From positions 1,925,001 to 1,989,000 of the forward strand of contig OY282431.1 in NCBI GenBank assembly GCA_958296035.1: a DNA stretch of 64,000 nt, read 5' to 3'. This stretch comes from Paracoccaceae bacterium. Lineage in GTDB: Bacteria > Pseudomonadota > Alphaproteobacteria > Rhodobacterales > Rhodobacteraceae. Positions 1 to 64,000 of the stretch are shown piece after piece (positions within the stretch are counted from its first letter, which is position 1; every line of letters starts with the position of its first letter). The position numbers were made by a program, and so were the translations under genes. Below the pieces are notes generated by a model that was given only the letters and a program-made list of their open reading frames with translations, had not been told where the DNA came from and did no database searches.

Positions 1-442
1 ATGCCGTAACGTTGAAGATGTTAACCTCCTTGATCAGAGACTGGTAGAATTTGTCGTAGGCGCGGGCGTTGGCCACGCGGACTTTGAGTATGTAGTCAAT
101 ATCTCCGGCAAGCCTGTGTGCTTCAACTACTTCAGGTCGGCTGCGTACGACTTCCAGGAACTTGTGCTGCCAGTCGGGCTCATGTTCGGAAGTCCGGACC
201 AGAACGAAGAAACAGGCTTCGAAGCCGATCAAATTTGCGTCAATTTCGACTGTGTAGCGCGTGATGACTCCAGCACGACGCAACTTCTTGATTCGGTTCC
301 AGATGCGGCTCCTGCTACTACCGATACGACTGGCGATTCTTTCGAGAGGCTGACTGGCATCGGCATTGAGGCAAGACAGGATGTGGCGGTCGACGTTGTC
401 CAGGATCAGTGTCTTGGCGCCACCTTTTCCTGCAAGTTTCAT
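1..442 (-). CDS. Lrp/AsnC-family transcriptional regulator (3' end cut by window edge)
   Basis: DNA-binding regulator of the Lrp/AsnC (feast/famine) family, which usually controls amino-acid metabolism in response to a small effector. The ATG at 442 gives MKLAGKGGAKTLILDN; 147 residues are visible of a family that normally has about 150-165, so only the C-terminal tail is lost beyond position 1. Residues about 14-60 form the N-terminal helix-turn-helix (RHILSCLNADASQPLERIA, then SRSRIWNRIKKL). From about residue 65 comes the RAM effector domain, with the typical strands around EACFFVLVRT and GDIDYILKVRV. It sits 22 bp downstream of thyX on the same strand, so the two may be co-transcribed. 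The regulated genes cannot be told from the sequence. Confidence 0.9.
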   Translation of the reverse strand, partial: MKLAGKGGAKTLILDNVDRHILSCLNADASQPLERIASRIGSSRSRIWNRIKKLRRAGVITRYTVEIDANLIGFEACFFVLVRTSEHEPDWQHKFLEVVRSRPEVVEAHRLAGDIDYILKVRVANARAYDKFYQSLIKEVNIFNVTA

Positions 443-464
443 CTCACGTCACCCAATTTGTCGC

Positions 465-1382
465 TTAGCTCCCGAAGTCGAACACTTCGCACAATTCTTT
501 CCATTCCCGTGCGGTCAGACCGGATTCACCGTGAGTTATTCGCTCTCCGGCCACGCGCCGCCTTATCAACTCGGCCTGGGACCGGGAAAGGTTTATGGCG
601 CCCTGCTCATACTCCTCGAAGGCACCCCACACAGTTGGTACCCACAACCTGACCAGTCTTGCCAACTCTTCTGCATAGAGCCGGATTTCCAACTGGGCAT
701 GCCTGTCCGTTCGTAGCTTGATGAAATGCAGGAGGTTGTGCAGATCGATTTTCCAGTACCACTGCGTGTAAATGCTGGTCGGCAGGTTAATTCTGGCCAG
801 TTCCCGCGCCAGTCCTTGCTGGTTTTCGCTGGAAAGCATCTGTTCGTAGTGCTGGTAGGTCAAGGCAGAATCGCCTTTCAATGAGGCCAGAACCCTGTCA
901 GCCTGTTCATCGCACAGTATATTCCCCCTGCCCTGTCGACCGGCGGCCCCGGCCTGTGCTGCAAGATGCTCTTTCGCGGGCAAGTAGAACTCCCGGTCGA
1001 GCTTCGAATAGCGAGCTGAATACTCGTTGACTGATGCCGTGCGATGTCTGATCCACTGGCGGGCCACGAAAATTGGCAGTTTGACGTGAAGCTTGATCTC
1101 GCACATCTCGAACGGCGTAGTGTGGCGGTGGCGCATCAGGAACCGAATCAGACCAGCATCTGAACGCTTCTTCTTGGTCCCCGTACCGTACGACACCCGT
1201 GCTGCCTGAACGACCGCATCGTCGTTGCCCATATAGTCAATAACGCGCACAAACCCGTGGTCAAGTACCTCGTGCGCCGAATAGAGAACCTCTTCAAGTC
1301 CCGGACTGACCGCTCGCGACGTTGTTGTCACGGTGCTGCGTTGTCGTTCAATCTCGGCAGCCTGCTCAGGTGTTAGCGCCAT
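465..1382 (-). CDS. thyX: Flavin-dependent thymidylate synthase ThyX
   Basis: Makes dTMP from dUMP with methylenetetrahydrofolate and FAD/NADPH, a cytosolic tetrameric enzyme. The ThyX signature RHR..S is clear: RHRTASVNEYSARY at residues 112-125, with the preceding RQWI helix, and the second conserved block RINLPTSIYTQWYWKIDLHN (about 197-216), followed by LLHFIKLR. Length 305 aa is normal for alphaproteobacterial ThyX. The start is the ATG at 1382. The IS982 element begins only 17 bp upstream of this ATG, so the native promoter has probably been displaced. The Lrp-type gene follows 22 bp downstream. Confidence 0.96.
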   Translation of the reverse strand: MALTPEQAAEIERQRSTVTTTSRAVSPGLEEVLYSAHEVLDHGFVRVIDYMGNDDAVVQAARVSYGTGTKKKRSDAGLIRFLMRHRHTTPFEMCEIKLHVKLPIFVARQWIRHRTASVNEYSARYSKLDREFYLPAKEHLAAQAGAAGRQGRGNILCDEQADRVLASLKGDSALTYQHYEQMLSSENQQGLARELARINLPTSIYTQWYWKIDLHNLLHFIKLRTDRHAQLEIRLYAEELARLVRLWVPTVWGAFEEYEQGAINLSRSQAELIRRRVAGERITHGESGLTAREWKELCEVFDFGS

Positions 1383-1399
1383 CCCCAGTCACCTCTATA

Positions 1400-1432
1400 A
1401 CCCCGATTCTGGATAAGGGGGGTCGATTTTCG
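1400..1432 (+). repeat. Left terminal inverted repeat of IS982 element
   Basis: Pairs imperfectly with 2481-2512. The shared core GGATAAG is followed by a G-run and TCxATTTT in both ends. Confidence 0.8.
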
Positions 1433-1508
1433 GGTAGGAGGGATTCCCTTTTCCCATAAAGTCTGATTCTATGGGTTGTTGTCGAACACAATCCAGAGGA
1501 TCCCTCCC

Positions 1509-2456
1509 ATGAACACATCTACCATAGCTCTCTTCTGCTGTCTCTACGATTTTGGCTGCGTCTACGAGGCATGGGAAAGACATCGCCTTGTCCCCACCAC
1601 ACGAAAACGCATCCGCAAGACCAAGCTCACACTGGGCGAGATGATGTTCATCATGACCCTGTTCCACCTGTCACCCTACCGCAACTTCAAACGCTTCTGG
1701 CTTCATGCCATAGAGGGCTATTACCGCGACTGCTTCGGCGACCTCCCTTCCTATGGACGCTTTGTAGCCCTGATGCCAAGATTGCTGCCGCCCACCATGC
1801 TGCTGCTCCACCACCTGTGCCAAGGCAGCGAAAAGACCGGCCTGTATATCATCGACAGCACCAGGCTAGCGGTCTGCCACAACGCCCGCAGCTCGCGTCA
1901 TCGGGTGTTCAAGGGACTGGCCGCACAGGGTCGCACCGCAATGGGGTGGTTCTACGGCTTCAAGATGCATGGGGTCATCAACAGCAAGGGCCAGTTGATG
2001 GCTGTGCAGTTCTCACCCGGCAATACCGATGACCGGGTGCCGCTGGAGGCACTGACGGTCGGGCTCCAGGGCAAGATCCTTGGTGACAAGGGCTATATCT
2101 CCAAGGCGCGCTTCGACCGGCTGTGGCGACGCGGGTTGCAGTTGCTGACTCGTATTCGCATCAATATGCGCAATTATCTCATGCCCATTGCCGACAAGAT
2201 GCTGCTGCGCCAACGCTTCACCATCGAGACCCTGTTCGGCACATTGAAGCGAGATATGGAACTTGAGCATACAAGGCACCGTTCAGTCGACAATGCCTTT
2301 CTCCACATCCTGTCCTGCCTGGTCGCCTACACGCTGGGCAAGCCAGGCATCGCCATGAAGACGACCGGTCTCTCCACTCCACAATCGCCAGCACAGCCGA
2401 CACCCCCGAGTGGGCCATGCCATGCCACCTGCGCTGCCCTGCCCGGTCAGCTGTAG
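1509..2456 (+). CDS. IS982-family transposase
   Basis: DDE-type transposase moving the surrounding element by cut and paste. The ATG at 1509 (MNTSTIALFCCLYDF) is preferred over an upstream in-frame ATG at 1476 because AGAGGAT lies about 8 nt before it and because the N-terminus then matches the degenerate copy at 11.6 kb. Catalytic positions are visible: D in YIIDSTRLAVC, D in ILGDKGYISKARF, E in QRFTIETLFGTLKRD. The reading frame is intact for 315 residues, slightly longer than many IS982 transposases because of a proline/alanine-rich tail after LGKPGIAM. It may still be active. Confidence 0.92.
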   Translation: MNTSTIALFCCLYDFGCVYEAWERHRLVPTTRKRIRKTKLTLGEMMFIMTLFHLSPYRNFKRFWLHAIEGYYRDCFGDLPSYGRFVALMPRLLPPTMLLLHHLCQGSEKTGLYIIDSTRLAVCHNARSSRHRVFKGLAAQGRTAMGWFYGFKMHGVINSKGQLMAVQFSPGNTDDRVPLEALTVGLQGKILGDKGYISKARFDRLWRRGLQLLTRIRINMRNYLMPIADKMLLRQRFTIETLFGTLKRDMELEHTRHRSVDNAFLHILSCLVAYTLGKPGIAMKTTGLSTPQSPAQPTPPSGPCHATCAALPGQL

Positions 2457-2480
2457 TTTGCACAAACCGGGCATCAAGGT

Positions 2481-2512
2481 GAAAAATAGACCCGCTTATC
2501 CATAATTCGGGT
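2481..2512 (-). repeat. Right terminal inverted repeat of IS982 element
   Basis: Reverse-complement partner of 1400-1432 with several mismatches; contains CTTATCC and ends in ATTCGGGT. Confidence 0.8.
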
Positions 2513-2518
2513 TCTAAA

Positions 2519-2953
2519 CACATGACAAGTATACGGATAACCGTAGGTAGCCCTGCAAATCAATCAACGGTTCTCCGGATCAAGCAAGCTCCAGATCGTT
2601 GGGCAAGACCTGTCAGTTGCCCGGCGCGATTGATAGCAGGAATCATCGGTCCATTGAAGCAATTCCGGACCTCGGCCGAAGCCGACCGATCAGCGGTCTT
2701 GCCAAATGCCATCAATTTGTATGCTGAACAGGCCATTGCTGCGAAACGGAAGACACTTGACGCTTTGATTGCGCAGGCCGTTCGTGCGATCAACATCTTG
2801 ATGCTATAGCGAGCCAGCCCCGTGTTTCCTGTAGTTCGGCACTTGCCGATGGAACGGACCGGAAGCGTGCACCAGGCGACCCGAAAACCAGGTTGCATAT
2901 CAAGCGAAGCCCGGAATCACATATAGCCTACAATTCTCAAAGGATGAGTTCTG
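2519..2953. other. Intergenic, no supported gene
   Basis: A 95-codon open frame (2522-2809 plus) and an antisense frame overlap here, but neither has a Shine-Dalgarno sequence, a recognisable motif or a gene-like composition. The last 20 bp carry the ribosome site of the next gene (AAAGGATGAG before the ATG at 2954). Confidence 0.6.
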
Positions 2954-3379
2954 ATGATCAAATACCTTCACACCATGGTCCGCGTGCTGGATCTCGACAA
3001 GTCAATTGCCTTCTACAAATTGCTCGGTCTCGAGGTTAAGCGTCGAATTGACAATTCAACTGGTAGATACACCCTGGTGTTCCTGGCACCACCCCAACAG
3101 CATGAATGCCCGCTCGAACTGACTTTCAACTGGGATGGTGACGACGGGCTGCCGTCTGACAGCCGTCACTTCGGCCATCTTGCTTACGAGGTAGATGACA
3201 TCTACGAATTTTGTGCCATGCTGGAACAGAACGGCATTACCATTAATCGCCCGCCGAGAGACGGTAGAATGGCGTTCATCCGCTCACCCGACAATGTGTC
3301 GATTGAATTGCTGCAGCGAGGGAATGCACTGGAACGAAGTAACTATTGGGCAGACAAGCCTAATGTCGGACACTGGTAG
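2954..3379 (+). CDS. gloA: Lactoylglutathione lyase (glyoxalase I)
   Basis: Isomerises the methylglyoxal-glutathione hemithioacetal to S-lactoylglutathione, detoxifying methylglyoxal in the cytosol. It is a 141-aa two-module VOC-fold protein. The four metal ligands expected of class I glyoxalase are in place: His6 (KYLHTMVRV), Glu55 (PLELTFNW), His75 (HFGHLAYEVDD) and Glu118 (VSIELLQ), very close to E. coli GloA spacing. That length class is normally Ni/Co-dependent. The ATG at 2954 has AAAGGA 9 nt upstream. It stands alone; no glyoxalase II is in the window. Confidence 0.93.
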   Translation: MIKYLHTMVRVLDLDKSIAFYKLLGLEVKRRIDNSTGRYTLVFLAPPQQHECPLELTFNWDGDDGLPSDSRHFGHLAYEVDDIYEFCAMLEQNGITINRPPRDGRMAFIRSPDNVSIELLQRGNALERSNYWADKPNVGHW

Positions 3380-3945
3380 CGCGCCCATTGCCGAAGAAAC
3401 GATCGCTTCGCAGGTGCAACAGTTCAGGGCAACTGTAGACAGTGTTTTCCAATTGACCGAGACCTGCGCGCCTCATTGCAACACTATTGGGGCAGCTGGT
3501 CTCATAATCATTGACATTGTCTGCCGGTTGCCCTATCTCGTGCCCTGTTCCGAAAGGATCTATGGCGATAAAGGCGCACGAAATAAACGGACCGGACCCG
3601 GGGGCGGTACCCGGCGACTCCACCAGAATTCACAAGATTGATGCTTTTCGGGGTCGAAACAGGATAGACGGACGCGTAAAGGTGTAAGCTTTCGCTCGGT
3701 GAGGTACCACCGATATCGGTCCAATCTGCACAATTGCCAATGACAATCGTGCTCCGGTTGCTCTAGCCGCGTAGTCGGCAAGAAAAACGCTGGAAACTGA
3801 CTCTGGAGCCCTTAGCATCGCTCCAGCGGGGTCCGCAGGCACCTGGCAACAGAAGCCTGCAAATTCGTATATACCCGAGCAATCCGTGCATGAGAGGCGG
3901 TTGGCTCTACCGTCTGGAAACCTACATGGTTGCGAGCACCAATAG
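3380..3945. other. Intergenic, no supported gene (566 bp)
   Basis: Several short overlapping open frames on both strands but none with a ribosome site plus plausible protein. No tRNA-like or terminator-like structure was recognised. Confidence 0.6.
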
Positions 3946-4440
3946 ATGGATCGGCTGAATTACGAAAAGATGACCAGAACGGCCATGGTCAGGGCCGCGG
4001 AAGGCATGGTACACGATGTGCTTGCTTTCGTTGTTGAACATGGGTTGCCAAGCCCGCATTGGTTCGTCATTGACTTCGCAACCAATCACCCCGATGTGCA
4101 GCTAGATGACGACCTGCGTCAACAATATCCCGAACAGATGCGCATTGTGCTCCAGGAGTGGTTCGAAGACCTCGCCGTCGACGAACTCGGATTTGGCGTT
4201 ACCCTGAACTTCGGCGATGTTCCCAGTCACGTCTATGTTCCATTTCCGGCCGTCCGACTGTTTGCTGACCCCGGTGTCAGCTTTACCTTTGACCTTCTGC
4301 AGTTGCGCGAGACCATGGATGTCGAATCGCAGGCCACAGGTGTTTCAGGGCGAAGCGATCGCTCGCAGTCCTCACCTGGCAAGGACAAGACAGGAAAAAA
4401 AGGCAAGGTTATCAAGCTGGACCAGTTCCGGCCACGTTGA
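3946..4440 (+). CDS. sspB: SspB-family ClpXP adaptor protein
   Basis: Alphaproteobacterial SspB-type stringent starvation/ClpXP adaptor: delivers ssrA-tagged and some regulatory proteins to the ClpXP protease. Residues 15-125 carry the SspB core, with the family blocks HWFVIDFATNHPDVQL, YPEQMRIVLQEWFEDL, FGVTLNFGDVPSHVYVPF and ADPGVSFTFDL. The C-terminus becomes charged and lysine-rich, ending in a KxVIKLDQFRPR tail, which fits the flexible ClpX-binding tail of SspB proteins. It precedes fumC on the same strand with a 109-bp gap; this adjacency is common in the class. Confidence 0.9.
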   Translation: MDRLNYEKMTRTAMVRAAEGMVHDVLAFVVEHGLPSPHWFVIDFATNHPDVQLDDDLRQQYPEQMRIVLQEWFEDLAVDELGFGVTLNFGDVPSHVYVPFPAVRLFADPGVSFTFDLLQLRETMDVESQATGVSGRSDRSQSSPGKDKTGKKGKVIKLDQFRPR

Positions 4441-4549
4441 ACAACAGTCTCGTGCCTCCGACCGGGCTGAAGCAGGCGAATTATTGTAATCGACAAAGCG
4501 TGGTGGTTGGTTAGAAAAGGGCTGGTCGCTCAGGAATTCACGTGGAGAG

Positions 4550-5950
4550 ATGACAGTGGCAGAGACGCGGATTGAATCAGACAGTTTTGGCGAGATTGAT
4601 GTGCCCGCCGATCGCTATTGGGGCGCCCAAACGCAACGTTCATTGCAGAATTTCTGCATCGGGTGGGAACGCCAACCGTTAGACATTGTTCGTGCCCTTG
4701 GCGTGATCAAGCAGGCCTGCGCTCTGACCAACATGCAATTCGGAATTATCGATGCAGGAATCGGCCAGGCTATCGTCACTGCCGCCGGCGAAGTCTACGA
4801 GGGCCAGCGAGACGAAGACTTTCCGCTGGTCGTTTGGCAAACCGGCTCCGGAACACAGACCAACATGAACGCCAACGAGGTGATTGCCAACCGCGCCATT
4901 GAGATCCTCGGTGGAGAAATTGGTTCAAAATCCCCCGTACATCCAAACGATCACGTCAACTCCGGGCAATCGTCAAACGACACCTACCCCACGGCAATGC
5001 ATGTGGCAACAGCCCGGTCAGTCAATGCCAGCCTGCTTCCAGCACTCAAGGATTTGCATGCATCCCTGCTGCGCAAGGTTTCGGAATTTGACCCCATCAT
5101 CAAGATCGGCCGCACCCATACGCAGGACGCAACACCGCTGACGCTCGGCCAGGAATTCTCGGGCTATGCACGCCAGGTTGAATTGTCGTGCCACAGGGTG
5201 ACCGCAGCATTGGGAAACATATACGAACTGGCACAGGGGGGGACAGCGGTTGGCACAGGCCTCAACTCACGCCCCGGATGGGCCGAGGCCGTCGTGGCCC
5301 GCATTGCCGAATTGACGGCGTTGCCCTTTGTTCCGGCAGCCAACAAGTTCGAAGCCCTTGCCGCCCATGACGCAATGGTCGAGATGTCAGGATCCCTGCG
5401 CGTCGTCGCCGGTTCGCTCTACAAGATTTCCAACGATATCCGCTTGCTGGCATCCGGACCCCGATGCGGACTTGGCGAATTGATTCTGCCAGCCAATGAG
5501 CCGGGGTCGTCAATTATGCCTGGCAAGGTCAATCCAACCCAGACTGAAGCACTGACTCAAGTTTGCGCCCACGTCATGGGCAATGACGTCGGTGTCGGCT
5601 TTGCAGGTAGCCAGGGACATTTTGAGCTCAACGTCTACAAGCCAATGATGGCGTACAATGTCCTGCAGTCAGTCAGGCTGCTGGGCGATGCTGCAAACTC
5701 CTTCCGCACGAATTGTGTCGATGGAATCAAACCGAATCGCCAGCGCATTGATCAGCTTATGCGCAACTCGCTGATGCTGGTTACAGCACTTGCGCCAACC
5801 ATCGGCTATGATAATGCCACTCGAGTTGCCAAGGAGGCGCATCGAAACGGCACGACACTGCGTGAGGAAGCAGTCACCCTGGATTACGTCACCGAGACTG
5901 AATTCGACAGGATCGTCCGACCTGAATTAATGATCGGGCCAGCGTCCTGA
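4550..5950 (+). CDS. fumC: Fumarate hydratase class II
   Basis: Oxygen-stable, iron-free fumarase of the TCA cycle (fumarate + water to L-malate), a cytosolic homotetramer. The superfamily signature [13 protein letters not shown] is present (about residues 318-330), as are the other two active-site regions: [14 protein letters not shown] near residue 100 and the [17 protein letters not shown] block near 130-145. Length 466 aa is normal. The ATG at 4550 has GGAGAG 2-7 nt upstream. Lies downstream of sspB. Confidence 0.97.
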
Positions 5951-6102
5951 TGACTTGATGCCCGTGCGTCCACGGTGTAGCCAAACTGTTTTGGACACTG
6001 TCTCATTCGCAACGACATTCCTCCATCAGGCAGTGTTTTGGTCGGCAGCTGTGACACCGGGCAGCTGACGATCCATGCAACAACCGGAACAAGAGCACTG
6101 AA

Positions 6103-8553
6103 ATGGCCAGTATACCCTCTACCGCACGCGTCGTAATCATAGGGGGAGGTGTCGTTGGCGCCTCCTGTTTGTTTCACCTGGCCAAAGCAGGCTGGACAGA
6201 CTGCCTGCTTCTTGAAAAGAACGAATTGACCGCCGGCTCTACCTGGCACTCTGCTGGAAACGTTCCGACGTTTTCGGCCAGCTGGTCAATAATGAACATG
6301 CAGCGCTATTCTGCAGAATTGTACCGTGGCCTCAGCGAGGAGGTCGATTACCCGATGAATTACCATGTCACCGGATCGGTGCGGCTGGCTCACGGCAAGA
6401 ATCGGATGAGAGAATTCGAGCGTGCTGCCGGCATGGGGCGATACCAGGGTATGGATATCGAGATCCTTGCCGCCGGTGACATTCGCAGTCGGTACCCGTT
6501 CGCTGAGATCCACGATCTTGCCGGCGCCTTGTACGATCCCTACGATGGCGACATTGATCCGGCACAACTTACCCAGGCCCTTGCCAGGGGCGCCCGCACA
6601 ATGGGTGCGAAGATTGCCCGCGCTACACCCGCTATCGGCGTCAGTCGTGATCGTGGTGAATGGGTCATATCCACGCCGAATGGCGACGTTCGTTGCGAAA
6701 TTGTGGTCAATGCCGCCGGTTATTATGCGCAGCGGGTTGGCGAGATGTTCAAGCCATTTGGAGGGCGCCGGGTTCCGATGGTTGCCATGAGCCATCAGTA
6801 CATGTTGACCGATCAAATAGACGAACTGGAAGACTGGACCCGTGCGAATGGAAGAAAACTGCCCATCTTGCGTGATGTCGACATTTCCTACTACTTGCGC
6901 CAGGACAAATTCGGTCTCAATCTGGGCCCATATGAGGCCGATTGCCGGGCCCACTGGGTTGAGCCACAGGATCCGCTTCCGGAAGACTTTTCGTTCCAGC
7001 TTTTCGAGGACGATCTTGAACGCCTGGAATGGTACATCGATGACGCAATGGACCGCGTTCCCCTGCTGGCCGAAGCAGGCATTTCCCGGGTTATCAACGG
7101 CCCCATACCATATGCTCCCGACGGATTGCCGCTGATCGGACCGATGCCCGGAGTTCCCAATGCATTCGAGGCTTGTGTCTTTACGTTTGGAATTGCTCAG
7201 GGAGGCGGTGCCGGAAAAGTTCTGGCCGAATGGGTAACCGAAGGCCAGACCGAATGGGACATGTGGTCCTGCGACCCGCGACGGTATACCGACTATACCG
7301 ATCATGCCTATTGCGTGGCAAAGGCCCGCGAAGTGTATGGCAACGAATATGCCATTCATTTTCCCTACCGGGAATGGCCCGACGGACGACCGAGCAAACT
7401 GTCACCGGTGCATGACCGGGTGGTTGACCTGGGCGGCCAGATGGGTGCCTACAACGGCTGGGAACGTGCCAACTGGTTTGCCGGCAGCGATGACGACACT
7501 TCGATCGATGCCTCGCTTACCTACGAAAGGTGCGGCCCGTGGGAACCTCGCATCAAGGACGAGTGTGAAGCCGTTCGCGATGCTGCAGGAGTCCTCGACC
7601 TGCCTGGATTTGCACGCTTCAAACTGTCGGGGAAGGGAGCTGCCGACTGGCTCAGCGGGCGCATGGCAGGCGCATTGCCTCGCGTCGGAAGAATGAACCT
7701 GGCCTATTTCCCCGACCACCGAGGACGCGTCCATACCGAAATGTCGGTGATGCGTTCCGATGATGACGAATTCAGGCTGATCACGGCTAGCGCAGCACAG
7801 TGGCATGACTTTGAACTTCTTTCCAACTCCCTGCCCGCCAGTGGACAACTGTCACTATCCGACCATACGAACGAAGTCTCGACCCTCATTGTCACAGGTC
7901 CTGAGTCCCGCAGCTTGCTGGCGGCCATATCGCGAGCCAATTTCGAACTGCCGTGGCTCAGCATCCAGTCGGCCATTGTTGCCGACCAGCCGGTGGAACT
8001 GGCGCGAGTCAGCTATGCCGGAGAACTCGGATGGGAAGTCCATGCCACCAACGAGCAAATGCCGGCCATCTACAATGCGATACTGGCACAGGGAGCCAAA
8101 CCCTTCGGAATGTGGGCACTTAACTCGCTGAGAATTGAAAAGGCCTACCGCGTCTGGAAGGGCGATCTGTCAACCGACTACACATTGCTGCAGAGCGGAT
8201 TGGGACGCTTCATCAAGTTTGACAAGGCACACAGCTTTCCCGGGAAGGCTGCTTTGCAGGCGGAATTCCAGGCGGGCAGCACACGAAAATTCGCGATCCT
8301 TGAGGTCGACGTCACTGAATTCGAGACCCCCTATATGTCGACCATTTGGCAGGACGACAATGTGGTTGGTGAAACCACATCCGGGGCATGGGGGTACCGC
8401 CTCAACAAATCCCTGGCCCTGGCAATACTGCGTGCTGACCTGGCGGAGCCGACGACACAGGTGGAAATCGAAATCTTTGGCCACCGATACCAGGCCAGGG
8501 TGATGGCTCCCCATGAACTCTATGATCCAATGAACGAGCGTCTCAAGGTCTGA
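6103..8553 (+). CDS. FAD-dependent dimethylglycine/sarcosine dehydrogenase-like protein with GcvT domain (copy 1)
   Basis: Predicted oxidative N-demethylase of methylated glycines (dimethylglycine or sarcosine), transferring the one-carbon unit to tetrahydrofolate. Domain order: DAO-type FAD domain from residue about 8 (dinucleotide motif VVIIGGGVVGAS), FAO_M middle segment (about 370-430), GcvT folate-binding domain (about 430-700) and GcvT C-terminal barrel (about 720-816). His49 in GSTWHSAGN matches the position that carries covalent FAD in dimethylglycine dehydrogenase. 816 aa is the usual size. The start lacks a strong Shine-Dalgarno sequence. Copy 2 follows after 43 bp, so they likely form an operon. 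The exact substrate (dimethylglycine, sarcosine or another N-methyl compound) cannot be decided from sequence reading. Confidence 0.88.
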   Translation: MASIPSTARVVIIGGGVVGASCLFHLAKAGWTDCLLLEKNELTAGSTWHSAGNVPTFSASWSIMNMQRYSAELYRGLSEEVDYPMNYHVTGSVRLAHGKNRMREFERAAGMGRYQGMDIEILAAGDIRSRYPFAEIHDLAGALYDPYDGDIDPAQLTQALARGARTMGAKIARATPAIGVSRDRGEWVISTPNGDVRCEIVVNAAGYYAQRVGEMFKPFGGRRVPMVAMSHQYMLTDQIDELEDWTRANGRKLPILRDVDISYYLRQDKFGLNLGPYEADCRAHWVEPQDPLPEDFSFQLFEDDLERLEWYIDDAMDRVPLLAEAGISRVINGPIPYAPDGLPLIGPMPGVPNAFEACVFTFGIAQGGGAGKVLAEWVTEGQTEWDMWSCDPRRYTDYTDHAYCVAKAREVYGNEYAIHFPYREWPDGRPSKLSPVHDRVVDLGGQMGAYNGWERANWFAGSDDDTSIDASLTYERCGPWEPRIKDECEAVRDAAGVLDLPGFARFKLSGKGAADWLSGRMAGALPRVGRMNLAYFPDHRGRVHTEMSVMRSDDDEFRLITASAAQWHDFELLSNSLPASGQLSLSDHTNEVSTLIVTGPESRSLLAAISRANFELPWLSIQSAIVADQPVELARVSYAGELGWEVHATNEQMPAIYNAILAQGAKPFGMWALNSLRIEKAYRVWKGDLSTDYTLLQSGLGRFIKFDKAHSFPGKAALQAEFQAGSTRKFAILEVDVTEFETPYMSTIWQDDNVVGETTSGAWGYRLNKSLALAILRADLAEPTTQVEIEIFGHRYQARVMAPHELYDPMNERLKV

Positions 8554-8596
8554 GTTCATGTCCTACAATTGAACTAACAGAAACACGGCGGCATAT

Positions 8597-11047
8597 ATGA
8601 CAGAATCCGCGATTCCGGATAGAGCCAGCGCCCTTGTAATTGGCGGCGGCGTGATAGGATGCTCTTTGGCATATCACCTTGCCAGGCTCGGTTGGAACGA
8701 TGTTGTGCTGCTGGAGCGCAAGCGCCTGACATGTGGTTCGACCTGGCATGCTGCAGGACTGATCGCGCAGTTAAGGGCAACGGCGAGCATGACCCGTCTG
8801 GCTCGCTATTCGCAGGAACTTTACGCTGGACTGGGTGCTGCGACCGGGGTCGAAACGGGGTTTGTAAGAACAGGTTCGATTTCTGTAGCCCTGACCGCGG
8901 AGCGCCAGGAAGAACTGAATCGCTCCGCTTCGATGGCGCGTGCGTTTGAAGTCGAGGTCGACGAGGTTGGACCATCGGAGATCAGCAAACTCTACCCCGA
9001 ACTCAACACTGACGGCGTTGTGTCCGGGGTCTACCTGGCCAGGGACGGACAGGGAGACCCCGCCAACATAGCACTGGCGCTTGCCAGGGGAGCGCGGCAG
9101 CGCAATGCCAGATTGCTCGAAAACGTCAAGGTTGTCGGGATCAGGCGCGACGGTAGCCGGGTGACCGGGGTTGACTGGGTTCACGGCACGGAATCAGGTC
9201 ACATGCGGGCAGAAACGGTCATTAACTGCGCCGGCATGTGGGGACGAGAAGTCGGTTTCATGGCCGGTGTATCGGTTCCACTTCAGGCCTGCGAGCACTT
9301 CTATATCGTTACCGAACCGATTGCGGGGCTTGGCCGGCGACCGGTCCTGCGTGTGCCCGACGAATGTACCTATTACAAGGAAGACGCGGGCAAGCTGCTT
9401 ATCGGTGCCTTTGAACCACAGGCCAAACCATGGGCGATTGATGGCATTCCAGAAGGGTTCGAGTTCGATCAGCTTCCCGAGGATTTCGATCATTTCGAAC
9501 CGATACTTGATGCGGCGGTAGACCGTATGCCGCTTCTCGAGAATACCGGCATTCACACATTCTTCAATGGTCCCGAGAGCTTTACACCAGACACATCCTA
9601 TTGTCTTGGTCCGGTACCGGGCCTCGAAAACTTTTACGTGGCGGCCGGCTTCAACTCGGTCGGAATACAGTCTGCAGGTGGTGCCGGCATGGCGCTGGCA
9701 CAATGGATCGAGGATGGTGAACAGCCGTTTGATCTCTTTGATGTCAACATCGCCCGCATGCAGCCATTTCAGAACAATCGTCGCTATCTGGTTGAAAGAT
9801 CACGTGAGGCACTCGGCCTCCTTTACGCCGATCACTATCCTTTCAGACAAAAGGAGACTGCTCGGGGAATCCGAAGGACACCATTCCACCAGAGCCTGCT
9901 GGAACACGGTGCGGTCATGGGTGAACTCGCTGGTTGGGAGCGAGCCAACTGGTTTGCCAGGCCGGGACAGGAAAGAACCTATCGCTATTCGTGGAAACGC
10001 CAGAACTGGTTTGACAACTGGCGAGAGGAGCACCTTGCCGTACGCCGCAATATCGGCCTCTATGACATGTCCTCGTTTGGCAAGTTGCGGGTCGAGGGTA
10101 TGGACGCCGAGGCGTTTCTGAACCAGGTTTGTGGTGCCAATCTTTCGGTTCCCGTCGGCAAGATTGTGTATACCCAGTTCCTGAACTCGCGGGGTGGCAT
10201 TGAGGCCGATGTCACTGTAGCAAGACTGTCTTCCGACGCCTACCTGGTGGTTACTCCCGCAGCCACCTGCATCGCCGATCAGGCGTGGCTTAACAGGCAC
10301 AGGCGCAATTACAGCGTTGTCATCGTCGACGTCACGGCGGCCGAAGGTGTGCTGGCGGTCATGGGCCCCAATTCCCGTCGCCTTCTCCAGGATGTGTCAC
10401 CTCATGATTTTTCCAACACGGCCTTTCCGTTCGGAACCTGGCAGACGATCGAGGTCGGCATGGCTTTGGCCAGGGCACACCGGATTTCCTATGTCGGCGA
10501 GCTTGGGTGGGAGATCTATGTATCTTCAGACATGGCGATGCATGTGTTTGAGACCCTTCTGGAGGCCGGGAGCACACACGATTTACGCCTGTGCGGGTTG
10601 CACATGATGGACAGCTGCCGCAGCGAAAAGGCGTTTCGTCATTTCGGCCATGATATCTGCGCGGCTGACCATGTTCTGGAAGCCGGTCTCGGATTTGCCG
10701 TTGACATGAACAAGCCTGCCTTCATCGGTCGCGAGGCAGTCCTCGAAAAGCGTCGGACAGGCCTTGATCGAACCCTGCTGCAGTTCCAGCTCAAGGATCC
10801 GGCCCCCCTGCTCTACCATAATGAACCGATCCTGCGGGATGGCGAAATCGTCGGTTATCTGAGTTCGGGCAGTTACGGTCACTACCTCGGCAGCGCCGTT
10901 GGCCTGGGATATGTCCCGTGCCGAGGAGAAGCACGCCCACAGGTTCTGAGCTCATCCTATCAGATAGAAGTGGCTGGATCCCGCGTTGATGCCCTAGCCT
11001 CGGCAAAGCCATTGTTCGATCCTTCATCGGACCGCGTACGGGGCTGA
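8597..11047 (+). CDS. FAD-dependent dimethylglycine/sarcosine dehydrogenase-like protein with GcvT domain (copy 2)
   Basis: Paralogue of the preceding gene with the same four-part architecture and, by coincidence or constraint, the same length of 816 aa. FAD motif ALVIGGGVIGCS at residues 12-23; probable flavinylated His51 in GSTWHAAGL, which matches the classic dimethylglycine/sarcosine dehydrogenase motif more exactly than copy 1. The FAD domain closes with FYVAAGFNSVGIQSAGGAG; the linker region LAGWERANWFA is shared with copy 1 (YNGWERANWFA). The C-terminal half is GcvT-like, ending in a barrel with LSSGSYGHYLGSAVGLGYV. The sequence is clearly diverged from copy 1, so the pair probably acts on two successive or different methylated amines rather than being a recent duplication. 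Confidence 0.88.
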   Translation: MTESAIPDRASALVIGGGVIGCSLAYHLARLGWNDVVLLERKRLTCGSTWHAAGLIAQLRATASMTRLARYSQELYAGLGAATGVETGFVRTGSISVALTAERQEELNRSASMARAFEVEVDEVGPSEISKLYPELNTDGVVSGVYLARDGQGDPANIALALARGARQRNARLLENVKVVGIRRDGSRVTGVDWVHGTESGHMRAETVINCAGMWGREVGFMAGVSVPLQACEHFYIVTEPIAGLGRRPVLRVPDECTYYKEDAGKLLIGAFEPQAKPWAIDGIPEGFEFDQLPEDFDHFEPILDAAVDRMPLLENTGIHTFFNGPESFTPDTSYCLGPVPGLENFYVAAGFNSVGIQSAGGAGMALAQWIEDGEQPFDLFDVNIARMQPFQNNRRYLVERSREALGLLYADHYPFRQKETARGIRRTPFHQSLLEHGAVMGELAGWERANWFARPGQERTYRYSWKRQNWFDNWREEHLAVRRNIGLYDMSSFGKLRVEGMDAEAFLNQVCGANLSVPVGKIVYTQFLNSRGGIEADVTVARLSSDAYLVVTPAATCIADQAWLNRHRRNYSVVIVDVTAAEGVLAVMGPNSRRLLQDVSPHDFSNTAFPFGTWQTIEVGMALARAHRISYVGELGWEIYVSSDMAMHVFETLLEAGSTHDLRLCGLHMMDSCRSEKAFRHFGHDICAADHVLEAGLGFAVDMNKPAFIGREAVLEKRRTGLDRTLLQFQLKDPAPLLYHNEPILRDGEIVGYLSSGSYGHYLGSAVGLGYVPCRGEARPQVLSSSYQIEVAGSRVDALASAKPLFDPSSDRVRG

Positions 11048-11447
11048 GAGTAGCCGACGCGCCTTTTCTACCAACCGTCGGCCCGGTTCCCGCTCTCTGG
11101 TCGTGAAAGGCGAGATAACGAGGAACCTGATTTGCCGCCGGCACTTCGTATTCCTCAGTTACACATTGTGCGGTGGATCGAAAATCGTCACAGGCGGGCC
11201 ATGGCAGTACCTAGCAAGCAATCCAGTCTCATAACTCCCTGGCCGCCGAGATCGAGTTGCTACATTGCGAACTGACCTATTCTTTGAACCAACAGGCATG
11301 AGCAAGAGAAGCATCATAGAAGTCACGTTTGGAGTAACATTATTGTTGCTTCGGGAGATGTTCGATCCGCAACATGTATCACGTCAATCTGGATGGCTAC
11401 TAGCGACAATTAACTTGGCAACGGTGTTGACTCAGTTGGTAGGCGGA
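11048..11447. other. Intergenic, no supported gene
   Basis: About 400 bp after the dehydrogenase pair. No gene, tRNA or convincing terminator was seen. A plus-strand open frame crosses from here into the IS remnant but looks like chance. Confidence 0.55.
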
Positions 11448-11601
11448 AAGGGTCATGATGAACATCATTTCGCCCAGTGTGAGCTTGGTCATGCGGATGC
11501 GTTTTTCGTGTCGAGGGGACTAGGCGATGTTTTTCCCATTCCTCGTAAATGAGGCTAAAATCGTAGAGACAACAGAAGAGAGCTATGGTAGATATTCTCA
11601 T
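11448..11601 (-). pseudogene. Truncated, frameshifted IS982 transposase fragment
   Basis: Starts MRISTIALFCCLYDFSLIYE and parallels MNTSTIALFCCLYDFGCVYE of the intact copy for about 30 residues up to LVPSTRK. There an A-run of five instead of four bases shifts the frame; in the shifted frame the match continues (KLTLGEMMFIMT) to about 11448, where similarity ends. It carries amino-acid changes throughout, so it is an older, separate insertion rather than a fresh copy. Confidence 0.85.
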
Positions 11602-11704
11602 GGGGGAGCCTCTGGATTGTTGATCGGAACAACCCATAGAATCATCATTCATGGGGAAAAGGAATCCGTCCTACCCAAAAATCGGCCCTTCTTATCCAGA
11701 ATCG
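11448..11704 (-). mobile_element. Degenerate IS982-family remnant (5' end only)
   Basis: On the minus strand this matches the first quarter of the element at 1400-2512: the inverted-repeat core GATTCTGGATAAG (11689-11701), the leader, and the start of the transposase. The outermost bases of the repeat are altered, and homology stops near 11448 inside the transposase codons for MMFIMT. The remaining three quarters are missing, so it is dead. Confidence 0.85.
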
Positions 11705-11962
11705 AGCTCTTTAAGGGCGGCGGACACCACTGCGTGAATTGTTTTGCACCAAGGGCCTTCCCACTAGTGTTGCGTCACAGTGATTTTGACGGTTTGAAAC
11801 GTATCATTTCGAGGCCGGGAGATTACAAGGGTCAACGAGGACCCGGATACTCCGGGCCTTTCTAGGAGTGCGTTCGATGAGCAGCCAGGCACGGTCGAAT
11901 TTGAGAACCATCTGGTGGACATTTGGCGGCGTGACCTGGAAGTGTCTCTTCATATGTCGCTC
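11705..11962. other. Intergenic downstream of the large regulator gene
   Basis: No gene seen. It contains a short perfect inverted repeat cccgga-tac-tccggg at 11842-11856 followed by cctttct. Confidence 0.5.
11842..11863 (+). terminator. Possible weak hairpin terminator
   Basis: Six-bp perfect stem (cccgga/tccggg) with a 3-nt loop, followed by cctttct. The T-run is short, so this is a weak candidate and no clear gene ends just before it. Confidence 0.25.
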
Positions 11963-14209
11963 TCACGAAATTGGCGCATCCCTGCCGCTGATACCCCACC
12001 GGCTAGGCTGCACGCGAATGAGAGGGTCTCTTGGATAAATCTGTAGTGGCCCATTCACGCCCCGCTCGGGCGTAAGGCGTTTTTTTATTTCACCAGCGCT
12101 CAATGGATGTCCTGCTGCCTGAACAATCGCCACCACCGCTTTATGAATTTCAATGCGAGATTGATTGTCGGTTTCCGCAGTAGCAGCAATCCACGTCATC
12201 TTCTTTAGAGATCTTAGCTTGCTCGATCCCGCGAGTACGATTTCAAGCAAATACTTATCGAGGTTTTCAATACGACCACCCATTCGGTCCGATGTTTCCA
12301 AGAGAATTTCGGAGGTGTGCCACTGTCTGCTGGACGCTTCCGAGTAAACGATCGCCTCGGCCTCAATGCGGATCTGGGACATTTGCACGTCGGATATAGG
12401 CAAATGGCATGCAATCCCGTATGTACCACGCGCAACGAGGTAACCAACTTCTTGAGCAGCTCTGTGCACTGTTGCCAAACGCAGGTTTTTCCCAGCTCTA
12501 GAGTTCACGCGTCTGGCGATTTCCTTAAAGTGCAGCGGCGAATCAGATTCCGCGAGAATCGCTCTTACGAGTTGATCTGTACCGCGACCGTAACCCGTGA
12601 GAACGCGCGATCCATCCTGAGCTCTACGGAAGTGGCAAATGCGCGACGACTCTTCCCACAATACCCGCCCAAATTCACTTGCAGTGTCCGGTAGCAATCC
12701 GTGCACGAGTAAGCGAGCGTTTTCTTCACTCCATTCCAGTCCTACCCCTGATGACAACAGCTCAGCTGCCTCGGAAATCGTACTCTCCCAAGCCTTTTTG
12801 GTTATCAAGCTAAAGTAGTCAAGGTTATCTATACGGATCACATTTATGCGGTCATTGCCTTGAACATTAACCAAATTTCGGAAAAAAGTCAGATGTGATG
12901 ACACACCGTCGAACCATTTGTCTACGGCATCTACACCCGCAACCGGCAATGGGTATTCTCGACCGATAACAAGCCGGGAGACTTTCCGCTCGAGAATGTC
13001 GTCCCAAGTAGACATGCGCTTCCACTTCTCGACCGCTCTGGCAGCTATCTGCCGTATACGCTCGCGTGACACTCCATGCCTTTCAGCAAGATTCTGCAGC
13101 GTTTGCTGTGATGTTTCGAAACCTAGTCGGCGAACTAAAACGTCGCGTTCACGGTCTTCCAATGATAACAGAGTCCTTCGAAAATCAGCCAGCAGAGATC
13201 TGCACTGCGGAATGGGTTCTGCCGAGGCAGCACGAGGCGGTCCTTCGTTGAGGGCGGCCAGGAGCGCGTGAACGGTATCGATTAGGGACTGTTGCCCGTA
13301 GTTCGGTTGGCTCAACAGTGTTGCGCCGGACCAGTCGGCAAGATCACGTACAGTCTTGATATTAATTCTTCTGAAGACATTTCTAGGCCGCACCGGCAGC
13401 AGTATCGAGGTGATCTCCCGCTCGGCCAGCCACGGAGGTGCGGCCTGGGCAAGTTTGCAGGGGTCTGTACAGTTGGCACCTGCAAGATAATGAGCCCGAA
13501 ACCGGCCGCTACGGCCTCGGACACTTCCTTTCAGTTCTGCTTCCCGATCAAGATAAGTGGCTTCGTCAAGTATTCCTTGTGCAGATAGCTCCTCTGCGTC
13601 CGAAGGATTCTCTTTCAGAAAAGATGTTATCCAGCTACGTGACTCTAAGTTCACGATATGTTTACCGTGCAAAGGCCAATGTTCCAATTGTCGAGAACTG
13701 GGCTTTGGAATAGTTACAACCGATGCAGCACGAGGCGGACCTTCTTTGAGGGCGGCAGTGAGCGCGTGCAAGGTATCGTTTATGGACTGTCGCCCGAAGT
13801 ACGGTTGGCGTAACAGTGCTACAATGGACCAGTCGGCAAGATCACGTACAGTCTTGATATTAATGCTTCTGAAGAATTTTCTAGGCCGCGCCGGCAGCAA
13901 TATCGAGGTGATCTCCCGCTCGGCCAGCCACGGAGGTGCGGCCTGGGCAAGTTTGCAGGGGTCTGTACAGTTGGCTCCTGCAAGATAATGAGCCCGAAAC
14001 CGGCCGCTACGGCCTCGGACACTTCCTTTCAGTTCTGCTTCCCGATCAAGATAAGTGGCTTCGTCAAGTATTCCTTGTGCAGATAGCTCCTCTGCGTCCG
14101 AAGGATTCTCTTTCAGAAAAGATGTTATCCAGCCCTGCGGCCTTTGGGTCACGGAGTCCGGTTGCAGCGGTTCAACGTGATCGGTTCGCACTGTTGGGTC
14201 TTCGAGCAC
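11963..14209 (-). CDS. Large multi-HTH protein: two alpha-CTD-like modules, sigma-70 region 4, HARE-HTH-like winged helices
   Basis: No whole-protein family recognised. Seen in the 748 aa: a tandem repeat (residues 27-160 and 193-326, offset exactly 166), each unit ending in a helix-hairpin-helix segment like the RNA polymerase alpha C-terminal domain (NIKTVRDLADW, then QPYFGRQSI or QPNYGQQSL; Arg108 and Gly139 sit where E. coli alpha has Arg265 and Gly296). Then a sigma-70 region 4 helix-turn-helix at about 343-398 (LSLEDRERDVLVRRLGFE, HGVSRERIRQIAARAVEKW). After a linker come two winged-helix segments of HARE-HTH type (about 545-600, LHFKEIARRV; about 688-740, LSAGEIKKRL). There is no sigma region 2 or 3, so it is not a complete sigma factor. 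The start is GTG with AGGG upstream, last gene of a three-gene unit. By eye AT-richer than neighbours. Role: inferred DNA-binding or transcription-machinery-associated regulator. Confidence 0.75.
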   Translation of the reverse strand: MLEDPTVRTDHVEPLQPDSVTQRPQGWITSFLKENPSDAEELSAQGILDEATYLDREAELKGSVRGRSGRFRAHYLAGANCTDPCKLAQAAPPWLAEREITSILLPARPRKFFRSINIKTVRDLADWSIVALLRQPYFGRQSINDTLHALTAALKEGPPRAASVVTIPKPSSRQLEHWPLHGKHIVNLESRSWITSFLKENPSDAEELSAQGILDEATYLDREAELKGSVRGRSGRFRAHYLAGANCTDPCKLAQAAPPWLAEREITSILLPVRPRNVFRRINIKTVRDLADWSGATLLSQPNYGQQSLIDTVHALLAALNEGPPRAASAEPIPQCRSLLADFRRTLLSLEDRERDVLVRRLGFETSQQTLQNLAERHGVSRERIRQIAARAVEKWKRMSTWDDILERKVSRLVIGREYPLPVAGVDAVDKWFDGVSSHLTFFRNLVNVQGNDRINVIRIDNLDYFSLITKKAWESTISEAAELLSSGVGLEWSEENARLLVHGLLPDTASEFGRVLWEESSRICHFRRAQDGSRVLTGYGRGTDQLVRAILAESDSPLHFKEIARRVNSRAGKNLRLATVHRAAQEVGYLVARGTYGIACHLPISDVQMSQIRIEAEAIVYSEASSRQWHTSEILLETSDRMGGRIENLDKYLLEIVLAGSSKLRSLKKMTWIAATAETDNQSRIEIHKAVVAIVQAAGHPLSAGEIKKRLTPERGVNGPLQIYPRDPLIRVQPSRWGISGRDAPIS
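13226..13636 (-). repeat. In-frame tandem duplication inside the large regulator, copy 1
   Basis: Matches 13724-14134 at an offset of 498 bp (166 codons). The part from about 13400 to 13636 has only about two differences from the other copy, while 13226-13400 is clearly diverged. Confidence 0.92.
13724..14134 (-). repeat. In-frame tandem duplication inside the large regulator, copy 2
   Basis: Partner of 13226-13636. It encodes the first (N-terminal) repeat unit, residues about 26-161 of the protein. Confidence 0.92.
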
Positions 14210-14215
14210 GTATCC

Positions 14216-14533
14216 CTACCCCTTCAACCCTACGAACACATCGGTGTTTGCCGCGACGCCAACAGCAGTTGCGGAGGCAACGAACGAATTCGGCAAGGCG
14301 TGTTTTGCTGCAGCAGTCAGCAGCACGCACCCCAGGTGGGATTTTGCGATTTGTTCAAATTCCAACAACGGAGGGCGATCAAAACCGATATGCAGCACAG
14401 CTACGTCCAAGTCCGGCTCGGTCCGCATATTCCATGAGTTCATGACTACACCCAGATCGCGGCAAACCGTGACCGACCATTTGCCACTGCTTGAACGCAA
14501 CATGAGATAGGTGCGAAGTTGGTGCGCCATCAT
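14216..14533 (-). CDS. Small protein of unknown function, middle gene of the three-gene unit
   Basis: 105 aa, not recognised. Its ATG overlaps the TGA of the upstream gene as ATGA (14533-14530), a strong sign of translational coupling and a real gene. The sequence is mixed alpha/beta without membrane segments: MRTEPDLDVAVLHIGF, then CVLLTAAAKHALP. It ends in TAG at 14218-14216. Two codons later, in the same frame, the GTG start of the large regulator follows, so one amber codon separates the two proteins. No function is assigned. Confidence 0.6.
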   Translation of the reverse strand: MMAHQLRTYLMLRSSSGKWSVTVCRDLGVVMNSWNMRTEPDLDVAVLHIGFDRPPLLEFEQIAKSHLGCVLLTAAAKHALPNSFVASATAVGVAANTDVFVGLKG

Positions 14534-14916
14534 GAACCGGCATCTGCCTTTTCATTGGCCTGATCAAGAAGTCCAACGAAGTTGATCGTACCGTGCTCTG
14601 CCTCTAAAGCAAGTTCGTTCACTCCCCATTCAGCAAGACGTTCGGCCATTTTGTATATTGACACATTCTGCGCACGATTGCCCAACAGCGCTACGATGGA
14701 CCGCTTAAGGAATTGGTCGGGGTCAAGCGTTCCCACATTGAAGATAGTCTTTCTCCTTTGAATTTCAGCCGGCTCTACTCCCTGCGCAAGCGCAAGTCCT
14801 ATGGCAAACCGGTATCCATCAAGTAGTTCGCGGAAGTATCTTTCCTCTTGAAGCCTCTTCAGTTTTTCGTGAGCACCTGCCGACAGCCCGATTGTGGTCG
14901 GTTCCAGTGTATTCAT
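14530..14916 (-). CDS. Small conserved-looking protein of unknown function, first gene of the three-gene unit
   Basis: 128 aa, function not recognised. The ATG at 14916 has AAGGAT 7 nt upstream. Visible features: an N-terminal helical segment (AHEKLKRLQEERYFRELLDGYRF split over residues 16-38), the phrase FNVGTLDPDQFLKRSIVALL, and a C-terminal stretch IYKMAERLAEWGVNELALE. It is soluble and acidic-helical, which could suit an adaptor or antitoxin-like partner, but that is inference only. It is the likely promoter-proximal gene of an operon with the next two genes (4-nt overlap, then a 6-nt gap). Confidence 0.65.
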   Translation of the reverse strand: MNTLEPTTIGLSAGAHEKLKRLQEERYFRELLDGYRFAIGLALAQGVEPAEIQRRKTIFNVGTLDPDQFLKRSIVALLGNRAQNVSIYKMAERLAEWGVNELALEAEHGTINFVGLLDQANEKADAGS

Positions 14917-16041
14917 ACCGTTATCCTTTCCACTTTTGACTGTGTGGAACTGATTTGCCTAATCTTGTAAACGACGCCGATCCTCTTGCAAAGCTCATAT
15001 TTACCTGGGCTTTCTTGCCTGAACTGCGGTGCTTCGCAGATTTCAGTCCCGGGCGAGGAATTACTCATCCGGTATGTCGGCATGTAAGACCAACCGCGTA
15101 CGGAGCGAGCAATTCCATGTCACTGAGCTAAGCTCTTACGGCTGGCTGCCGCCGATTTCAAGACTTGGGACAGGAGGAGCAGAGACCAGTTACCAACTTA
15201 CCTCGACCTGATGCCAGCTGCGCATACGTGTTCTGTGCCAACCGCACTGCAGTTTAGCGTACCGCCGCGTAATGGTGACTTTAGTGTCTTTTTGCCGGGG
15301 TGGAATCGAGGGGGGAAGCGCTACCATCGGCAGCTCCGTGGAGTAACACTTTGCTTACGTCTTTCGCCCTATGCCAGTGCCTCGGTTCCGGACCATAGAT
15401 CCATTTCCTCACTCCCCCTCACTTTTCAAGACCGAACGTGCGGTTTTCCCGCCTCCAGCGTCCCGATTGGACCATGCTCTTGCTCCTGGCAGAGTCTTTG
15501 TCTTCGGAATAAGGCGCAGCAAACGAAGTGTTCCCACAGTCGGTCTCTGCTCAATGGTCAAAAGGTTACAGAACAAATGATTAATTTAACTCAATTCGGG
15601 TACCTAGCGTGTCCTGCTAACGCCCGCATAACCGCCTGATCCGCAACTCTTGGATGATACTGTCCTCGCCAATCCGCACCCTGACAGTCAATAGAAGCCA
15701 AGGACATACTCGTCTGCAAGCTTACAGGCAGAGGGAGCGGGCATGGCCCGGGCCGATGCGGCCGCTATTGTCCCTTCGCCCTGCCGTGTCCCGAAGCGCG
15801 GCACACATCCTGACACAACAGCTCAAAATCATCACCAGTCCGGCAAACCGACGGCTCAGAACTACAAAGGACTCACCGGTCAGGCTGGTTCATTCTCTGC
15901 AATAGGTCCCTCATTCTGACCATTGGATGTTGATGGATCGCAAGCTGATTTCATGGAGATGACCGGCAGATTGAGGACAGGAAACGCCGAAATCCTGCTC
16001 TCGAAGCCGGGCCCGAATGATACGGTACCTTCTCAATGCAA
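14917..16041. other. Gene-poor stretch of 1.1 kb
   Basis: Open frames of up to 142 codons exist (for example 15211-15639 plus) but read as non-protein: rich in Ser/Arg/Pro/Cys, no motif, no ribosome site. The minus strand at about 15410-15470 holds a hairpin (gcgg-gaaaa-ccgc followed by acgttcggt) resembling, imperfectly, a group II intron domain V. No reverse transcriptase is present. The first bases carry the promoter region of the three-gene unit. Confidence 0.5.
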
Positions 16042-16791
16042 CTAGCCAAGAAGGGCCAGCGCCGGAAAGGCTTCAAGAAGCCAGTACGCGATTAGTGAAA
16101 ACTGGTTGGTCGCCATGAGCAGGCCAACGCCAAGCAGCAGCACGCCAATGCACTTTTCGATAATTGGCAGATGCTTGCGCATCCGCACCATCACGCCCAG
16201 GGACTGGCGGAAAAAGACCGCAACACCAATGAAAGGAAGACCCAGGCCGGCAGCATAGACAGCAAGCAAGAGTGTTCCGCGTGCGATCGAACTCTCCTGC
16301 GCAGCAAGCGACAGGATAGCCCCGAGTTGGGGTCCAATACAGGGCACCCAACCAAATGCAAATGCCAGCCCGAGGAGAAATGCTCCAGGGCCACCTCCTA
16401 CACGATCAATGCCAAACCGAAACTCGCGATCGAGTAACGGCAAGCGCAACAGACCAAGAAAATGCAGACCGAACAGCATGATGACCAGGCCGGCCAGTCG
16501 CCCAAAGAGAACCTGGTTCTCCAAAAAGAACACGCCGAAGAGCGAAGCCGCAAACCCGAGAAATATGAACACGACCGACAGGCCGAGCACGAACAGTGCA
16601 GCTGACCAGACAATGTCGCCGCGGACGGCGTCGGCATCCTTGAGATTGGCAAACGAAATGCCACCAATATAGGCCAGGTATGGCGGTACAATAGGAAGCA
16701 CACAGGGTGAAGCAAAACTGAGCATGCCGGCAAGCAGGGCTATCAACATTGACGGAATCAGACTCGCATCAAGGAGTTCAAATCCAGCCAT
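16042..16791 (-). CDS. ccdA: CcdA-type thiol-disulfide electron carrier (DsbD transmembrane family)
   Basis: Inner-membrane protein that passes reducing equivalents from cytosolic thioredoxin to periplasmic thiols, chiefly for c-type cytochrome maturation. It is 249 aa with about six hydrophobic segments and the two redox cysteines each beside prolines: Cys30 in SFASPCVLPIVPPY and Cys151 in FGWVPCIGPQLG. The ATG at 16791 gives MAGFELLDASLIPSML. Divergent from the TusA-like gene (gap 109 bp). No cytochrome c biogenesis genes are adjacent, so it could serve another periplasmic reductase. Confidence 0.92.
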   Translation of the reverse strand: MAGFELLDASLIPSMLIALLAGMLSFASPCVLPIVPPYLAYIGGISFANLKDADAVRGDIVWSAALFVLGLSVVFIFLGFAASLFGVFFLENQVLFGRLAGLVIMLFGLHFLGLLRLPLLDREFRFGIDRVGGGPGAFLLGLAFAFGWVPCIGPQLGAILSLAAQESSIARGTLLLAVYAAGLGLPFIGVAVFFRQSLGVMVRMRKHLPIIEKCIGVLLLGVGLLMATNQFSLIAYWLLEAFPALALLG

Positions 16792-16900
16792 AATTGTCCT
16801 ATTGTCAATCTACCGAAATCCTGAAACTAGTCATTCGACGGCCGACACATAAGTGACATTCCTGTTACCGGGTGCCGATCGTTGCCAGGCCCGACCCGCC

Positions 16901-17140
16901 ATGCCAACAATTCACAGTCTTGATACAATCGGCCTGTTGTGCCCTCTCCCTGTTCTGAAAATACGCAAACGCATGAAAAGCATGCGGACAGGAGACGTGC
17001 TGCGCGTCCTCGCCGACGATCCGGCGGCGGCCATTGATATCCCTCATTTTTGCGCCGAACAGGGGCAGGAACTCGTTGAAAGTACCCTCGGGGTGGATTG
17101 TCAGGAATTCTTCATTCGCAAGATTGACGTCCGGAATTAG
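16901..17140 (+). CDS. TusA/SirA-family sulfurtransferase
   Basis: Small sulfur-carrier protein, 79 aa. The family CPxP motif is present: Cys14-Pro-Leu-Pro in GLLCPLPVLKIRK, the cysteine that carries a persulfide. The beta-alpha-beta fold is visible, with DVLRVLADDPAAAIDIPHFC and a C-terminal strand FFIRKIDV. The ATG at 16901 is chosen because the family starts just before the first strand; an upstream in-frame ATG at 16853 would add 16 unlikely residues. It ends 2 bp from the convergent oxidoreductase gene. Whether it serves tRNA thiolation (tusA proper) or other sulfur transfer cannot be told. Confidence 0.88.
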   Translation: MPTIHSLDTIGLLCPLPVLKIRKRMKSMRTGDVLRVLADDPAAAIDIPHFCAEQGQELVESTLGVDCQEFFIRKIDVRN

Positions 17141-17142
17141 TC

Positions 17143-20100
17143 TCAGGCTGCGAGCGCTTCGGCCGTCTGACCAGTTGCTGTTAGACAACTGTCTTCATCA
17201 AGTTGGCGCAGCAATCGGCTTCGTTCCGCCGTGGCCTTTTTGTAGCTTTCCATCCATACCGGCCCGTAACCCTTAACAGAAAGCGGCAATGTGCTAAGAA
17301 TCAAGGCCGCTTCCGACCATTCGGCGACCCCTGATTCCAACACTTTCTGCATATCCTGCTCATACCTGACAACCTGCTCCCGATGCAGCTTGCGTTCGCT
17401 TCCATACCGGAACGGGTCCAGCCAGGTCCCTCGCCATTTCCGGCATCTGGCGAGCAAGCGGAAAATCTGGTGCATGTAGGGACCAAACCGATGTTTTGCC
17501 GGACGACCACCATCGACTTGTTGCGACAACAACGGAGGGGCGAGGTGATACTCGATTCTGTAGTGGCCCGCGAATTCGCTTGCCACCCTCTTCCTGGTTG
17601 CAAGGTGCAGGCGAGCAACCTCGAATTCGTCCTTTGTTGCGAGAACCTTATGGTAGGACTTGGCGACATGTACGTGAAGGCGCGAGCCTTCGAACTTTCC
17701 CACAAATGAAGTGTATCGCCGGGCGAGAGCTTCATCCTGGTAGGCAATCAGATGCTGGCGCCGATATTCGACGGGATTGAGAACGACTGGTGGCGACATT
17801 CCGGATGTTGTCCTTTCGGCAACGCGTGCCTCGACGCCGGCATCAATGGCAATCCACCGGCCCAGTTCGAATGCCCTGAGGTTTTCTTTGGCACTGGCAC
17901 CGTTGAGTTCGATAGCCCGTTGAATTGCCTGTCTGGATAGCGGCAGGCCACCCAGTTGCCATGCCGTACCGAGAAGCAGCACATTGGAGTAGATCGAATC
18001 CCCGAGCGCGGCTTCGGCAGCCCTGGAAGAGTTGGCAAATCGGCATCTGTCGCGATCCACGACCGATTCAATTCGATGCTGAAGGCGGTCAACCGGAATA
18101 GTTGTGTTAGCGTTTCGCGTGAACTCGCCGACAATGGTCTTCTTTCTGTTGATCGCTGCAATTGTATGGCCAGGCGTAACCAGATCTAGTGTGCTCGCAT
18201 TGGCAGCAGTAACAATGTCACCCCCAATCAGACAGTGGGCTTCTCCCGCCGAAACCCGTACGGCCGAAATATCCTCGGCACTGGAAGCCATGCGGCAATG
18301 AACGGTTACGGCCCCACCCTTTTGGGCCAGGCCCGCCATTTCGATCATTCCGACACCAAGGCCGTCAAGATGTGCGGCCATGGCCATTACGGCGCCAATG
18401 GTTACGACGCCCGTTCCGCCTACACCTGTGATCACCGTGTTGTGGGTGCCATCGATTACCGGCAGTTCGGGTTCAGGAAGCCGGGGCACATTCACAGGGT
18501 GGGTTGTCCTGGCCCTGGGATGACCGCCCTTGACCGATACGAATGAAGGGCAGAATCCATTGAGGCAACTCAGGTCCATGTTGCAGCTGGACTGATCGAT
18601 GGCCCGCTTGCGACCAAACTCGGTCTCGACGGGTACAATTGACAAGCAATTCGACTGCACGCCGCAGTCACCACAACCCTCACATACGTCAGTGTTGATG
18701 TAGACCCGTTCGCTAATGGCAGCGAACGTGCCGCGTCGACGTCGGCGCCGCTTTTCAGCTGCACAAGTCTGCACATACACGATTGCCGACACGCCCTCGC
18801 ATTGAACGAATTCTCGCTGCACCTGGTCGAGTCTGGATCGTTCGAGGCAGCGGATTCCGCGGGGAATATCCTTCAGGTTGATGCCTTCCTTGCTATCATG
18901 AACCAGAGCCAGGTTTTCGACGCCCGCTGCCTGCAATTCCCGGAGAATACGCTGCGGAGTCAGATTGCCATCGTTCCGCTGACCACCTGTCATGGCAACG
19001 GCATCATTGAACAGTACCTTGAAGGTCACGTTTACTCCGGCATGCTGTGCAGCTCGAATGGCAAGAAGCCCAGAGTGATTGTACGTACCATCTCCGATAT
19101 TCTGGAATACGTGCCGTCGTTTCGAGAACGGCGCCTCGCCAATCCAGTTGGCACCTTCTCCACCCATCTGGGTAAAGCCCAGAGTATCCCTGTCCATCCA
19201 CTGGACCATGTAGTGACATCCGATTCCGGCATAGGCCCGCGAGCCTTCGGGAATGCGGGTTGAAGTGCTGTGCGGGCAACCTGAGCAGAAGTATGGTTGC
19301 CTCGAAAGAATGTCGTCGCTTTTTTCACGACGATGGAGAGCCTCGACCCTCTCTATCCGGCCCTTCAGTCTCGAGTCTCCGCAGCGTTCTGCCTCAAGTA
19401 CCGTGCCAATACCTCTCGCAATCTGCACCGGTGTCAGCTCGTATCTGGTTGGAAACAATTTTCTTCCACCGCCTCGATGATGCCCGTAGACGCGTGTCTG
19501 GTTTCGCAAATCGAAAAGCGAGTCACGGATTTGCTGTTCGATCAGCTTCCGCTTTTCCTCGACGACAATGACCAGTTCGAGGTCACGTGCCCAGGACAAG
19601 AAAGTTCGCCGGTCAAGTGGCCAGGTCATGGCGATCTTATAGCTCGTGATCCCGAGCCTCATCATCTCGACATGATCCAGACCAAGCAGTTCGAGTGCAT
19701 GAACAACGTCCAGCCAATTCTTGCCTGCGGCGACAATCCCGATGCGGGCGCCCGCCTGACCATGAACCCGCTTGTCCAGGGAATTGGCATGTGCAAACTT
19801 TTCGGCGGCACCAACCCGGTAGTCGATGACCCGGGCCTCGCTCTGTACCGGAGAATCATGGAGGCGGATATTCAGCCCGTCGGTCGGCATATCAATTCGA
19901 GGAAGGACCACTTTCATTCGGTCCACATGTCCGTCAATGACAGCCGTCGATTCGACAATCTCCTTGACGCATTTGAGGCCGACCCAATTTCCGGAAAACC
20001 TGGCCATTGCAAAGCCGATCAAACCGAAATCGATGATTTCCTGGACACCGGCCGGCGAAAGAACTGGAACATAACTGTCGATCATCGTCCACTCGGATTG

Positions 20101-20634
20101 ATGCAAAGTTGTCGAACTCTCGCCTGTGTGGTCATCACCAAGCGCCATGACAACGCCGCCATGACGAGAGCAACCGGCCATGTTGGCGTGCCGCAGCGCA
20201 TCTCCCGAACGATCGACGCCGGGCCCCTTGCCGTACCAGAGTCCGAACACTCCGTCATGCCGGCCCTCGCCACGCAACTCGGCCTGCTGTGTGCCCCATA
20301 GCGCGGTTACGGCCAGATCTTCATTGAGCGCAGGTTGAAATCTGACGCCGGCATCGGCCAACAAACTGTCGGCCGCCTTCATTTGAAAATCGACAGCACC
20401 AAGCGGAGACCCTCTGTATCCCGTGACGTACCCGGCGGTGTCGAGACCTTCAGCTTTGTCTCTTGCACTTTGCGTCAGGACAAGCCTAACCAGCGCCTGG
20501 GTACCGTTGAGCAGAACTCGCCGACAAGAAAGATTGAAACGGTCGGAAAGCTCTACCTGGCGTAAGGATGCTTGGCTGGTTTCTTCCGTTAAACCCGGAC
20601 TGCCGACGCCGGTTTCATGTCGACTGTCGTGCAT
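17143..20634 (-). CDS. Indolepyruvate ferredoxin oxidoreductase, fused alpha-beta type
   Basis: Oxidatively decarboxylates aryl-2-oxo acids such as indolepyruvate to acyl-CoA, with thiamine diphosphate and 4Fe-4S clusters. 1163 aa, the usual size for the bacterial fused form. N-terminal pyruvate-ferredoxin oxidoreductase-like domain (GYRGSPLGAVD; NEDLAVTALWGTQQ), TPP-binding domain (CSGCPHSTST; GGEGANWIG; QNIGDGTYNHSG), then cysteine-rich cluster region at about 648-700 (DVCEGCGDCGVQSNCLS; SCNMDLSCLNGFCP) and a C-terminal gamma-type domain (GVGGTGVVTIGAV). It probably works in aromatic amino-acid catabolism. Single gene, convergent with the TusA-like gene. Confidence 0.94.
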   Translation of the reverse strand: MHDSRHETGVGSPGLTEETSQASLRQVELSDRFNLSCRRVLLNGTQALVRLVLTQSARDKAEGLDTAGYVTGYRGSPLGAVDFQMKAADSLLADAGVRFQPALNEDLAVTALWGTQQAELRGEGRHDGVFGLWYGKGPGVDRSGDALRHANMAGCSRHGGVVMALGDDHTGESSTTLHQSEWTMIDSYVPVLSPAGVQEIIDFGLIGFAMARFSGNWVGLKCVKEIVESTAVIDGHVDRMKVVLPRIDMPTDGLNIRLHDSPVQSEARVIDYRVGAAEKFAHANSLDKRVHGQAGARIGIVAAGKNWLDVVHALELLGLDHVEMMRLGITSYKIAMTWPLDRRTFLSWARDLELVIVVEEKRKLIEQQIRDSLFDLRNQTRVYGHHRGGGRKLFPTRYELTPVQIARGIGTVLEAERCGDSRLKGRIERVEALHRREKSDDILSRQPYFCSGCPHSTSTRIPEGSRAYAGIGCHYMVQWMDRDTLGFTQMGGEGANWIGEAPFSKRRHVFQNIGDGTYNHSGLLAIRAAQHAGVNVTFKVLFNDAVAMTGGQRNDGNLTPQRILRELQAAGVENLALVHDSKEGINLKDIPRGIRCLERSRLDQVQREFVQCEGVSAIVYVQTCAAEKRRRRRRGTFAAISERVYINTDVCEGCGDCGVQSNCLSIVPVETEFGRKRAIDQSSCNMDLSCLNGFCPSFVSVKGGHPRARTTHPVNVPRLPEPELPVIDGTHNTVITGVGGTGVVTIGAVMAMAAHLDGLGVGMIEMAGLAQKGGAVTVHCRMASSAEDISAVRVSAGEAHCLIGGDIVTAANASTLDLVTPGHTIAAINRKKTIVGEFTRNANTTIPVDRLQHRIESVVDRDRCRFANSSRAAEAALGDSIYSNVLLLGTAWQLGGLPLSRQAIQRAIELNGASAKENLRAFELGRWIAIDAGVEARVAERTTSGMSPPVVLNPVEYRRQHLIAYQDEALARRYTSFVGKFEGSRLHVHVAKSYHKVLATKDEFEVARLHLATRKRVASEFAGHYRIEYHLAPPLLSQQVDGGRPAKHRFGPYMHQIFRLLARCRKWRGTWLDPFRYGSERKLHREQVVRYEQDMQKVLESGVAEWSEAALILSTLPLSVKGYGPVWMESYKKATAERSRLLRQLDEDSCLTATGQTAEALAA

Positions 20635-21042
20635 TGGTCAACTGTCCCTTGTCTTCATCAGCTATTCGCACTCTTGCGATTGGTACTGCATCCCTTGATT
20701 GTGGCAACAGGCCGCCACAGGTCAACACTGAATCTTGATTCTGCACCAGATGTCCGACGCTATTCACAATTGCGCAGCACGGCCTGCGTTTCCGGGTCCC
20801 AGCGGTGATTTGGCAGCCCTGCTCCTCCCGGTACAGCAGGACTCGTAACTACACCATTAAACGGGCAAGGCGCAAAACCCCGAAGACTATTCGATGCTGT
20901 TGCCGAATCCGGACGGGACTGTATGTTCCTGCTGCCAGTCTCACTGTTTTTCGAATAATGCTGCATCAGACGTGAGACGAAAGAGCCTTCATTCCGCCGT
21001 TGCGATGATCCGACCCTGAACCCAACGACAACCTGCTTGATC
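20635..21042. other. Intergenic, no supported gene (408 bp)
   Basis: Separates two same-strand genes. No clear ORF or RNA gene; the stretch must contain the promoter of the oxidoreductase gene and the 3' end of the lpx operon. Confidence 0.55.
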
Positions 21043-22218
21043 TCAGTCGATCTGGTTCAAGACGACACGTGCGGCTCTGAGCCCCGGGTCTTCTCCTCCT
21101 CTGCCCAATTGCGACATTGCCTGCTGCAAAACTGCAATTTGCGACTGGCGCTGGCGCCAGTCGGCGAGCAGCGAATTAAGCTCGTCGGCAATGCACCCTG
21201 GCCTGCAAGCGTTCCCGAGAAACTCGGGAATGGCGTTGTGCCCCACAATGAGATTTACCAGAGTTACCGTATCCACGAGCAAGAGGCGGCTAACAATCAG
21301 CCTTGTAATCCAGTGCACGTCATAGGCAACCACCATCGGCGTGCCGGCCATGGCCAATTCAAGTGTAACTGTACCGGATGCCGCCAAAGCCAGGTCGGCG
21401 CCGGCGAACAATGCCTGCTTCTGCTCCTCTGCTTCATGCGGCGGAAATGGTCGCGGGTCTAACAATACCGTGCCCTCGGGCCAAAGGTGGCATGTTGCCA
21501 TTATGCTGGCAGCAACTTCCCTGGCCGCAACCACAACGACGCGCAGATTGTCGTGCTCCGCGCTGACCAACTTCGCAACCTCCGTAAACACCGGCACCAT
21601 TCGACTGGTTTCCGACAGCCTCGAACCAGGCAACACCACCAGTATTCGATCGCCACCGAGGCCGAATTGATGGCGCAGTTTTGCCACGCATTCGGCTACC
21701 ACGGGCGGCCGGGACGTAACCGGATGGCCAACAAAGGTCGCAGAAATACCTGCCTTTTCGAGATGTTCAGGCTCGAATGGGAACAGGGCCAGCACGTGAT
21801 CAACCGCTTGCCGAATCCTGACGGCCCTTCGCGGCCGCCAGGCCCAGATGGTTGGCGCCACGTAATGGATAGTCTTGACAGACCGACCCGACTGCCTGAT
21901 CCGCCGACTCACGCGAAGTGAAAAGTCGGGGCTGTCAATAGTGACCAGCGCATCATAGTTGCCGGCCAGCACGGCGCGGGTCGTCTGGCGCAACCTTCGC
22001 AGCAGATTGGGTAGCCGGCTTGTCACCTCGGCAATACCCATGACCGAAAGTTCCTCATAAGGGTACAGACTCTGCAGCCCTGCTTCTCGCATTGCAGGGC
22101 CGCCGACGCCGCTGACCGATATTCCCGGTCGGAGCCTTGATAGAGCAATCATCAGTGACTGGCCGAGAGCATCCCCGGAGGGCTCTCCGGCCAACATGAA
22201 AATCCGTCTGTCATTCAT
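21043..22218 (-). CDS. lpxB: Lipid-A-disaccharide synthase
   Basis: GT19 glycosyltransferase joining UDP-diacylglucosamine and lipid X to the lipid A disaccharide at the inner face of the cytoplasmic membrane. 391 aa. N-terminal LpxB signature LAGEPSGDALG at residues 9-19, the SVMGIAEV block, YVAPTIWAWR, VGHPV, and the C-terminal sugar-nucleotide region (SGTVTLELAMAGTPMVVAY). The ATG overlaps the TGA of lpxI (ATGA, 22218-22215). Last gene of the envelope cluster. Confidence 0.97.
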   Translation of the reverse strand: MNDRRIFMLAGEPSGDALGQSLMIALSRLRPGISVSGVGGPAMREAGLQSLYPYEELSVMGIAEVTSRLPNLLRRLRQTTRAVLAGNYDALVTIDSPDFSLRVSRRIRQSGRSVKTIHYVAPTIWAWRPRRAVRIRQAVDHVLALFPFEPEHLEKAGISATFVGHPVTSRPPVVAECVAKLRHQFGLGGDRILVVLPGSRLSETSRMVPVFTEVAKLVSAEHDNLRVVVVAAREVAASIMATCHLWPEGTVLLDPRPFPPHEAEEQKQALFAGADLALAASGTVTLELAMAGTPMVVAYDVHWITRLIVSRLLLVDTVTLVNLIVGHNAIPEFLGNACRPGCIADELNSLLADWRQRQSQIAVLQQAMSQLGRGGEDPGLRAARVVLNQID

Positions 22219-23078
22219 GGATCAGTAGGCCTGGACCACAGAAACATTCTTGACCTCTGCGCGGTTTCCACGACGGCCTCCCGATCCAGAAGCAGTACAC
22301 CTCCGGCCTCGAATGCCACTCCTGCCAAACCTGAAAGTGCCGCAAGCCGAATTGTTTCAGGACCAATGGCTGGCAGGTCCACCCGCCTGTCCTGACCGGG
22401 CTTGGGTGCCTTGTACATGACGCCGCGCGCACCATCCCGTTGCGGTCTGAATCGCGGCAGGAATTCGGCACTGCGAGCCAGCATATCATCGGTTCCGGAT
22501 ATGGTCTCAACAGCCATGCACAAACCCTGGGCAACGACCGCTGCCTGCCCGACATCGACCTGCCCAAGCGTACAAACGATCTCGGCAGCTCTGGCAACAT
22601 CTTTCCGGTCGGCGTCAGATGGTTGCAGATCTGTCAGTTGGCCGCTTGCGGGAATCAGCTCAGGCACCACTTGGTGTGCGCCCCAGATTTCAAAGCCAAG
22701 TCTATTGATGCGCGCCAGGATCTGGGTCAGAATGCTATTGTCGCCGCTAGAAAGGACGAGGTTCGAATCGCCGAGGACCCTGGCCCTGTCTGCTGCCTCG
22801 TAATTCGGGCGGCGCACTGCGCCGGCGAGAACTACGAACCGGGCGCCTTGCTCCCATCTGACCCTCAACAGCTCCTCAAAATTGGCAAGGTTGACCCCTG
22901 ATGTAGACCGTCCTTCGAGCCAACCCGAAGTTACAAATGGAAGCGTGAGCAACTCTACCTTTTTTCCCTGTGCCTCCAGCTTCTCAACAACCAGTTGCGG
23001 AAGGGTACCGGAGCCACAGATTACTACACAGGAGGGCTGGACACTTCCGCCGGATGATTTCTGCTCACTTTGGCGCAA
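22215..23078 (-). CDS. lpxI: UDP-2,3-diacylglucosamine diphosphatase LpxI
   Basis: Hydrolyses UDP-2,3-diacylglucosamine to lipid X in the LpxI branch typical of alphaproteobacteria (in place of LpxH). The LpxI fold is recognisable from GSGTLPQLVVEKL near the N-terminus, the VLAGAVRRPNY block, the GDNSILTQI segment, and the C-terminal domain with GTDDMLARS, VMYKAPKPGQDRRVDLPAIGP and GVLLLDRE. I choose TTG at 23078 (287 aa): it has GGAG 8 nt upstream and leaves a 14-nt overlap with lpxA. An ATG at 23120 would overlap lpxA by 56 nt with no usable ribosome site. Confidence 0.92.
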   Translation of the reverse strand: MRQSEQKSSGGSVQPSCVVICGSGTLPQLVVEKLEAQGKKVELLTLPFVTSGWLEGRSTSGVNLANFEELLRVRWEQGARFVVLAGAVRRPNYEAADRARVLGDSNLVLSSGDNSILTQILARINRLGFEIWGAHQVVPELIPASGQLTDLQPSDADRKDVARAAEIVCTLGQVDVGQAAVVAQGLCMAVETISGTDDMLARSAEFLPRFRPQRDGARGVMYKAPKPGQDRRVDLPAIGPETIRLAALSGLAGVAFEAGGVLLLDREAVVETAQRSRMFLWSRPTDP

Positions 23079-23868
23079 GGAGTTGTCTCCGGGAATTGGA
23101 GCGCACAAAGTCGACAACATCCTTGATCAGCTGATTACTGCGATATTCGCTTTCCGGCAGGCATTCGACCGCTTCCTTCAGAGGCCCGCCGAATTCCACC
23201 AGCGATTGATAGGCATCTTGCAGTGCCACGATTTCGCGGTTGGAAACTCCTCTGCGGCGCAAACCAATCAGATTTGTTCCGCGCAGTTCACCTGCCGGCC
23301 CCTCTACCTGTCCGTAGGGAATTACATCGCGCCGTACCATTGTCAAGGCACCGATTATTGCCCCGCGACCGATGCGTACAAACTGGTGCACACCCGAAAG
23401 ACCACCGATGATGACGTGATCATCAAGGACGACATGACCGCCCAACGCCACCTGGTTTGCCATGATTACACCATCGCCGACCTGGCAATCATGGCCGACA
23501 TGGGCCCCTGTCATGAACAGGCAGTCATCGCCGACGCGTGTCATGCCGCCACCATGACCGGTTCCCGTGTTCATGGTTACCCCCTCGCGGATCTTGTTGC
23601 GCCGACCGACCTTGAGGTGTGTCTTTTCGCCGGCATATTTCAGATCCTGGGGTATTTCTCCGATACAGGCATAGGGGAATATTTCGGTGCCGGTGCCAAT
23701 AGTCGTGGAGCCCGTAAGGACGGCGTGCGACTTTACATGGACATCCTCTGCGAGCGTCACCTCGGGGCCGATGACCGCGAAGGCATCGATGCGGCAGCCT
23801 GCACCAATTGCCGCATGATCATCGACCGACGCCGACATATGAACTCTGGCACTCCTGTGTATTGGCAT
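23065..23868 (-). CDS. lpxA: UDP-N-acetylglucosamine acyltransferase
   Basis: First acyl transfer of lipid A synthesis (3-O-acylation of UDP-GlcNAc from acyl-ACP), a cytosolic trimer. 267 aa of left-handed beta-helix hexapeptide repeats, with the catalytic His in TGAHVGHDCQVGD, the GEIPQDLKYAGE loop near residue 70, NKIREGVTMNTGT, and the C-terminal helical domain with RGTNLIGLRRRG. Starts 3 bp after fabZ. Confidence 0.97.
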   Translation of the reverse strand: MPIHRSARVHMSASVDDHAAIGAGCRIDAFAVIGPEVTLAEDVHVKSHAVLTGSTTIGTGTEIFPYACIGEIPQDLKYAGEKTHLKVGRRNKIREGVTMNTGTGHGGGMTRVGDDCLFMTGAHVGHDCQVGDGVIMANQVALGGHVVLDDHVIIGGLSGVHQFVRIGRGAIIGALTMVRRDVIPYGQVEGPAGELRGTNLIGLRRRGVSNREIVALQDAYQSLVEFGGPLKEAVECLPESEYRSNQLIKDVVDFVRSNSRRQLLAPK

Positions 23869-23871
23869 GGT

Positions 23872-24348
23872 TCAGTCGTCAGCCGCATTCAGTTCCCAGG
23901 TAGCGATGATTTCGGCCTGTGCCACGGTCGTGTCGTCAACCTGTCCTCGACACTGGAGGCGCCACACCTTGCCACCGCCTCGCAGCACCTCAACATGGAG
24001 TTCGAGTACGTCCCCGGGCACAACCTTCTTGCGAAAGCGTGCCTTGTTGACGCCCAGCAGGTAGATGCTGATGTCCATGTCGATCATGTCGAGCGTGTAG
24101 TTGACGAGTACGGCCGCCGTCTGTGCCATTGATTCGATAATGGTCACCCCAGGGACGACCGGCTCATCCGGGAAATGGCCCTGAAAATAGGGCTCATTGA
24201 CGGTGACATTCTTGATTCCGATTGCACATTTTCCCCTTTCCATGCTGATCACCTTGTCGATCATCAGGAAGGGATACCGGTGTGGTATCATGCGCTTGAT
24301 AAGCATAAGGTCTGCAGATGCCAGACCAGGATTTGGACGTGCAGACAT
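23872..24348 (-). CDS. fabZ: 3-hydroxyacyl-ACP dehydratase
   Basis: Dehydrates 3-hydroxyacyl-ACP in type II fatty acid synthesis. Hot-dog fold with catalytic His in YFQGHFPDEPVVPGV and Glu in TIIESMAQTAAV; substrate region IPHRYPFLMIDKV. The ATG at 24348 (MSARPNPG, 158 aa) is chosen because GGAGG lies 9 nt upstream and the length matches the family. An in-frame GTG at 24396 would overlap the skp stop by 4 nt and is the alternative. It follows skp directly; lpxD, usually between them, is absent. Confidence 0.96.
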   Translation of the reverse strand: MSARPNPGLASADLMLIKRMIPHRYPFLMIDKVISMERGKCAIGIKNVTVNEPYFQGHFPDEPVVPGVTIIESMAQTAAVLVNYTLDMIDMDISIYLLGVNKARFRKKVVPGDVLELHVEVLRGGGKVWRLQCRGQVDDTTVAQAEIIATWELNAADD

Positions 24349-24392
24349 GCGTTGGTGCCTCCAGCCTTGGCTACTTTCCAGAGTCTTGACGG

Positions 24393-25046
24393 TCACTGTG
24401 CCGGCGCGTCGGCCAAGTTTTCCTCAAGCTGCCCTATATCGGCTTCAATGCCGGCGAAACTGGTCGCAGGCACGTAGAATTGCAGCCCCTTGCCGTCGGC
24501 AAGAAGGCGATTGACCTCGACCAGTGCCATCTCGGTGATGTCAATCTCCGGGTCGTACCAGATCACCGCGTTGCTTGGCAAGACACCGCGCAGTCCCACC
24601 ACCTCGGCAATCCGCCCGATAATCTGTGCAGCCAGGTTTTGAAACCCCGCAATCTGCTGCCGTCGCCACTGATCAAGGATAGACTGTTTGTCATCCTGAA
24701 TCTGACGTCTCTCCTCGACACGCAAGTCAAATTCTTCGGCATGTTCGGCAAACTGCTGCTCCGATAAAGTCCGGCGCAATTCGGTCAATTCGACCTCTTC
24801 GATCTCGAACCGACCCGAATAGAACTCGTTTTCGGCAATCAGGGCAAGTTGTGCATCCCGATACTCTTCGACAAGTCTGATTCCGAAGCGGGAATGGTCA
24901 AAGAGCGAGTTGTAATTGATGATCGCAAGACCGCTCTGGTTAAGGGGGGGCGGGCCAAGGGGTTGTTGCCCGGCCTCCTGCGCAACCGCCGTCCCGGCAA
25001 CACAAAGCAGAAGGTTGGCAAGGAAGCAGGTCAGGACCGATCGCAT
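24393..25046 (-). CDS. skp: OmpH/Skp-family periplasmic chaperone
   Basis: Periplasmic holdase that escorts unfolded outer-membrane proteins to BamA. 217 aa with a signal peptide (LTCFLANLLLCVAGTAVAQ, cleavage near residue 23), then the Skp body: a short strand (GLAIINYNSLFDHSRFG) and a long charged helical region (about 60-155) expected to form the coiled-coil arms. The C-terminal strand part VIWYDPEIDITEMALVEVN is the usual end of the family; the tail beyond it is acidic. Starts 3 bp after bamA. Confidence 0.88.
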   Translation of the reverse strand: MRSVLTCFLANLLLCVAGTAVAQEAGQQPLGPPPLNQSGLAIINYNSLFDHSRFGIRLVEEYRDAQLALIAENEFYSGRFEIEEVELTELRRTLSEQQFAEHAEEFDLRVEERRQIQDDKQSILDQWRRQQIAGFQNLAAQIIGRIAEVVGLRGVLPSNAVIWYDPEIDITEMALVEVNRLLADGKGLQFYVPATSFAGIEADIGQLEENLADAPAQ

Positions 25047-25049
25047 GCC

Positions 25050-27344
25050 CTAGAACTGGCTATCAAGAGCGAATTCGAAGGACTGCGTGACGTCTCCAGG
25101 TACAGTGCGCAACGGATGGGCCAGATTGAAGCGAAGGGCGCCGATGGGTGTCGACCAGAAAAGTGAAACGCCTGCTGCAGCCCGCCATTTCAGAGAATCG
25201 TCAACTTGAATTGTTCCAAAATCCTCCGTACGGCTTAGCCCCCACAATGAACCCGCATCCAGGAACACCCCACCGTCAAGTCCGGCATCCGAAATCGCGC
25301 CAAGTGGAAAGCGACCTTCGAGGCGTGTCACGGCAAAGTAGTTTCCGCCCAGGGCACGACTGCCGGCTACCGCCGAGCGAGGTCCCATGCCGAACGGTGC
25401 GAATCCCCGCATCAGGTCATTGCCCATCTGGAACCGGTCCAGGAGCCCCGGTCCGCCGTCCGTGGCCATAACCGCGCCGGCCTCGACCACTCCGGTAAGC
25501 TTGACCTCTTCGCCGAATGTCGTGGTCTGAGCACCAAGCAGGCCCCGCGTTCGAAGGACCGCTGACCCGCCGGCACCCGTACCAACTTCCTGCTCGAGAC
25601 GTGCGATGAACCCTCTGTCAAGATAGGCACCTGAACGAATGTTGTTGAATTCATACTCATAGCCCAGGCTCGCACCCAAGCCGTAGTCCGGTGCATCGGG
25701 ACCGACTTCCTCGGTTAGAATCTGAGATAGTCCAGTGTATCTGGAAGTATCTAGCTCGACAATTTCACCAAAGAGCCTCAAACGCGACGTTTCGCTGAGC
25801 GGGAATCCGACAAATGCGCCCAGTTGTGATTCCTTGACGTTGATAATGCGGTCGGTTCGTTCAACATTCAATCTGCCTATGGACAGTCCCAGCGCCAGTT
25901 CCCTGTCAAATATGCTTGGGTCGACAAATCTCAGAAAGTAGCTCCTGTCTGTCTTGCCGGTCTCTAACGAGAAGCTCAGTGTCTGCCCCCGACCGAGCAA
26001 ATTGCGCTCGGTAATGCTGACACTGATCGACGCGCCCGCTCGCTGCCCGTAGGCAGCACCGAAGGTAAGCGAACCGGTGGGTGTTTCTTCTACTCCCACG
26101 GTCACGATCTTGCGGTTGCCAGGCAAATCGACATCAGAAAACTCGACATCCGAGAAATACCCCAACGCCCGGATACGTGCTGCAGCAAGCGCCATTTCAC
26201 CCGGACTAAAGGCATCTCCTTCGACAATCCTGAACTGCCGCCGAATCACCCTGTCAAGCGTCGTGACGTTGCCTTCAATTTCAATGCGTTCAATGACGAT
26301 GCGTTCACCGCGCTCGACCAGAAACTCTATGTCTATTCGCTGGTCTTGCGCCCTGACAAGTCGGGGGATCACACGGACAAACGGCATATCCCTGGAACTG
26401 GCGAAATATTCCATTCGCCTTACGGCATCATCCAGTTCAGCAGGAGAGTATACCGAGTCCGACCGAATCCTGCTTTCTTCCAGGATTTCGTTGGCATCAA
26501 TGTCCTCGACATTGCTGGACGCAGTTACTTCTCCGAAGCGATACTGCAGCCCTTCACTAATGTTGAACATCAAGAGGAAGGCATCTCGCGCCCGAGTGAA
26601 CTCAGCAGAGGCAGACCGGATTTCAAAGTCCACATAGCCGCGGGACCTGTAGAAATCTGTCAACAATGTCCTGTCAAGTTCAAGACGCTCCGGCGAGTAG
26701 ACGTCGCTCGACACCAGGGCCCGCAAAATGCTCGCCTGCTTCGACTCCAGAACCCGCCTCAGACGTCTGTCTGAATAGGCCTCGTTGCCGATAAAACTGA
26801 TGCGTTCGATTTCCGTTACGCGACCTTCTTCGATTTCAAAGACGAGGTCCACGAAATTGCCCTCGCGGCGGATTATCTTGGGCGAGACGGTGGCAGCGAG
26901 CCTGCCTACTGCAAAATATACATCGGCAAGACGCGCTGCATCCTGCTCTGCAAGCCAAGGCTGAAATACGCGATTTGGCGTTGACTGAATCCTCGGCAAC
27001 AGGTCGTCTTCGTCGACACGTCGATTGCCTTCGATAGTAATTGACTTGATGATGGGGAACTCAACAACGTGAATTTCCAGCACCGTACCCCTTGGCACGA
27101 TTGTCAGGTCCTCAAAAACGGCCTGGCTGGAGATCCTGCGGTACGCCTCATTCAGGTCGGCAGCAGAAATTCTCCCCGAGAGCGGAAGGCCCGCGAAGTT
27201 GATAACTGTTGCCGCATCAACACGCGTATTGCCAAAAACTTCGATCCTGCTGTAATCGATACTCTGCGCCAGGGCCAGTCCAATCCAACCCAGGCAAATG
27301 ATGAGCACAGCTACAATCGAGATTCGTGCCTGCAGACCGTTCAA
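25050..27344 (-). CDS. bamA: Outer membrane protein assembly factor BamA
   Basis: Core of the BAM complex that folds beta-barrel proteins into the outer membrane. Five POTRA domains (about residues 25-405) precede a 16-strand barrel ending in aromatic Phe (FEFALDSQF). The barrel lid motif normally written VRGF reads MRGF here (NDLMRGFAPFGMGPR). I choose TTG at 27344 (764 aa): GGAG lies 7 nt upstream and the product begins with a good signal peptide (LQARISIVAVLIICLGW, ending LALAQS). The GTG at 27377 lacks a ribosome site and would add 11 polar residues. rseP lies 197 bp upstream. Confidence 0.96.
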   Translation of the reverse strand: MNGLQARISIVAVLIICLGWIGLALAQSIDYSRIEVFGNTRVDAATVINFAGLPLSGRISAADLNEAYRRISSQAVFEDLTIVPRGTVLEIHVVEFPIIKSITIEGNRRVDEDDLLPRIQSTPNRVFQPWLAEQDAARLADVYFAVGRLAATVSPKIIRREGNFVDLVFEIEEGRVTEIERISFIGNEAYSDRRLRRVLESKQASILRALVSSDVYSPERLELDRTLLTDFYRSRGYVDFEIRSASAEFTRARDAFLLMFNISEGLQYRFGEVTASSNVEDIDANEILEESRIRSDSVYSPAELDDAVRRMEYFASSRDMPFVRVIPRLVRAQDQRIDIEFLVERGERIVIERIEIEGNVTTLDRVIRRQFRIVEGDAFSPGEMALAAARIRALGYFSDVEFSDVDLPGNRKIVTVGVEETPTGSLTFGAAYGQRAGASISVSITERNLLGRGQTLSFSLETGKTDRSYFLRFVDPSIFDRELALGLSIGRLNVERTDRIINVKESQLGAFVGFPLSETSRLRLFGEIVELDTSRYTGLSQILTEEVGPDAPDYGLGASLGYEYEFNNIRSGAYLDRGFIARLEQEVGTGAGGSAVLRTRGLLGAQTTTFGEEVKLTGVVEAGAVMATDGGPGLLDRFQMGNDLMRGFAPFGMGPRSAVAGSRALGGNYFAVTRLEGRFPLGAISDAGLDGGVFLDAGSLWGLSRTEDFGTIQVDDSLKWRAAAGVSLFWSTPIGALRFNLAHPLRTVPGDVTQSFEFALDSQF

Positions 27345-27541
27345 CGTCTCACTCCATGTCGCAATTGGTACTTGCACTAACCGGACAACAGTCTAGCGTC
27401 GATCGTGCAAGGCAGTTTTCCGATTTCCCAAGCCGCAGCTTCGCGGGATTCGGCCGAAGGGCCTCCCCTTCGTGTGTCAACTGCGACCGGACATAGGGCC
27501 CGACCGAAATCTCCGCCTGGCTGGATTCGGAATTGATAACT

Positions 27542-28894
27542 CTATCTATCACATGTCAAATCCAAATAAAGCGCGAAAATTAGCAGGAATACTATGAGCG
27601 CGATGCCAATACGGGTCGATATTGCCGCAACTCTTGGCGGCGGCAGTTTTCCAGTTGCTGCTTCGTAGGCATAGAACAGCAAATGCCCTCCGTCCAGCGG
27701 TTGAATGGGAAACAGGTTGAACAATCCGATAACAACCGAAAGCACAGCGACAAGCCTCAGGAACCTGTCGATTCCTTGCGCCGCCACCTCTCCCGACACT
27801 CTTGCAATGCCAACCGGACCGTGCAGTACGTCACAGCCACCCAGTTGACCGAAAAGGCTGTCACCAATTGCCGCCAGCGAACCAGCTGCTACACTCCAGG
27901 TCTGGCGAACGCCAAAGTCGAGAGCCTCCAGTGGACCCGGTGTCCGCAGGGCGGGGTCGAATGCCAGCCCCATTGAAACCCCGATCAGTCGCCTCTCGAC
28001 ATACCCACCCTCGCCGTCCGGAAAGCTCTGAATTCTGCTTTCCAGCACCTTGGACAGCATTCTGCCCTGGCGCCAGATTTCAAGCTGGATGGATTGATCT
28101 CCTGCGGCCTCCACCGCGTTTTGCAGTTGCGCAAATGAAAGCACATCCTTGTCGTTGACAGTGAGAATGACATCGTCAATCTCTATTTCTGCATCACTGG
28201 CTGCAGAGCCGGGCGCCACGGCCGCCACAATGGCTGGAGTCGGAAACGGCCCCTCAATCCTGCGGGTTCGGCCCTCGCGGACAATGGTATAGATCGGCAG
28301 TTCGCTGAGGTCAGCGTTCCGTCCGTAGGTCACGATATCCCAGATCTCGTGGACTTCCTCGCCATTAATGGCAAGTATCTCATCGCCGGGTTGCAAGCCT
28401 GTATGCTCCCAGGGAAGTGCCTTGACGTGTTCCACCACCGGTGGAGACTGTACCTGCCCCTCAAGCATGAACATTCCAGCAAACAGAACCACCGCGAGCA
28501 GAAAGCTGGCCAAGGGACCGGCGGCGACAATCACAACCCGCTTCCTCAACGGAACACCAGCCAGCAAGTACATTCCTGAAACCGGACGCTTGCCATCTGA
28601 CTCGGTCAATCCGGAACGGCCATCGCCGCGACCGTTATCGGAAGCTTGATCTCCCTGACGCTGCGGCGAAGCTGATGGGTTGTCGAATTTCACATATCCG
28701 CCCAGCAAAATCAGCGAAAACTTCCATATGGTCCCGCGTCGATCACGGCGCTGCACAAGTGTTGGGCCAAACCCAACCGAGAACTCCAGGGCGATGACAC
28801 CGCACAGCCGCGCTGCCAGGTAGTGGCCAAACTCATGAACAACCACAACGATGGCAACGAGCACGATGAAAGCCAGCAAATCAAATGCGGGGAT
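27542..28894 (-). CDS. rseP: Site-2 zinc metalloprotease RseP
   Basis: Intramembrane protease (S2P family) that cleaves anti-sigma factors and remnant signal peptides. The zinc motif HEFGH is at the end of the first membrane helix, a PDZ domain follows (PGDEILAINGEEV; a second PDZ-like part with IDDVILTVNDKDV), and the C-terminal LDG motif is LFPIQPLDGGH. No ATG or GTG lies upstream of HEFGH in frame. TTG at 28879 leaves a short first helix and lies 23 nt from the ribosome site. ATC at 28894 lies 8 nt after a perfect AGGAGG and puts the first zinc His at residue 20, as in the family, so an ATC start is proposed (450 aa). Confidence 0.9.
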   Translation of the reverse strand: MPAFDLLAFIVLVAIVVVVHEFGHYLAARLCGVIALEFSVGFGPTLVQRRDRRGTIWKFSLILLGGYVKFDNPSASPQRQGDQASDNGRGDGRSGLTESDGKRPVSGMYLLAGVPLRKRVVIVAAGPLASFLLAVVLFAGMFMLEGQVQSPPVVEHVKALPWEHTGLQPGDEILAINGEEVHEIWDIVTYGRNADLSELPIYTIVREGRTRRIEGPFPTPAIVAAVAPGSAASDAEIEIDDVILTVNDKDVLSFAQLQNAVEAAGDQSIQLEIWRQGRMLSKVLESRIQSFPDGEGGYVERRLIGVSMGLAFDPALRTPGPLEALDFGVRQTWSVAAGSLAAIGDSLFGQLGGCDVLHGPVGIARVSGEVAAQGIDRFLRLVAVLSVVIGLFNLFPIQPLDGGHLLFYAYEAATGKLPPPRVAAISTRIGIALIVFLLIFALYLDLTCDR

Positions 28895-28908
28895 TGGTTT
28901 GCCCTCCT
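28892..28908 (-). promoter_or_regulatory. Strong Shine-Dalgarno plus apparent ATC start of rseP
   Basis: AGGAGG occupies 28908-28903; eight bases later comes ATC (28894-28892), in frame with rseP. The nearest accepted alternative, TTG at 28879, is 23 nt from AGGAGG. Confidence 0.55.
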
Positions 28909-29241
28909 GTTACAGACACTGGCATGATTTCCAGCTTCCGCAACCACGCCCAATTGCAGGGATCATCCATGACGGCACCGGGCGGAAACCGGTTGCCGAT
29001 CGGGCTACGAAACAGTTTCCCTGGTCGATTGCTCGTCGGTATGTCAATTGTCCTCCCATCGGCCGACCAACACCGAAACATCCTCATGCCAATCTGGCTG
29101 TAGTCACCAGCATCAGCAACAGGCAAGGCGTGGACTGGCAGCACACGACTGGTCCGTTGAGGCATTGTCTTTGGCCGACCTCATAGGCATCGGGCGAACT
29201 CTGGCTCGACAGGGTCGAATTGCCCACACGGTACGAGCCAG
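28895..29241. other. Intergenic where dxr would be expected (347 bp)
   Basis: In most alphaproteobacteria dxr lies between cdsA and rseP. Here there is a 347-bp gap; no frame on either strand resembles any part of DXP reductoisomerase. It probably contains a promoter for rseP-lpxB. Confidence 0.6.
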
Positions 29242-30042
29242 TCAAGAGACACTCAAGAAGAGAAACATGAGATGCAGCAATCCCAGCAAGGCACCTGCAC
29301 CTGCCATGCCGTCGAATCGGTCCAGAACACCTCCATGCCCGGGTATCAGAGCCGAGCTGTCCTTAACCCCGGCCCTGCGTTTGATCCAGCTCTCGAACAG
29401 GTCTCCTGCCTGGGCGGCCATCGAAAACGCGATGCCGAGCCAAAGCGCCCATCCGCCCACCATGGACGTGAAGAGGAAACTGACCAATATTGCGGAAACC
29501 CAACCGGCGATAATTCCGGACCAGTGCTTTTCGGGACTTAGCCAGACGGGCAGAGACCTACCTCCCAACAGGCGCCCGAATACATAGCCAGATATGTCAG
29601 TGGCCACGACAACCAGGATAATCCACGATACCATCCACAGTGAGTCTGCTATGAAACTTCGCAGCAGGAAGAACTCATATGTTGAAAGAAAAATCAGCAT
29701 TCCTGCCAGAGCGAACTCGCGGCGGCGGCCGCGAATGGCAAAGCTGCTAGCTGGCACCAGGGCAAGAGCTGCGAACAACCCGACCAACGATGGGCCTGCC
29801 GCCACTGCGACCACTATCAGAGTCAGACCGCATACAGTGCCGAACACCCACGGGAACCAGGGTGGATGTTCAGTGGAAGTCAATCCAACAAGCTCAGCGA
29901 ACATCAGACCGGCGAGAACCGCACAGAACAGGAGAAAGATGAACCCACCGGCATAAACGGCTAGTGCTCCACATAGTGCCAAGACCACGGCCGATGCCGC
30001 CCGGGCCGGAAAATCCGAGAAATTATGGGGCAAGTGATCCAT
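29242..30042 (-). CDS. cdsA: Phosphatidate cytidylyltransferase
   Basis: Makes CDP-diacylglycerol from phosphatidic acid and CTP, the branch point of phospholipid synthesis, in the inner membrane. 266 aa with about seven hydrophobic helices. The C-terminal CdsA signature is present in diverged form: KRRAGVKDSSALIPGHGGVLDRFDGM split over the last 50 residues, plus DISGYVFGRLLGGRSL and SPEKHWSGIIAG before it. Start ATG at 30042, 3 bp after uppS. Confidence 0.95.
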   Translation of the reverse strand: MDHLPHNFSDFPARAASAVVLALCGALAVYAGGFIFLLFCAVLAGLMFAELVGLTSTEHPPWFPWVFGTVCGLTLIVVAVAAGPSLVGLFAALALVPASSFAIRGRRREFALAGMLIFLSTYEFFLLRSFIADSLWMVSWIILVVVATDISGYVFGRLLGGRSLPVWLSPEKHWSGIIAGWVSAILVSFLFTSMVGGWALWLGIAFSMAAQAGDLFESWIKRRAGVKDSSALIPGHGGVLDRFDGMAGAGALLGLLHLMFLFLSVS

Positions 30043-30045
30043 TTC

Positions 30046-30789
30046 CTATAGCGCACCAAATCGGCGAGAGCGCCGTGCAAAACGTTCCACAACCGATGTA
30101 AATTCGGCTACCGTAAAATCCGGCCACAACGTGTCCACGAATTCAAGCTCGGCATAGGCTGCCTGCCACAGCAGAAAGTTCGACAGCCGTAATTCTCCCG
30201 ACGTGCGGATAATCAGATCAGGGTCGGGCAGGTCTGGTGCGTAGGCATACCGTGACACCAGGTCCTCACTGATCTGATCGACGTTTACTTCTCCGTTCCT
30301 GACCGCCTCAGCAACCTGACGCACGATGTGGGCAATTTCCCGCCGGCCTCCGTAGTTCAGGGCTACGGTCAGCAAGAGCGATCGATTGTCGGCGGTTGCC
30401 TCTTCCAACATTGCCATCCTGGCAACCAAGGTATGGCTTAACCGGCGACGACTACCTATGAATCGGATACGCACGCCATAGTCCTGCAGCATCTCCAGTT
30501 CGGAGTCGATATAGGCCTGGAACAACTCGGTCAGGCGATTGATTTCGTGCCGCCCGCGCTTCCAGTTTTCAGTCGAAAACGCAAATACGGTAAGAAACCG
30601 GATACCGTGGTCAGGACAGCACTTGACGATTTCACGCAGGCGTTCGGCTCCTGCCCGGTGTCCCTCCAGGCGAGGCAGGCCTCGTTTCCTTGCCCAGCGA
30701 CCATTGCCGTCCATGACAATGGCGACATGCTGCGGAATAACAGATACCCGCCCACGGAATATGGAGGCGGCACGAATTTCTGGCTCCAT
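30046..30789 (-). CDS. uppS: Undecaprenyl diphosphate synthase
   Basis: cis-Prenyltransferase making the C55 lipid carrier for peptidoglycan and O-antigen. The signature AIVMDGNGRWARKRGLPR (catalytic Asp) lies near residue 25, FSTENWKR near 80, and the C-terminal substrate motif RTSGELRLSNFLLWQAAYAE at about 193-212, all intact. ATG at 30789 chosen (247 aa); a TTG one codon upstream is possible. Five bp separate it from frr, so the two are one transcript. Confidence 0.97.
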   Translation of the reverse strand: MEPEIRAASIFRGRVSVIPQHVAIVMDGNGRWARKRGLPRLEGHRAGAERLREIVKCCPDHGIRFLTVFAFSTENWKRGRHEINRLTELFQAYIDSELEMLQDYGVRIRFIGSRRRLSHTLVARMAMLEEATADNRSLLLTVALNYGGRREIAHIVRQVAEAVRNGEVNVDQISEDLVSRYAYAPDLPDPDLIIRTSGELRLSNFLLWQAAYAELEFVDTLWPDFTVAEFTSVVERFARRSRRFGAL

Positions 30790-30794
30790 CAACC

Positions 30795-31361
30795 TTATAC
30801 AGCCATCACTTCGGTCTGCTTTGACTCCAGCAATTGGTCGACCTCGGCAACGTACCTGTCAGTGATTTCCTGGACTTCGTCCGACCATAACCGGACCTCG
30901 TCTTCGCTGACCCCGTCGACCTTTGCCTTGCGAAGTTGCTCCATCCCATCCCGCCTGACGTTGCGAATGGCAACCCGTGTTGTTTCTGCATACTGCGCAG
31001 CGACGCGTGTTAGCTTAAGGCGTCGTTGCTCATTGAGTTCGGGTACTGGCAGGCGGATTACGGTGCCCTCCACGACCGGTGTGATGCCAAGCCCCGAATC
31101 CTGAATAGCCTTGGCCACATTCGACACAATCGATTTGTCCCACACCGAGATTGACAGCAGGCGCGGCTCGGGGACGTTGACTGTTCCACATTGTGGAAGT
31201 GGCATGCGCGTGCCATAGGCTTCGACAACAATCGGCTCGACCATGACTGCCGATGCACGTCCGGTTCGCAACGATGCAAACTCACGTTTCAGTGCCGCAA
31301 TTGCGCCATTCATTCGGCGCTCCAAATCATCCAGATCAAGTTCAAAATCGTCGATTGTCAT
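30795..31361 (-). CDS. frr: Ribosome recycling factor
   Basis: Releases ribosomes from mRNA after termination together with EF-G. 188 aa, the usual size. Domain I three-helix bundle starts [25 protein letters not shown] (split) and closes with [20 protein letters not shown]; domain II holds [23 protein letters not shown] at 31361 chosen because the family begins a few residues before the first helix and AAGGAT lies about 10 nt upstream; an upstream in-frame extension to 31481 looks non-coding. Confidence 0.97.
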
Positions 31362-31815
31362 CGTGGTGTATCCTTCACGCAATTTTTCATTCTGCCTGGC
31401 TGCAAGGGCAGGTATTGTCGCGTAACCACTGTCCTCTCCGCCAATTGGTTCAATACAGGGAGCGGGCCAACCGCAAATCAATCACTCCATGAACCTGCAC
31501 GAAGGTTATTGCTGCGAATGATGCCGTTCTGGACATCAATCGGCAAGCAACGGTGTGCATTTATGCATACGCCTTATCGATACTGGACCATGTTGATTAC
31601 CATCAAGGGGTCGATCGCCAAACCTCAAGAGTTGCCGATCGGAACTGCCAGTTACGCGCCGCGCAAGTTGGTACTAGACGCAGTCGGCATGCATAACAAG
31701 CAATGGCAGCCACCGGGTCGGCCGTCGGCTCCCCTGCTGTACGGTTGCTCTGACAGGATACCCGAATATCCTCAGCCGGGTCCAGTCCCTGAATATCCGG
31801 GTTGGCCCGAACCCG
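31362..31815. other. Intergenic between pyrH and frr (454 bp)
   Basis: Unusually long for this gene pair, which is normally separated by tens of bases. No gene, hairpin terminator or RNA recognised; it may hold a separate promoter for frr-uppS-cdsA. Confidence 0.55.
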
Positions 31816-32547
31816 CTATACACTGTTACGGCCAGGGACGATGGTCGTAAACGTCCCCCTGCCCTCGATCACCTTCCGGAAATTTCCTGATGGCTTCAGC
31901 GAGAATACCACAAGCTTAAGGTTGCTGTCTCGGGCCATGGCAATCGCAGAACCATCCATTACCAATAGCTTTTTCCTGAAGACTTCCTCATAACTGATAG
32001 TCTCGTATCTCCTGGCATCGGAATTGGCCCTTGGGTCCTTGTCATAGACACCGTCGACCTGGGTACCCTTGTACACAATGTCGCAGCCAAGTTCACTGGC
32101 GCGCAGGGTTGCTGCCGTATCGGTCGTGAAATACGGATTCCCGGTGCCGGCTGCGAAGATGCAAACACGCCCTCGTTCGAGGTGTCTTACAGCACGGCGG
32201 TAAAGGTATGGTTCGCAGATTTCATCAAGACGGATGGCTGACATGACCCGCGTCGAGAGGCCCACCGACTCCATGGCAGCTTGCAGGGCCAGCGCGTTGA
32301 CGATGGTGGCAAGCATGCCCATGTGGTCGGCAGTTGTTCGTGGCAGGCCTTGCCGCGAAGCCCCCAGGCCACGGAAAATGTTGCCCCCACCAATTACAAT
32401 GCACAATTCGACCCCGAGCTCGCTGACCAGCGAGATTTCACGGGCCACATCGACAACCGTTGGAGGATGAATGCCGTACTCAAGCCGGCCCATCAGCGAC
32501 TCACCGGACAATTTGAGCATGATTCGATTACCAGTACCTGGCGTCAA
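31816..32547 (-). CDS. pyrH: UMP kinase
   Basis: Phosphorylates UMP to UDP in pyrimidine nucleotide synthesis; bacterial amino-acid-kinase fold hexamer. 243 aa. Conserved blocks: MLKLSGESLMG at residues 10-20, IVIGGGNIFRG at about 52-62, ADHMGMLATIVNALAL, FAAGTGNPYFTTDTAA, and DGVYDKDPR. Start is TTG at 32547 with AGGGA 8 nt upstream; no other plausible start precedes the kinase motif. First gene of the minus-strand cluster, divergent from miaA. The usual upstream rpsB-tsf pair is not here. Confidence 0.96.
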   Translation of the reverse strand: MTPGTGNRIMLKLSGESLMGRLEYGIHPPTVVDVAREISLVSELGVELCIVIGGGNIFRGLGASRQGLPRTTADHMGMLATIVNALALQAAMESVGLSTRVMSAIRLDEICEPYLYRRAVRHLERGRVCIFAAGTGNPYFTTDTAATLRASELGCDIVYKGTQVDGVYDKDPRANSDARRYETISYEEVFRKKLLVMDGSAIAMARDSNLKLVVFSLKPSGNFRKVIEGRGTFTTIVPGRNSV

Positions 32548-32662
32548 GCAACTGATCCCTGAAATTCAGATATTATCAAAGGTAGCCCGGTCGCCCGACC
32601 TTCTTTATCATGGGCATGCAATTATATGATTGACGATTCCATGACAATGAACTGCCTGCTCT

Positions 32663-32680
32663 GGGAGGCACAAGACAATC
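32663..32680 (+). promoter_or_regulatory. Strong Shine-Dalgarno plus apparent ATC start of miaA
   Basis: GGGAGG at 32663-32668 is followed after nine bases by ATC (32678-32680), in frame with miaA. Between the in-frame TGA at 32648 and the P-loop there is no ATG, GTG or TTG. Confidence 0.6.
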
Positions 32681-33577
32681 AGGCTAAACAATCTTCCTGA
32701 ATTCTCTGCCCGCGGGCCAATTCTGATAGCTGGGCCGACGGCTATTGGCAAGTCGCACCTGGCCATGGACCTGGCCGCCAGGTTCGGAGGCGTTGTCATC
32801 AATGCGGACGCCCTGCAGGTGTACTCTTGCTGGCGCATCCTGACCGCCAGACCAACACCAGAGGACGAGGCCAAAGTACCGCATCGCCTTTATGGGCACG
32901 TTGTGCATGACCGGCGGTATTCGGTTGGCGACTGGCTCGTTGACATCGAGAAGAGTCTGGTCGGCCTGCATGGGAAACGACCGGTTATCGTGGGAGGAAC
33001 CGGATTATATTTCGAGGCCCTGGTTCACGGGTTGGCGCCAATTCCCCCTATTTCGGCCCAGGTATCCGACCAATTCGAAGAGCTCTCGCGCAAGTATGGA
33101 GTGCAGTTCTTTGTCAGCGACTTGCAGACTCGGGATCCGGATTCCTGTGCCACCCTGGATCTCGACAATCCAGTGCGCGTGAGAAGGGCATGGGAAGTCT
33201 TGCAATCGTCCGGGCGTGGCATTTCCAGCTGGCGAAAGGAACCCGTTAGGCCGCTTGTGAATTTGGATGCCGCCGCTGCCATTGTCCTGACCTGTGATCC
33301 ACAAGTCCTGGCCAACCGGATTGTCTCGCGCGTGCATCGCATGCTCCGACATGGTGTCCTTGACGAGTGCAAGAGCATGGATAACCGCTGGAATCCCGCC
33401 CTTCCCTCATGTCAGGCACACGGCGCTCGACAATTCATGGCCTACCTGCATGGCCGCTGCAGCCTGGATCAGGCATTATGTGAAACTGCAACCATCACTC
33501 GGCAATACGCCAAGCGGCAGCGCAGCTGGCACAGAACCCGCATGCGCAACTGGCATTGGGTCGAAGTCAATTTGTAA
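32678..33577 (+). CDS. miaA: tRNA dimethylallyltransferase
   Basis: Adds the dimethylallyl group to A37 of tRNAs reading UNN codons. P-loop GPTAIGKS is at about residues 18-25, then VINADALQVY, the VGGTGLYFEAL block, DNPVRVRRAWEVL, and SCQAHGARQFMAYL near the C-terminus. The first in-frame ATG (32765) lies after the P-loop and would remove it. The proposed start is ATC at 32678, 9 nt after GGGAGG, giving 299 aa, the usual length. Alternatives are a sequence error or a damaged start. Divergent from pyrH. Confidence 0.92.
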   Translation: MRLNNLPEFSARGPILIAGPTAIGKSHLAMDLAARFGGVVINADALQVYSCWRILTARPTPEDEAKVPHRLYGHVVHDRRYSVGDWLVDIEKSLVGLHGKRPVIVGGTGLYFEALVHGLAPIPPISAQVSDQFEELSRKYGVQFFVSDLQTRDPDSCATLDLDNPVRVRRAWEVLQSSGRGISSWRKEPVRPLVNLDAAAAIVLTCDPQVLANRIVSRVHRMLRHGVLDECKSMDNRWNPALPSCQAHGARQFMAYLHGRCSLDQALCETATITRQYAKRQRSWHRTRMRNWHWVEVNL

Positions 33578-33862
33578 CTGGTAGCTGCCCCGGCAAGAAG
33601 TCACGCATCAATGCCAGGTGGCGCAAGTGCATGCAGACACTCGACAAGGGTGATTTTGCCTCAATTGTGAATTGCCGTCGAATGCATACGCCTTTCATGT
33701 GTAGTTCGTCGGAGATTATGCTTTTTGCCGATTCGGTTTCCAGGCTCCGGTTTTCCACGGTTACAAATCAGCGGTTAGATGCCCGGCAAACGTTTCTTCT
33801 GAAGGCATGACTCGCCGCCTCCTGAGCCATCGCTGCAGGTATCCGGAACAGCTGTGATGCCG

Positions 33863-35236
33863 TCAGTGGACTATGATTTCCGGCCCCAGCAGCGAGGTTG
33901 GCAGGAATGTCGAAATCCAGGGCACATAGGTGACGATGATCAGGAACACGAACAGGATTGCCAAGAAGGGAAGTGCTGCCCTCACCACGCTCATAACAGG
34001 CATTTTGGCAACACCAGAGGTCACAAACAGGTTCAGGCCAACGGGGGGTGTAACCATTCCGATTTCCATATTGACGACCATTACGATGCCAAGGTGGATT
34101 GGGTCGATGCCCAGTTCGATTGCTATCGGGAACACAAGTGGAGCAACGATAACAATAAGGCCGGATGGCTCCATGAACTGACCGCCGATCAGCAGAATCA
34201 GATTGACCACGATCAAGAACATCACCGGGCCCAAACCTGCCTGCAGCATAGCACTCGCTACCTGCTGGGGCACCTGCTCATCAGTGAGCACGTGTTTGAG
34301 AATCAGTGCATTGGCAATGATGAACATCAAGGTGATCGACAGCTTGCCCGCCTCGACCAGCGCATTGACAGTATCACGGTGAAAGAGTGCAGTGACGAGT
34401 GCCGATGGTTTCGAAATCAGCCAAACGGATGATCCTTCGGTTCGCTTGATCGGTCCGATGTCTCGGTAGACGAACATCGATACGACAAAGGCGTACATGG
34501 CTGCGACCGCAGCTGCCTCGGTCGGCGTGAACAGCCCCCCGTAGATTCCGCCAAGGATAATAACGATCAGGAACAGTCCCCACCCGGCTTCCCTGGCGGA
34601 CGCAAAAACCTCTGCCCAGCCCAGCCATTCACCCTTTGGCAGGTTGCGACGTACGGCGATAACGTAAATCGCCACCATGAGCATGGCACCTGCCAACATT
34701 CCGGGTATTACACCGCCCAAGAACATCCGCCCCACGCTGACATCTGTCGCCGAGGCATAAACGACCATTACGATTGAGGGTGGAATCAGAATCCCCAGAG
34801 TCCCGGCGTTGCAGATGATCCCTGCGGAAAACTCGTCCGTATAACCAACCTGCTTCATTCCGGCGATGACTATGGTGCCGATTGCCACAACAGTGGCAGG
34901 TGAGGACCCCGAGAGTGCAGCGAACAGCATGCAGGCAAACACACCGGCGATTGCCAGTCCTCCGGGGAAGTGGCCGACAACAGCTATGGAAAAGCGTATA
35001 ATTCGCTGTGCCACGCCTCCCGTACTCATGAACGTCGATGCCAGAATGAAGAATGGAATTGCGAGTAACGTATAATGTCCTGCCATCGCCTGATAGAGCG
35101 ACTGCGCGATCGAAGCCAGAGACGTATCTGACAACAGGAGAAGGAAGACAATCGACGAGAAGCCGAGTGAGACCGCGATGGGAATACCCAGTGCGAGCAG
35201 TCCGATTATCATTAGGAACAGAAGTACGACGGACAT
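33863..35236 (-). CDS. dctM: TRAP transporter large permease (DctM type)
   Basis: Twelve-segment inner-membrane subunit that, with the small permease and periplasmic receptor, imports an organic acid driven by sodium or proton gradient. 457 aa, hydrophobic throughout. DctM signatures: AGVFACMLFAALSGSSPATVVAIG near residue 105 (split), GTLGILIPPSIVMVVYA at about 148, LFTPTEAAAVAAMYAF, and VTPPVGLNLFV near the end. It has a cytoplasmic-looking insert RDIGPIKRTEGSS. Four bp after dctQ. Confidence 0.95.
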   Translation of the reverse strand: MSVVLLFLMIIGLLALGIPIAVSLGFSSIVFLLLLSDTSLASIAQSLYQAMAGHYTLLAIPFFILASTFMSTGGVAQRIIRFSIAVVGHFPGGLAIAGVFACMLFAALSGSSPATVVAIGTIVIAGMKQVGYTDEFSAGIICNAGTLGILIPPSIVMVVYASATDVSVGRMFLGGVIPGMLAGAMLMVAIYVIAVRRNLPKGEWLGWAEVFASAREAGWGLFLIVIILGGIYGGLFTPTEAAAVAAMYAFVVSMFVYRDIGPIKRTEGSSVWLISKPSALVTALFHRDTVNALVEAGKLSITLMFIIANALILKHVLTDEQVPQQVASAMLQAGLGPVMFLIVVNLILLIGGQFMEPSGLIVIVAPLVFPIAIELGIDPIHLGIVMVVNMEIGMVTPPVGLNLFVTSGVAKMPVMSVVRAALPFLAILFVFLIIVTYVPWISTFLPTSLLGPEIIVH

Positions 35237-35240
35237 CTAT

Positions 35241-35882
35241 TCAGTCTTTCATTGGCCCGGGAATTGAATCTTGCAGTTCATGGCTAACAATGAGCATTTG
35301 CTGCCGCCCCCGCCAAATGGCGATCAGTGCCTGTACCAGTCGCACAATCAGTAGTGCTGCACCGATGGGAAGAACAACATACGGAATAAAGCGCGGCAGC
35401 TTTTCGTATTCTTCGCCCTGATTGAGCAGCGGCTCGAAGAACCGCAAGAAATCCAGCATCGGTATCTGGTCAGTTTCGTACCAGGCACGGTCACGCGTAT
35501 TCCAGTCAATTCCGGTTGGGAACCAACGGCCCGTGGTCTCGTAGAGCCCCGCAAAGGGTGCCCAGTAGTCCCAGGCACCCTTGAGCAACAGTAGCGCATA
35601 GGCGATGCAAATTGTTGCAGAGAAGAGCCCGAGCCATCTGCGCCCGGGCCGCGACAACTTGCTGAGCAATAAATCAACGCCCAGGTGGGCATTGACCCTG
35701 ACGCAGTAACTGATCCCAATGAGGACAAACCAGGCAAACAGAACCAGCGTCACTTCAAGAGCCCAGATCAGGCTGTCATTGAATACATAGCGCAGTACCA
35801 CGTTGGTGAACGTGACCAAGACCATCAATCCCAAGAGCAGGGCCAGAAACACTTCCTCGATACGATTTATTAGTGCCGTCAT
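35241..35882 (-). CDS. dctQ: TRAP transporter small permease (DctQ type)
   Basis: Four-helix membrane subunit of the TRAP transporter. ATG at 35882 chosen (213 aa, MTALINRIEEVFLALLLG); an upstream GTG at 35963 adds a charged stretch unlike the family. Typical features: FTNVVLRYVFNDSLIWALE at the end of helix 1 and CVRVNAHLGVDLLL after helix 2. Between helices 3 and 4 there is a long polar insert (about residues 110-165, with GRWFPTGIDWNTRD) seen in some alphaproteobacterial DctQ proteins. It lies between dctP (105 bp upstream) and dctM (4 bp downstream). Confidence 0.9.
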   Translation of the reverse strand: MTALINRIEEVFLALLLGLMVLVTFTNVVLRYVFNDSLIWALEVTLVLFAWFVLIGISYCVRVNAHLGVDLLLSKLSRPGRRWLGLFSATICIAYALLLLKGAWDYWAPFAGLYETTGRWFPTGIDWNTRDRAWYETDQIPMLDFLRFFEPLLNQGEEYEKLPRFIPYVVLPIGAALLIVRLVQALIAIWRGRQQMLIVSHELQDSIPGPMKD

Positions 35883-35987
35883 ATGATTGCTTTGCGATCC
35901 CTTCCCCTTGACCTTACGATCATGCTTCAAGGCCAGTAATCCGGCGGCAACCAATGGCGCCACCGGACTGAATCTTGAAACAGCCTG

Positions 35988-36989
35988 CTAGTTGACCATA
36001 TTGGCTTCCTGCGCAGCAGCAATGTTCTCTGCGCCAACGTCTTCCACAAACTGTTCCCACACAACTTGCATCGCGGTCACCCACTGTGTCCGCTGTTCAT
36101 CTGTCAATTCGCGAATGACACCGCCACTGTCAATTATTGCCTGACGTGCTTTCTGATTGACCGCGAAAGCCTCTGAATTGCGCTGCTCCGTAACCTCGCG
36201 CAGAATCTGCCCCAGCGGATTGCGGACATCGTCCGGAAGGTCGTCCCACCAATCCACTGAGGTCACGACCAGGTAATCAATGATGCCGTGGTTGGATTCG
36301 GTCACGCCATCCTGTACCTCGAAAAACTTTCGTCCGTAGATATTTGACCACGTGTTTTCCTGGCCATCGACAACACCGGTCTGCAGGGCTCCATAGACTT
36401 CAGCAAAAACCAGCGGCTGCGCAGTGGCATCCAGTGCCTCGATCTGTGCAACCAACACATCGGACTTTTGGACTCTGAACTTCAGGCCCCTGGCATCATC
36501 GGGAACCAGCAACGGCCGACTGGCGGAAAACTGTTTCATTCCATTGTGCCAAAACTCGAGGCCAAGCAATCCTCGTCGCGTCATTGAACTCTTCATGGCC
36601 TGACCGGCTTCCGAAGACTGGAATGCGTCTACAGCGTCTACGTTCTTGAACATGAAGGGCAGGTCAAAGATTCTGAACTGTTTGGTAAACTTCTCAAACT
36701 TGGACAGAGATGGTGCAGCCAACTGGACGTCTCCCTGCAGCATCGCCTCCAGCACGACGTCATCATTGAACAGTGACGAGTTGGCAAATACCTCCATACA
36801 GGCCTTGCCGTTCATTTCGTCGTTGACCCTGTTCTGCAGCAACGAGGCCGCAATACCCTTGGGGTGCTTGTCTGTATTGGTGACATGACTGAACTTGATG
36901 ACGATTTCACCATCATCGCATGCCGCGTGTACGGACGCAGCTGATATAGACAGGGCAACCGCAAGCGCCACAACTAGCAATCGCTTCAT
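35988..36989 (-). CDS. dctP: TRAP transporter periplasmic substrate-binding protein (DctP type)
   Basis: Periplasmic receptor of the TRAP system. 333 aa with a Sec signal peptide MKRLLVVALAVALSISA..VHA. The mature part follows the DctP pattern: FSHVTNTDKHPKGIAA, ELFANSS-like EVFANSSLFND, FDLPFMFKN, and the ligand-binding Arg region LKFRVQKSDVL, then YGALQTGVVDGQENTWSNI. It is closest in feel to C4-dicarboxylate receptors, but the ligand is not certain. AGGAGA lies 6 nt before the ATG. First gene of the dctPQM operon. Confidence 0.94.
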   Translation of the reverse strand: MKRLLVVALAVALSISAASVHAACDDGEIVIKFSHVTNTDKHPKGIAASLLQNRVNDEMNGKACMEVFANSSLFNDDVVLEAMLQGDVQLAAPSLSKFEKFTKQFRIFDLPFMFKNVDAVDAFQSSEAGQAMKSSMTRRGLLGLEFWHNGMKQFSASRPLLVPDDARGLKFRVQKSDVLVAQIEALDATAQPLVFAEVYGALQTGVVDGQENTWSNIYGRKFFEVQDGVTESNHGIIDYLVVTSVDWWDDLPDDVRNPLGQILREVTEQRNSEAFAVNQKARQAIIDSGGVIRELTDEQRTQWVTAMQVVWEQFVEDVGAENIAAAQEANMVN

Positions 36990-37557
36990 TTGTTTCTCCT
37001 AGCAGATTCGATTCTGTGCAAATGAGCATACCTGCTCACCTTTCACCACACAAGAATGCAACGAAATCAACACGATTCTCAGTAAAGAGGCCATACCTGA
37101 CCTGGCACGATGTCTGGTTGGGCAATGCACGACGCGAATCGCCACCGCTCGTCCAGCGAGGTCTGGACACCTGGCAATATCCGCAAGAGAATCAACACCT
37201 TTTTCAAATCTGCCTTTCGAAGGCACTTTCGGTCCGCTCTTGCGGGCTTGGGAAATGCTCGCGGTTGCTGCTGCAATTTCGCTTCGGCCACGCCGACACG
37301 AGCACACGCCGGTGGGGTATGTCACACCTTCGAAATACATCCACTGCAGCCTCCAATTGTGTCGACCGCCGGAATCGGAGGCCTCTTTCGAAAGCCGTCG
37401 AAGTTCAAGTGGTCTGGCAGTGGACTCCTCCTCACCTAAATCATTAAGTGGCAGCGCATCGTCGGGACCGCTCTTGAGCCACCGGCAATTGACTGTTTTC
37501 ATCCCGGGTCATCAAGACCCAAGCCAGCCTTTCCCTTATTTCGATGGAGCCCTGAAC
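36990..37557. other. Intergenic between divergent dctPQM and mazG (568 bp)
   Basis: Holds the divergent promoters. Open frames on both strands run through it but show no motif. The mazG reading frame stays open back to 37240, so its true start is uncertain. Confidence 0.5.
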
Positions 37558-38418
37558 TTGACCCAAACTATTTCGTCCCTTTCGGCCGATTCCGAAAGTG
37601 AACCAGGGACCGGTATCAGACGATTGCTGACAATCATGAGGTGCCTGCGGGACCCTGAAACAGGATGCCCCTGGGATATTGAACAGGATTTTGACTCGAT
37701 CGCGCCGCATATGATTGAAGAAGCCTATGAGGTACTGGATGCGATTCAGACGCGGGACCACGTCCAACTTAGATCGGAACTTGGTGATCTTCTCCTGCAG
37801 GTCGTTTTTCTTTCTCGGATTGCAGAAGAGTCCGAACAGTTCGACTTCCAGTCGGTTGTCGAGAGTCTGACAACGAAACTAGTGCGCCGCCATCCGCATG
37901 TATTTGCAGATGGCGCACCTGTCGCCAGTGCCAGGGCACAAGTCGAGAACTGGGAACTGCACAAGTCCCGTGAGCGTCGGCAGAATTGCCGTGCCAGCGA
38001 GTTGGACGGAATTGCTGCGGCTCTCCCTGCGCTCATGCGGGCTGACAAGGTCCAGCAGCGGGCATCCGGAGCCGGGTACGACTTTGCTGATGAAAAGGCT
38101 GCCATCACGAGTGCCAGGCTTGAGCTGTGTGAACTGATCGAGGCCAGCGAGAGTGGTGACCCGCAGGCCAGAGAAGAGGAAATTGGCGATCTTCTGTTCT
38201 CGGTTGTGAATGTGGCACGCCACCTGGATGTTGATGCCGAAACGGCCTTGAGAAACGCTATTGACAAGTTTTCGGCGCGCTTCCGGAAAGTGGAAGAACT
38301 CCTCAATGAAACTGATTCGAGGTTTGACGATCTTTGCGACGCAAGGCGGGATGAACTTTGGGAACTGGCCAAGTCCGAACTGGCCGTGGACAGTCAATCG
38401 CGCTCCCGCGGAACATGA
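37558..38418 (+). CDS. mazG: Nucleoside triphosphate pyrophosphohydrolase MazG
   Basis: House-cleaning all-alpha NTP pyrophosphatase. Two MazG domains: residues about 27-140 with LRDPETGCPWDIEQ, EEAYEVLDAI and ELGDLLLQVVF (metal-binding E/E..D), and about 165-260 with KVQQRASGAGYDF, ELIEASESGDPQAREEEIGDLLFSVVNVA (split). Start uncertain: TTG at 37558 has GGAG 8 nt upstream; ATC at 37615 has AGGG 6 nt upstream; ATG at 37636 would be the shortest. The family usually begins 10-15 residues before LRDP, which all three nearly satisfy. Confidence 0.92.
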   Translation: MTQTISSLSADSESEPGTGIRRLLTIMRCLRDPETGCPWDIEQDFDSIAPHMIEEAYEVLDAIQTRDHVQLRSELGDLLLQVVFLSRIAEESEQFDFQSVVESLTTKLVRRHPHVFADGAPVASARAQVENWELHKSRERRQNCRASELDGIAAALPALMRADKVQQRASGAGYDFADEKAAITSARLELCELIEASESGDPQAREEEIGDLLFSVVNVARHLDVDAETALRNAIDKFSARFRKVEELLNETDSRFDDLCDARRDELWELAKSELAVDSQSRSRGT

Positions 38419-38664
38419 TTCAAGAGTCGACAATCCTGTGTGAACCCGCCCCGGAGACTGTAACTTGCTACCCTGGCTATACTCTGCAGTCCTCGGACTG
38501 CCCGCCAGATCAGGAAACTGTGGAAACGTCGCTCGCCAGGTCGCTGCAGATGCAGGTTTTGCGCGCTGCCACAATCACTGATATTGGTGCTGCGCCTGGC
38601 CAGAAAACAGGAGCCGGAACGGATGAGTGTAAGCACAGTCCGGGCAGCGCCAGAGGAGACAGCC

Positions 38665-39609
38665 ATGAACACTTCCCGAAGCATCATAATTGATACTGAT
38701 CCTGGTCAGGATGACGCGGTTGCGATTTTCCTTGCGCTGGCAAGTGATGAATTACAGGTTCTCGGCATTACTGTGGTTGCTGGAAATGTGCCACTGGAAC
38801 TGACGGCGCGCAATGCCCGCATAGTCTGTGACCTCGGGGGCCGCCCCGATATTCCCATTCTGGCCGGCTGTGACCGGCCCCTGCTGCGTCCGCTGGTCAC
38901 GGCAGAAGACGTTCACGGCAATACGGGACTGGACGGCGTTGAAATCTACGACCCCGATATTCAACTCCGAGACCAGCACGCCGTGGACTTTATAATCGAA
39001 ACCTTGCGCAGCCAACCTTCAGAGAGCGTTACGCTCTGCCCGCTCGGTCCCCTGACCAATATTGCCGTGGCCTTCAAATTGGCTCCAGATATCTGTGCAA
39101 GAGTGGCGGAAATAGTCCTGATGGGCGGCGCCTATTTCGCGGTCGGAAATGTGACGCCCGCGGCTGAGTTCAACATATATGTTGATCCGGAGGCCGCAGA
39201 TATCGTATTCCGCTCGGGTGTTCCGCTTACGGTGCTACCTCTTGACGCAACCCACCACGTACTGTCGAACAAGCCTCGCCTTGATGCCCTGCGCGCAATT
39301 GGCAACCGTACAGGACAAGCCATCGCCGATCTGACCTCCTTCTATGAACGGTTCGACCGACGCAAATACGGTAGCGAAGGCGCACCGCTGCACGATCCCT
39401 GCGTGATCGCTTACCTGCTCAAACCAGAAATATTCGAATCAAGATTTGTCAACGTGGAAATCGAGACCTCATCGGAATTGACCCGCGGCATGACAGTGGC
39501 CGATTGGTGGGGTGTTACCGATCGTCAGCCGAATGCCACTTTTGCTGGCGGTGCTGATGCGGATGTATTCTTTGAATTGCTAACCTGCAAGATCGCCAAC
39601 CTGCCATAG
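38665..39609 (+). CDS. Inosine/uridine-preferring nucleoside hydrolase family protein
   Basis: Calcium-dependent N-ribohydrolase that splits nucleosides to base and ribose. N-terminal metal motif DTDPGQDDAVA (residues 8-18) is intact; further conserved parts are VVAGNVPLELTARNA, the VHGNTGLDG loop, LCPLGPLTNIA, VLMGGAYFAVGNVTPAAEFN and the C-terminal His-Asp pair in LHDPCVIAYLL. ATG at 38665 chosen (314 aa) because GAGGAG lies 6 nt upstream. Substrate preference cannot be told from sequence reading. Downstream of mazG with a 246-bp gap. Confidence 0.93.
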   Translation: MNTSRSIIIDTDPGQDDAVAIFLALASDELQVLGITVVAGNVPLELTARNARIVCDLGGRPDIPILAGCDRPLLRPLVTAEDVHGNTGLDGVEIYDPDIQLRDQHAVDFIIETLRSQPSESVTLCPLGPLTNIAVAFKLAPDICARVAEIVLMGGAYFAVGNVTPAAEFNIYVDPEAADIVFRSGVPLTVLPLDATHHVLSNKPRLDALRAIGNRTGQAIADLTSFYERFDRRKYGSEGAPLHDPCVIAYLLKPEIFESRFVNVEIETSSELTRGMTVADWWGVTDRQPNATFAGGADADVFFELLTCKIANLP

Positions 39610-39686
39610 ATTGACGCCGATCCAGTTTTGCCAACGTTGCTATTCGCACAGCTGGACCGGCGGCGACCTGAACCCGAGCTACAGCC

Positions 39687-41156
39687 ATGATGTTCAACTT
39701 TGACAATACTTTCGTGGAATTGCCCGAACGTCTTTACGCTCGGGTTCAACCACGCCGTCCAACCAAACCCCGTGCCGTAATTCGCAATCATGGCCTTGCC
39801 CAGGAACTTGGAATTGATGTGGACGCGTTCTCAGGGCCGAACGGCATTGAAGCGCTATCCGGCGATCGAATTCCAGAGGGGGCCGCTCCGCTGGCAATGG
39901 CCTATGGCGGGCACCAGTTTGGCTTCTGGGTCCCGTCGCTGGGCGACGGACGTGCCTTGCTCCTCGGTGAGATCCTCGATCGCCAGGGCAGCAGGCGAGA
40001 TGTTCAGCTGAAGGGTTCAGGCCGAACACCGTTTTCTCGTCAAGGTGATGGACGCGCCTGGTTGGGTCCGGCAATTCGCGAGTACATCGTCTCGGAAGCA
40101 ATGCACCATCTGGGCATTCCTTCAACCCGGGCATTGGCGGTTATGGAGACCGGGGATCCTGTCTACAGAGAGACGGCATTGCCGGGGGCGGTCCTGACCA
40201 GGGTTGCCCGCGCGCACATTCGGATCGGAACGTTTCAGTACTTCCTTGCCAGGCGCGATGTGGAGGCCATCAGGTGCCTTGCCGATCACGTGATTGCAAG
40301 ACTTTATCCCGATCTGAGAGAGTCCAGCCAGCCTTACGTCAAATTGCTGCGCGTTGTGGTCAAGGGACAGGCGCAACTTGTGGCACAATGGATGGGAGTC
40401 GGCTTTATTCACGGTGTCATGAATACCGACAACATGTCGTTGGCCTGCGAAACCATTGACTTTGGCCCTTGTGCCTTCATGGATCGATTCAGTTCGGCAA
40501 AGGTCTTCAGTTCCATCGATAAACAGGGAAGATATGCGTACTGCAATCAGCCCGCCATAGCGCAGTGGAATCTGGCTCAACTGGCTGTCGGGCTATTGCC
40601 CATCATGGATGATGACGAGGACCGGGCTGTGCAATTGGCCGAAGAGGCAATCAGGCAGTTCCCCAAGGATTTCGAGGATGCTCATCGGACCATCTTGTGC
40701 AGCAAGCTTGGACTATATCACCGATGTGCTGAAGACTATGCGTTGGCGAATGCGTTCCTGGATACTCTGGAGCGAGCCAAGGCTGATTTCACACTGGCAT
40801 TTCGAACGCTGTGCTCTGACAGTGCTCGTTCATTGGGGACCGATAGCTTTGCAGCCTTCTCGTCCCACCCTGAGGCGTTCCGGGACTGGCTCTCCGTTTG
40901 GCAATCTCGCCTGACAAGGGAGCGTATTGAAGATTTCCAGCGCGGCAAGCGCATGCGCCGGATCAATCCTGTTTACATTGCCCGGAACCATCAGGTGCAG
41001 AAGGCAATTGATCTGGCTGTTGGTGGCGACTACGAACTGGTCCACAGACTGGGCAAGGTTCTGGCGAATCCATGCATCAGGCAAAAGGGTGCTGAAGACC
41101 TGGAGCTCACGCCCCTACCGCATGAAGTCGTCCACCGCACCTTCTGTGGAACCTGA
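39687..41156 (+). CDS. selO: Protein adenylyltransferase SelO (YdiU/UPF0061)
   Basis: Pseudokinase that transfers AMP from ATP to Ser/Thr/Tyr of target proteins, linked to redox stress. 489 aa. Conserved parts: PLAMAYGGHQFGFWVPSLGDGRA (split; about 67-90), catalytic Lys region DVQLKGSGRTPFSRQGDGRA, FIHGVMNTDNMSL with the metal-binding Asn/Asp, IDFGPCAFMDRF, and a C-terminal TFCGT. Eukaryotic homologues carry selenocysteine near the C-terminus; here it is ordinary cysteine as usual in bacteria. Upstream gap to the hydrolase gene is 77 bp. Confidence 0.95.
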   Translation: MMFNFDNTFVELPERLYARVQPRRPTKPRAVIRNHGLAQELGIDVDAFSGPNGIEALSGDRIPEGAAPLAMAYGGHQFGFWVPSLGDGRALLLGEILDRQGSRRDVQLKGSGRTPFSRQGDGRAWLGPAIREYIVSEAMHHLGIPSTRALAVMETGDPVYRETALPGAVLTRVARAHIRIGTFQYFLARRDVEAIRCLADHVIARLYPDLRESSQPYVKLLRVVVKGQAQLVAQWMGVGFIHGVMNTDNMSLACETIDFGPCAFMDRFSSAKVFSSIDKQGRYAYCNQPAIAQWNLAQLAVGLLPIMDDDEDRAVQLAEEAIRQFPKDFEDAHRTILCSKLGLYHRCAEDYALANAFLDTLERAKADFTLAFRTLCSDSARSLGTDSFAAFSSHPEAFRDWLSVWQSRLTRERIEDFQRGKRMRRINPVYIARNHQVQKAIDLAVGGDYELVHRLGKVLANPCIRQKGAEDLELTPLPHEVVHRTFCGT

Positions 41157-41368
41157 ATAGTTTCGGCAGAATCGGGTCGGAAGATTGTAGATTCTTTTCG
41201 CCCGGTTCCCAAAGGCACCTTTTCAACTTGGCTGCGGGCAAGCGATGGCGGTCAGGAATCAATCGTTCATAGCACCATGACCTTGGCTGCCGATTGTGAT
41301 AGACTGCCACTGCAAGACTCAAGGAATGCGTTCCGCCGCAACAAAAGGAGATTTCCGGGGTCAATGGT

Positions 41369-41809
41369 ATGACTGGCACTATTCTGTCCAGATGCGAGGC
41401 GCGCGGCATGCGGTTGACAGAACAGCGACGCGTCGTGGTCGGCGTGCTTGAGCGATCTGCAGATCATCCTGGAATGCAGGAACTGTTCAGAAGAGTCAGT
41501 GAAGTCGATCCTACCATATCCGTCGCTACAATCTATAGGACCGTCAATCTGCTTACTGAGGTCGGCATACTCGAAAGGCATGAGTTCAGTGATGGAATCG
41601 CTCGATTCGAGGATGCCGAGCGAGACCACCACGACCATCTGATCGATGTCGAAACCGGAGAGGTTATCGAGTTCCTCGACGAAGATCTTGAAAGGCTGCA
41701 GAGGCAGATTGCCCGACGCCACGGGTACAAATTGAAGGCTCATCGCCTCGAACTGTATGGCGTTCGTCAGTCGATAAACAACGAGGGTAACGATCATGAC
41801 GGGAAGTGA
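41369..41809 (+). CDS. fur: Fur-family metal-responsive regulator
   Basis: Winged-helix repressor sensing Fe or Mn. 146 aa. DNA-binding part MRLTEQRRVVVGVLERS and ISVATIYRTVNLLTEVGI; metal site HHDHLIDVETGEVIEF. The CxxC structural-zinc pairs of gammaproteobacterial Fur are absent, as in alphaproteobacterial Fur/Mur proteins, so a manganese-sensing (Mur-like) role is possible. The ORF overlaps the start of eno by 14 nt, so eno is probably translated from the same message. Confidence 0.9.
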   Translation: MTGTILSRCEARGMRLTEQRRVVVGVLERSADHPGMQELFRRVSEVDPTISVATIYRTVNLLTEVGILERHEFSDGIARFEDAERDHHDHLIDVETGEVIEFLDEDLERLQRQIARRHGYKLKAHRLELYGVRQSINNEGNDHDGK

Positions 41810-43100
41810 TGCTATTGAGAAGCTCGACGCTCGGGAGATCTTTGACAGCCGGGGGAACCCCACCATTGAGGTCGATGTCACTCTTGCTGACGGATCGACA
41901 GGGCGAGCTGCTGTACCTTCAGGTGCATCGACCGGCACGCGGGAGGCGGTCGAACTCAGGGACGGAGATAAGCACAGGCTGGCGGGCAAGGGAGTTCGCA
42001 ACGCCGTAAGGAATGTCAGCGAAATCATTGCGCCGGCTGTATTGAATCATTGTGCAACCGACCAGGAAGCCATCGACGCCATTTTGTGTGGCCTTGACAC
42101 ATCCGGCAACAAGCAATGCATCGGAGCCAACGCCGTATTGGGGGTTTCCATGGCTGTCGCGAAGGCAGCAGCAAGCAGTCAACGCGAACCACTTTACCGT
42201 TATCTGGGGGGCAGCGATGCAGCCCTCATGCCGGTTCCGCTGATGAATGTGATCAATGGCGGGTGTCACGCCAGCAATGCTCTCGACATACAGGAATTCA
42301 TGATTGTTCCCGGCGGCTTTGAATCCTTTTCGTTGGCCATGGCAGCCGGAGCAGAGATATTCCATGCCCTGAAGCGTGAACTTTCACAGGCAGGATACTC
42401 GACCAACGTGGGCGACGAAGGAGGTTTTGCGCCAACACTGACTAGCACGTTTGCGACACTGGAGTTCGTTGAACGGGCAATCAACCAGGTCGGGTTTACT
42501 TGCGGGAAGCAAGTTGCGCTGGCGCTCGACTGTGCGGCGAGTGAGTACTTCGATTCCGGAAACTATGTGTTTGCCGGCGAGGGCAAGACCCGCTCGGTGT
42601 CAGAGAATGTGGAATTTCTCGCTAAATTGACCGCTGATTTCCCCGTCATTTCAGTTGAGGACGGTTGTGCCGAAGATGACTGGGATGGCTGGCAGCACCT
42701 GACAGCCGAGATTGGCGACCGGTGCCAGCTGGTTGGTGATGATCTGTTTGTGACCAATTGTGAAATCCTGCAAACCGGCATTGAAAGGAAGTGCGCCAAT
42801 GCCCTGCTGGTCAAGCCCAACCAGATTGGTACGGTGTCGGAAACCATTGATGCCGTCAACCTGTCTCATCGCAACAATTATGCAACCATCATGTCCCACC
42901 GTTCGGGAGAAACCGAGGATACAATCATAAGCGATCTGGCGGTTGGCCTGAAATGCGGCCAAATCAAGGCCGGATCAATGAGTCGCAGCGACCGCGTGGC
43001 AAAATACAATCAGTTGCTGCGCATAGAGGAGGAACTCGGAGCAACGGCCCGATATGCAGGGCCCGCGATGTTCGCGGCCTGGAAACGCAACCAGGGTTAG
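41796..43100 (+). CDS. eno: Enolase
   Basis: Interconverts 2-phosphoglycerate and phosphoenolpyruvate; cytosolic, magnesium-dependent. 434 aa. Catalytic Glu in VGDEGGFAP and Lys in NALLVKPNQIGTV; metal ligands within ALDCAASE, SVEDGCAEDDW and VGDDLFVTN; SHRSGETEDT near residue 370. The usual HADN of the INGG loop reads HASN here (INGGCHASNALDIQEFM). Start ATG at 41796 lies inside the last codons of fur, an unusual pairing. It converges with anmK (9 bp between stops). Confidence 0.97.
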   Translation: MTGSDAIEKLDAREIFDSRGNPTIEVDVTLADGSTGRAAVPSGASTGTREAVELRDGDKHRLAGKGVRNAVRNVSEIIAPAVLNHCATDQEAIDAILCGLDTSGNKQCIGANAVLGVSMAVAKAAASSQREPLYRYLGGSDAALMPVPLMNVINGGCHASNALDIQEFMIVPGGFESFSLAMAAGAEIFHALKRELSQAGYSTNVGDEGGFAPTLTSTFATLEFVERAINQVGFTCGKQVALALDCAASEYFDSGNYVFAGEGKTRSVSENVEFLAKLTADFPVISVEDGCAEDDWDGWQHLTAEIGDRCQLVGDDLFVTNCEILQTGIERKCANALLVKPNQIGTVSETIDAVNLSHRNNYATIMSHRSGETEDTIISDLAVGLKCGQIKAGSMSRSDRVAKYNQLLRIEEELGATARYAGPAMFAAWKRNQG

Positions 43101-43109
43101 CCTTTCCCT

Positions 43110-44258
43110 CTATCGCTGGCGTCTCTGCCTGGCAGATGTCAGTTGGCGTGGATAGCTGATCCTGCCTCCCTTGGTCGGATAACGACACCCCGTAGTTCCC
43201 GGCCCCGAGAGCGCAAGTCCGTAGCGCGAACGAACGGCCAGGAAGGCAAACGCCTGCGCCTCGAGCATGTCACCGTCATACCCCCAGGCGTCCACTTTGC
43301 TGACCGGACATTTCGAGTCGACCCGCAGGTGGTTCAGCAAGGTCTCGTTAAGACGCCCGCCTCCGCACACAATTACCTGCGCAGGTTGCTTGGGAAGACT
43401 CTGAACTGCAGCCAGAATTGCGCTTGATACGCACTTCGTTACGGTTGCAACCGCATCGTTAGTCTCCAGTTTGTCGACTTGCCTGACCAACCGGGCAAAA
43501 TGGCCCCTGTCGAGTGACTTCGGTGGAGGTTGCGCAAAATACGGATCGCGCATGAACAATTCGACAACGGGATTAGACGAACATCCGCGGCGCGCCATTT
43601 CACCGTTGCAGTCAAATCGTTTCCCCTCGCGGCCCCGGACGACGTCGTCAATCACTGCGTTGCCAGGTCCAACATCGAATGCGATCAGTGCGCCTTCCAT
43701 TTCCGGCGCTGGATACCTTGCGTCGACCAGTGTCAGATTGCTGACACCGCCGATGTTGAGAAGCGCGATTGGTTTCCCAATCTGCTCCCTTGCAGCAAGC
43801 GCAAAATGGTAGAATGGCACCAGGGGAGCACCCTGCCCTCGATTACGTAAATCTGCCGACCGAAAGTCCCAAACTACAGGGATTTCCAGGGCATCTGCCA
43901 CAACCTGCCCATCTCCTGCCTGCAAGGACCGCCTCATTGCAGGGTCGTGAGCCAGGGTCTGTCCATGGAATCCAATCAATTCGGCTCGCCTGAAGTCAGA
44001 CAGCAATTCGATATGGGCTTGCTCAACTATATTGGCACACGCCTCAACATCCGGACCACGCCAATTTCCCATGGCCTTGTGTAGTATCTTGCCTTCGGAC
44101 TCTGTGAATGGACGATAGGCTGACCGCCCGAATTCGAGGATAGTTTCACCGTCGGTCAACAATTCAGCGGCGTCGACACCATCCATTGATGTACCGGACA
44201 TGCAGCCAACCGCCCACATTGGGCGCCTGTCAATCCTCGTGCCAATTTCCTTGCTCAT
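43110..44258 (-). CDS. anmK: Anhydro-N-acetylmuramic acid kinase
   Basis: Converts 1,6-anhydro-MurNAc to MurNAc-6-phosphate in cell-wall recycling. 382 aa from ATG at 44258 (MSKEIGTRID), chosen for GGAGAG about 10 nt upstream; a longer frame to 44303 exists. ASKHA kinase motifs: CMSGTSMDGVDAA near residue 20, LIGFHGQTLAHD near 94, LLNIGGVSNLTL, AFDVGPGNAVIDD and VIVCGGGRLNETLL. The C-terminal 25 residues (after SRYGLALSGPGTTG) are the family's usual tail plus an arginine-rich extension. Divergent from tyrS as in many relatives, but 1.8 kb apart. Confidence 0.95.
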   Translation of the reverse strand: MSKEIGTRIDRRPMWAVGCMSGTSMDGVDAAELLTDGETILEFGRSAYRPFTESEGKILHKAMGNWRGPDVEACANIVEQAHIELLSDFRRAELIGFHGQTLAHDPAMRRSLQAGDGQVVADALEIPVVWDFRSADLRNRGQGAPLVPFYHFALAAREQIGKPIALLNIGGVSNLTLVDARYPAPEMEGALIAFDVGPGNAVIDDVVRGREGKRFDCNGEMARRGCSSNPVVELFMRDPYFAQPPPKSLDRGHFARLVRQVDKLETNDAVATVTKCVSSAILAAVQSLPKQPAQVIVCGGGRLNETLLNHLRVDSKCPVSKVDAWGYDGDMLEAQAFAFLAVRSRYGLALSGPGTTGCRYPTKGGRISYPRQLTSARQRRQR

Positions 44259-45254
44259 GATGCCGCGCTCTCCTGCCCATGCACATTGCTCATCCCTGAC
44301 CACAACAATTGCAGTTGGCCTACGAGCCGTTTCCAGTCACATGCAGCTGAGATTCCGTCATGCCCCGAGGAGCGAACACCCCACCCCGAGAAAGGTGCAG
44401 GTCCGATAGTATGCCACGGTCGCTCCACGAAGGCGATCTTGCTGTCGAGGCGCAAGAACGAAGGGAGATAGTTAGGAGACAGGTCTTGTGAATTGTCTCT
44501 GCGCACTGTGCCGCTATTCAGGCTGAACGTCCCTCTTCAATTTACGCCCTGTTCAACGACGCGGCTCACCTGTGATAATTTCCGCTCCGTCAACTACACA
44601 GGTATAATTGCTGTCACGCCATATTGCTATCGGCCGATGACCCGGTTGCCATGGGGAACGCCGGTCACCTCACAGGCCACGGACTACTTGAATCCGATCA
44701 GGTTGCGGGCCACTACCGTGGCTAATTTGCAGCACGGCCTGGCCTTGATCTCCGACAGATACCAGAAGCGGCCACAGAGCCACTACTTGGCTGACCACGA
44801 GATTCCGTGTACGGCCGAGTCGTTCGGCAACTTGCTGCCAGTGTAGATGTGACGGTGCTGTCGGCCACGTTACCCAAATCTCGCATTCAGTGGTATGACA
44901 TTCCGGGAGGGCAGGACCCCTCTGCGAGCACGTTGCCGGCGCCGGAGGCAATCCCCGGTCGCCCTCAATCACATGCCCGGGTCGGTGGAACACCCTAATT
45001 CGTCGAGCCGCTTTCTTAACCGGATTGATACTGTCAATAGCCAGCTGCCAAGCATCGCAGAAGCTGAATTGACCGACCCGTACTTAGGAATATCACAGTA
45101 GCGGAGCGGCCAGGCAGCCGGTTTCCTGCAGCCTGCCGCGTCGATCACGGAAATTGAACTCAATGCAGACCTGCCACCCCCGCCAACATCATAGCCAGGT
45201 TATCTGTCGCTAGTTGTCATCCAGATTGACGTGACCCAAGGCAGAAGGGGAAAA

Positions 45255-45297
45255 GACGGCCTAAGCCGTCGTTCTTGCCCTCCAGATGCCCGGAGGG
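45255..45297. other. Two tandem perfect stem-loops
   Basis: gacggc-ctaa-gccgtc (45255-45270) followed 7 nt later by ccctcc-8 nt-ggaggg (45278-45297). No T-run follows either, so they are not classic terminators. They could belong to a small RNA; nothing else supports that. Confidence 0.3.
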
Positions 45298-45708
45298 GAG
45301 GCGGCAATCCTGAAATCCCGCGAGTAAATGGGGATCTGCACAAAGATGCATGTTTGTCAGGGGTTGACAAAGCTGTCAGCGACCCTCTTCAAGATCTCGC
45401 TGTATTTTTCTCTAGACATCGGCTTTCTAACAATCGCCGGCAGCAGCCTGCTGACTGCCGCTGATGATCGGAAATCATGACAGGGCAGTCAATGAAGAAC
45501 AAGGGTATACTCGTTTGCCGTTTGCCTGCTTACGCTTGTCGGGCATGGATGCGCAACGGCGTCTCAAAACTCGATATGATTCTTGAGGAATTGCATCTCC
45601 ATGTTGAATCAGGAACGAGAGGGAATTGGATACCTTTTTGGTGCTTTACTTACCTCAATTGTGAAGTAAGTCAGTGGATCAGCCCATAACGAGAATTGCT
45701 GGCTCCTC

Positions 45709-45867
45709 TCAATCCAGCCCATTGGAACCTCCACATCCATTGGCTTCAGCTTGTGCATGCCGGTGCGCTAGGGAGCGGATACCAGCCAACTGGCTCTTGT
45801 CGCTAATTTCCACTGCCACGCAAATTGTGCTCCACCTGCCCGCCGAGGGAATGACAGCATTGACCAT
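45709..45867 (-). CDS. Possible small protein of 52 aa (or fragment of a lost gene)
   Basis: MVNAVIPSAGRWSTICVAVE opens a 52-codon frame preceded by a near-perfect AAGGAGG five bases before the ATG, the best ribosome site in this gene-poor stretch. The protein is soluble, ends QAEANGCGGSNGLD, and matches no family I know. It may be the broken start of a mobile-element gene. The ribosome site is the only strong evidence. Confidence 0.35.
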   Translation of the reverse strand: MVNAVIPSAGRWSTICVAVEISDKSQLAGIRSLAHRHAQAEANGCGGSNGLD

Positions 45868-46038
45868 GGTGGCCTCCTTATCCTTGTGGCAAGGGGAACC
45901 ACCAACGTCCCCGTGCCGATTCCATGTCGGGGTCAGTGAGTCAGTGAATTGTACTTGTACTTGAATATCAGCTGTGCAGACATGGTACGCTGCCTCCGGG
46001 GCCGAGAGAATTCACCGCAAGTATATGGCAATCATTGA

Positions 46039-47295
46039 ATGAACAGATTTGAGCCGCAATCAGACTTCCTGCGTACTATGCAGGACAGAGGGTTTCTTGA
46101 TGATTGCAGTGACCTGGAAGCTCTCGATCAGACGATGAGCGCTGGTCCGACGACCGCCTATATCGGCTTTGATGCCACGGCAAGCTCGCTTCATGTCGGC
46201 AGTCTGATCCAGATCATGAGGCTGAGGTGGCTCCAGAAGACTGGCCACCGTCCAATTGTCCTGATGGGAGGCGGAACCACCCGCATCGGTGACCCGTCAT
46301 ACCGGGCCAGTGAAAGACCGCTGCTTCTGGATCAGCAAATCTCCGATAACATCGACAGCATCAGAAAGGTTTTTGCGCGCTACATCCGCTTTGGCAGCGG
46401 ACCAACCGAGGCAATACTCGCCAACAACGCAGAATGGCTGAATCAGCTCAACTACATTGCGTTTCTGCGCCAAATCGGCCGTCACTTTTCGGTCAACAGA
46501 ATGCTGTCATTCGAGTCCGTCAGGACGCGACTGGATCGAGAACAGTCGCTGTCATTTCTGGAATTCAACTACATGATTCTCCAGGCCTACGACTTTCTCG
46601 AACTGAGCCAACGATTCGACTGCCGTGTACAGTTCGGTGGTTCTGATCAATGGGGCAACATTCTCAATGGCGTCGATCTGGTGCGCCGCGTTCGTGGCCG
46701 ACAGGTTTTCGCGCTGACTTCTCCGCTACTGACAACGGCAGACGGAAAGAAGATGGGCAAAACGGCCAGCGGTACCGTGTGGCTGAATGCCGACCTGTGT
46801 TCGCCATACGAATTCTGGCAGTATTGGCGGAATGTCAACGATGCTGATGTCGGCAGATTTCTGAAATTGTTTACCGAAATCCCCATTCTGGAATGCGAGA
46901 AACTGGGTGCGCTGTCTGGCTCTGAAATAAACGAGGCCAAAATCCGGCTGGCTACCGAAGTGACAACACTGGCCCACGGCGCAAGGGCTGCAATTCAGGC
47001 AGCCGACACTGCAAGGGAGGTATTTGTCGCCGGCGGACCTGGAGCAGACCTGCCGAGGCTGTCACTGGATCTTCAAGAGGTGAACTTCGGGCAGGTGTCG
47101 GTCGTGCAGGCTCTCGTCAGATCTGGATTGGCCAGTTCCGGAAAAGCTGCCAAGAGGCACATTGCCGGTGGAGCAGTTCGGTTGAACAATGTGAGAATTG
47201 AAAGCGCGGCGAAACTGATTGGAGCAGAAGATGTGGTCTGCAATGCCAGGCTGTCACTCGGCCGCAAGAAGCACATCATCCTGTGCAGCAAATGA
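46039..47295 (+). CDS. tyrS: Tyrosyl-tRNA synthetase
   Basis: Class Ic synthetase charging tRNA-Tyr. 418 aa. The HIGH-type motif reads SSLHVGS at about residues 50-56 after IGFDATA; tyrosine pocket [11 protein letters not shown] and [12 protein letters not shown]; the KMSKS loop is KKMGKT at about 237-242; C-terminal S4 RNA-binding domain (about 355-418, [20 protein letters not shown]) ends the protein. ATG at 46039 has no obvious ribosome site. Convergent with the DUF3179 gene. Confidence 0.97.
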
Positions 47296-47365
47296 CCTCT
47301 TCATGCCAGGCGCCCTGGACCTGGACCTAATGCGTTCCTTCGCGCGGCTGGCATTGGCAAACTGC

Positions 47366-48358
47366 CTACAGCGCCCATTCTCCGCCCGGAAATAACGAAT
47401 GGTAGGCAAAGGCAAATAGCAGGTCATGCGGCAGATCTTCGCCACTGACGGCGTCCTTGACACGTACGGTGCCAACATCCCGACCTTCTGCTATAGCCCG
47501 CGTATCGATCGCTGAAGCCTGACCCGCATTCCAGGTCAGCCGAACACCGTGTTCCTCTATCATACCCTCTTGACGTAATCGCTGCAGCGTCCAAGCCCGC
47601 TTGCCGACCCTGATAACCCTGGCCAACGGCGCGATTCCGTGTGGCGGTGGCTCCCCAATGTACAGAAATGGCCAGGCCGAAGTGTCATAATTGGCGTAGG
47701 GATTGTTCCCGTAGCGTCTTGAATGCCCGGGTTGCACCATCACCAGGCCATCTGGATTACGCTGCTGGAATTCACGCCAGCTCTCGGTCCATCCGGCAAG
47801 CGGCGTCAATACGTCACCGGTCAGCTCGCCGACAATCGCCTCTCCCAGGGATTGCTGCCACCAGCTCTCGGTTTCGCGATCGAACATGATCATGTCTGAA
47901 AACCGCAGCTTGCCCGACACGCCAAATGTCAGGACACGGTCATCAAGGCGGCGATCGAAAATCACTCCGGAATTACATAGCGGACAATAGGTAACGGCAA
48001 CCGGTACTGAACCAACCTGATCATTGATGATCTCGTGCCACAAGAGATAGCGTACCGGATAGGCGCGCGGGCGTTCGCCGGGAAGCTCGAGCGTCATCAC
48101 CGGCTCGCGGGCAGGCAAGTGTTCCGGGTCGCTGGCATCTTCGAATTGGGGTGCGGAAATCGACGGTATCCCGTCCTTGGAAACACCACCAGAAATGATC
48201 TCGGAAAACTCGACCGAAGCCAGGGAAAAGTCAGTATTTGGCCATTCGGACGTCCATGCGAGCGACTGAGCGTGGAGGGAACTTGCCAGGCTCGCGGCTA
48301 GAAGGCTGCAAGACAGGGCTTTCCAAACCAACCATCGTTGGGAATTTCGAACTTTCAA
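47366..48358 (-). CDS. DUF3179 domain protein, exported
   Basis: 330 aa; function unknown for the family. N-terminal signal peptide (KALSCSLLAASLASSLHAQS) predicts export to the periplasm. DUF3179 hallmarks are visible: DGIPSISAPQFED, LPGERPRAYPVRYLLWHEIIND (split), the cysteine motif VTYCPLCNSGVIFDRR, FGVSGKLRFSDMIMFDRET and SWWQQSLGEAI. The paired Cys in YCPLC suggests metal or redox chemistry, which is inference. TTG start at 48358 with AGAGGG about 6 nt upstream. Confidence 0.88.
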   Translation of the reverse strand: MKVRNSQRWLVWKALSCSLLAASLASSLHAQSLAWTSEWPNTDFSLASVEFSEIISGGVSKDGIPSISAPQFEDASDPEHLPAREPVMTLELPGERPRAYPVRYLLWHEIINDQVGSVPVAVTYCPLCNSGVIFDRRLDDRVLTFGVSGKLRFSDMIMFDRETESWWQQSLGEAIVGELTGDVLTPLAGWTESWREFQQRNPDGLVMVQPGHSRRYGNNPYANYDTSAWPFLYIGEPPPHGIAPLARVIRVGKRAWTLQRLRQEGMIEEHGVRLTWNAGQASAIDTRAIAEGRDVGTVRVKDAVSGEDLPHDLLFAFAYHSLFPGGEWAL

Positions 48359-48448
48359 TGAACACCCTCTTTCATATGTCAGTCTGCCACGACCAATTCG
48401 GTGGTCGCCCAGACAACTCCGTCTTCCTAATCGGTAGTCTTGATATGC

Positions 48449-49018
48449 CTACCTGATAGAGGCCCGCCTTATGTAATCCGGGGCCTCCACTGCGCCATTT
48501 GCCGAGGGGCGACCCTTCTTGATTGCGTTGACCACTTCCTGCCCTCCGACAACCCGACCTACGACCGTATACTGTCCAGTCAGGTGGTGTGCGTTGGCGA
48601 ACATGATGAAGAACTGGGAATTGGCCGAATTTGGATCAGCAGCACGCGCCATGCCCACAACGCCCCGATCGAATGCTATCTGCGAAAATTCGGATTCCAG
48701 GTCGGGCAGATCCGATCCGCCCATGCCGGCAAACTGCAGCTTGCCACCCGACAATTTTCCAAATTTGACATCACCGGTCTGGGCCATGAAACCCTCTATT
48801 ACACGGTGAAAAACAACTTCGTCATAGGCACCACTGGAAGCAAGTTTCTTGATCTGGGCCACATGGTTTGGTGCCACGTCGGCGTAGAGTTCGATTTCGA
48901 TGATACCGTTGGCTTCACCGGCCACTTCCAAGACCAGAACATTGGAAGCCGTATCCTGGGAACTTGCTGCCATTGCCGAAAACACCATTGCGGAGAGCCA
49001 GATCAGAAATGTTCTCAT
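48449..49018 (-). CDS. Periplasmic cyclophilin-type peptidyl-prolyl isomerase
   Basis: Catalyses cis-trans isomerisation of prolyl bonds during folding of exported proteins. 189 aa with a signal peptide (MRTFLIWLSAMVFSAMA). Cyclophilin core: VVFHRVIEGFMAQTGD (catalytic Arg), ESEFSQIAFDRGVVGMARA, NSANSQFFIMFANAHHLTGQYTVVGRV (split). The family's Trp is replaced, giving His-His-Leu as in bacterial periplasmic forms. Start ATG 49018 (GTG one codon upstream is possible). It lies 125 bp downstream of coaD, same strand; coaD-ppi adjacency is typical. Confidence 0.93.
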   Translation of the reverse strand: MRTFLIWLSAMVFSAMAASSQDTASNVLVLEVAGEANGIIEIELYADVAPNHVAQIKKLASSGAYDEVVFHRVIEGFMAQTGDVKFGKLSGGKLQFAGMGGSDLPDLESEFSQIAFDRGVVGMARAADPNSANSQFFIMFANAHHLTGQYTVVGRVVGGQEVVNAIKKGRPSANGAVEAPDYIRRASIR

Positions 49019-49143
49019 CACATAAATCCCTTTCCAGGAACAACCCGGTAATACATATATTCAGTCTTGCGCCACTGCCGACTTGCCAATGGCAACCTGG
49101 CGGTGGTCATTGCTTCTGCAACATACCTTCCCCGCTACCTGCA

Positions 49144-49647
49144 TCAAGTCTGCCGTCTGGATAACCTGGCCTGCAACGCAGCATCGACGCCTGCTGAAAC
49201 AAAACTGGACACATCGCCTCCCAGCCTGGCCACTTCCTTGACCAGCTTTGAAGAAATGGCCTGGCTCTTGCCATCGGCCATCAGGAAAACTGTCTCGATT
49301 CCGTTATCAAGTACGCGGTTCATGCCGACCATCTGAAACTCGTATTCGAAGTCGGAAACAGCACGCAGGCCACGTATGATCATACTGGCACCAACCTCAC
49401 GGGCGCAATCGACCAAAAGGTTCTCAAACGGATGAACAACGATCTCGCCACCATACTCAAGGCAAATATCCTCAAGGTCGGTTCTGATAAGTTCGACCCG
49501 TTCTTCAAGAGTGAAGAATGGCTGTTTGTCGAGATTGACCGCGACGCCGACCACAAGCCTGTCGACGATTACCATTGCCCGCCGAAAGATGTCCTGATGC
49601 CCGTAGGTGACCGGATCAAATGTACCTGGATAGAGACCAACCCGCAT
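49144..49647 (-). CDS. coaD: Phosphopantetheine adenylyltransferase
   Basis: Fourth step of coenzyme A synthesis (4'-phosphopantetheine + ATP to dephospho-CoA). 167 aa hexamer of the nucleotidylyltransferase fold: N-terminal GLYPGTFDPVTYGHQDI holds the T/HxGH motif, later RGLRAVSDFEYEFQMVGMNR and the ISSKLVKEVA block. Start ATG at 49647 (MRVGLYPG). Confidence 0.97.
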   Translation of the reverse strand: MRVGLYPGTFDPVTYGHQDIFRRAMVIVDRLVVGVAVNLDKQPFFTLEERVELIRTDLEDICLEYGGEIVVHPFENLLVDCAREVGASMIIRGLRAVSDFEYEFQMVGMNRVLDNGIETVFLMADGKSQAISSKLVKEVARLGGDVSSFVSAGVDAALQARLSRRQT

Positions 49648-49947
49648 GGTGTGCCCTGTTCGCTTCTGTCACGACCCTCGAAAATAGGCGTCAGCTTACG
49701 AAAGTCACGCAGCCTATACAATCCATCACACTTTGTTTACCAAACTGCCCTGATCCCCGGAGATTCCAGTCGCGAGGGTTTGATCCGGAGGGTACCTTGA
49801 AATAGGGCACGTGCCGGTCTTGAAAGTCTGATGCCTTGACACGCAGTGTATTACCTTTCACTAGGCAATTGCAGTCGGCCGGAGAATTCGCCTGAGGCCT
49901 CTGCTGTTGCACCAGGGATTCCAGAAGACTTTTATTGAGGACGAAGA

Positions 49948-51447
49948 ATGGGCGAGATTGGCCATTTTCTGAACGGAGAGCGCGTTCCGGGAACATCGGG
50001 ACGATATGGAGACGTATTCAATCCGGCGACGGGCCAGGTCGAGGCCACGGTTCCGTTCGCCTCCAGGGACGAAATCGCATTGGCGGTGCGTCAGGCAGGC
50101 CAGGCGCAGCCGGCCTGGGCAGGAACCTCGCCGCAACGTCGAGCCAGGGTACTGATGGAGTTTGTTGGCTTGCTGCAGCGTGACATGGACAAGCTGGCCA
50201 CTTGCCTGTCACGTGAACACGGCAAGACGCTGCCCGACGCGCGCGGTGATATTCAGAGAGGCCTGGAGGTCGTGGAATTCTGCATAGGTGCCCCCCACCT
50301 TCTAAAGGGAGAGTACACGGACAGTGCAGGCCGAGGCATCGATATGTACTCGATGCGTCAGCCACTGGGTGTAGTTACCGGAATTACACCGTTCAATTTC
50401 CCGGCAATGATCCCGATGTGGAAATTTGCGCCTGCCCTCGCCTGCGGCAACGCGTTTATCCTCAAACCGTCCGAACGTGATCCGACGGTGCCGGTAATGC
50501 TGGCCGAGCTGATGGTAGAGGCAGGCCTGCCAACGGGTGTGCTGCAAGTCGTACATGGAGACAAGATTGCCGTCGATGCCCTGCTGGAACACGACGGCGT
50601 GCAAGCTGTCGGTTTCGTTGGCTCAACCCCGATTGCTGAATTCATTTACGCTCAAGGATGCGCAGCCGGCAAGCGTGTTCAGTGTTTTGGAGGCGCCAAG
50701 AATCACATGATTGTCATGCCCGACGCTGATCTCGACCAGGCGGCAGACGCCCTCGTCGGCGCAGGCTTCGGTGCCGCTGGAGAACGGTGCATGGCCATCT
50801 CAGTGGCTGTACCGGTGGGAGAGCAGACCGCCGATGCACTTGTCGAACGCCTTTTACCGCGCGTGGAATCCCTGCAGGTCGGCCCCTACACGGCCGGTGA
50901 AAGCATTGACTATGGCCCGCTGGTTACAGGTGCCGCCCGAGATCGCGTCCTGGCGCTTGTTGAATCCGGTGTGGAGCAAGGTGCCGAACTGGTTGTTGAT
51001 GGGCGCGGTTTCAGTCTTCAGGGCTATGAGGAAGGCTTCTTTGTCGGCCCCCATCTGTTTGATCGCGTCACGACCTCAATGGACATTTACAAGGAAGAAA
51101 TTTTTGGTCCAGTCCTGTCGACTGTCAGGGCAAAGTCCTACGAGCAGGCGCTCGGGATTGCCATGGACAACCAGTATGGAAATGGAACCGCAATTTTCAC
51201 GCGCGACGGAGATACCGCACGGGACTTCGCCCATCGTATCAACATTGGCATGGTTGGCGTCAATGTGCCCATTCCTGTTCCCCTGGCCTACCACACATTC
51301 GGTGGCTGGAAGAAGTCGGCATTCGGAGACCTCAATCAGCATGGCCCTGACGCCTTCCGCTTCTATACCCGCACCAAGACTGTGACGGCACGGTGGCCTA
51401 GCGGAATCAGGGAAGGGGCCGTGCTGAACTTTCCAACCATCGAGTGA
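49948..51447 (+). CDS. mmsA: CoA-acylating methylmalonate-semialdehyde dehydrogenase
   Basis: Oxidises methylmalonate semialdehyde to propionyl-CoA, the end of valine catabolism (also acts on malonate semialdehyde). 499 aa ALDH fold. Catalytic Cys281 in GAAGERCMAIS; no general-base Glu at the usual hydrolytic-ALDH site (FGGAKNHMIVMPDADL instead), as in the CoA-dependent subfamily. Other family blocks: GVVTGITPFNFPAMIPMW, EIFGPVLSTVRA and GVNVPIPVPLAYHTFGGWK. GAGGA lies 6 nt before the ATG. First gene of the four-gene valine operon. Confidence 0.95.
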   Translation: MGEIGHFLNGERVPGTSGRYGDVFNPATGQVEATVPFASRDEIALAVRQAGQAQPAWAGTSPQRRARVLMEFVGLLQRDMDKLATCLSREHGKTLPDARGDIQRGLEVVEFCIGAPHLLKGEYTDSAGRGIDMYSMRQPLGVVTGITPFNFPAMIPMWKFAPALACGNAFILKPSERDPTVPVMLAELMVEAGLPTGVLQVVHGDKIAVDALLEHDGVQAVGFVGSTPIAEFIYAQGCAAGKRVQCFGGAKNHMIVMPDADLDQAADALVGAGFGAAGERCMAISVAVPVGEQTADALVERLLPRVESLQVGPYTAGESIDYGPLVTGAARDRVLALVESGVEQGAELVVDGRGFSLQGYEEGFFVGPHLFDRVTTSMDIYKEEIFGPVLSTVRAKSYEQALGIAMDNQYGNGTAIFTRDGDTARDFAHRINIGMVGVNVPIPVPLAYHTFGGWKKSAFGDLNQHGPDAFRFYTRTKTVTARWPSGIREGAVLNFPTIE

Positions 51448-51563
51448 CCTATCTTGCAGGCGGTTCAGCTCCGACAGCCCCTTTTCGGCGCCCAGAGTAT
51501 GGGCAGACACTGGATTACCTGGATTCGCCCCTTGCGATTGTTGACAGCTGACTGGTTGAGACA

Positions 51564-52709
51564 GTGGAATTCTCCCTGACCGAAGAACAACAGGCGATGT
51601 TTGACATGGCCTACGAGTTCGGACAGCAGAAAATCGCTCCCTATGCTCTCGAATGGGAAAGGCAGGGGACAATCCCCCGCCAATTGTGGCCAGAGCTCGC
51701 TGAACTCGGTTTCGGTGCGATGTGCGTCGACGAGAACTACGGTGGCTCCGCGTTGTCGAGGCTCGATTCGGCACTCGTTTTCGAGGCATTGGCCATGGCG
51801 TGTCCCTCTGTTGCAGCGTTTCTTTCCATACACAACATGTGCGCCTGGATGATCGGTGCCTTTGGCAGCACTGATCTCAAGCAGCGTTACCTGGAGGCTG
51901 CAGCCTCCATGGACATCGTGTTTTCCTACTGCCTGACCGAGCCCGGGTCAGGATCGGATGCCGCTGCTCTCCGGACAGCGGCGAACCGCACCAAAGACGG
52001 CTGGCGTCTTAACGGTACCAAGGCCTTTATTTCGGGAGGGGGTTATTCTGATTGTTATCTGGTCATGTGTCGTACCGGTGGCCCGACGCCGGGTGGAATC
52101 TCGGCCTTGCTTGTCGATGTCGGCAGCGAAGGGCTCTCCTTCGGTGCTCTCGAAGAGAAGATGGGCTGGCGTGCCCAGCCCACACGACAGGTGCAGTTCG
52201 ACGATTGCCAGGTACCGGCGGCCAACCTGCTGGGCGAGGAAGGTGCCGGATTCAAGTATGCCATGGCCGGACTTGACAGCGGTCGGCTGAATATTTCAGC
52301 TTGCTCGCTGGGAGGCGCACGTCAGGCCTTTGCCCGGACTCTGGATTACATGGGCGAACGTAGTGCTTTCGGCAAAACTCTTAACTCGTTTCAGGCTCTG
52401 CAATTCCGTATCGCGGACATGGAAATCGAACTGTCGGCAGCCCGGACATTCCTGCACAGCAGTGCCTGGCACCTTGACCAGGGTGATTTCGCAGCAACCA
52501 AGCATTGCGCCATGGCCAAACGTCTGGTTACCGACACCTGCCTGCAGGTGGCAGATGGATGCCTGCAGCTACATGGCGGCTACGGTTACCTTTCCCAATA
52601 TGGAATTGAAAAAATTGTTCGGGACCTGCGCGTGCACCAGATCCTTGAGGGCACCAACGAAATCATGCGCTTGATCGTATTTCGCAGCCTGATGCGGGAA
52701 AGAGGATAG
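51564..52709 (+). CDS. Acyl-CoA dehydrogenase, probably isobutyryl-CoA dehydrogenase
   Basis: FAD enzyme oxidising a short branched acyl-CoA; context points to isobutyryl-CoA in valine breakdown. 381 aa. Signatures: SYCLTEPGSGSDAAAL near residue 133, GTKAFISGGGYSD, RLNISACSLGGARQAF, FGKTLNSFQALQF, and the catalytic-base region VHQILEGTNEIMRLIV. The start must be GTG at 51564, because an in-frame TGA lies just upstream. Its TAG overlaps the GTG start of the next gene by one base (TAGTG). Confidence 0.93.
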   Translation: MEFSLTEEQQAMFDMAYEFGQQKIAPYALEWERQGTIPRQLWPELAELGFGAMCVDENYGGSALSRLDSALVFEALAMACPSVAAFLSIHNMCAWMIGAFGSTDLKQRYLEAAASMDIVFSYCLTEPGSGSDAAALRTAANRTKDGWRLNGTKAFISGGGYSDCYLVMCRTGGPTPGGISALLVDVGSEGLSFGALEEKMGWRAQPTRQVQFDDCQVPAANLLGEEGAGFKYAMAGLDSGRLNISACSLGGARQAFARTLDYMGERSAFGKTLNSFQALQFRIADMEIELSAARTFLHSSAWHLDQGDFAATKHCAMAKRLVTDTCLQVADGCLQLHGGYGYLSQYGIEKIVRDLRVHQILEGTNEIMRLIVFRSLMRERG

Positions 52710-53749
52710 TGTCGCACCTGTTGACCCGCGTGACTGGCCATGTGGGACACATCACGCTGCAGCGCCCGGCATCGCTTAACGCGCTTACCCATGAGATGTG
52801 CCAGCAGATCGAGGCCAGCCTGGACGATTGGCTGAAAGACTGCGCTGTTCGAGTCATCATAATTGACGCGCGTGGCAAGTCATTCTGTGCCGGTGGCGAC
52901 ATAAGCGAAATGTACCGGACCGGGCAGGCCGGCGATTTTGCCTATGGCCGCCAGTACTGGCGCGACGAATATCGGCTCAATGCAAAGCTGGCGAATTGCG
53001 TCAAGCCCATAGTCAGCTTCCTGCAGGGATACACCATGGGTGGAGGAGTCGGACTGGGGTGCCATGTTTCGCATCGCATTGTGGGTGAGTCCAGTCGCGT
53101 CGCCATGCCAGAGTGCGCGATTGGTCTCGTCCCGGATGTTGGCGGCTCCCTCCTTCTGGCCCGGTCACCTGGCCGCCTCGGCGAGTACCTGGGAATGACC
53201 GGTAGCCGCATGCACGCCGCCGATGCAATTCTGGCGGGTTTTGCAGACTACCATGTCCCCATGGATAGATGGGACAGTCTCAAGGCAGAACTTGTGCAGA
53301 CTGGATGTGTCGCTGCAATCGAGCACTATGGCCTTGAAACGCCCCGATCCACGCTCGCCAGAAACCAGTCCCAGATTGATCATCACTTCTCGGCCGGCAC
53401 ACCGGCGGCGATAGCCGCAAGCCTTGCCGATTCCGGTACGCCGTTTGCCACCTGCAGTCTCGAGCTCATGGCTCGAAATTCGCCTTTGTCCATGGCTTGC
53501 ACGTGCCACATTGTGCGCCACCAACGCCAAGCCGAAAGCATCGAGGATGCTCTGGATGTCGAGTATCGATTTACCTATCGCTCGGCGGAGGACGGCGAGT
53601 TTCTGGAGGGCATCAGGGCACGCATCATGGAAAGAGGAACGCAACCGCGCTGGATGCATGCATCCATTGGCGAGGTCCGGAGAGACGAAATCGACCGTTT
53701 TCTGGAACCGCTGGGCGAGTTGGCATTGAACTGGGACATCGACCAATGA
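52709..53749 (+). CDS. 3-Hydroxyisobutyryl-CoA hydrolase (enoyl-CoA hydratase family)
   Basis: Releases free 3-hydroxyisobutyrate from its CoA ester, a step peculiar to valine degradation. 346 aa, longer than ordinary crotonases, as this subfamily is. Crotonase core with KSFCAGGDISEMY (oxyanion-hole loop, about residues 56-68), QGYTMGGGVGLGCH, MPECAIGLVPDVGGS, then the subfamily's C-terminal domain (CHIVRHQRQA, YRFTYRSAEDGEFLEGIRA, split). GTG start; the TGA overlaps the mmsB start as ATGA (53746-53749). Confidence 0.93.
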   Translation: MSHLLTRVTGHVGHITLQRPASLNALTHEMCQQIEASLDDWLKDCAVRVIIIDARGKSFCAGGDISEMYRTGQAGDFAYGRQYWRDEYRLNAKLANCVKPIVSFLQGYTMGGGVGLGCHVSHRIVGESSRVAMPECAIGLVPDVGGSLLLARSPGRLGEYLGMTGSRMHAADAILAGFADYHVPMDRWDSLKAELVQTGCVAAIEHYGLETPRSTLARNQSQIDHHFSAGTPAAIAASLADSGTPFATCSLELMARNSPLSMACTCHIVRHQRQAESIEDALDVEYRFTYRSAEDGEFLEGIRARIMERGTQPRWMHASIGEVRRDEIDRFLEPLGELALNWDIDQ

Positions 53750-54663
53750 AAATCGGCTTCTTGGGACTTGGCAATATGGGCGCGCCCATGGCCACAAATC
53801 TTGCCAGAAACAATTACGATGTGAGAGGCTTTGACATCGCAGCGCCTTGCCCTGCTGGCATTGTTCCGGCGCCGTCCGGCCATAATGCGGTTGGTGGGCA
53901 AGATCTGGTTTTCACGATGTTGCCTGGAGGCCGCGAGCTGCGCCAGGTGGCAGAAGATATCCTGCCACATATGGGAACCGGTACTATCTGGGTGGATTGT
54001 TCAACTGTAGAGATCGAAGCCGCAACGGAGACTGCCAGGCGTGCGGCGAAGAGAGGCGTGACATTTCTGGATGCTCCGGTTTCGGGCGGCATTACGGGCG
54101 CCCGCGCAGGCACATTGACAATCATGGTCGGTGGACCGGCCGCGGCGTTTTCCAGGGTCCGGCCTGTTCTTGAAGTGGTTGGAGGTCGTATTGTCCATTG
54201 CGGCAAGGTCGGTGCCGGACAATCCACCAAGATCTGCAACAATCTTATCCTGGCGCCGGCGATGGTGGCAACCTGTGAGGCATTTGCGCTCGCAGACCGT
54301 CTGGGTCTGGATCTGTCCATCCTTTTCGAGGTCGTTTCCAAGTCATCCGGGTACAGCTGGTCATCCAATGCATATACGCCGCTGCCCGGCATCGGAACCG
54401 AGAGTCCCGCCGATCATGGTTATCAGGCGGGCTTCGCAGCGCGGTTGATGCTCAAGGACCTGTTGCTGGCGGAACAGGCAGCGGAGTCGGTCAACTTTTG
54501 GCCTGAAGTCTCGATGGCCGCAAAGGAGTACTACCGCCGGTTCGTTGAAGAAAAGGGCAAGGGTGAGCTAGACTTTTCGGCAGTTATGCTAGAACTGATG
54601 GCCGGCAACGAAAGCAACGGCTGCCGGGAGCAGAACCAGAGGCCACTCGCGCCGACGGATTAA
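53746..54663 (+). CDS. mmsB: 3-Hydroxyisobutyrate dehydrogenase
   Basis: Oxidises 3-hydroxyisobutyrate to methylmalonate semialdehyde with NAD, supplying the substrate of the first gene's product. 305 aa. Rossmann motif IGFLGLGNMGAPMATNLA at residues 3-20, substrate motif LDAPVSGGITGARAGTLTIM, catalytic Lys region GAGQSTKICNNL. ATG at 53746 chosen because it overlaps the preceding stop; an open frame running further upstream is just the shadow of that gene. Last gene of the valine operon. Confidence 0.95.
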   Translation: MKIGFLGLGNMGAPMATNLARNNYDVRGFDIAAPCPAGIVPAPSGHNAVGGQDLVFTMLPGGRELRQVAEDILPHMGTGTIWVDCSTVEIEAATETARRAAKRGVTFLDAPVSGGITGARAGTLTIMVGGPAAAFSRVRPVLEVVGGRIVHCGKVGAGQSTKICNNLILAPAMVATCEAFALADRLGLDLSILFEVVSKSSGYSWSSNAYTPLPGIGTESPADHGYQAGFAARLMLKDLLLAEQAAESVNFWPEVSMAAKEYYRRFVEEKGKGELDFSAVMLELMAGNESNGCREQNQRPLAPTD

Positions 54664-54701
54664 AGCGTTCTGACGGCCCAGCTCTTCCTGACCCAATCTT
54701 C

Positions 54702-57533
54702 TCAGGCTGCCTGATGCAGACGGTCTCCGAGCAACGGGGCGAGAAAGTGTCCGGTATAACTATCGGTATTCCTGGCCACCGCCTCTGGCGTTCCGTCGCA
54801 CACCAGCCAGCCACCTCTGTCGCCACCTTCCGGACCGAGGTCGATGATCCAGTCAGCAGTCTTTATGACATCCAGGTTATGCTCGATAATGATGACCGAA
54901 TGGCCAAGATCCACCAGTTCATGCAGGACAAGCATCAGCTTTCGAATGTCATCAAAGTGAAGTCCTGTGGTTGGTTCGTCGAGGAAGAAAACCGACTTCT
55001 GGTAGTGAGGCCTGCCCAGCTCCCTCGCCAACTTGATCCGCTGTGCCTCACCACCGGACAACATCGGAGACGGATGGCCTAAACGCATGTATCCGAGCCC
55101 TACCCGATCCATGCACAAGAGCTTTTCATGAATGTTTGGAATCGGAGCAAAGAGCGAACATGCTTCCTCAACAGTCATCTTCAGTACGTCTGATATGTTC
55201 TTGTTCCGGTATTTGATGGCAAGCGTTTCGCGATTGTACCTTTGGCCATTGCAGCTTTCACACGTCACATACACATCTGGCAGGAACAGCATTGAAATCT
55301 TGAGGACACCCTCGCCCTTGCAGTTCTCGCATCGCCCGCCCTTCACATTGAAGGAATACCTGCTACTGGTATAGCCTCTCTGTTTGGACTCCGGAATCTT
55401 TGCGTACCAGTTGCGTATTGGGTCAAGGACTTTGGTGTAAGTAGCCGGGCAGGACCTCGGTGTCCGCCCGATTGGCCTCTGGCTAATCTCGACGGAACGC
55501 TGTATCCTGTCCTTTTCCTGACCCCGGTACGAAACGGTGCCAAAATCTGGCCCGCGCCAAAGCCACTTGTTGATATGTTGAATCAGGGTGCCCTTGATCA
55601 GCGATGACTTGCCGCTACCGGAAACGCCGGTCACACAAACCAGTTTGCCGAGAGGAATATCGACATCTACGTTTTTCAAGTTGTTTGTATTTGCTGACCT
55701 GACCCGAATGCGGGACCCATTTCCGGTCCTACGTCTCTCGGGGACTGCGATCTCTCGCTCACCTCTCAAATACTGTGCCGTAATCGAGTTCGGTGACGCG
55801 ACCAATTCCTCGGGAGGGCCGGCAGCGACAACGGTTCCGCCATGAATCCCGGCCCCGGGCCCCATGTCGATTACATGATCAGCCGTTCTTATTGCTTCTT
55901 CGTCGTGTTCGACCACCACAACGGTATTGCCCCGGTCACGCAATGACTCGAGCGAGTCCAGCAGCCGTCTGTTATCCCGTTGATGCAATCCGATTGACGG
56001 TTCGTCCAGCACATAAAGGACCCCGGTCAGCCCGGCACCGATCTGGCTTGCAAGTCGGATGCGCTGGCTTTCTCCGCCAGACAAAGTGGAGGCAGAACGC
56101 GACAGGGTAAGGTACTCCAATCCGACGCTTACAAGAAATCCGAGACGGTCGGCAATCTCCTTGAGCACGATTTCGGCAATCTTCTGCTGCTGCTGCCCCA
56201 GCTTGCCGTGCGCCCCGGATATCCACTCCAATGCCTCCAGAATTGACTGGTCCAGCAGCTGGCCAAGATGAATTCCTGCAATCCTGACTGACAGAGCCTC
56301 CTTGCTCAGCCGAAATCCCTTGCACTTCTCGCATTTGCGAAGTTCCATAAACTGTTCGAGGCGAGTGCGCATATTAGCCGACTGGGTCGTGTCGTAGCGC
56401 AACCGTAGATTCGGAATAACTGAACCGAAACCACGCTGGATGCCATCCGCGTATGAAAATCCATCATCTTCATCCAGTCCGTACAATACCACCTTCCTGA
56501 GCCGGGGCGGCAATTCTTTCCAGGGTGTGTTCGGGTCCAGGCCATTACATTTTGCAAAATATGCCAGTGCTGTGGAGTTGGTGTGCACGAATTTCCACAT
56601 GGCGGGTACAAAAGCCATCTTTAACGGAAGGTCGGGACGGAGTATTTTTCGTTCCGTGAACACCTTTTTGTGACCCAGCCCGTCACAAGCCGAACAGGCC
56701 CCTGCGTGCGTATTGAATGAGAACATTCTTGGTTCCAGTTTTGGAACCGTGAATCCGGACACCGGGCAGGCAAAGTTTTCCGAAAAGGTGATCGTCTCGG
56801 GGGGCGTACGGCCGATCAATTCGGCGCAAACTATACCTTCGGCCATGTCGAGACCGGTGCGCAAAGAATCCGCAAGCCGCTCCTCGATGCCTGGACCAAT
56901 GACAAGCCTGTCGACTACCAGATCAATGTCATGCCTGTTCTTGACCATCAGATCGGGGATATTGTCGAGCATCAGATCGCTGCCATCAATGCGTACTCTC
57001 AAGAACCCTTTCTTTCTGAATTCTTCCAATTCAGTTCGGAAAGATCCCTTTCGATCACGCACAACCGGAGCCAGCAGGTGTATCCTCGTACCTGGTTCCA
57101 GCTCCATCAACCGATCGGTCATGTCTGAAATCTGCTGGGCCACGATGGGCTCTCCGGTTAGCGGAGAGTGTGGGGTTCCGGTACGGGCGAACAGCAGACG
57201 CAGGTAATCGTGTATCTCGGTTATCGTCGCCACGGTTGATCGAGGATTCCGCGACGTCGTCTTTTGCTCGATTGAAATTGCCGGGGACAGCCCCTCAATG
57301 TGATCGACATCCGGCTTTTCCATGGTCTGCAAGAACTGACGGGCATAGGCGGAAAGGCTCTCCACATACCTCCGCTGACCTTCTGCATAGACAGTATCGA
57401 TAGCTAGCGAAGACTTTCCAGACCCACTGACCCCGGTAATCACGACGAGTTTGTTACGTGGAATATCAATGTCGACTGACTTGAGGTTGTGCTCGCGCGC
57501 GCCTCGAACCTTGATATTCTTCATCTCAGTCAT
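54702..57533 (-). CDS. uvrA: Excinuclease ABC subunit A
   Basis: DNA-damage recognition ATPase of nucleotide excision repair. 943 aa with two ABC modules: Walker [13 protein letters not shown] near residue 34 and [13 protein letters not shown] near 637; signature [16 protein letters not shown] and [16 protein letters not shown]; Walker B plus [11 protein letters not shown] and [11 protein letters not shown]. Zinc-finger cysteines in [20 protein letters not shown] and [11 protein letters not shown] at 57533; an ATG three codons in is also possible. Divergent from ssb; no alphaproteobacterial LexA box (GTTC-7-GTTC) was found by eye in the gap. Confidence 0.97.
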
Positions 57534-58311
57534 GAATCACCGAAAGTTCCTGTCTGCCAGTTTCCCAATGGCGGCTGATGCGCCAAGGCCCGTATCTACC
57601 CGTCCGGAGCGCATTATCATGACCTGACCTTGTTCACATCTGCTGAGCAGTCCAGCAGGAATTATCTGACTGCACGTGTTTCGGCAATGCGTGAGTAGGA
57701 AAATGCACGCCAACCCACTCACAACGTCGATTGGGCAGCAGTCCCATTGCCAGGAAGACCAGCTGCCCCTTTTGGCTTCCCGCGGGCAGTGATTCTGACC
57801 ACCGACAACTCCCAAATGCTTCATATAACTGGTTCCAGCCATGACTATTGCAACGCGATTCTGATGAAGAGCCGAGGGGCGGTATCGGTTGGCCAGCTGA
57901 AAGTTCCGTGTCGCGTTGCCAAACCTGAAGGTTGGCTGCCGACTCCTGCTGTGCCGTCGAAGAAACACGCGGAGACCAACTGACAGTATTCAAATGCTGC
58001 ATCTGTCGAATATCTAATGGCAGGACAAGCAGGTATGGACGCAACTGATTTGAATTTCCATGTCCAATTTGTTCCTGCCAGGCCGCCGGATATTCGTGAA
58101 ACCGGTCTAACCCTTCCTCCCATCTCCTGCTTGCTACGCGGCAAACGCTTTTTGCTTCGTGCTTCAACTTTACATCGCAAACACCATATGCAATTGTATC
58201 AGGTGCTTGCCGCATGGACCGAAGACCAACTCCAATCGAGTTGCACCGATTAGTCCTTACGCCTGAGCGGCGTCATAGTCTCCGTCCCGAAATCCAATGT
58301 GAGATCCAATT
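57534..58311. other. Intergenic between divergent uvrA and ssb (778 bp)
   Basis: Unusually long for this divergent pair. Open frames on either strand (up to about 190 codons) lack motifs and ribosome sites. Promoters for both genes must lie here; none was recognised with confidence. Confidence 0.5.
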
Positions 58312-58854
58312 ATGATCAATACGGTTAACCGAGTTACCCTGATAGGGTTTGCAGAGAAAGATCCCGAGATCAGACACCTTCAATTCGGGCAGGTATGCAA
58401 ATTTGTAGTTCGAACCACAGAAAGATGGAATGATCGCAATACCAACGAACCAAGGGAGGTTTCACAGTGGAACCGCGTCTCGGTCTACGTTGCGCCTCTG
58501 ATTAACACGGTGATGAGCGAACTCAAGGCAGGCATGCTTGTCTACGTAGAGGGGCGGATGCAGACCAACCGACGGCAGGATGATTCGGGGCAGGAACGAA
58601 CATTTACCGAGGTGGCTGTCAGGGCATACCACGGCTCGGTTACCCCGCTTGGTGTTTACGACGAGGCGACAGGGACGCAGACATCAGCATCTTCAGGCTC
58701 TCCCCAAACAGCGCCCTACAGAACTGGGGGGCAGCAGCCATCGCAGGGCTACGCTCCCCGGCAGGATTTTGCCAAGCCGGCACGCTCGCAACCCAAGAGT
58801 CCGGAACCGCAAATCCATGGAGGAGAAATTGAGGACGATGAGGTGCCCTTTTAA
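58312..58854 (+). CDS. ssb: Single-stranded DNA-binding protein
   Basis: Coats single-stranded DNA during replication and repair. 180 aa: OB-fold in residues 1-115 (NRVTLIGFAEKDPEIRHL, FVVRTTERWND, LKAGMLVYVEGRMQTNRRQD), a Gln/Pro/Ser-rich flexible linker, and the acidic partner-binding tip ending DDEVPF. Followed by gyrA on the same strand after 295 bp, a conserved alphaproteobacterial order. Confidence 0.95.
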   Translation: MINTVNRVTLIGFAEKDPEIRHLQFGQVCKFVVRTTERWNDRNTNEPREVSQWNRVSVYVAPLINTVMSELKAGMLVYVEGRMQTNRRQDDSGQERTFTEVAVRAYHGSVTPLGVYDEATGTQTSASSGSPQTAPYRTGGQQPSQGYAPRQDFAKPARSQPKSPEPQIHGGEIEDDEVPF

Positions 58855-59149
58855 TCGTGTCCTCAACTGATGTCAGCCAGGGGCAGAAGTAGGAATGGCA
58901 TGTTTAGAACCGACTGCAGGATTGGTTGCGGACCTGCCTGGGTCAATACCTGTCTGGGCTTGAGTCGGGAAAAGTAGTTCCAGGAGGGCAACTGATCCGG
59001 TAGGACGTCTGTGGGCAGAACCTGGCCCTGGATTCTCGCCTTTTTGCCAATTCTTGAAGCGCGACAGCCAGTCGGCCCACACCCGGCAAATTGTTTCTGC
59101 TATTTCGGCCGCCCCCGCGGTGCCAACACCCAGACTGTGTACTTGAACA

Positions 59150-61918
59150 GTGATCAAAGAAGACACATCAGCCTCTGATACCGGCGACGAAAGCGAACAG
59201 CCGGTTCCCGTCGTTTCGATTGTTGACGAGATAAGTTCCGCTTACCGCGATTACGCGATGAGCGTAATTGTGTCCCGCGCGCTTCCGGACGTGCGCGACG
59301 GACTGAAACCGGTCCATCGACGTATTCTATTCGCGATGAACGACGCCGGCAATACTCACGGAAAGCCCTACAGGAAGTCGGCCCGCCCGGTCGGCGAGGT
59401 AATGGGCAAGTACCACCCTCATGGCGATGCGGCCATCTATGATGCGCTTGTACGAATGGCACAGGACTTCACGATGTCGCTTCCCCTGCTGGATGGACAG
59501 GGAAACTTTGGTTCGCTGGACGGCGACAATGCTGCAGCAATGCGCTACACCGAAGTGCGGCTGGCCGAGACCGCTGCTTTCATGTTGGCTGACATCGGGG
59601 CGGACACGGTTGACTTCCAGGAAAACTATGACGGTAAGGATACGGAACCGACCGTTCTGCCATCACGTTTTCCGAACATTCTGGTCAACGGGGCCGCAGG
59701 AATTGCGGTCGGGATGGCGACGACCATTCCACCCCACAATCTGGGTGAAGCAATAGATGCCACATTGGCACTGATTGAGGATCCGGACGTGTCTATTGAT
59801 GCATTGCTGGAGCTGATGCCCGGCCCGGACTTCCCCACAGGTGGCATAATTCTCGGCAACAATGGTATCCGGGCGTCATACCTGAAGGGTAGCGGGCGCA
59901 TTGTCATACGGGCTCGAACGACAATCGAGACCACAGCAGGTGGTCGACAATCGATCGTCATTGAGGAGATCCCCTACCAGGTGATCAAGTCGGACCTGGT
60001 GCAGCAGATTGCCGAGGCGGCGCGCGCCAAGATTATCGAGGGCATCGAAAGCGTGCAGGACGAGTCGGACCGGCAGGGCGTTCGCGTCGTTATCGGGCTC
60101 AAGAGGCATGCCAACGAACAGATCGTTCTCAACCAGTTGTGGAAGAGAACGCGCATGCAAACGACGCTGTTCAGCAACATGGTTGCCCTTGACCGAGGTC
60201 AGCCGGATGTCATGAACCTGATGCAAATCCTGTCTGCATTCGTTGAATTCCGCGAGGAAGTTGTTGCACGCAGGACGGCGCATCAACTCCGCCAGGCACG
60301 GGAGCGCAGTCATATCCTGTGCGGACTTGTCGTGGCCGTTAAATGCCTTGACGAAGTCATCGCCATGATTCGCAGTTCCCAGACGCCAGCCATTGCACGC
60401 GAGGCGCTGAAGTCGAGAGTCTGGCCGGCGGCGGACGTCGCTCCCTATATCCGCCTCATTGACGATCCGGTTCACACATTGGAGGCGGACGACACATATC
60501 GGCTGTCCGATCGACAGGCCAGGGCAATACTCGATCTTCGCATGCAACGTCTGACCGCCCTGGGCATCGACGAGATTGCAAACGAACTTTCCAAACTTGC
60601 ATCTCGTATCAAGGACTGTCTGGCGGTCTTGCGCTCAAGACAGCGCATTCTCGGCATAATCTCGAATGAACTGCGCGAAGTTCGGCAGAAATTTGCCGTA
60701 CCCAGGCGCACTGCCATTGTTGAGGATGATTCCGAGCTGCTAGACGAGGATCTCATCGAACGACGTGAAATGGTCATCATCGTCACGCGATCGGGTTACG
60801 TCAAGCGTATGTCGGTCGACGAACTGCGCCAGCAGCGACGCGGCGGTCGAGGACTGATTGGCACCTATACCGCGGAGGGTGATCTGGTAACCGCTGTGCA
60901 CGTTGCCAACACGCATGACGAGCTGCTTTGCTTTGCTGAAGACGGAATTGTCTACAAGACCAAGACGTGGCAGTTTCCCGAGGCCAAAAGGTACAGTCGG
61001 GGCCGCCCACTGGCCAGCATACTCAGTATCCAGAGCGGCATCTCGATTTCGGAAATCACGCCGATTTCGCCAGACGCCTACGACGACCGGTCCAAGTACC
61101 TGTTGTTCTCGGCCTCTAACGGCATGGTTCGGAGGAGTCGGTTGTCGCTCTTTCGTAGCGTGATGGCGAGCGGCAAGATTGCCATCACAATTGCCGAAGG
61201 TGCGTCTCTGGTCAACGTGCGGCTTTGCACTACGGATGATGACGTTCTGGTGGCAACCCGGTCAGGAAAGGTCAACCGCTTTCCGGTGGAACTGGCGCGT
61301 TCGATCAAGTCGAGGGTATCGGCAGGCGTCAAGGGCATAACCCTGGCAGATAATGATGAGGTCATTGCGCTGGAGATTGTTCGCAACTTTGGCATTACGG
61401 CTGACGAGCTTCAGGGTTACCTGTCATTGCGCCGTCTGGAGCACAAACATGCGCAAGAAGCGGCGAGCGATGTGGTCATCCACTCCAGTCAAGGTGAACC
61501 TGGCGAAATGGCCGCGTCCTGGGAGCCGGACGCAGCAAGTCTGGCTGCAGCTGGCGGCACGACAAGGCAGCGTTGGAGTGAACTGCGAGCCACCGAAAAG
61601 TTGCTCCTTGCAATTGACAAGAATGGTCTCGGAAAGCTGACCTCCAGTCACGAGTTTCCTGTGCGGCGGGGGCGAACAGGGCAAGGATTGAAGGCCATCA
61701 AGTCAGGAGGTCTGGTGGCGTTCATGACAGTATCGACGAAGGATCAGATCGTGCTTGCAACCGATGGCGGCCAGCTGATTCGATGCAAGGCGCTTGATGT
61801 GTCCTATCAGTCGCGGTACGCAGGTGGCGTCAGGCTCATGCGCCTCACGGATGATGAACGCATCGTTTCGGTTGCCAGAATCGATGCTGACACCCTGGTC
61901 ATCAATGGCGAGCCCTGA
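59150..61918 (+). CDS. gyrA: DNA gyrase subunit A
   Basis: Breakage-reunion subunit of gyrase. 922 aa. Winged helix with catalytic Tyr133 in AAMRYTEVRL; quinolone-determining region KYHPHGDAAIYDALVRM, where Ala94 stands at the E. coli Ser83 position; coiled-coil gate; then C-terminal beta-pinwheel with repeated blades (VTRSGYVKRM, GIVYKTKTW, ATRSGKVNRF, IDKNGLGKL, ATDGGQLIR) and the GyrA-box QRRGGRG. An extra segment of about 60 residues in the pinwheel (QGYLSLRRLEHKHAQEAAS onward) is in line with the insert known in alphaproteobacterial GyrA. Only usable start is GTG at 59150; an in-frame TGA is two codons earlier. Confidence 0.97.
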   Translation: MIKEDTSASDTGDESEQPVPVVSIVDEISSAYRDYAMSVIVSRALPDVRDGLKPVHRRILFAMNDAGNTHGKPYRKSARPVGEVMGKYHPHGDAAIYDALVRMAQDFTMSLPLLDGQGNFGSLDGDNAAAMRYTEVRLAETAAFMLADIGADTVDFQENYDGKDTEPTVLPSRFPNILVNGAAGIAVGMATTIPPHNLGEAIDATLALIEDPDVSIDALLELMPGPDFPTGGIILGNNGIRASYLKGSGRIVIRARTTIETTAGGRQSIVIEEIPYQVIKSDLVQQIAEAARAKIIEGIESVQDESDRQGVRVVIGLKRHANEQIVLNQLWKRTRMQTTLFSNMVALDRGQPDVMNLMQILSAFVEFREEVVARRTAHQLRQARERSHILCGLVVAVKCLDEVIAMIRSSQTPAIAREALKSRVWPAADVAPYIRLIDDPVHTLEADDTYRLSDRQARAILDLRMQRLTALGIDEIANELSKLASRIKDCLAVLRSRQRILGIISNELREVRQKFAVPRRTAIVEDDSELLDEDLIERREMVIIVTRSGYVKRMSVDELRQQRRGGRGLIGTYTAEGDLVTAVHVANTHDELLCFAEDGIVYKTKTWQFPEAKRYSRGRPLASILSIQSGISISEITPISPDAYDDRSKYLLFSASNGMVRRSRLSLFRSVMASGKIAITIAEGASLVNVRLCTTDDDVLVATRSGKVNRFPVELARSIKSRVSAGVKGITLADNDEVIALEIVRNFGITADELQGYLSLRRLEHKHAQEAASDVVIHSSQGEPGEMAASWEPDAASLAAAGGTTRQRWSELRATEKLLLAIDKNGLGKLTSSHEFPVRRGRTGQGLKAIKSGGLVAFMTVSTKDQIVLATDGGQLIRCKALDVSYQSRYAGGVRLMRLTDDERIVSVARIDADTLVINGEP

Positions 61919-62019
61919 ACGATTCCTGTGATGGTTTCCAGATCGGAATCCCCGTTTGTCTCCACGCTAGGGGGCGGTTACACACACGTCGCTCGCGTCC
62001 GGGAACAGCCAGAGGAAAA

Positions 62020-62904
62020 GTGGTAACAATACGAAGCCGCTTCGCGCCCTCCCCCACAGGATTTCTGCATCTTGGCCACGCCTATTCCGCGGTCGTGTCC
62101 TGGAACATCGCGCGGAAAGCCGGTGGTCAGTTTCTGGTACGTATTGAAGATATCGACTTCACACGCTGCCGAGAGCACTTCTGTGATCAAATCTTCGAGG
62201 ACCTTTCGTGGTTGGGACTTGAGTGGCCGACGCCTGTACTCTACCAGTCCCGACGTGCCAGGGCCTACGAGTCGGCCTTGCAACAACTCTCCGATCTTGG
62301 GCTCTGTTTTCCGTGCTGCTGCACACGCAAGGACATTGCGTCAGCGCTTTCAGCATTACACGGACCGGCAAATGAACCCGGCGGCTTGCAGCGTCATCCG
62401 CGCTATCCGGGGACCTGCAACCATCGCTTGATGGCCAATCGCAGGTCCGGTGATGCAATTAGGATTGATATGCGCAAGGCGATAGAATGTCTTGGAGGGC
62501 CGGATGCTGTCAGTGTCCTGTTCTTTCGGGATGTAGGACCACTGCGCTCCGGCTGCCACCATCTGGACCCTGACCATCTTGTTGACCATTATGGAGATTT
62601 TGTCGTAGCACGCGGCGATATTGCCACATCCTACAATCTTGCGGTCGTGATTGACGATGCCGCCCAGGACATTTCTCATGTCGTCAGAGGAGAAGACCTG
62701 TTCGCCGAAACCGCGCTGCACAGATTGTTGCAGGCCTTACTGGACCTGCCGATTCCCGTTTGGCTGCACCACAAGCTCGTTACCGACGCATCGGGGAAGC
62801 GTCTGGCCAAACGCCACGACGCAATGGCAATCAGCCGGTACAGGGACATGGGATGGGATGCCGACGCGTTGCTGTCTTCACTTGACCTTCGCAAGTGTCC
62901 ATGA
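62020..62904 (+). CDS. gluQ: Glutamyl-Q tRNA(Asp) synthetase
   Basis: Truncated GluRS paralogue that attaches glutamate to queuosine of tRNA-Asp. 294 aa, so it lacks the anticodon-binding domain. HIGH-like motif SPTGFLHLGHAYSA at residues 10-23, IRIEDID-type VRIEDIDFTR, zinc site CCCTRKDI with RYPGTC, and KMSKS-like GKRLAKRHDA. GTG start at 62020 with AGAGGA just upstream. Follows gyrA by 101 bp. Confidence 0.93.
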   Translation: MVTIRSRFAPSPTGFLHLGHAYSAVVSWNIARKAGGQFLVRIEDIDFTRCREHFCDQIFEDLSWLGLEWPTPVLYQSRRARAYESALQQLSDLGLCFPCCCTRKDIASALSALHGPANEPGGLQRHPRYPGTCNHRLMANRRSGDAIRIDMRKAIECLGGPDAVSVLFFRDVGPLRSGCHHLDPDHLVDHYGDFVVARGDIATSYNLAVVIDDAAQDISHVVRGEDLFAETALHRLLQALLDLPIPVWLHHKLVTDASGKRLAKRHDAMAISRYRDMGWDADALLSSLDLRKCP

Positions 62905-63066
62905 CCGGGGCACCTGTAACCAGCAGGATTTGTTGATCTGCGGATACCGACTGTCATTCCTGCATCGGAGCAGTCAGACATGAACCCGGCGAAGGCAGAA
63001 AAGTTGGATGTGACCAACGTATACCTATATTGGCTTGATGAAACACTATCCGGGACCTGAGTTGCA

Positions 63067-63528
63067 ATGAGTTTTGACAGGAAAACAATCCAGCTCTACT
63101 CGCAACGAATTCTTGAGCTGGCCGCCGACATCCCGCATGTCGTCAGGCTTGATCCGTGCGACGCGAGTGCCAAGGTCCGATCGCCCCTGTGCGGCTCCAC
63201 CGTGACGGTTGATGTCGTCATTGGCGAGGGCAGGATTTGTCGATTCGGACAGGATGTCAAAGCCTGCGCCCTGGGGCAGGCTGCAGCTTCGGTTGTCGGG
63301 GCGAATATTGTCGGTCGAACCCGCGACGAGATACAGACTGCCAGGAAGCAGCTCTGGAACATGTTGACCAGCAAGGGCTGTCCGCCATCGGAACCTTTTG
63401 GAGAACTTGCCGTTCTGCTGCCTGCCCGAGACTACCGCAACCGTCATGCGTCGATAATGCTGGTGCTTGATGCTACCCTGGAAGCAGTCGACAAGGCACA
63501 ACGGCAACAGGCTGCCGAGGCAAGCTAA
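63067..63528 (+). CDS. IscU/NifU-like iron-sulfur cluster scaffold protein
   Basis: 153 aa. Predicted scaffold or carrier for Fe-S cluster assembly. The three IscU-type cysteines are visible: SPLCGSTVTVDV (about residue 41), KACALGQAAAS (about 67) and SKGCPPSEPFG (about 104), the spacing of the SufU/NifU-N family; the segment after the third (RNRHASIMLVLDATLEAV) is the usual C-terminal helix. A SUF or ISC operon is not adjacent. The ribosome site is weak. Confidence 0.85.
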   Translation: MSFDRKTIQLYSQRILELAADIPHVVRLDPCDASAKVRSPLCGSTVTVDVVIGEGRICRFGQDVKACALGQAAASVVGANIVGRTRDEIQTARKQLWNMLTSKGCPPSEPFGELAVLLPARDYRNRHASIMLVLDATLEAVDKAQRQQAAEAS

Positions 63529-63859
63529 TTCGGTTATTCAATGATCGAGTCTCAGCCCTGGTGCAGGCCAATAGGCATCCAGCTGTCCATGAGGTTGAGC
63601 TAGGACTGCCAACGCCACTTACGAAAATCTCCTTCGGGGATTGGACAAATGGCCACTGGAATTAGGCCAACTTCAACACACCCTTGCTGGATTCGGCCGG
63701 ACACCGGCGACTGGCCTTGGTTGCCGAGGTCCAGCACGACAAAACGGCAGAGTCCACGTAATCGCGTCAGAAAAATGTCTGCTTCGTCATGAATTGTGGA
63801 ATTATGCTGGTTGATTCCTGTTTGCCGGACCATGATGACGTGACCGGGAGGCGAATTCT
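63529..63859. other. Intergenic, no supported gene (331 bp)
   Basis: A 77-codon minus-strand frame lies here but has no motif or ribosome site. The 3' end holds GGGAGG for the next gene. Confidence 0.5.
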
Positions 63860-64000
63860 ATGCGTATCGATCGGCTCACTGTAAGAAATTTCAGGAACTT
63901 CGAAGAGACAACCTTTGAGTTTCATCCCCGGTTCACGGTGCAGGTGGGCGACAACGGTACCGGCAAGACGGCCGTTCTGGACGCGCTACGCGTCGGGGCG
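63860..64000 (+). CDS. AAA-family ATPase, RecF/SMC-like N-terminus (cut by window edge)
   Basis: Only 47 residues are visible: MRIDRLTVRNFRNFEETTFE, then Walker A VGDNGTGKTAVLDAL. The RxxNFRxF start plus P-loop is the hallmark of RecF/SMC/OLD-type ATPases. GGGAGG lies 8 nt before the ATG. RecF proper usually has GxNGxGKT with a similar start, so chromosomal recF, an OLD-type nuclease or a defence ATPase are all possible; the rest of the gene is needed to decide. Confidence 0.85.
   Translation, partial: MRIDRLTVRNFRNFEETTFEFHPRFTVQVGDNGTGKTAVLDALRVGA

Follow-up and report, generated by a model that had tools for sequence, protein, structure and literature searches.

Why would a bacterial protein carry, on a single chain, DNA-binding modules that normally sit on separate subunits of RNA polymerase? 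The question is raised by an open reading frame (ORF) on the minus strand, at positions 11963-14209 of a 64,000-nucleotide stretch of a Paracoccaceae genome, hereafter the window. An earlier note, made from the letters alone, had described its product as a 748-residue protein with two alpha-CTD-like modules, a sigma-70 region 4 and winged helices, encoded together with two small proteins, and had proposed either a transcription regulator or a protein reading DNA in a defence setting. Here, we show that what remains in this region is the 3' end of a decayed six-gene operon, a methylation-linked relative of the PbeABCD anti-virus system, with the tail of pbeC, an intact-looking pbeD and a broken sixth gene. 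Thus, the earlier finding was real but misread in scope: it concerns the relic of a methyl-Pbe system rather than a functional protein with two alpha-CTDs and a pair of partners. The object of interest is the sixth protein where it is intact, while the window copy illustrates how such an operon decays.

Domain content of the window ORF

The ORF is open and begins with GTG. Pfam matched RNA_pol_A_CTD in two stretches (E 1.6e-13) and Sigma70_r4 at residues 347-395 (positions 13025-13171, minus strand as for all features below; E 2.8e-10), both above cut-off. The alpha-CTD copies occupy residues 97-160 (13730-13921) and 263-326 (13232-13423), with the best Pfam stretch at residues 263-311. Pfam found neither sigma region 2 nor region 3, in agreement with what had been noted before, and region 4 likewise stands alone in the relatives; the alpha N-terminal assembly domain, a kinase and a NERD domain had no Pfam match in the window protein or in the scanned relatives. 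Profiles of two defence proteins also picked up this part of the ORF: PADLOC PglW matched the alpha-CTD and sigma region 4 stretch (E 9.9e-9) and PADLOC MzaA the region 4 part (E 2e-4), while the NCBIfam matches lay far under their cut-offs (MzaA, residues 329-400, E 1.9e-10, 40.2 bits against 800; PglW, 22.7 bits against 990). Judged from the sequence, the alpha-CTD and region 4 assignments are real and more than chance, and both domains were present in all 19 relatives scanned with Pfam.

The winged helices described earlier were fainter in the window, with HARE-HTH (PF05066) matching residues 550-577 below the cut-off (17.2 versus 25.9 bits, E 0.0067); the Rhodobacteraceae relative L028 scored 21.9 bits against the same cut-off. 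They nevertheless found backing in the relatives, 14 of 19 of which had a match at E ≤ 0.1 (best 4.9e-6), and the winged-helix half of the L028 model forms a row of winged-helix-like units. Together with the secondary structure of that model, the sub-threshold match places a first, HARE-HTH-like winged helix at residues 541-603 (12401-12589), followed by two more winged-helix-like units at residues 605-748 (11966-12397); about two further units of the relatives are missing here.

A broken gene and its remaining neighbours

Although the long frame is genuine, its product is only a fragment. A 105-residue ORF at 14216-14533 lies in the same frame and ends at a TAG (14216-14218), across which similarity to relatives continues; in alignments it corresponds to residues 1-105 of intact relatives and to the N-terminus of a relative on a plasmid of Aurantiacibacter atlanticus. 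This alpha/beta domain, cut off by the stop codon, is ruled out as a separate partner protein, being in frame and aligning as the N-terminus of intact relatives. At the other end, about 157 C-terminal residues are missing, the ORF stopping at the position of residue 690 in the 847-residue L028 protein.

The two alpha-CTDs stem from a tandem duplication (a 300-nt repeat at 88%, spacing 498). The copies differ at 2 positions in the first 240 bp, after which divergence climbs; the 166 codons compared hold 6 silent differences and 42 residue changes, with no alignment past codon ~140. Copy 2 shares more identities than copy 1 with each of four relatives compared, and the more degenerate copy 1 has Lys where Asn is kept in 22/22 aligned sequences. 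With a profile built from the aligned alpha-CTDs, 20 of 21 relatives were found to have a single module and one, L043 from a Methylobacter MAG, to have two. The pair is thus present in the damaged window copy but is no trait of the family. It is not unique to the window either, and since L043 also carries two, such repeats seem to arise now and then.

Directly upstream of the broken gene lies pbeD (14530-14916), the one true protein among the two small ones that had been thought to be co-encoded. Its 128-residue product is 74-75% identical to its three closest relatives, is a homologue (48%) of the 124-residue protein in the plasmid operon and had no sequence match to Pfam DndE. It was modelled with a pLDDT of 89.2, and the 15 best Foldseek rows were all DndE (TM 0.53-0.61 by query, probability 0.91-1.00), with a best E of 0.047 and none below 0.001. 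The fold is in line with the published statement that PbeD is a DndE cognate (PMC10853773). Just upstream of pbeD, at 14916-15089, is the tail of pbeC, which encodes a CxC/DndD-like ABC ATPase: tblastn aligned it with residues 618-670 of the PbeC at locus L027 of Jannaschia rubra (38% identity, E 1.5e-5), the frame and the tails of the relatives agree, and the last ~25 codons are the best conserved. The remainder of that gene is gone. Beyond this tail, PbeC had no match elsewhere in the genome from which the window comes; PbeA was not found in that genome, where three short helicase-like matches (26-31%) were the only ones, and the window contains no PbeB. The simplest history of the region is loss of the four 5' genes followed by decay, and the Pbe system of this organism is very probably dead.

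Intact operons in other bacteria

The parent operon consists of genes for a DNA methyltransferase, PbeA, PbeB, PbeC and PbeD, followed by the sigma/alpha-like protein, and is known to us from 21 genome loci, retrieved by a scan with two DndE-like sequences, and from one plasmid. As the sigma/alpha-like gene directly follows pbeD there, we take the window gene to be what is left of an additional component that belonged to a PbeABCD defence system linked to methylation. On the plasmid of A. atlanticus (L025), the relative shares 36% identity with the 748-residue protein over 93% of the query, and the order is methyltransferase (N6_N4_Mtase, 2.4e-31), helicase (PbeA, 1.6e-216, PADLOC), small protein (PF20306 Sp-DndD, that is PbeB, 3.7e-12), AAA ATPase (PbeC, 7.4e-303, PADLOC), 124-residue protein and sigma-like protein. 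This PbeA has a Helicase_C match and a PLDc_2 match under cut-off, and a Rad50_zn_hook match in its PbeC (residues 323-355) also falls below cut-off (14.9 versus 24.3 bits). An IS3-family element at 15993-17403 of L025 splits the sigma/alpha-like gene, and this copy is therefore broken too.

PbeA and PbeC were found in all of the genome loci, and PbeB and the methyltransferase in 20 each, L034 lacking a PbeB match and L043 a methyltransferase match; six of the methyltransferase genes lie downstream on the opposite strand. The sigma/alpha-like gene directly follows pbeD in 21/21 and on the plasmid, within a few bases in 20 loci and after 111 in L034 as its start is placed, an association that, with DndE-like queries taken from two systems having the gene, is partly built in and not an unbiased rate. 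It nonetheless supports the suggestion that the protein reads DNA in a defence setting. The hosts, as labelled in their records, span Alpha-, Beta- and Gammaproteobacteria, Humidesulfovibrio, Geobacter, Desulfuromonadales, a Nitrospirae MAG and a Verrucomicrobia MAG. Of the unbroken relatives, 18/20 are 823-913 residues long, with many winged helices. The methyltransferase and PbeC are split in L045, and in L046/L068 (G735), the entire operon is in many short frames, which may reflect either decay or MAG sequencing errors; G735 and L046 carry the same broken genes and were counted as one genome. The sigma/alpha-like proteins of L026 (Jiella sonneratiae) and L028 (Rhodobacteraceae MAG bin.37) are 99% identical across records labelled as different orders, an identity that points to a recent transfer or else to faulty binning.

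No relative of the 748-residue protein was found in the genome contigs scanned with it or in the viral contigs, and against 289 genomes of the class, the listed matches outside its own genome centred on region 4, as with ordinary sigma factors; later searches were therefore made by the DndE-like neighbour or the winged-helix stretch. A PbeD profile matched 3 of 385 genomes of the class (G000, G735 and G666), a winged-helix profile matched G000 and G735 among these 385 and G000 among 398 of the phylum, and the Sp-DndD family gave 2 matches in the 398, none in G000. G666 carries part of a PbeC together with a distant PbeD; the 19 kb examined there yielded no sigma-like gene. A search with PbeC gave 40 plasmid records; six were examined besides the known plasmid, and in five of the six, Pbe/Dnd-like loci occur without a sigma-like relative (E 1e-4). 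Pbe systems as a whole can thus do without the sigma/alpha-like gene.

Conserved contacts and predicted structure

Despite a mean identity of 0.49 over its whole length, the protein has kept the residues with which its namesakes touch DNA, given here in E. coli numbering. The equivalents of sigma R584, E585, R586, R588 and Q589, which read the -35 element, are identical in 22/22 sequences; those of alpha-CTD R265 and S299 are kept in 21/22 each and those of N268 and G296 in 22/22, while K298 and E302 are not kept (10/22 and 6/22). Across 17 relatives, nine preset DNA-contact columns, K298 included, have a mean identity of 0.93 compared to 0.51 for the 130 columns of both domains, a value matched by none of 100,000 random draws. 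In the face of such overall divergence, the recognition helix has stayed close to the one in primary sigma factors, which argues for a fixed, -35-like target.

Solved alpha-CTD and sigma region 4 structures superpose on the model of a relative, although in the whole-chain Foldseek search (model pTM 0.43) the E-values of the modules exceeded 0.01, and the three rows below 0.001 were all winged-helix proteins of other function. With VIA-align on the L028 model, the four top rows were sigma4-flap-tip chimeras; the VIA rows barely cover the alpha-CTD and the N-terminal domain, and absence there is uninformative. The alignment suggests that the segment after region 4 (residues 409-455, positions 12845-12985, in the window), in which an Asp, a Trp and a Phe are identical in 22/22 sequences, may be a built-in replacement for the flap tip of the polymerase. 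Such an internal stand-in would point, if anything, to a free-standing reader rather than to the mimic of, or bridge to, the polymerase that had been suggested earlier.

Relation to known systems

The operons resemble PbeABCD (CxC ABC-ATPase/DndE; PMC6459918 and PMC10853773) in having PbeA (PLD/SF2 helicase), a small PbeB, PbeC and a DndE-like PbeD in the same order, and methylase-linked Pbe loci are on record in these papers. They differ in encoding an N6/N4-type methyltransferase in place of Dnd phosphorothioation genes and in adding the alpha-CTD/sigma4/winged-helix protein after pbeD, which goes unmentioned in the accessible parts of the PbeABCD literature cited. Nor did the literature searched contain a description of a sigma/alpha-like Pbe component; one may be given in the 2020 CxC ABC ATPase paper, in the HARE-HTH paper, or in figures and supplements beyond the text searched. 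Some DndH proteins contain a sigma-related HTH (PMC10853773).

Similar proteins accompany phosphorothioate-linked Pbe operons. In Ruegeria THAF33, a 1026-residue protein with sigma region 4 (1.7e-13) and an alpha-CTD match just under the Pfam cut-off is encoded directly before pbeA, and hhalign relates it to the window-protein family (98.7% over 470 columns). By eye, this protein (L054 1596-4676, P0003) has three alpha-CTD/HhH-like repeats before region 4, one of which scored in Pfam. Pontibrevibacter has a copy 72% identical to it in the same operon place, and Rhizobium leguminosarum WSM1689 has a 764-residue sigma4 protein at the head of a Pbe-like operon beside dndBCDE; both cases were found via the sigma-like protein and are uninformative on frequency. 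These proteins share with the sixth protein the region 4, the alpha-CTD/HhH-like modules and the Pbe-type operon, but they head the operon instead of ending it and have a different N-terminus.

Looser parallels exist elsewhere. PglW of BREX type 2 is likewise a large defence protein with an alpha-CTD-like domain followed by wHTH modules; it differs in its kinase and NERD nuclease domains (PMC12839542) and in its operon. MzaA of the MZA system has sigma region 4 in common, in a different operon. Sigma-70 factors and the RNA polymerase alpha subunit share with the sixth protein the fold of region 4 and that of the alpha-CTD, along with the residues by which these touch DNA; here, however, both modules are on one chain with winged helices, without sigma region 2 or 3 and without the alpha N-terminal domain.

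Possible roles of the sixth protein

The kept promoter-reading residues suggest, at the level of sequence comparison, a defence protein whose way of reading DNA resembles that of the polymerase. We put at about 0.58 the probability that the intact sixth protein is a reader of promoter-like DNA for the methylation-linked Pbe defence complex, the window holding its decayed operon end. In such a protein, the alpha-CTD module would grip the minor groove, region 4 would read a -35-like hexamer, and the segment after region 4 would occupy its flap tip docking site, ahead of the row of winged helices, one of them HARE-like. It would pick out promoter-like sites, possibly probing their modification with its winged helices, and bring both the PbeC-PbeD ATPase complex and the helicase/nuclease PbeA to them, presumably against phages. 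A dedicated sequence reader would fit the view, set out in PMC10853773, that the ABC-ATPase/DndE pair scans DNA for targets. The mechanism of Pbe/CxC ABC-ATPase systems is disputed (PMC6459918 and PMC10853773). Reading of -35-like elements by intact relatives would mean that an immune system uses the promoter code of the cell itself to find or judge DNA, and since phages need promoters, this signal would be hard for them to erase. Pbe/CxC ABC-ATPase systems would then have a concrete target-recognition subunit to test, with a link to PglW and MzaA.

The same modules would also suit a regulator that binds the promoter of its own operon, repressing or activating it outside the defence complex. 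Promoter binding is what these modules do and the gene is always within the operon, yet 823-913 residues with many winged helices, as in 18/20 unbroken relatives, is large for a local regulator; furthermore, two weak tests, a comparison of the regions upstream of 11 operons, which yielded no common 7-mer beyond shuffles, and a count of TTGAC stretches, present in just 6/13 upstream regions, speak against it. We regard autoregulation as possible but unlikely. Phage proteins such as AsiA and Alt/ModA attack sigma region 4 or the alpha-CTD, and the sixth protein might be a sensor or decoy that they strike, thereby triggering the system. It combines the very modules that such proteins target, one of the PDB rows (4g6d) shows a phage protein bound to sigma domain 4, and the R265-equivalent Arg is kept in 21/22; the defence protein PglW, too, has an alpha-CTD-like domain ahead of wHTH modules (PMC12839542). 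Nevertheless, the best-kept residues are DNA contacts, a pattern that DNA binding accounts for with no need of a decoy, and a segment lying where the flap tip docks might keep these phage proteins out, making this role improbable.

For the window gene itself, it could be argued that a split or shortened protein still functions in a new role, having been retained with pbeD when the other genes were lost: a long open frame remains, pbeD looks intact, and region 4 and alpha-CTD copy 2 retain their key residues. The in-frame stop, the C-terminal truncation, the degenerate second copy and a genome in which pbeA and pbeC were not found make this very unlikely. A broader conjecture, which we consider doubtful, extends the promoter-reading role to other systems: methyl-Pbe, phosphorothioate-Pbe, BREX PglW and MZA might share a promoter reader made of polymerase parts (alpha-CTD and region 4), with the flap-tip imitation here freeing region 4 from the polymerase. 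Such a reader could detect either polymerase-free promoter-like DNA, as on incoming phage genomes, or a phage attack on its modules, and serve as trigger or landing site for a nuclease machine.

Several further loci were noted in passing. On a plasmid of Roseomonas sp. OT10 (L060 7089-12968), the gene for a sigma-70-like protein precedes that for a helicase-related one, next to genes for cytosine methyltransferases, Vsr and HNH; this may be a further defence locus that includes a sigma-like component. In the window, a short minus-strand frame (MKRHFQVTPPNVHQ...) begins within 11800-11965, directly after the truncated gene, and two neighbouring 816-residue ORFs at 6103-8553 and 8597-11047 resemble, by eye, FAD-dependent dehydrogenases of the sarcosine/dimethylglycine kind.
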